IMG/VR virus record: IMGVR_UViG_3300047300_000855
Coordinates: 1-20,836 of that record
Reading direction: 5' to 3' (one strand)
Length of the DNA stretch: 20,836 bases
Source: a virus
The notes beneath the pieces were generated by a model, which saw only the letters and a program-made list of their open reading frames with translations, did no database searches and was not told the DNA's origin. Made by a program: the position numbers and the translations under genes. Of the stretch, positions 1 to 20,836 are shown in pieces; position 1 is the stretch's first letter; every line of letters begins with the position of its first letter.

Positions 1-2635
1 AAATTACTGTCCCTAATTCCTTAGCAGTTGCTCGAACATTCTCTAGAGCCTGTGGGTTTAACGCCTTAGCATCTAGTCTATCAATCATTTCTAGTAGCTT
101 AGAGCTTGCACCAGCTGAAGCTTCATAGTCTCCAGCAAAGTCAAGATTTTCAGCATCTTCTGCCTTTTTAAGTGCTTCCGCCAAGCCAGCTACTCCAAGA
201 TCCTGCTTAAGTCTGGCTAGGACTGTGCGGTACTTTCCTTTAGCATCTCGAGGTTGGTTAACTCCAGAGATGTATTTAGCAGGTTCTCCAGTAGTCGGAT
301 CGATTTCGCCTTCTGGAGCATTAGGCTTTCCCTTATTGGCTTTTACTTCTTCGGCAGCCTTGATCTCTTCCTCGGTTTGCTTATCGGCTTCAGCCTTAGC
401 ATCCTTTAGTTTCTTTAGGTCAGAGTCAGAGATCGTTTCTGCTTTTGGGGCACCAGCCACCACCGCCTCACCTGCGGCAGCAGTAATAGACGCACGCATA
501 GATGCTAGTTGCTCAGCTGCTTCCATGGATTCTGCATTTTTCCAAGTACTAGGGATTAACGCTTCCTGCTTAAGCTTACGAGCCTGCTTAATAATGTGCT
601 TACGGACAGCACGACGTTCAGTGGCCTTAGCCCGTCCATATGCCTGGATAGCATTCTTAAGGTCTTCTACATCGCGAATCGGGTAAGCTCCATCTGGCAT
701 AGCCTTACCCTCTTTAGCTAGGGCATCGCGCTCTTCTTGCGAGATCTTAGCTAATTCAGCAACAGCCGCAGCAACTAGGGCCTGCTGCTGAAGTTCAGCG
801 GCCTGGGCTTCCAGTAAGTTGCGTCTTGCTTCTTCTGCTCTAACCTTTAAGTTAGGAGCGGATGCTGCAAGCTCGCCTAATAGATCAGCTTTTGTTGCCA
901 GGGTGTGGACAGCCTGGCTCTTCATTAGTGCCATATAGCTGGCACCAGCAGCAACTAGGGCCATGATCTTACCTGATGCAACCATTGCGCGTGCTGTCGG
1001 GAATCCTGGGACATTTACCTGGCAGATAGCAACTAGTTCTAGCGATCCATTGATTGGACGCCAGTCACCTGAAGGAGCAGATGCACGTAGTGCACGGATT
1101 TGCATCTCCTCTAGGTTAGGACGTAGGGATCCAGCGCACCAGATGCCGTATTCGTCTTCACCTACATGGATGTCTGCCACTGCAGATGCAGTGTCGTCAT
1201 AGTGTCTAGCTGCTGACACTGCGTCTGCATTTAGAGGAGCGTGCCCGCCCGCTAATGTCAACTGTCCGACAGCAATGTCGGTACCATTGTCTGTACGGAC
1301 AACACCAGTGTGAAAGTACGCGTAGTTGCTACGTGAGCGTGGTGGCTTAGTTGCACGTGGGAGCCCGATGTGGTTAACATTCCAAGCAGCAATGTGGCCA
1401 TAGACTCTACCGCTAGGGTCAACAGTAAGTGGGGTAGCACGGGTAAGCTTAGGGTTCTCGAACCAGTCGGTAGGAGGTGTCATCGGGATCTCGTTGTCTA
1501 GGAATCCAGATGCTAGCATCGGCTCCATATCAGCGAAGTCGACCATAGACTCCTCATAGACGCCATCTTCTGGGGTCACGTTTTCCTCCTGGTCCCCGTT
1601 TTCTTGCAGTACAATAGAGCATTCTTGAAATGCAGGCTTAGCTACAATTGTAGCAGCCATTATGCGAGCCTTATTGATGGTCAGTTTATCCTTACCCATG
1701 ACATCTGCATCTTCTGCATTTTCTGGCTTAGGGGCCTTATCTTCTCTAGCTTCGAACTGGTCTAGATCCACTGATACCCCACGTAAAAATCCGTGACGCA
1801 CTAGTCTCTCGGCTTCACGCCCGTAAGGTCCATTATCAAATACTCCATGAGCATTACCTAGACCGCCGTCTATGCGCTCAATAGAGTCAATGCGGCCAAC
1901 AACTACAGAACCATCATGGCCAGCACCAGTTTTGATCTGCCATAGTAGTGGTAGGGGTAGGTCTCTAATCGAGATAGCTCCCTCTTCAAACTTTCTGCCA
2001 TCGCCAGACTCAATGCCCTCTGGTGCGATCATTGGAATGTGGAAAGCTGCTCCAGAGGTGGTGGTTGCTGCAGAAGCAACTAGGCCCATCTTGTTTTTAG
2101 CATCGGCTGCTCTAGCAGATAGCATTGCCTTCTGAAGTATGGCCTGCTCGAAGGCGCTCTGTGACTCGTACAGTGAGTTAAACGCTTTTCTATTTTTATG
2201 CCCTGGGTTCAGTTTGCTACCTGTATATACTCCAGTAGCATCCTTGTGGCGGAGCTGGCAGTAGCCCTTTGCGCGAGGGCCCATGTACTTCGAGAGCTGA
2301 CGCACGCAGCGAGTCCAGTCACCAGGAGTGCCCCAGCGGATTTTAGCGGCACCCTTACCATGGGTCCAGTAGCGTCTTAGTTCTTCTGCATTACCGCGAT
2401 TACGATCTAGCCCGCCTGCAGCGGTTAGTGCGTCGAACTCATCATCGGCACATTTAGATAACTCGGCAAGTGCAGCAGCTATATCATCGGCTACAGCCCA
2501 CGAGTCATCGTAGATATCATCATCGCTATTTAGGATATCCTCGATAGGCATAAGGAGGTCCTCATTGGTGACCTTTGTAGGTTCACCAATATTTTCTCCC
2601 CAGACCTGCTCCATAAGAAACTCGTTGTTATCCAT
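1..2635 (-). CDS. Capsid maturation (prohead) protease, 3'-truncated at window edge
   Basis: An open frame of 878 codons reads from ATG 2635 to the left edge with no stop, so the C-terminus is missing. Residues 72-139 are an RWGxPGDW domain shared with the upstream gene. Residues about 200-340 resemble the HK97-type prohead serine protease of actinophages: LPLPLLWQ, then GHDGSVVVGRI with candidate catalytic His240, then GVSVDLD with candidate Ser288, then a TIVAKPAF segment. A second conserved block follows (TPLTVDPSGRVYGHIAAW, HYDDT, SGDWRPINGSLELV), as in the actinophage two-part capsid protease. The rest is Ala/Lys/Glu-rich and probably helical, like a scaffold, with a QPRDAKGKY motif at about 794. 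The expected role is cleavage of scaffold and head proteins during maturation. The start overlaps the previous gene by 8 bases, with no clear Shine-Dalgarno, so translational coupling is likely. The protease call is from remembered family motifs; the catalytic residues are inferred. Confidence 0.85.
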   Translation of the reverse strand, partial: MDNNEFLMEQVWGENIGEPTKVTNEDLLMPIEDILNSDDDIYDDSWAVADDIAAALAELSKCADDEFDALTAAGGLDRNRGNAEELRRYWTHGKGAAKIRWGTPGDWTRCVRQLSKYMGPRAKGYCQLRHKDATGVYTGSKLNPGHKNRKAFNSLYESQSAFEQAILQKAMLSARAADAKNKMGLVASAATTTSGAAFHIPMIAPEGIESGDGRKFEEGAISIRDLPLPLLWQIKTGAGHDGSVVVGRIDSIERIDGGLGNAHGVFDNGPYGREAERLVRHGFLRGVSVDLDQFEAREDKAPKPENAEDADVMGKDKLTINKARIMAATIVAKPAFQECSIVLQENGDQEENVTPEDGVYEESMVDFADMEPMLASGFLDNEIPMTPPTDWFENPKLTRATPLTVDPSGRVYGHIAAWNVNHIGLPRATKPPRSRSNYAYFHTGVVRTDNGTDIAVGQLTLAGGHAPLNADAVSAARHYDDTASAVADIHVGEDEYGIWCAGSLRPNLEEMQIRALRASAPSGDWRPINGSLELVAICQVNVPGFPTARAMVASGKIMALVAAGASYMALMKSQAVHTLATKADLLGELAASAPNLKVRAEEARRNLLEAQAAELQQQALVAAAVAELAKISQEERDALAKEGKAMPDGAYPIRDVEDLKNAIQAYGRAKATERRAVRKHIIKQARKLKQEALIPSTWKNAESMEAAEQLASMRASITAAAGEAVVAGAPKAETISDSDLKKLKDAKAEADKQTEEEIKAAEEVKANKGKPNAPEGEIDPTTGEPAKYISGVNQPRDAKGKYRTVLARLKQDLGVAGLAEALKKAEDAENLDFAGDYEASAGASSKLLEMIDRLDAKALNPQALENVRATAKELGTVI
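2219..2422 (-). repeat. RWGxPGDW domain, copy A (N-terminal in the protease)
   Basis: This stretch encodes residues 72-139 of the protease gene, from AAGGLDRNRGNAEELRRYW to the end of the LRHKDATGVYTG block. It is a protein-level paralogue of 2661..2864: I count 54 identical residues of 68 with no gap, while the codons have diverged widely. Conserved features include WxHGxGAAKIRWG, PGDW, a Cys in RCV and one in GYCQLRHK. The domain is known from actinophage head proteins; its function is unknown to me. Confidence 0.85.
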
Positions 2636-4823
2636 TAGCACGATCTTTCTTTGCATGAGTGGATGTATAGAAGCCTAGAGCTTCCTTGTGACGTAATTGG
2701 CAGTAACCCTTAGCGCGAGGACCTAGGTGCTTGTATAGATGCTTGACGCAACGCTTCCAGTCCCCTGGCTGCCCCCAGCGGATCTTAGCTGCTCCTTCTC
2801 CGTGTACCCAGTAGCGGCGAAGCTTCTCGGCATTGCCACGGTTGCGGTCTAGACCGCCAGCGGCTAGTAGCGGCTCTACGACTCGATCCCAAAATAGTCC
2901 AAAATCGTATGCCGAAGCAGCCACGGCAGGAGAGGCAGCATCTGCTTCCTTAAGGACATCGTTTAAGACTTCCTGGTCATCTAGTTCAACTACAGGTGGA
3001 GGAGTCGCAGACTTGAGATCCATCAGCACCTGGTCATTGCGCTGCCATTTAGCAGATTCCCGTGTGTATGCCACAGTCTCGGTCGACTGAGAGCTAGCAG
3101 GGACCAGGGCGACTATGTCCATAACAGCAGATAGGTCATCAGGCGAGACTATAGCTAAATATTTAGGAGTAACATCAGACTCTTTCGGGGAAGATATCTT
3201 TGTGCCCTCGCCAGCTGCAATAAGGCCAGATGCTCTAATCTCGCTATCCTTTAAGCCGTGTCGATCTTTAACGAACTTGCGATCGTATGCTTTTAGTCCA
3301 GAGAATCTTTTGCCAGACTTAGTGACACCAGAATCTGGCATCAACTTATAGTCTCTAGAGTTTTTATAATAGCCTGGAAGCCCGTTGATGAAGTCGTGAA
3401 TATCCTTAGTGGTCATCTTAGGCAGTGTGCCTGGGAGATGAGCTATCGGAGAGTTAATAGGGGTTCTTGGCTCGCCTAGAATTTTATCAAACTGAATTGG
3501 AGGTAGAGTGTCCTGAGCAGGGGACATAGATGGGCCATCAAATGATGACTCTGCCTCTGTGAACTTAGGGTCGACCGAGATAACCTTACCGCTATCTAGT
3601 CTGACTCGAACCTTACCGCTATTTGTGTCTATATCGGTAATTGTACCTGACCCGCGCTTCTGGTCTCCGCCAACTACAGTTCGGCTTCCGACCTTTACAA
3701 ACAGCCCCGAGGCGTCACGTGGCTGCGCCGAGGTGTTCTTAGAGCGCTCTTCAGGAGTGTAATTTCCGTCTGTAGCAGTAGGAGATGACCCAGCTGCAGT
3801 TATGACACGATCAATCATGTCAATATCTTCTTCTGCCAACCCATCAGCCATTAACCTAGACTCTTCTGGGTCAATCTCTTCAATTAGGACTGGCTGCATA
3901 GGGCGTTCCTGCATAAATGCAGAAATGATCACTGCAGACGACGGATCGATAATTACATGATCCTTGGCAATTAGGTCATACGGATCATCTAGGGCCGCAT
4001 CGTATGTGTAAACGTCACCATCTACGTGACCTAAAGTATCCCATCCGCAGTCGTCCCAAATTGATACCGACCCGTCGATATCGATCTTATATAGGCGATC
4101 AATACCTGATCCATCTAGACGGATTCTAGCTAAAAACTCTGGGCCTACCGCCAAATCCAATTCATGCGCCAACTTGAATGGGTTGACGTCTGCGTCATAG
4201 CCGTTCTCGTAGCCGTATAGTTCTATATCATCTTGGTACCCAGGTAGGACATAGCCAGTAGCAGTAACCGAGCTCTTATTGTCTCGCTCTACGATTGCAC
4301 GTGACCAGCGCCAAGCTGCGTCGCCTCCCCAGAGTGCCCACGCAATCCTGCCATTAGACGGGAAGTTGTCTTCGCCAGGTGCCCATCCTTTGCCCTTTTT
4401 GTCGACTTCATGGCGAGGAAAATACTTGGCAATATGGCGAATCTTTTCTATACCAATTTGACCGCCCTTGGCGAGGGTTCGTGCGGTATTCATACCTACA
4501 GGAGTTCCACCACGCTTGTGCTCTTTGTGCCAATCCAAAGCTCTTTGCGCTTCTTCTTGAACTCCAGCTGGGATGGTGTACATTCTATCCCCACCCGATG
4601 CGATAATCGCGCTATCAAGCGGAGCTAGAGCTGCTTTAGCTAGCTCTACAGTAGTATCGTCAACTACAACACCTTCAGCAGTGACGGTGTCAGAGCTAAG
4701 TAGGGCTAAAACTTCTACCCTAGACAGGTCTTTAACCATATTAAGCGTAGTGTCAATGACTACCTGCTTATCATTGCTAGCGAAAAATGCTAGTTCACCA
4801 TTAGAGCCTAGGAACTTGAACAT
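2628..4823 (-). CDS. Phage head-region structural protein with C-terminal RWGxPGDW domain
   Basis: 731 residues; no enzymatic function recognised. Residues about 82-180 form a domain with IPAGVQEEAQRALDWHKEH, a basic segment and WALWGGDAAWRWS, a type seen in other phage structural proteins. A QPRDASGLF motif at 367-375 leads into a small beta-rich KOW/SH3-like stretch (about 376-425). Residues about 540-630 include TPKYLAIVSPDDLSAV and ATPPPVVELDD, which I associate with actinophage minor head proteins. Residues 654-721 are an RWGxPGDW domain that is nearly duplicated at the N-terminus of the next gene. The start ATG overlaps the upstream stop as TAATG, so the genes are probably coupled. A structural role is inferred from position between portal and capsid protease and from the shared domains. 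Confidence 0.75.
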   Translation of the reverse strand: MFKFLGSNGELAFFASNDKQVVIDTTLNMVKDLSRVEVLALLSSDTVTAEGVVVDDTTVELAKAALAPLDSAIIASGGDRMYTIPAGVQEEAQRALDWHKEHKRGGTPVGMNTARTLAKGGQIGIEKIRHIAKYFPRHEVDKKGKGWAPGEDNFPSNGRIAWALWGGDAAWRWSRAIVERDNKSSVTATGYVLPGYQDDIELYGYENGYDADVNPFKLAHELDLAVGPEFLARIRLDGSGIDRLYKIDIDGSVSIWDDCGWDTLGHVDGDVYTYDAALDDPYDLIAKDHVIIDPSSAVIISAFMQERPMQPVLIEEIDPEESRLMADGLAEEDIDMIDRVITAAGSSPTATDGNYTPEERSKNTSAQPRDASGLFVKVGSRTVVGGDQKRGSGTITDIDTNSGKVRVRLDSGKVISVDPKFTEAESSFDGPSMSPAQDTLPPIQFDKILGEPRTPINSPIAHLPGTLPKMTTKDIHDFINGLPGYYKNSRDYKLMPDSGVTKSGKRFSGLKAYDRKFVKDRHGLKDSEIRASGLIAAGEGTKISSPKESDVTPKYLAIVSPDDLSAVMDIVALVPASSQSTETVAYTRESAKWQRNDQVLMDLKSATPPPVVELDDQEVLNDVLKEADAASPAVAASAYDFGLFWDRVVEPLLAAGGLDRNRGNAEKLRRYWVHGEGAAKIRWGQPGDWKRCVKHLYKHLGPRAKGYCQLRHKEALGFYTSTHAKKDRANG
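2661..2864 (-). repeat. RWGxPGDW domain, copy B (C-terminal in the 731-residue protein)
   Basis: Encodes residues 654-721 of the 731-residue protein and pairs with copy A at 2219..2422. Only ten residues follow it before the stop, so the two copies sit back to back across the gene boundary. Conserved landmarks are GGLDRNRGNAE, RRYW, GAAKIRWG, PGDW and GPRAKGYCQLRHK. Confidence 0.85.
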
Positions 4824-5191
4824 TAATTTTCGCCATCCACTGGCTCGTCTGTGGTTGAACCACCACTATGAATTAGCTCAGCGTAGCTCTTTAGCGTCTC
4901 TAGGTTAAGCTCGCCTTTGTCAAATAGCTTAATGGCCTCGTGATTTGCGTCGTCATAGCTGTCGAAATCAAACGAGTCATCGATAACCTTTTGATCGGTA
5001 CCCCAGTCTAGCTGGTACACATCGTGGGACAACAATTCACCATAGACTCCAGCTTCCTCGTTAGACGTGAAAGTCCAATCAGAGTTCTCGCGCTTGGATA
5101 CGCCGAGCGGGAAGTAGCATAGTACCGAGTCAATAGACTCGTTTTCTGGGTTTACGTAAAACCACACATCAAGAATGCTGCTTTTTGCCAT
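4823..5191 (-). CDS. Hypothetical acidic protein, 122 aa
   Basis: A 122-residue protein that I do not recognise. It is rich in Asp, Glu and Ser, with no signal peptide, membrane segment or cysteine cluster; the middle contains a run of acid residues around FDFDSYDDANHE. A purine-rich AGAGAGA ribosome-binding site lies a few bases before ATG 5191, which supports this start. The stop overlaps the next start as TAATG. It is the third small gene downstream of the metalloprotease/ADP-ribosyltransferase frame, so a head accessory protein or a partner of that enzyme are both possible, but nothing in the sequence decides this. Confidence 0.7.
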   Translation of the reverse strand: MAKSSILDVWFYVNPENESIDSVLCYFPLGVSKRENSDWTFTSNEEAGVYGELLSHDVYQLDWGTDQKVIDDSFDFDSYDDANHEAIKLFDKGELNLETLKSYAELIHSGGSTTDEPVDGEN

Positions 5192-5269
5192 GATTTATCT
5201 CTCTGCTACACCAACTTGACCAGTGATATGGCTAAGTCTAATTTTAGCACTGTTTTATATATTGTTATT

Positions 5270-5458
5270 TTACTTACCGAAAAGTTCTCGGTATACGATC
5301 TCCTGAGTCGCCTCAGGGAACTTGAATAGTAGTTGGTCTAGCTCATCATCAGAGATTTTAGAGATATCTATTACTACCTCTTTAGCTTGACTTAGGCCAG
5401 TGACATCATCGATTGATACCCTAAATATTGTATTAAAGTTTCTCTCTGGCTTGTCCAT
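5270..5458 (-). CDS. Hypothetical small acidic protein, 62 aa
   Basis: A 62-residue protein of unknown function. Its start overlaps the stop of the upstream 94-residue gene as TAATG, which strongly suggests it is translated by coupling. The sequence alternates short hydrophobic and acidic segments (VVIDISKISDDELDQLLFKF) and ends in LFGK, consistent with a small soluble fold. No conserved motif is recognised. A gap of 78 bases, AT-rich and without a convincing promoter, separates it from the next gene. Confidence 0.65.
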   Translation of the reverse strand: MDKPERNFNTIFRVSIDDVTGLSQAKEVVIDISKISDDELDQLLFKFPEATQEIVYRELFGK

Positions 5459-5742
5459 TAATCCCGCTCCTCGATCCTAGTCAGCCAAGCTCTAAGCTCT
5501 GGGTTAAGATTCTCGAAGGCAGGCGGATTAGTATTAGATGGATCCATTATTAGACGAATCTCGTTGAAGATGAAAGCCTTGTAGTCATCCGATCCAAAGA
5601 TATATTTGACTTCGGAATTCCAATCGGCAGACGGGTCCCATGTCTTACCGTCTGCGCTGTAGTAGTCCGAATCTTTGGCGCTCGACATAGCGTAGCCAAA
5701 CCTCTGAGAGTACTCTGCGCGTAATTTACTAATTTCAGCCAT
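5458..5742 (-). CDS. Hypothetical protein, 94 aa, next to the metalloprotease/ART frame
   Basis: A 94-residue protein without recognised domains. It has several aromatic residues (DYYSADGKTWDPSADW) and a C-terminal NPELRAWLTRIEERD helix. A good GGATAGGG ribosome-binding site just upstream supports ATG 5742, and only 14 bases separate it from the stop of the metalloprotease/ADP-ribosyltransferase frame. Because it is the first gene after a probable toxin-like enzyme, an immunity or chaperone role is conceivable. It could equally be a small head-completion protein; there is no sequence evidence for either. Confidence 0.65.
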   Translation of the reverse strand: MAEISKLRAEYSQRFGYAMSSAKDSDYYSADGKTWDPSADWNSEVKYIFGSDDYKAFIFNEIRLIMDPSNTNPPAFENLNPELRAWLTRIEERD

Positions 5743-5756
5743 AACCCTATCCTATA

Positions 5757-7826
5757 CTACTTGCTTCCAGCTGGAACCATCTTCAGCATTCCTCGATCTA
5801 GTACAACAATGTAGCTTTCACGTCTATCTCCGTTAGGGTTAACTACTTCAATTCCTTGGAATCCAAATATAGCTGCCAAAATAGTTAAGTCATACTCCAC
5901 TGAGCCGTTGAGGCCCATCTTGTGAGCCAGGCGGGAAATTTCAGCTCTTATCTCTGCTTCAGTTGCGTCTGGAGATACCTCATTAAGGACAACTTCTCTT
6001 AGTAGATCCCTATATAACTCGCTGTGGAATCGCTCAATGTTGAATCCAGCATTTGCAGAATTAGGGTCAAAGAGATTTCCAGTCCCGCTGCTGGAGTACA
6101 CGTATACCTTTGCATCAGGCTTTACCGACATAGCTATGGCAGTGTTTCCAAAAGTATATGTCGTTGATTCCTTTGTCGAAGCATACTGTCCATCACCATA
6201 GATACCGTACCCGTACCATGGCATATCTAAGGTTCGGAATTCATCATGCAGCTGATTAGCTGAAACTTGATGTCCATCTCGCTTAATGGCGCTCACTGCT
6301 CGGAAAATCTTGTACTTATCGTTAGGGATATGGTCAACAGTTTCTGGCTTATTAGATGTAAACCCGAAGAATCTGGCTAGCTTATGTACCCTACTTGACC
6401 CATATTTACCACCCTTTGAGTACTCAGAGCTCTCTGGACCGTTGTATTCAGGGATATTTTGAGCATCATCATCTGCCCAGACTAGGTCTAGGAAGTTGAA
6501 GAACTTTTTGTGGGACTCGGTCTTGTAGGTGTCACGCCACTTTTTGTTGATCTGAGCCTTAGTTAATCCCTTCGACTCGAGCAATGCTAAGAACTCTGGG
6601 CTAGCATCTCCAGTCAGAAGATACTTAGCATATTGCTCAGCGAAGTTCTCCGATGGACTCTGATCACCATACTGACTAGCCCCATCAGAAACTTTGAACT
6701 TCTTCATATCTGCAACTAGTGATGATCTACCACTGTCCTTGTCCGATCCCCAGTGTTTGTACATCATCAGGTGCCCAGTCTCGTGGACAATGATGTGCTC
6801 GTACGCTGAGTTTAAGGATTTGACATCAGTAGAGTACCAATCTGGATTGAAAGATACATCATTTGCGATAGCAGTAATCTTCTTTGGATATAAGAATACT
6901 GACCCATCGGCAGCTGGGTGCGCTGTAAACGCAGCGTCATTCTCGCCTATCTGCGACGCCAATGATTTAGGTAGCTCTGCGCCATTACCTAGCGCGTGGA
7001 TTGTTATTTTATCCTTATTGAACCTATTAGTTCTGGCCTTCCTAATACCGCCAAGGATTGCAACCAGCTCTTCTTCAGAGGCAGCTGGAGCGTAGAGCGG
7101 ACCGCTAGGAGCGTCGGTGTCCATGTGAACCAGGATGTCAGCTTTATCTGCATCCGAGTATAGTCGGATATGTGCCGTAGCAGGCGAGCTGATCATCTTT
7201 TTAGCTTTAGCAATTGCCTTAGCCTTGGCTCTAAAAGTTGCTTCCGCAGAGTGCACGTTTAGGTCTTTATAGGCTGCTTCAAACTCTGCTTGATAGCGGT
7301 CGATAATCTCTAGTGCACCTTCAGCCTTCCAATCTCCGCCCAAGGCTGAGAAGGAAATTCTTGGAATAACAGATCTAATCTCTTTGGCTAGTTCATCTCT
7401 GACCTGATCGAATGTCTTCGGTGACGAACCAGATCTATTTTTATTGTGAAGAATGCCAGCCACTCTAGCCACCTCTAGTGGTGACATAAATCTGTCTGCC
7501 TTGACTAAGTCCAATGGTGCCGTGTACGCATTGCTGGAGTCAAACGAGTTATAGTGGAACTCCAATAGAGCCTTAAGTGCGTCAACGTAGTCTGACGTAC
7601 TACCATCAGCTCTGGCACCGCGGACATCCGCTACTAGCTGCTCTAACTTATCAAAGTCATGATCAGCTGGGATAGTCGAGTAGATATACGACTCTATAGC
7701 CTTTAGGTCATGCCAATTAGGGTCGATTGGTGTGGTTCTAGGTCGACCAGGGCCAGGGCCAGCGTTCTTTTTTAGTGAACGAATTCCAGATAAGTCGAAC
7801 TTCTTGTTAGCAAGGCTAGGGGCCAC
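5757..7826 (-). CDS. Zincin metalloprotease motif plus probable ADP-ribosyltransferase; likely -1 frameshift extension of the 912-aa head protein
   Basis: The frame is 689 codons from GTG 7826, but this GTG has no ribosome-binding site. The frame is open upstream to 7929 with no other ATG, GTG or TTG, so it is probably translated by -1 frameshifting from the upstream gene, entering at ATA 7886 and adding 709 residues. Numbering from the GTG, residues 1-50 are a Pro/Gly-rich linker. A zinc-binding HETGH motif lies at 348-352, with ENFAE (393-397) a likely source of the third ligand, as in zincin peptidases and toxins. Residues about 503-689 resemble phage ADP-ribosyltransferases: KIFRAV with candidate NAD-binding Arg509, YGYGIYGDGQYAST at about 536-549, and a terminal GFQGIEVV...YIVVLDRG segment. 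The likely role is a head-associated effector modifying host proteins. The enzyme classes are inferred from motifs; the zincin could instead be degenerate. Confidence 0.75.
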   Translation of the reverse strand: MAPSLANKKFDLSGIRSLKKNAGPGPGRPRTTPIDPNWHDLKAIESYIYSTIPADHDFDKLEQLVADVRGARADGSTSDYVDALKALLEFHYNSFDSSNAYTAPLDLVKADRFMSPLEVARVAGILHNKNRSGSSPKTFDQVRDELAKEIRSVIPRISFSALGGDWKAEGALEIIDRYQAEFEAAYKDLNVHSAEATFRAKAKAIAKAKKMISSPATAHIRLYSDADKADILVHMDTDAPSGPLYAPAASEEELVAILGGIRKARTNRFNKDKITIHALGNGAELPKSLASQIGENDAAFTAHPAADGSVFLYPKKITAIANDVSFNPDWYSTDVKSLNSAYEHIIVHETGHLMMYKHWGSDKDSGRSSLVADMKKFKVSDGASQYGDQSPSENFAEQYAKYLLTGDASPEFLALLESKGLTKAQINKKWRDTYKTESHKKFFNFLDLVWADDDAQNIPEYNGPESSEYSKGGKYGSSRVHKLARFFGFTSNKPETVDHIPNDKYKIFRAVSAIKRDGHQVSANQLHDEFRTLDMPWYGYGIYGDGQYASTKESTTYTFGNTAIAMSVKPDAKVYVYSSSGTGNLFDPNSANAGFNIERFHSELYRDLLREVVLNEVSPDATEAEIRAEISRLAHKMGLNGSVEYDLTILAAIFGFQGIEVVNPNGDRRESYIVVLDRGMLKMVPAGSK

Positions 7827-7863
7827 CTTAGGAGTAGGGGCTGAAGCTGGTGTCCCATCTTGT

Positions 7864-7892
7864 GGGCCAACTGCAGCCCTATCTATTTTGGG
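7864..7892 (-). promoter_or_regulatory. Predicted -1 programmed ribosomal frameshift signal (CCCAAAA + stem-loop)
   Basis: On the minus strand the last two codons of the 912-residue gene are CCA AAA followed by TAG, preceded by C. This forms a C CCA AAA heptamer (7892..7886) in the exact X XXY YYZ phase. Six bases later comes GGGCTGCAGTTGGCCC (7879..7864), which can form a five-pair stem including one G-U, with a six-base loop. Slipping one base back gives CCC AAA and then the ATA GAT AGG frame, which is open into the metalloprotease/ART region. The predicted fusion is 1621 residues. The geometry matches known -1 sites; use in vivo is inference. Confidence 0.75.
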
Positions 7893-10621
7893 AGGCGGGA
7901 TTCCCCTAGATCTACAATCTCTAGCTGCTCATCGCCGCTCTCATCTAGGTAGATAACTGCCCAAGCTTCAGTGCCGTCATCAGCCGTCACCTTCTGAGCC
8001 TCTACGAATGTTCCCAGATAATCACCGTCTGCGGTATACCACGCATCACCAGCAGCTAGGTCGCCAATGTTGCTCTCTGCAGGAGTTTCTTCAGCTGCAG
8101 GCTCCGATAGGTCAGTGCCCTGAGGGGTAGCAGGAGTTGAATCTGCCTGAGAGTCAGAACCATCAGTGCCGTCAGAACCTAGGTATGGCTGTGCGGCATT
8201 CTGGTTGGTAGTGTTTAGAGGTGCTCCAGCAGGAACATCCTGGTTGTCATCATCCTGCTTCTGTGAATCACCAAAGTCAAGAACGATGTTTCGTGCAGAG
8301 CGCAGGTCGTCATTCTTAAGTGACGCCTTGTAGTCTGTAGGGGCCGAGTCCTTATCGTGCATGCTTAGCTCTGTATCTAGGTCATCCCCTAGGACATCCA
8401 TATACTTAGCACGTAGCACTCGCTGAGTTGTATCAGCAAACTTGACTGATACGATATCGTCATAGCCCTTCTTAGGAGCTCTCAGGGCTACTACCTCACC
8501 GATAGACCATTCGCCGATATTGTTCCAGTAGCGAACCTTGTCTCCAACCTTAAGGATGGTCTTACCATCCTTAGATGCCCATGGTCTGCGCTGGATATCA
8601 CGCAGGTCTAGGCCGTCTGACATGATTGCCTTTTCAATGTTATTAGCCAGAGGAGCTAACTTGCGACCCTGCGGGGTGCCATTGAACTTAGATTTAATCT
8701 GGTCACGAAGTGTGTTGATTAGGAGGTTGCGTGACTCCTCGTTATCAGGGAGGCGGCCCAATAGCTGAACCATGCGCTCCTGGAAGAGCTCGGCATCATC
8801 TGCTTCGATAGCTTCCCATGCGCTGCCGACAAAGCTCTGAAGCTTCGTTCCTCTAGACTTTCCTTCAGCCATATTTAGCTTCTCGGCTCGTCCATTTAGA
8901 TACTTACGAACTACTTCTTCAGGAGTCAGCAACTTGAAGTTAGAGTCATCTAGCATGTCGTCAGTGATCGTGGTACCGTCAGCCTTCTTACCACGGTAAT
9001 ACATCAAACGCTTAGCTAGAGTGGACTTATCTCCAAAGTAGTGCTCCTTTTCGCGGGTCCACTTTGCTCCTGGCTTACCAGGTACACGATCCCCGAGCAT
9101 AATGTCACGGAAGACAGTAACTCCGTTACCTTCACCATAGATTGCAGCGAATGAGTCCTTGTAGTCGTAGTGATAGAACGACTGAGTCTCTCCAGTTGTC
9201 TCATCGGTGAAGCTGTACTTCTCCATGTACTGGTTACCGTGAGTCTTAGAGACTGCTACCTCGTACTTGTAGTTCTTGCCATCCTTGTCGGTGAACGATC
9301 CACGTTCAAGGATAATATTTCCAGCTTTATCTACCTTAGCCTGAGGGTTCTGCTCGAGTAAGGCATTGTAGATGGCGTTAGGGTCCTCTACCTTTACCTT
9401 CTTACCCTTATTGTCTCTACCGAATACTGGATTACCATTCTCGTCGAATAGCTGTGCAATAGTAGTCTCTCGTAGTTGCTCCTGAGGAATAATGTTACGA
9501 GGAATATCCTTACCATCATCCTGTCTACCCTTAGGGATAGTCGGTAGGGTTGCCTTAGGCTTAGTTGTCTTAGTCGCCTTAGCTGCTGGCTTAGTTACAG
9601 CCTTAGGTGTAGCAGGTACAGCAGGTGCAGCAGGAGTTGCAGGTGCAGCAGGTGCAGCAGGAGTTGCAGGTGCCTTAGTGGCGGCAGGCTTAGCCTGAGG
9701 CGGAACATCGATACGCGAGATTTTAGCGTGGTCTGGTATTCCATTAGGGAATGCTCCAGCAGCATTTACTGGACCACGGCCAGTGCCATCATCTACAAAT
9801 AGGTCCCAGGTGCCGCTCAGTGCACGCTTCTTTGTGGAAATAACCTTCATAGGTCTATTCTGTAGAACTACAAAATCTCCTGGCTGAAGGTCAGCAAGAC
9901 CCACCTGAGAAAGTTTGACTGACGGCTTAGTTGGAGGAGTCGATGCCTTGTCAACAAGCTGGTCTACTGAAGGGACATCTCCACCATAGAAAGCATCAGC
10001 ATATGCGTCCGATACAGCTGAATCCACGGGATCACCAGAGACATCTACACCGTCAACGCTGTTTACAATGTCAGAAACCTCTGCGCCCTGAGCAACCTCC
10101 ATTGCAGGTGGGAGCTTAGCTAGAGGCTCCTGGTCACGCTCGGCACGCAGTGACTTGTCTTCTTCTGGTGATAGTCCGTTAGTGGCTAGGTCAATGTCTA
10201 GAGCATCTGCAGGCTTAGGGTCCATAGACTCTAGTGACTGAGGCTGGTTTGCTACATCTGCTGGAAGGCTGTGACGTAGATCTGGGTCGATACCCTTGCT
10301 CTTCAAGAAGTTCTTGTCTAGAGTAGCTCCAGTGAATAGCTCGCCGTTCTTCGAGTTTACAGTTAGTACGGTATTTGGCTGGATGCCATAGTGCTCATAC
10401 CCACTGCCTACCAGCATACGGATCTGGCCTGGCTTGTCAGTACCACCGATAGCCTTACCGCGAATGTTAACATTTCGTCCACCAAGCTTAAGGCCAGCGA
10501 ATAGTCGAGCACCCGTGGTGACCCATCGGCCATACTTGTCACGAGGCTGAAGAGCGACTCGGGCTCTACGGGCAGCTGCCGAGTTACCGTCAGCTATTAG
10601 TGGAAGATTGTCATCAAACAT
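7883..10621 (-). CDS. Minor head protein (912 aa) with SH3-like segments and Ala/Pro linker
   Basis: A 912-residue, modular protein. The N-terminus carries QPRDKYGRW at 25-33, a motif shared with two other head proteins here. A beta-rich stretch ADLQPGDFVVLQNRPMKV sits at about 240-290, and an Ala/Pro/Thr linker at about 311-345 is encoded by a short tandem repeat. A large central region is probably alpha/beta. The segment GKTILKVGDKVRYW...GEVVAL is an SH3-like module of a kind common in actinophage minor capsid proteins. The C-terminal 130 residues are acidic and disordered, ending in another small beta module (AAGDAWYTADGDYLGTF). An AAGGA ribosome-binding site six bases before ATG 10621 supports the start. 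The gene ends on a frameshift signal that would fuse it to the downstream enzyme frame. No MuF-type catalytic core is recognised, so the structural role is inferred from context. Confidence 0.75.
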   Translation of the reverse strand: MFDDNLPLIADGNSAAARRARVALQPRDKYGRWVTTGARLFAGLKLGGRNVNIRGKAIGGTDKPGQIRMLVGSGYEHYGIQPNTVLTVNSKNGELFTGATLDKNFLKSKGIDPDLRHSLPADVANQPQSLESMDPKPADALDIDLATNGLSPEEDKSLRAERDQEPLAKLPPAMEVAQGAEVSDIVNSVDGVDVSGDPVDSAVSDAYADAFYGGDVPSVDQLVDKASTPPTKPSVKLSQVGLADLQPGDFVVLQNRPMKVISTKKRALSGTWDLFVDDGTGRGPVNAAGAFPNGIPDHAKISRIDVPPQAKPAATKAPATPAAPAAPATPAAPAVPATPKAVTKPAAKATKTTKPKATLPTIPKGRQDDGKDIPRNIIPQEQLRETTIAQLFDENGNPVFGRDNKGKKVKVEDPNAIYNALLEQNPQAKVDKAGNIILERGSFTDKDGKNYKYEVAVSKTHGNQYMEKYSFTDETTGETQSFYHYDYKDSFAAIYGEGNGVTVFRDIMLGDRVPGKPGAKWTREKEHYFGDKSTLAKRLMYYRGKKADGTTITDDMLDDSNFKLLTPEEVVRKYLNGRAEKLNMAEGKSRGTKLQSFVGSAWEAIEADDAELFQERMVQLLGRLPDNEESRNLLINTLRDQIKSKFNGTPQGRKLAPLANNIEKAIMSDGLDLRDIQRRPWASKDGKTILKVGDKVRYWNNIGEWSIGEVVALRAPKKGYDDIVSVKFADTTQRVLRAKYMDVLGDDLDTELSMHDKDSAPTDYKASLKNDDLRSARNIVLDFGDSQKQDDDNQDVPAGAPLNTTNQNAAQPYLGSDGTDGSDSQADSTPATPQGTDLSEPAAEETPAESNIGDLAAGDAWYTADGDYLGTFVEAQKVTADDGTEAWAVIYLDESGDEQLEIVDLGESRLPK
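9611..9673 (-). repeat. Tandem 27-base repeat encoding the Ala/Pro/Thr linker
   Basis: A 22-base core occurs exactly at 9621-9642 and again at 9648-9669, giving a 27-base period and nearly two full copies, with a degenerate partial copy before it. It encodes alternating APATPAAPA-type residues, a flexible linker between the N-terminal and central parts of the 912-residue protein. Such repeats can change length by slippage while keeping frame. Confidence 0.8.
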
Positions 10622-10659
10622 TGAGCGTCCTTATTAAGGTTACAAAGCTAGTACAATTC

Positions 10660-10681
10660 TACCCCATACGGTGACGGGGTA
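10660..10681 (-). other. Intergenic hairpin
   Basis: TACCCC and GGGGTA form a perfect six-pair stem around a ten-base loop between the 170-residue and 912-residue genes. It is not followed by a U-run, so it is a poor intrinsic terminator. It could be a partial attenuator, an RNA-processing site or an mRNA-stabilising element that adjusts the level of the large head protein. Confidence 0.45.
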
Positions 10682-10682
10682 A

Positions 10683-11195
10683 TTAGTTGTACGAAATGGA
10701 ACTTAGTGCCGCTTCTAGGAATTCTGCTGTATCGTCTGACAGTTCTCCATTTTTGGCAATAAGCGTTAATCTGGTATTGGCATGAAGCTGCTCTATATCA
10801 CTAGACTTCGGACTAAGAGCAGCGATAATTGCATGCTGAGCCTGATTAGTGAGCTCTGGAGCTCCAGAAATCCACTTAGCGGATATCTCCAAGTCATTGA
10901 AACCGTTGTGCGGGTGACCAGCGGCTAGCAGCGAGGCATATCTGTCTGCAAACTCTAGATTTTCATTAGCGATATATCCCAGGGTCGCATACTCAGAGAA
11001 ACTCTGAACGTCGAATCGAATTGCATCCGCAATTGCATCGTGGTCGTTCAAGTATGAGTAGTATTCGGAGGCCATCTGAGCCACCTGGATTACTGCCTCA
11101 GGTGTGATTTTACGACTACCTAGGACCTTATCGTTGAAGTATGACGCTGTATCAGCAAGCTCGTCTGGGGTGATATAGTTATGCCACTTAGACAT
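10683..11195 (-). CDS. Hypothetical head-operon protein, 170 aa
   Basis: A 170-residue, mostly helical, acidic protein that I do not recognise. The sequence contains ITPDELADTASYFNDKVLG near the start and QAQHAIIAALSPKS later; there are no cysteines or membrane segments. The start overlaps the upstream stop as TAATG, and an AGAGGA ribosome-binding site lies seven bases before ATG, so expression is well supported. It sits between the portal/Dps genes and the minor head protein, which suggests a head accessory or connector role, but this is only positional. Confidence 0.7.
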   Translation of the reverse strand: MSKWHNYITPDELADTASYFNDKVLGSRKITPEAVIQVAQMASEYYSYLNDHDAIADAIRFDVQSFSEYATLGYIANENLEFADRYASLLAAGHPHNGFNDLEISAKWISGAPELTNQAQHAIIAALSPKSSDIEQLHANTRLTLIAKNGELSDDTAEFLEAALSSISYN

Positions 11196-11896
11196 TAGTT
11201 ATCCTCTACTCTTTTAGGTAGTAAATCGGCATCTTGGCTCGAGTATAGGTTAGCAGCTAAATTGAAAGCCCTCTCGAATGGCTCTTCATGCGAATCTACA
11301 GCACGCATCCATGCAGCTCGTATGCTAGGAATCGCGTTATAGCCTAGCCCAGAATACTCAGCGAGTGCGAATATAGCGTGTTCTGGAGACTGGTACATTT
11401 CTGCTACTGGTAGCTTTACAGTAGCTGCTGCAGTGATAGCCCTGTTAACGGCTGCAGCTGCAGACAACTTATCGTCAGCGTTTCGCAGTGGCGACTTAGG
11501 GTGAGTAGCTGGTAATAGGTCATTGTCAGCAGTGTACGCAACATTGGATGGTCTACCAGAAGCTAATAAAGTTAGGAACGCTCCAACCCTAGACATAGCC
11601 CAAGCATGGCGGCTCATGTCTACACGCTTAATCGCGTTGTACGCAGTTGCCCCTCTGCGGTACACAGCGGTGAGGGCTTTTGATGTGGCAATTCTACTAG
11701 CATCTGCGGCTACCGACTTATTGTGCGCAGCTTGCATGCTGCGTAGGGTATTCGAAACATCACCAGGAAGTGACATCTGCTTATCGCTAAACTCAGGTGC
11801 CACTACATCCTCTGAAACAGGGACTGAAGCAACAACACCATCTACATCAGCGATCGCTGTCTCAATTTTTAAAACATCTTTCAGGTAGGAAGACAT
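11195..11896 (-). CDS. Actinophage head-region protein with RRGATAY/DNDLLP domain, 233 aa
   Basis: 233 residues. Residues about 74-132 hold a domain with ALTAVYRRGATAY, MSRHAWAMSRVGAFL, SGRPSN and YTADNDLLP followed by HP. I associate this with actinophage proteins encoded near the portal; its biochemical role is not known to me. The remainder is Ala-rich and helical, with no membrane segment. GGAG about nine bases before the start, within the end of the Dps gene, supports ATG 11896. Its placement between Dps and the head-protein genes suggests a structural or assembly function. Confidence 0.7.
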   Translation of the reverse strand: MSSYLKDVLKIETAIADVDGVVASVPVSEDVVAPEFSDKQMSLPGDVSNTLRSMQAAHNKSVAADASRIATSKALTAVYRRGATAYNAIKRVDMSRHAWAMSRVGAFLTLLASGRPSNVAYTADNDLLPATHPKSPLRNADDKLSAAAAVNRAITAAATVKLPVAEMYQSPEHAIFALAEYSGLGYNAIPSIRAAWMRAVDSHEEPFERAFNLAANLYSSQDADLLPKRVEDN

Positions 11897-11897
11897 G

Positions 11898-12353
11898 TTA
11901 GCGGACTCCTAAATGTGCCTTGATCTGCCAGTTCCACTTTTCAAGGGTGTCGATACGTCCAGCCAGATAATCAGCTAGGCCCTGGCGGTTAGCTTCACTA
12001 GCTGCGGCAAACATGCCGTAGTGACATTCGATTAGGTGGGAGTTGATCCTTAGCGCAGAGTTAAAAAGCTCTGCAATCGACGCCCCATCAATCCTCTCCT
12101 CGTTGATGTGAGACAGCTCTAGAAAGTCCGTCAATAGGTATGGAGCTGCTACGCCCATTTTTCTGATGTTCTCAGCTAGGTCGTCAATCGATGAGTCATA
12201 GTCTTCATACAGCATTGCGAAAAATGCATGCTGCTCACTGAAGTTAGGTCCCATCACGTTCCAGTGGTATCCATGTAGGAGGAATTTAGCTACTACAACA
12301 TCAGCTAATACCTCTGCCAACCGCTGAGATAGTTCTACTTTAGAGTGTTCCAT
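11898..12353 (-). CDS. dps: Dps-family ferritin-like DNA-protection protein
   Basis: 151 residues, about the normal length for a Dps. Dps dodecamers oxidise iron with hydrogen peroxide and store it, and many bind DNA. The ferroxidase signature is clear: HGYHWNVMGPNF with His30, His42 in SEQHAFFAMLYEDYD, and DDLAENI with Asp57/58 and Glu61. The C-terminus lacks an obvious Lys-rich DNA-binding tail, though the end (WQIKAHLGVR) is mildly basic. AGGGG in the end of the portal gene can serve as ribosome-binding site. Its position in the head operon, directly after the portal, is unusual for a stress protein and suggests late expression, possibly with the virion or the packaged DNA. The family call is firm; the reason for its location is inference. 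Confidence 0.9.
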   Translation of the reverse strand: MEHSKVELSQRLAEVLADVVVAKFLLHGYHWNVMGPNFSEQHAFFAMLYEDYDSSIDDLAENIRKMGVAAPYLLTDFLELSHINEERIDGASIAELFNSALRINSHLIECHYGMFAAASEANRQGLADYLAGRIDTLEKWNWQIKAHLGVR

Positions 12354-12356
12354 GAC

Positions 12357-14069
12357 TTATGCCCCTGGCTCTGCTAGTGGTGGTGTAGTAGGCTCCGCTG
12401 CGGCTGGTGCCTCTCCACCCTGGAGCATCTGGTTTATCTCTGGTGGAATCTCTGCTCCAGTGGCCTCGGAAGCCTTCTGACGAACGGTAGACATCAGCTC
12501 TGGGGCAACTACTGCAAGCATGGCTTCAGTTAGCTGAGGCGTAATCATACCCTTGTTGAATGCCATTCGAAGGGCGAATTCCTTAGCATCAGGAGCATCA
12601 GCAGACGAGAATCCGTGAGCGCGACGCCATGCATCGAATGAGACTGCCATCTTATCGAATCCAGCGTCAGCATCTGCTGCGCGGTCATTGCGAGTAGCAA
12701 CCAGTGATGGGTCGTACCAGATGCAGACGTTCTTAACTTCTTCCGCGTCATAGCCATTAGAGATCAGATATGGGCGTAGGTACATAACAGTGAACGCATC
12801 AACAATGAGTAGCATCAGAGGCTCGATATGCGCCTTGTAGAGGGCCTCATCGATCTGAAGAGCGTTAGAGTACTTAACGTTCGCTAGACCCGTCACAACG
12901 TCCTTAGGGACGTCTAGGCCCTGCATGATGCGCTCTAGTACGCGGTCAGCACGCTGAGCGAGGGCTGGGTCGAATGAACGCTCGAACTTGAACTGCTTGA
13001 TCTTGTCGCCAAGCTCTGCAGGACCACGAATGATTAGCGGAACAACGGCGCTCGCAGAGTCCTCGTCCTTAATCGGAGTGGTCATCGCATCGATCAGCTG
13101 ATCTTCGAAGTCGTCAGCGGCTTCTTCAGGAGTGTAAGTTTCGTTGTAGTTGCCGTCCTCGTCATACGGATAGTCTGGATCTGGCCCAGCAGCTACTGAA
13201 AGACCGTCTGGCAAATAAAGAGCACCAGCGTTGAGGCGTGAGCGTGCGGTGGCGCGGAAGGTGCGGTTCAAAAGTAGAAGTTCAGCGCAAAGGTCTAGAA
13301 GGCCACGTAGCGAGCTGTCAGCTTCCTGAGTATATCGAGGGTGTGATCTCCACATGCGCCCGACGAATGCGCCCTTAGGCAGTAGCAGTGCATCCTTATT
13401 GCCACCAGACATCATTCCGCCGTTGCCTGACTCACGGCGCGCATTGATTACGTAGTTGCCCTTCTGGTCAACCTGAAGTTCATCTACAGATCTAACATCC
13501 CATGTCTCTGGAAGCCCCGAACCAATTCGCTCAGGGATCTGAACTAGATAGCACTCACCAGTAACCTGCAAGTTCAGAGCGGCGTCCTTAAGAAGACCTG
13601 CCTGGCCACCAAAAGCTGAGCTAAGCCTGTCCAGTGCACGCTGAGCAGCGGCGGCTAGCTTAGGGTCAATATTTGGCAGACCGTCAATTGGAGCTGGTGC
13701 CTCATTAGGGTTGTGCACACCAGCTGCATATAGTCGAATTCGAGAAACCACAGACGCCACTAAGTTAAAGGCGTACTTGATTTCACCGATTGAGTCGTAA
13801 TATTCCCAAGCTTCTGTCTGCCAAGAAGTAGAAGCGGACTGGCGGCGAGCTTTAAATAGCTCTGCTTCGCCCTTGTCTTGAAGATTTACCTGCGCAGCAG
13901 CTGCGGTCAGTGGTCGAGGTGCATTAAATCCCTGTGCTTCAGCGTACACTATGCCGAAAGAATCAACAGAGATGCCTGGAGCCACTCTAGTAGCGTTCTT
14001 AGGGGCCGTTGCGCGAACATTTGGCCGCGCTTCAGACGGTCCGCTGTTGCTTTTCTTGAAAATTCCCAA
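12357..14069 (-). CDS. Portal protein
   Basis: Forms the dodecameric ring at the head vertex through which DNA is packaged by terminase and ejected. The 570-residue frame follows the actinophage portal pattern: SASTSWQTEAWEYYDSIGE with SVVSRIRLYAAGV near the start, a crown and stem region with ARSRLNAGALYLPDG, then GLDVPKDVVTGLANVKYSNALQIDEALYKAHI and an alpha-rich C-terminus ending in a Pro/Ala tail. I chose TTG 14069 because AAGAGGGAG lies six bases before it and the product begins MGIFKKS, as many portals do. A longer form from TTG 14093 (578 residues) overlaps the upstream gene by 11 bases but has a weak ribosome-binding site. It is directly followed by dps. Confidence 0.88.
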   Translation of the reverse strand: MGIFKKSNSGPSEARPNVRATAPKNATRVAPGISVDSFGIVYAEAQGFNAPRPLTAAAAQVNLQDKGEAELFKARRQSASTSWQTEAWEYYDSIGEIKYAFNLVASVVSRIRLYAAGVHNPNEAPAPIDGLPNIDPKLAAAAQRALDRLSSAFGGQAGLLKDAALNLQVTGECYLVQIPERIGSGLPETWDVRSVDELQVDQKGNYVINARRESGNGGMMSGGNKDALLLPKGAFVGRMWRSHPRYTQEADSSLRGLLDLCAELLLLNRTFRATARSRLNAGALYLPDGLSVAAGPDPDYPYDEDGNYNETYTPEEAADDFEDQLIDAMTTPIKDEDSASAVVPLIIRGPAELGDKIKQFKFERSFDPALAQRADRVLERIMQGLDVPKDVVTGLANVKYSNALQIDEALYKAHIEPLMLLIVDAFTVMYLRPYLISNGYDAEEVKNVCIWYDPSLVATRNDRAADADAGFDKMAVSFDAWRRAHGFSSADAPDAKEFALRMAFNKGMITPQLTEAMLAVVAPELMSTVRQKASEATGAEIPPEINQMLQGGEAPAAAEPTTPPLAEPGA

Positions 14070-14082
14070 AGGGGACTCCCTC

Positions 14083-14373
14083 TTATCGTTCAATCCAGGT
14101 CGAAAGTAACCCGATTACCGCAGATATGGCCAAGACTAATGATACCACAAGAGTCGGCAGGGGTAAAATTAGCAGCATAAGTACAAATAACGCTGAGACC
14201 CAGAATCCAGTGCACCAGTTGCAGGTGATTAGGTATCCGATCCCCTTGCTAGGCGGAAATTTATTCCAAATTCTATTCCTGATACCCTCGAAAACGGTGT
14301 CTGTAGTGATTAGTCTCGTTAATCTGAATGCTGCCAGAGAAATGATAACAAAATATGTCAGTGTTACGCTCAT
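14083..14373 (-). CDS. DUF1360-like small membrane protein
   Basis: 96 residues with an N-terminal hydrophobic segment (TYFVIISLAAFRLTRLI), a central CNWC cysteine pair in a GYLITCNWCTGFWVS context, and one or two C-terminal membrane spans (VLMLLILPLPTLVVSLVLAISAVIGLL). The RLTRLIxxD plus CxWCxGFW arrangement matches the DUF1360 group found in phages and actinobacteria. The function is unknown; a role in membrane contact or host interaction is only a guess. It overlaps the upstream stop as TAATG, with AAGGGA nearby as ribosome-binding site, and lies between terminase and portal genes. Confidence 0.78.
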   Translation of the reverse strand: MSVTLTYFVIISLAAFRLTRLITTDTVFEGIRNRIWNKFPPSKGIGYLITCNWCTGFWVSALFVLMLLILPLPTLVVSLVLAISAVIGLLSTWIER

Positions 14374-14732
14374 TAGTCCCTTATCGAGTTAACTGTGTTG
14401 TACGGATTCCACCCACGAAGGCGTGATCCACATCCGCATCCAGTGTCTTTCTTGAATGCTAGCATCTTTCCGCTCTTAGTGACTACCCTAGAGTCCATTT
14501 TCTTGTCTTCGGCTGCCTCGAAAGTCTCGTATTTCTCTTGAAATACAATTTGCGGCCCAGAATCGCTGTCTTTTGCAACAATTACAGTATTTTCAGTGAC
14601 AATTACCCTAGTTATCTCTAAATATGTCGATCCAGGGGTAGGTTGATAGCTTTTTAGCTCGGATACATCATCTAATTTGCCTGCAGCGATGGCTGCGAGG
14701 TGGCAGGGGAACAAATCTAGTAAAATCTTCAC
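14373..14732 (-). CDS. Conserved actinophage protein with CGCGSRLRGWNPY motif, 119 aa
   Basis: 119 residues starting at GTG 14732, which overlaps the terminase stop (TAGTG); AAGGT six bases upstream is a usable ribosome-binding site. The C-terminus contains GKMLAFKKDTGCGCGSRLRGWNPYNTV, with a CxC pair, which I recognise as a conserved feature of small proteins next to actinophage terminase genes. A CxxHL-type start (FPCHLAAIAAG) adds another Cys and His, so metal binding is conceivable but unproven. Its function is not known to me. Confidence 0.72.
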   Translation of the reverse strand: MKILLDLFPCHLAAIAAGKLDDVSELKSYQPTPGSTYLEITRVIVTENTVIVAKDSDSGPQIVFQEKYETFEAAEDKKMDSRVVTKSGKMLAFKKDTGCGCGSRLRGWNPYNTVNSIRD

Positions 14733-16165
14733 TATCTGACCTTAAATACCCTTCCACCTCGGCTAGAACCGCTACTTGGAAGCCCAATTTTACGGTCTGC
14801 GAAGCTTTTTGCACGTAATTTTCCACCAGAAAAGCCTGCTGGTGGCTTAATTAGTAGTGCAGTAAGCGCGTGGACTAGTGCATCTACTCGGTCTGGCGAC
14901 TTTGAGGCACTTTCTGGGATCCAAGAGTACATCTGTGACTCCAAATCTTGCAAATATCCGACATGGTGGACACGAGATTGCTCATATGCGAGCACAATTG
15001 GCTCTGCACGCAGTGCTTTACCGTACTTTGAGTGGACTTCTAAGACTTTAATGCTTGGATCAATTGAGAGTATCGCATTCTTGACCAGCGCACCACCTTG
15101 ATTGACCTCAGCAACAACAGGGCAGCCCCATTTACGAGCCATTTCCACAACTTTACGAGCCCAAGTATCTGGAGAACCATGGATAGTAGCGTCTTCAAGA
15201 ACCCACGCCTGTCGTTTATAGAGATCTGCTTCTGAAGTTGACGCACATACGACAATACCGCACTCGTCACGCGGATTTTCCGCGACGGATGGGTCGACCC
15301 CGATGACTCTGAGAGGGGTACTAGGAGGATAATAAGATTCTCTAGCACTCTCAACCATCTCTTCATTCCAAAGAGCTCCTTCTACGTCGTCTAGCATTTC
15401 ACCATAGAGTTCCTGACGCGCGAGAGATGTGCCCTCGTAAACGCCAGTAATGGTGTCTAGATAAGCTTGCGATAAGTTTCCAGCATTGTCAAGTGTCGAA
15501 CCTCTAGTGACGACAACGTTAGGCTTGCCTCCACCTGGGCGATCGGTGCGAGACTCCTCGATAAGTTTGTAGAGAAGAGGAACGCGCTTAGGGGTAGTAG
15601 TTACAACCATCTGAGGGTGAGCACCAAGACGAGTACCAACGCGAAGGTTGTCGAAGGCGGTCATACCAGCAGCGTCAGGAGTTTGACGCCAAGCTGCGAT
15701 CTCATCGCCCCATGCATGGGTGAACTGAGGACCACGGAGCGAGTCAGGCTCATCCGCGGTAAAGAGTGTAGCGGTATTTCCGTTAGGCCAAGTTAGACGA
15801 CGCTTTGATGGCTCATAGTGTGGCTTTTCGGATGGTGGCGAGACGTTAATGATTCCAGATTCACCTTCAACGATAACGTCACGCACGTCAGCTGCAGTAC
15901 GAGCAACTAGAGCGAAGCGTCGCTGACCAGTGTTGGTGTATTTAGCCTGTTCGCGCACCCACTCGGAGGCAAGACGGGTCTTTCCGAAACCACGACCAGC
16001 TAGAACTAGCCAAATATTCCAGTCATCTCCTGGAGGGCAAAACTGCTCAGGGCGGCCCCAAACTGACCAGTCCCAGACTAATGCCTCTGGATCCATACCA
16101 GCTAGCAGTAGCGCACGTTCATCTTCTGGAAGCTCAGCGAGCTTCTCCATAATGCTTTTACCCAT
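14732..16165 (-). CDS. terL: Terminase large subunit (ATPase and nuclease)
   Basis: 477 residues, typical for TerL, the motor that pumps DNA into the prohead through the portal and cuts the concatemer. Walker A is AGRGFGKTR at 56-64 and Walker B with the catalytic Glu is THAWGDE ending at 155. The coupling motif region TTTPKR is at about 190. The C-terminal RNase H-like nuclease has VIGVDPS with Asp291, AEVNQGG with Glu353, and DRVDALVHALTAL with Asp425/428. All key residues seem present, so it is probably active. ATG 16165 has no good ribosome-binding site and follows the previous stop by nine bases, suggesting coupling. No adjacent small terminase subunit is evident. Confidence 0.95.
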   Translation of the reverse strand: MGKSIMEKLAELPEDERALLLAGMDPEALVWDWSVWGRPEQFCPPGDDWNIWLVLAGRGFGKTRLASEWVREQAKYTNTGQRRFALVARTAADVRDVIVEGESGIINVSPPSEKPHYEPSKRRLTWPNGNTATLFTADEPDSLRGPQFTHAWGDEIAAWRQTPDAAGMTAFDNLRVGTRLGAHPQMVVTTTPKRVPLLYKLIEESRTDRPGGGKPNVVVTRGSTLDNAGNLSQAYLDTITGVYEGTSLARQELYGEMLDDVEGALWNEEMVESARESYYPPSTPLRVIGVDPSVAENPRDECGIVVCASTSEADLYKRQAWVLEDATIHGSPDTWARKVVEMARKWGCPVVAEVNQGGALVKNAILSIDPSIKVLEVHSKYGKALRAEPIVLAYEQSRVHHVGYLQDLESQMYSWIPESASKSPDRVDALVHALTALLIKPPAGFSGGKLRAKSFADRKIGLPSSGSSRGGRVFKVR

Positions 16166-16174
16166 GTAGTTAGT

Positions 16175-16723
16175 TTACTGCCTAATAACTTCGGACATTG
16201 GACGTAATGCTGAAACTGGTACCTTGTACTGAGGAACACCACGTTCATTGTCGCCTATATAGTGTTCTGGTATTGCAGCATCGACGCCCCAAATCCAACC
16301 AAGAGCGGTTATAGGCATCCCTTCATAGTTAGTCGAGGCACTCCTTTTAAACTTTTTCTCTGGTCCACCTACCAAGAAAGCATAAGGAAGTTTATTATTG
16401 TCAATGGTTCCGCTGTACCGCATGTGTGTTGGGGGTAAGCCATCATCCTGGCTGAACCCGTAGCGTACTTCCCAGCCGTAAACGTCAGGTTCTGACTTAT
16501 GGGTGTTATAGCTAGGAATAAAGTTAGGATAGCCAATCATGGCCGCGAAGGCAATTTCCGAAAGAGCAGCGATACTGTGCTGCCAAGCCTCCCAGATGTC
16601 GCCTTCACTATAGTTACGATTGCGCTCGGGCTGTGCTAGATAGGGTGCCTGACGTAGGAATCCAACAGACGTAGCTACTGCTTCATCAAGAACGGTCGGG
16701 GTGTAGGAATATGTGTGCGACAT
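16175..16723 (-). CDS. Possible PD-(D/E)XK nuclease-like protein upstream of terminase
   Basis: 182 residues. The pattern ALSEIAFAAMIGYP (Glu57), then about 23 residues on SEPDVYGWEVRYG (Asp80, Glu85), then a beta strand with YAFLVGG and an IWGVDAA segment resembles phage proteins with a PD-(D/E)XK nuclease-like core. It lacks a canonical Lys (EVR instead of EXK). It is the first gene of the head operon, read from a leaderless promoter 6 bases upstream of ATG 16723, and lies immediately before TerL. It might assist packaging or concatemer cutting; an inactive fold is equally possible. The fold assignment is tentative and needs structural comparison. Confidence 0.65.
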   Translation of the reverse strand: MSHTYSYTPTVLDEAVATSVGFLRQAPYLAQPERNRNYSEGDIWEAWQHSIAALSEIAFAAMIGYPNFIPSYNTHKSEPDVYGWEVRYGFSQDDGLPPTHMRYSGTIDNNKLPYAFLVGGPEKKFKRSASTNYEGMPITALGWIWGVDAAIPEHYIGDNERGVPQYKVPVSALRPMSEVIRQ

Positions 16724-16729
16724 ATACGG

Positions 16730-16758
16730 ATGGTATCAGGTTTTAGGTAATAATGCAA
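16730..16758 (-). promoter_or_regulatory. Promoter of the head operon, predicted leaderless transcript
   Basis: On the minus strand TTGCAT (16758..16753), 17 bases, then TACCAT (16735..16730) preceded by TG at the extended -10 position, then six bases and ATG 16723. Transcription would start on or next to the A of ATG, with no room for a ribosome-binding site. The same architecture occurs at 20505..20533. The -35 lies in the tail of the upstream terminator. Confidence 0.7.
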
Positions 16759-16806
16759 AAAGAGAAGTGCGGGCCCTCTGTACTAGTATTCTCAGGGACC
16801 CGCACT
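16757..16806 (-). terminator. Intrinsic terminator after thioredoxin
   Basis: On the minus strand AGTGCGGG (16806..16799) pairs with CCCGCACT (16773..16766). The stem is extended by CCCT/AGGG with one bulged T. It closes a loop and is followed by TCTCTTTTT. This is a strong Rho-independent terminator placed to end the transcription unit holding the peroxide-reduction genes and to insulate the next promoter. Confidence 0.9.
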
Positions 16807-16823
16807 ACTAGATATGTTTTCCG

Positions 16824-16830
16824 ACCTCCT
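16824..16830 (-). other. Perfect AGGAGGT with no following start codon
   Basis: The 166-base gap between thioredoxin and the head operon holds a consensus Shine-Dalgarno, AGGAGGT, on the minus strand. The next candidate start about eight bases on is ATA, and that frame stops quickly inside the terminator stem. Only tiny open frames lie here. It may be the remnant of a lost gene or bind ribosomes for another purpose. Confidence 0.4.
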
Positions 16831-16889
16831 AGATTTTCGGTGTCTTCGGTTTATCTAGCTAGTGGCTTCTCGCCATTAAAAGTATATAC

Positions 16890-17213
16890 CTAAAGCAGGG
16901 GCTCAATCTTGGCCAGGAGATCCGCTTTAGTGAGTGCTCCAGTGTGTCTAAAGGCCTGCTCGCGATCTTTAAATAGGATCATCGTAGGAGTTCCCGTGAC
17001 GCCATACGCAGCAGCAAGTGTAGTCTCAACTGACGCGTCCAGCAGGAATACATTTAGTTGATCATCCTTGTCTCGATTAATAATTTCGAGCACTGGCTTC
17101 ATCATCTTGCATGGGCCACACCATGGTGTGTAGAACTCAACTAGAACTGGCTTGCGGATTGAGCCTTCAAGTACGCCTTCATCGAATGTGTTCTGTGTAA
17201 CTTCTCTTAACAT
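16890..17213 (-). CDS. trxA: Thioredoxin
   Basis: 107 residues, the usual length of a single-domain thioredoxin. The active site is WCGPC at 31-35 within VLVEFYTPWCGPCKMMKPVL, and the cis-proline is Pro76 in GVTGTPT, so all catalytic features are intact. It acts as a cytoplasmic dithiol reductant, here most likely handing electrons from the adjacent thioredoxin reductase to the peroxiredoxin. Ribonucleotide reductase or host proteins are other possible partners. AAGGAT lies five to six bases before ATG 17213, and only eight bases separate it from the reductase stop, so it is clearly in the same operon. It is the last gene before the terminator. Confidence 0.95.
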   Translation of the reverse strand: MLREVTQNTFDEGVLEGSIRKPVLVEFYTPWCGPCKMMKPVLEIINRDKDDQLNVFLLDASVETTLAAAYGVTGTPTMILFKDREQAFRHTGALTKADLLAKIEPLL

Positions 17214-17221
17214 TTTTATCC

Positions 17222-18142
17222 TTACAAACTATTTAGGTAGTGCTCTGCATCTAGTGCAGCTACACAACCAGAGCCAGCGGCCGTGATGGCTTGGCGGTAA
17301 GTTGGGTCAATCACATCTCCGCATGCGAATACGCCAGAGATGTTTGTCTTAGACGAACGTCCCTGAACCTTGATGAACTTATTCTCGTCAAGTTCTAGTT
17401 GATCGGCAACTAGTTCGCTTCTTGGGTCTGATCCGATTGCAATGAATAGTCCGTGAATTGGTAGCTCGCTTACGGAGCCATCAGCTGTGTTGACTAGGGT
17501 CACTGCAGTTAGTGAGTCAGTACCGTGAATAGTCGAGACTGCTTGATTCCACAGAATCTCGATCTTCGGGTTGTCAAAGATACGCTGTTGCATTGCCTTA
17601 GAGGCTTTGAAGGTATCCTTGCGGTGAATGACGTAGACCTTGGTGGCGAACTTGGTGAGGAAGTCAGCTTCCTCTAACGCGGAGTCACCTCCACCAACTA
17701 CGGCAACAATCTTATCACGGAAGAAGAAACCGTCGCAAGTAGCACACCAGCTAACGCCGTGTCCTGAAAGTTCTAGCTCCCTGTCCAAGCCGAGCGTTCG
17801 ATATTGAGCACCTGTAGAAATGATAACGCTCTTGGTCTCAAAGGTTCCACCCTCTGCGGTCTTAACAATCTTCACGTCTCCGCTTAGATCGAGTTCGACA
17901 ACGTCGTCATACAGAATCTCTGTACCAAATCGCTCGGCTTGTGCTTGGAGGTTAGCCATGAGTTCTGGACCCTGAATGCCTTCAGGAAAACCAGGGAAGT
18001 TCTCTACCTCGGTGGTCTTCATAAGTTCACCGCCAACAGCAATGCTGGATGCGATCAACAACGGCTTCAGTTGGGCTCGGGCTGCATAAATAGCAGCAGT
18101 AAACCCTGCAGGCCCAGAGCCTACAATGACTAGGTCATGCAT
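17222..18142 (-). CDS. trxB: Thioredoxin reductase (NADPH)
   Basis: 306 residues, normal for the low-molecular-weight bacterial enzyme that moves electrons from NADPH through FAD to thioredoxin. The FAD-binding GSGPAG lies at 8-13, the redox-active CATC at 133-136 in SWCATCDG, and the NADPH-binding GGGDSA at 150-155. An HRKDTFKAS segment replaces the usual HRRxxFRAS, keeping the basic residues for the NADPH phosphate. GVFACGDV near the end is the second FAD motif. Nothing is missing. Its ATG overlaps the peroxiredoxin stop as TAATG, so the two are translationally coupled, and thioredoxin follows eight bases later. Phages often carry thioredoxin or glutaredoxin, but a full reductase next to its peroxidase partner is less usual. 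Confidence 0.95.
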   Translation of the reverse strand: MHDLVIVGSGPAGFTAAIYAARAQLKPLLIASSIAVGGELMKTTEVENFPGFPEGIQGPELMANLQAQAERFGTEILYDDVVELDLSGDVKIVKTAEGGTFETKSVIISTGAQYRTLGLDRELELSGHGVSWCATCDGFFFRDKIVAVVGGGDSALEEADFLTKFATKVYVIHRKDTFKASKAMQQRIFDNPKIEILWNQAVSTIHGTDSLTAVTLVNTADGSVSELPIHGLFIAIGSDPRSELVADQLELDENKFIKVQGRSSKTNISGVFACGDVIDPTYRQAITAAGSGCVAALDAEHYLNSL

Positions 18143-18711
18143 TAGAGAGTCTCTCCACCGATCTCACGGTTACATGCTGTGAGTTCGCCAGTCTGCAATG
18201 CATCAAGAATGCGAAGAGTTTCCTTCGGGTTGCGTCCAGTATCCAAGTTATTCACCGAGATGTGCTGAATAGTGTTAGTTGGGTCAACAATAACTGTTGC
18301 ACGTAGCGCAACGCCTTCCTTGCTACGAACACCAACGGTGTCCACTAGGCCATTCGTGTACGAGTCAGTATCCTCATCCCAGGCTCCTCGGAAGGTATCA
18401 GCAAACATGATGCTTGTGATCTTACCTAGGTCTGGGTGAGCTTCCTTCCATGCAAGCTTGCAGAACTCATTGTCTGTAGAGCCCATCATCAAAATGGTGT
18501 TGCGTAGCAGGAACTCGGTGTTCAACTTATCGTATTCGATAATTTCAGTCGGGCAAACGAAGGTAAAGTCCTTCGGGTAGAACATGTAGATCTTCCACTG
18601 GGTAGGGAAAGACTTATCAGTAATTTCCTGAAAGTAGGTTCCATCATCAAGCGGGTCAGCGTAGACGCCAGTAACCTTGAAGTCTTCTACTTTATCGCCA
18701 ATAGTTAGCAT
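18142..18711 (-). CDS. ahpC: AhpC-type 2-Cys peroxiredoxin
   Basis: 189 residues from ATG 18711; reduces hydrogen peroxide, organic peroxides and peroxynitrite. The N-terminus MLTIGDKVEDFKV is the family start. The peroxidatic Cys53 lies in YPKDFTFVCPTEI, and the resolving Cys180 in GELTACNREIGG. The pattern near the C-terminus (RILDALQTGELTACN) is closest to actinobacterial AhpC, but only nine residues follow Cys180, shorter than in mycobacterial AhpC. I chose ATG 18711 because it matches the family start and has GAGAGGA upstream, though 12 bases away. An ATG at 18756 would add 15 mostly basic residues (MESFLRRPLRGRKSR). The gene is coupled to trxB, forming an NADPH-TrxB-Trx-AhpC chain. Confidence 0.93.
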   Translation of the reverse strand: MLTIGDKVEDFKVTGVYADPLDDGTYFQEITDKSFPTQWKIYMFYPKDFTFVCPTEIIEYDKLNTEFLLRNTILMMGSTDNEFCKLAWKEAHPDLGKITSIMFADTFRGAWDEDTDSYTNGLVDTVGVRSKEGVALRATVIVDPTNTIQHISVNNLDTGRNPKETLRILDALQTGELTACNREIGGETL

Positions 18712-18771
18712 GCGTGATTTCCGTCCTCTCAACGGTCGTCGTAAAAATGATTCCATACTAAGAAGCCTAAT

Positions 18772-19002
18772 CTAATCTATAGGCTTACTATTCCTGATTG
18801 CTAGGTAGTTGACAACAGAACGTGCAATAACGTCAGCGTTCATCAATGTCTCTTCGGCGTGGGTATACATAGTTCCGCCAGTCGGCTTAAAATTGAGCTC
18901 CTTGGCAGTTCCGTCAAGTAAATCTCCAACTCTAGCGGCAACTAGGGCAGCAAACTTTTCTTGCTGTACTTGCTTGTTATACATATCGATGAGTTCTTGC
19001 AT
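18772..19002 (-). CDS. Hypothetical protein, 76 aa
   Basis: A 76-residue protein without recognised domains. It begins with a helical MQELIDMYNKQVQQEKFAALVAARV segment and ends in a second helical stretch (AEETLMNADVIARSVVNYLAI). An AAGGA ribosome-binding site six bases before ATG 19002, just after the stop of the helix-turn-helix gene, strongly supports expression. It lies immediately upstream of the peroxiredoxin gene. It may be a small regulator or assembly partner; the sequence does not say which. Confidence 0.7.
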   Translation of the reverse strand: MQELIDMYNKQVQQEKFAALVAARVGDLLDGTAKELNFKPTGGTMYTHAEETLMNADVIARSVVNYLAIRNSKPID

Positions 19003-19013
19003 TAACTTTCCTT

Positions 19014-19601
19014 CTACTCGTCTAGAGCTCGGTTGTCTTTGACAATCGGAGCATAGACCTTGGATGTAGCAGTAATTGGCTGCTTGTATCCATAGCGAAC
19101 CAAACGGAAGCGCAGTGCTCCATGGGTAACGCCAAGGCGCTTAGCCAAACGGTAGAGAGTCACGCCTTCAACGGTGTGGGCGTGGTTAAGCAGCGAGGTA
19201 TACTCTTCTGCTTCCTTACGATATTTAGATCCATTTGCACGAACCTGCTGCGCGTAAGGCTGAAGCTCTAGTAGACGCTTCAACGTTTCTGGTGATGGTT
19301 CAACATACTTCGGGCCAACCTTCTCTGGCTTTAGAGGAGGCTTAGGGATATCGATACCTAGGTCAAAGTCAAACTCGTCTGCAAGTCGTGCGACTGCATT
19401 GGCGATCTGACGAATACGCTCGCGGGTAAGTCCAGATGCATTCGAGATTGCTTCATACGTCCAGTTTGCATCAACTAGCGTCTTGATTAGCTTGTCTCTA
19501 CGGATATTATCTGAGATAGATTCAAACTGTCGCTTGATATCCTCTGGTAGACGCTGATTCTTCTTGATGTAGTTTTCAGTTTCACTCATGGTGGTTGTCA
19601 T
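19014..19601 (-). CDS. DNA-binding protein with two helix-turn-helix segments
   Basis: 195 residues. Residues about 36-68 (NIRRDKLIKTL...WTYEAISNASGLTRERIRQI) look like a sigma-70 region 4-type helix-turn-helix, including the ERIRQI recognition-helix pattern. A second segment at about 147-172 (VTLYRLAKRLGVTHGALRFRLVRYGY) is also helix-turn-helix-like. A Pro-rich linker joins the two. GGAGAG directly before ATG 19601 supports this start. Possible roles are transcription regulator of the phage, or a small terminase subunit, since none is seen beside TerL. No sigma region 2 is present, so it is not a complete sigma factor. Confidence 0.75.
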   Translation of the reverse strand: MTTTMSETENYIKKNQRLPEDIKRQFESISDNIRRDKLIKTLVDANWTYEAISNASGLTRERIRQIANAVARLADEFDFDLGIDIPKPPLKPEKVGPKYVEPSPETLKRLLELQPYAQQVRANGSKYRKEAEEYTSLLNHAHTVEGVTLYRLAKRLGVTHGALRFRLVRYGYKQPITATSKVYAPIVKDNRALDE

Positions 19602-19623
19602 TTCTCTCCAAATCTATTCTATG

Positions 19624-19905
19624 CTACTTTTTGAACCGAGAGCGCCCTGTGGCTTTATGCTCGGTAAGCACTACCTGATATTGATCAGATAGCAAATCTT
19701 CTACCCTTGATCCAATCTTTACGTCGACAATATTCACCATCGACTCCAGTAAATAGACCATGCGCTCTACTTCGGAAACTTCTGCCACCTCTGGGCACCA
19801 AATCTCAACGGCGCAATCATCCATGTCGAATAATCCAGAGCTGGAGATCGAGTCTCTTAGCTCATCGTAGGTATTTACGTTTATGGTTCTTGTCACTTGT
19901 GTCAT
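19624..19905 (-). CDS. Hypothetical acidic protein, 93 aa
   Basis: 93 residues of unknown function, with an acidic middle (FDMDDCAVEIWCPEVAEVSEVE) and a basic end (KATGRSRFKK). Two cysteines are spaced ten residues apart. AGAGAGA directly before ATG 19905 supports this start, even though the first 44 bases overlap the end of the upstream membrane-protein gene in another frame. It lies 22 bases before the helix-turn-helix gene. Confidence 0.65.
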   Translation of the reverse strand: MTQVTRTINVNTYDELRDSISSSGLFDMDDCAVEIWCPEVAEVSEVERMVYLLESMVNIVDVKIGSRVEDLLSDQYQVVLTEHKATGRSRFKK

Positions 19906-20107
19906 TCTCTCTCTTTACTGCGGTGTACTCGCTGAATTCTATGTCAAAGATATCGTCAGGCGGTCCAATAAACGCAACTATGGCAGCTAATACTCCAATA
20001 ACAAGACTGAGAAGTACGGCAACCGCAAGTGCAGATAGTCCAATCGCAATAATTGCGAATAAACCTTGGCCAACTGGCTCAGGGATCTCGAATTGGAAGG
20101 GCTGCAT
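19862..20107 (-). CDS. Small membrane protein, 81 aa, holin-like candidate
   Basis: 81 residues: a short polar start (MQPFQFEIPEPVGQ), a long hydrophobic segment of about 40 residues (residues 15-55) that could span the membrane once or twice, and a charged, basic C-terminus (KRENDTSDKNHKRKYLR). This layout is typical of holins and of other small phage membrane proteins. ATG 20107 follows the stop of the 58-residue gene by one base (TAGTATG) and lacks a clear ribosome-binding site, so coupled translation is likely. It is the third of three small membrane proteins in a row downstream of a cell-wall hydrolase. Confidence 0.65.
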   Translation of the reverse strand: MQPFQFEIPEPVGQGLFAIIAIGLSALAVAVLLSLVIGVLAAIVAFIGPPDDIFDIEFSEYTAVKRENDTSDKNHKRKYLR

Positions 20108-20108
20108 A

Positions 20109-20285
20109 CTAGTTACTGTTGTTTCTTGGTGCCAGAATCGCCAATGAGATGGAAATCAATGCCAATGGGATTGGTAAGGCTTGCTGAGTAGCTGGAATAA
20201 CTGCCGTAATTAGCGATGCTACAGCTGCTACAACGGAAAGAACCGACGTCCATATGATTGATCGAAGAAATAGATAAAGCTTCAT
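20109..20285 (-). CDS. Small two-span membrane protein, 58 aa, holin-like candidate
   Basis: A 58-residue frame from ATG 20285 to TAG 20111..20109. It fills the gap between the two neighbouring membrane-protein genes almost exactly, and AGGT lies about ten bases upstream of the start. The product has two hydrophobic segments (IIWTSVLSVVAAVASLITAV and PIPLALISISLAIL) joined by a short PATQQAL turn, with a basic N-terminus (KLYLFLRS) and a RNNSN tail. This hairpin topology matches small holins. The function is inferred from topology and from its position downstream of a peptidoglycan hydrolase. Confidence 0.7.
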   Translation of the reverse strand: MKLYLFLRSIIWTSVLSVVAAVASLITAVIPATQQALPIPLALISISLAILAPRNNSN

Positions 20286-20288
20286 GTT

Positions 20289-20498
20289 TTATCGACCTGT
20301 ATCCTCTGGGTTGTCTTTCTTGCCGAACTTTTCTGGGTAAATAACACCTAGGAGTGGACCTGGAGTGCTCTTGATGTGCTGACGGATTCTATAGTGACGC
20401 AAAAGGTTGCCTACCAAGCGATAGATTACTGGCCCTGCAATTAGAGCCACTATCACGAGGTAGACAACCCCTGCGTATGTGCTGTTTGTAATGTTCAT
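20289..20498 (-). CDS. Small single-span membrane protein, 69 aa
   Basis: 69 residues: a short N-terminus, one membrane span (GVVYLVIVALIAGPVIYRLVG), then a strongly basic segment (NLLRHYRIRQHIK) and a polar tail ending in NPEDTGR. Read from a predicted leaderless promoter six bases before ATG 20498, and the first gene of its transcription unit. It could be a holin, spanin-like or antiholin protein, or an unrelated membrane factor; topology alone cannot decide. Only three bases separate it from the next membrane-protein gene. Confidence 0.65.
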   Translation of the reverse strand: MNITNSTYAGVVYLVIVALIAGPVIYRLVGNLLRHYRIRQHIKSTPGPLLGVIYPEKFGKKDNPEDTGR

Positions 20499-20504
20499 GT
20501 GAAC

Positions 20505-20533
20505 AGCATAGCACTAGTAGCGAATATATGCAA
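20505..20533 (-). promoter_or_regulatory. Promoter of the membrane/redox unit, predicted leaderless transcript
   Basis: On the minus strand TTGCAT (20533..20528), 17 bases, then TATGCT (20510..20505) with TG at the extended -10 position, then six bases and ATG 20498. The layout equals that of 16730..16758. It overlaps the last codons of the hydrolase gene, so the downstream genes can be expressed independently of it. Confidence 0.7.
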
Positions 20534-20836
20534 CCTTGCTATTTTCACCCTTGGCGAATCGTGAAACAGACTCTAGAACGGTGTCATCTTTCGGGTTACG
20601 AGCATGAATCATCATGCCTCCGCCAACATATATCGCAACATGGAACGAATTCTTCGATCCTGGGTAGTAGAACGCAACGATGTCTCCTGGAATTGGGTCA
20701 GAGACCTTAGTTCCACCATTCATTTGCGCCGTTGCGGAATGTTCAATCCAAATTCCCTGGTACTCGTGGTAGAACCATGCAGTTAGACCAGAGCAATCCC
20801 AGCCAGAAGGGCCGATTCCCGAAAATACATACGGGG
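20514..20836 (-). CDS. NlpC/P60-family peptidoglycan hydrolase, 5'-truncated at window edge
   Basis: The frame is open from the right edge, so the N-terminus is missing and only about 107 residues are seen. It holds the NlpC/P60 catalytic domain: Tyr and Gly-rich YVFSGIGPSG, then WDCSGLTAWFY with the nucleophile Cys, PIPGDIVAF, and SFHVAIYVGGGMMIHARN with the catalytic His and a third polar residue (His). These enzymes cut the stem peptide of peptidoglycan. It could be the endolysin, given the membrane proteins downstream, or a tail-associated lysin if the missing part is a tail protein. A shorter reading from the internal ATG 20723 would lack the catalytic Cys and is not credible. Confidence 0.88.
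   Translation of the reverse strand, partial: PYVFSGIGPSGWDCSGLTAWFYHEYQGIWIEHSATAQMNGGTKVSDPIPGDIVAFYYPGSKNSFHVAIYVGGGMMIHARNPKDDTVLESVSRFAKGENSKVAYIRY

What the first reader, a model, noticed from the sequence alone, without database searches (positions are those of the whole stretch)
7864..7892. Canonical -1 frameshift site fuses a minor head protein to a toxin-like enzyme frame
Seen directly: the 912-residue gene ends C CCA AAA TAG, an in-phase XXXYYYZ heptamer (CCCAAAA) right at the stop. Six bases later is a GGGCT/GGCCC stem-loop. The downstream frame is open in -1 from the heptamer onward, and its first possible start, GTG 7826, has no ribosome-binding site. Predicted products are 912 residues (most) and 1621 residues (fraction). 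Programmed -1 frameshifting is well known for phage tail assembly chaperones; using it to append an enzyme to a head protein would be different.
Basis: partly seen in the sequence, partly recalled or inferred. Interest (0 to 1): 0.85.

Follow-up and report, generated by a model that had tools for sequence, protein, structure and literature searches.

The report
Phage frameshift adds enzymes to head-region protein
In a family of lake-type phages of actinobacteria, a conserved slip site makes a fraction of ribosomes change reading frame at the end of a predicted head protein and append a predicted protease plus ADP-ribosyltransferase, apparently to load only a few enzyme copies into each virus particle.

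Summary
On the minus strand, the 912-codon ORF ends CTC CCA AAA TAG (heptamer CCCAAAA, 7886-7892). The -1 frame runs 711 codons without a conserved start. Eight relatives from other metagenomes (44-98% identity downstream) all keep CCCAAAATAGATAGGGCTG, the stop and the -1 relation. The codon before CCA changes amino acid (L, V, G, S) but always ends in C. Several relatives have no ATG/GTG/TTG for 171-396 nt of the -1 frame, which is nevertheless under strong purifying selection (dN/dS 0.01-0.1). The appended part is predicted to be a flexible linker, helical region, lethal-factor-like zincin (HETGH) and ADP-ribosyltransferase-like domain. In related actinophages the same slot between portal and protease holds one giant in-frame ORF with variable cargo, three of five sharing ORF1's N-terminal module. 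Best reading: a polyvalent head-associated effector dosed by -1 frameshifting. Virion location, efficiency and enzyme activity are inferred. In-frame MuF-VIP2 fusions are known; this gated form is a new variant.

The parts
7883..10621 (-). ORF1, 912 aa, zero frame: predicted head-associated protein of small beta modules and disordered linkers, ending LPK*
10253..10609 (-). N-terminal module of ORF1 (QPRDxxGRW) shared with giant in-frame proteins at the same locus of Pumpernickel, Mimi and DSL-LC01
   Evidence: E 1e-11, 1e-6, 7e-6; alignments
7886..7892 (-). slippery heptamer C CCA AAA
   Evidence: identical in 9 of 9
7883..7885 (-). zero-frame stop UAG directly after the heptamer
   Evidence: identical in 9 of 9
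7838..7879 (-). extended stem-loop 6 nt downstream of the heptamer: outer stem GGGCUG/CAGCCC, variable inner stem
5757..7892 (-). ORF2 in the -1 frame, 711 codons from the slip site; no conserved start codon
6468..7175 (-). predicted zincin metallopeptidase domain; HETGH at 6771-6785 and SExFAEQYAKY motif
   Evidence: invariant H370, E371, H374, E415, E419; fold resemblance
5778..6320 (-). ADP-ribosyltransferase-like C-terminal domain (Y-x-I-x-R ... GYGIYGDGQY ... GFQGIEV)
   Evidence: (match to GodonK gp67, E 5e-9)

Best explanation
A programmed -1 ribosomal frameshift at C_CCA_AAA, stimulated by an extended hairpin 6 nt downstream, makes a minority of ribosomes read past the UAG of a 912-aa predicted head-associated protein. 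They append a 711-aa module: flexible linker, helical region, lethal-factor-like zincin metallopeptidase and ADP-ribosyltransferase-like domain. The long 1621-aa form would be built into the procapsid through the shared N-terminal part at a low, fixed ratio to the short form, and the enzymes would enter the host with the DNA. The zincin may free the effector by processing. Shown by comparison: slip site, frame relation, hairpin, and selection on the start-less -1 frame. Inferred: efficiency, packaging, injection, enzyme activities.
For: Nine of nine assemblies from seven metagenomes keep CCCAAAATAGATAGGGCTG and the -1 relation at 44-98% aa identity of ORF2. The codon before CCA encodes L, V, G or S but always ends in C; CGC, CCA, AAA and TAG are invariant. 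The -1 frame has no ATG/GTG/TTG for 396 nt (L003), 315 (L010), 312 (L004) or 171 (L024), yet dN/dS over its first 60 codons is 0.01-0.11. Hairpin: fold z -1.5 to -3.5, same 6-nt spacer in all, one fully compensatory pair (G-C to U-A), pairing 93.8% versus at most 56% when slid. Gene context between portal and prohead protease. Related actinophages carry giant in-frame proteins in the same slot, with shared N-terminal module (Pumpernickel, Mimi, DSL-LC01), ART-like domain (GodonK), ART (Forza) or UvrD helicase (Mimi). Zincin fold: top PDB hits are lethal factor and PPEP-1; six BFVD hits at E<1e-3.
Against: No expression or proteomic data. PDB fold matches are weak (best E 0.045). The ART domain has no Pfam hit in these sequences and its classical motif is not invariant. 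ORF1's model is poor (pLDDT 55) and shows no MuF domain. The 6 outer base pairs never vary, so they carry no covariation signal. The SD-like stimulator upstream is not conserved.
Confidence: 0.88

Rival explanations
1. ORF2 is a separate gene, translated from its own or a non-canonical start, perhaps by coupling to ORF1 termination; the heptamer is incidental.
For: A GTG exists at 7826 in the window; an AUA codon overlaps the stop region; short overlaps are common in phages.
Against: GTG 7826 is absent from L003 and has no spaced SD; relatives lack ATG/GTG/TTG for 171-396 nt while that stretch is under strong purifying selection; a wobble C is kept through four different amino acids.
Confidence: 0.05
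2. A real in-frame gene broken by a sequencing or assembly indel, or a decaying pseudogene.
For: Related actinophages carry one giant in-frame ORF in this slot.
Against: Identical arrangement in nine assemblies from seven metagenomes; low dN/dS in the downstream frame.
Confidence: 0.01
3. The frameshift is real, but ORF2 is not a delivered effector: the long form serves assembly, for example the zincin processes head proteins and the ART-like domain is structural or degenerate.
For: Lethal-factor-like zincins in polyvalent proteins are proposed to process polypeptides (PMC5512222); the ART STS motif is not invariant.
Against: ART-like and ART cargo recurs in this slot in other phages; the C-terminal domain is the fastest-evolving part (55-67% nt identity versus 93-98% just after the junction in L011/L012), as expected for a host-facing part.
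Confidence: 0.25

Closest known systems
In-frame MuF-VIP2 ADP-ribosyltransferase fusions of Microbacterium phages Percival and Goodman (PMC7302621)
   Same: A head protein gene extended by an ART predicted to be in the virion
   Different: One continuous frame, so every copy carries the enzyme; here a -1 slip gates it, a zincin is added, and no MuF domain was detected
Polyvalent proteins of phages (PMC5512222)
   Same: Multi-domain injected proteins combining zincin metallopeptidase and ART
   Different: In that work they are single polypeptides and the word frameshift does not occur in the text
-1 frameshifting of major head protein of Lactobacillus phage A2; T7 gene 10A/10B (cited in PMC5009743)
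   Same: -1 frameshift extends a capsid protein in a fraction of copies
   Different: Those extend a major capsid protein; here a predicted minor component gains 711 aa with two enzyme domains
Tail assembly chaperone gpG/gpGT frameshift
   Same: Slippery heptamer at the end of a virion gene, conserved across relatives
   Different: Head region, stop directly after the slip, enzyme cargo
HIV Gag-Pol
   Same: Frameshift near the end of a structural ORF fuses an enzyme needed in lower amounts
   Different: Unrelated virus; analogy of logic only

Membership tests
Programmed -1 ribosomal frameshift | In-phase X_XXY_YYZ heptamer conserved in relatives | tested here: met
   9 of 9, with wobble C kept through amino-acid changes
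Programmed -1 ribosomal frameshift | Downstream frame in -1, open, selected, without own start | tested here: met
Programmed -1 ribosomal frameshift | Downstream structure at 5-9 nt spacing | tested here: met
   6-nt spacer in all folded sequences; one compensatory pair
Programmed -1 ribosomal frameshift | Fusion product made at measurable rate | not testable with these tools
   needs reporter assay or mass spectrometry
MuF-type minor head protein | MuF domain match | tested here: not met
   no Pfam or PHROG MuF hit in ORF1
Polyvalent protein | Several disparate enzyme domains in one polypeptide in virion gene context | tested here: inconclusive
   predicted zincin plus ART-like domain between portal and protease; depends on the frameshift and on both domain assignments, which are predictions
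Lethal-factor-like zincin (M34-like) | HExxH plus FAE third-ligand motif and fold | tested here: inconclusive
   motifs invariant in 9; fold matches weak in PDB (E 0.045), E<1e-3 in BFVD; no Pfam hit
ADP-ribosyltransferase | Conserved R, STS-type and E motif, fold | tested here: inconclusive
   R531, E638 and E682 invariant, STS variable; HMM match to GodonK gp67; no Pfam hit

The most novel reading that the evidence does not exclude
A Gag-Pol-like logic in a phage head: frameshifting fixes a small number of 1621-aa enzyme-bearing copies per virion among 912-aa copies, and the zincin then releases the ADP-ribosyltransferase inside the host at entry.
Probability: 0.35. Interest if true: 0.8.

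Novelty: new variant of a known kind. Interest (0 to 1): 0.62.

Why it matters
It extends conserved phage frameshifting from tail chaperones and major capsid proteins to the dosing of predicted virion-carried effector enzymes. It gives a direct test of how phages limit enzyme copies in the head without spoiling assembly, and says annotators of actinophages should look for frameshifts behind portal-region ORFs.

Tried and rejected
UAG readthrough: the zero frame closes within about 36 codons in the window's near relative and earlier in L003, and is not conserved. Transcriptional slippage: only four A, too short by established knowledge. Own start at GTG 7826: not conserved. Short GGGCT/GGCCC stem: not in the minimum-energy fold. 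Upstream SD-like stimulator: present in about 6 of 8 but weak or absent in L005 and L010, inconclusive. INPHARED tblastn for ORF1 and ORF2: no match. GTDB genome scan: no relative. Two pattern hits (L019, L021) are unrelated chance matches. Heptamers at the ends of ORFs in the five annotated relatives: none. ORF1 structure prediction too poor to search.

Full report
What is there. On the minus strand ORF1 (7883-10621, 912 aa) ends CGC CTC CCA AAA TAG. The heptamer C_CCA_AAA lies at 7886-7892 and the stop at 7883-7885. In the -1 frame the sequence reads CCC AAA ATA GAT AGG GCT and stays open for 711 codons to 5757. Window proteins include portal (phrog_776), terminase, and prohead protease-like proteins, so the pair lies in the head gene block.

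Is it chance or error? Eight relatives were fetched from IMG/VR (L006/L002, L003, L004, L005, L010, L011, L012, L024), with ORF2 identity of 44-98% to the window. The eight come from seven metagenomes, judging by their contig names. All nine sequences have CCCAAAATAGATAGGGCTG, the UAG and the -1 relation. The codon ahead of CCA encodes L, V, G or S but always ends in C, and CGC, CCA, AAA and TAG are the only invariant codons in the last twenty. In-phase heptamers of this kind occur at about 1 per 1,100 codons in the window.

Can ORF2 start by itself? The first ATG/GTG/TTG in the -1 frame is 396 nt downstream of the slip in L003, 315 in L010, 312 in L004 and 171 in L024. The window's GTG 7826 is not kept in L003. 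Still, the first 60 codons show dN/dS of 0.09 (window/L003), 0.01 (L004/L005), 0.11 (L011/L012, few changes) and 0.04 (L012/L024). A start-less stretch under that selection is most simply entered from upstream. Readthrough of UAG leads to an early stop.

The stimulator. After a 6-nt spacer, all sequences folded give an extended hairpin: an outer stem GGGCUG/CAGCCC and an inner stem that differs between lineages. Energies are -25 to -29 kcal/mol over about 70 nt, z -1.5 to -3.5. In alignment A6 one pair changes G-C to U-A, others change on one side, and 93.8% of cells pair versus at most 56.3% when slid. The invariant outer stem itself gives no covariation evidence, and the sample is small (7 distinct rows, about three lineages).

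What is appended. AlphaFold2 gives pLDDT 75 for ORF2, with residues 1-57 disordered, then helices, then an alpha/beta domain with HETGH. PDB fold search returns lethal factor and PPEP-1 at E 0.045-0.5; BFVD returns six hits at E<1e-3, and further hits named lethal factor, metalloprotease and minor capsid protein. H370, E371, H374 and most of the SE-x-FAEQYAKY motif are invariant. The C-terminal domain matches GodonK gp67 at E 5e-9 (in a small database of 122 ORFs) around GxGxYGxGxY; ART is the likely identity, without a Pfam hit. ORF1's model is poor (pLDDT 55): small beta modules joined by disordered Pro/Ala-rich linkers.

Locus comparison. In Microbacterium phage Pumpernickel, Arthrobacter phage Mimi, Gordonia phages GodonK and Forza, and the lake metagenome genome DSL-LC01, the stretch between portal and protease holds a long ORF of 1017-3289 aa in one frame. 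ORF1's first 120 residues match the N-terminal parts of those of Pumpernickel, Mimi and DSL-LC01. Cargo differs: ART in Forza (Pfam E 7e-18), UvrD helicase in Mimi, a weak kinase-like match in Pumpernickel. None of the five has a heptamer at its ORF ends. So the slot looks like a cargo slot, and this clade gates the cargo by frameshifting.

Mechanism. Shown by comparison: slip site, frame relation, hairpin, selection. Inferred: a minority product, assembly through ORF1, delivery with DNA, zincin processing, host ADP-ribosylation. The fast evolution of the C-terminal domain fits a host-facing role.

Known and new. MuF-VIP2 in-frame fusions are described in PMC7302621. PRFect (PMC10274946) lists VIP2 ART and MuF-like genes among predictions that might be frameshifted. 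Polyvalent proteins with zincins and ARTs are described in PMC5512222, whose text does not contain 'frameshift'. Frameshifted major capsid proteins are known (A2, T7, cited in PMC5009743). I found no paper describing a conserved frameshift that adds protease and ART to a head-region protein, within a library that lacks most subscription journals. Hence: a new variant of a known kind.

Noticed in passing
reverse-complement positions 10288, 17112, 20581 of the window; also L003, L004, L005, L025, L026: A short motif Q(P/R/W)RDxxG(R/K/Q/L)(W/F/Y) recurs in separate head-region proteins of these phages; it could be a procapsid targeting or protease-related signal.
   Followed up: partly
window 2628-4823 and 2-2656 (minus): The protease-region protein is split into two overlapping ORFs in the window, and the same joint is seen in L006, but it is one long frame in L003, L004 and L005, with a repeated phrog_6439 module (AAGGLDRNRGNAE...RAKGYCQLRHK) near the joint.
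   Followed up: partly
L011 and L012, ORF2: Nucleotide identity is 93-98% just after the slip site but 55-67% in the C-terminal ART-like part, suggesting cargo exchange or rapid evolution.
   Followed up: partly
window 16890-18756 (minus): Thioredoxin-like, thioredoxin reductase-like and peroxiredoxin-like genes lie in a row upstream of the head genes (judged by eye from the translations).
   Followed up: no
window 11898-12353 (minus): A Dps/ferritin-like small protein (KFLLHGYHWNVMGPNF) is encoded directly after the portal gene and conserved in relatives (judged by eye).
   Followed up: no
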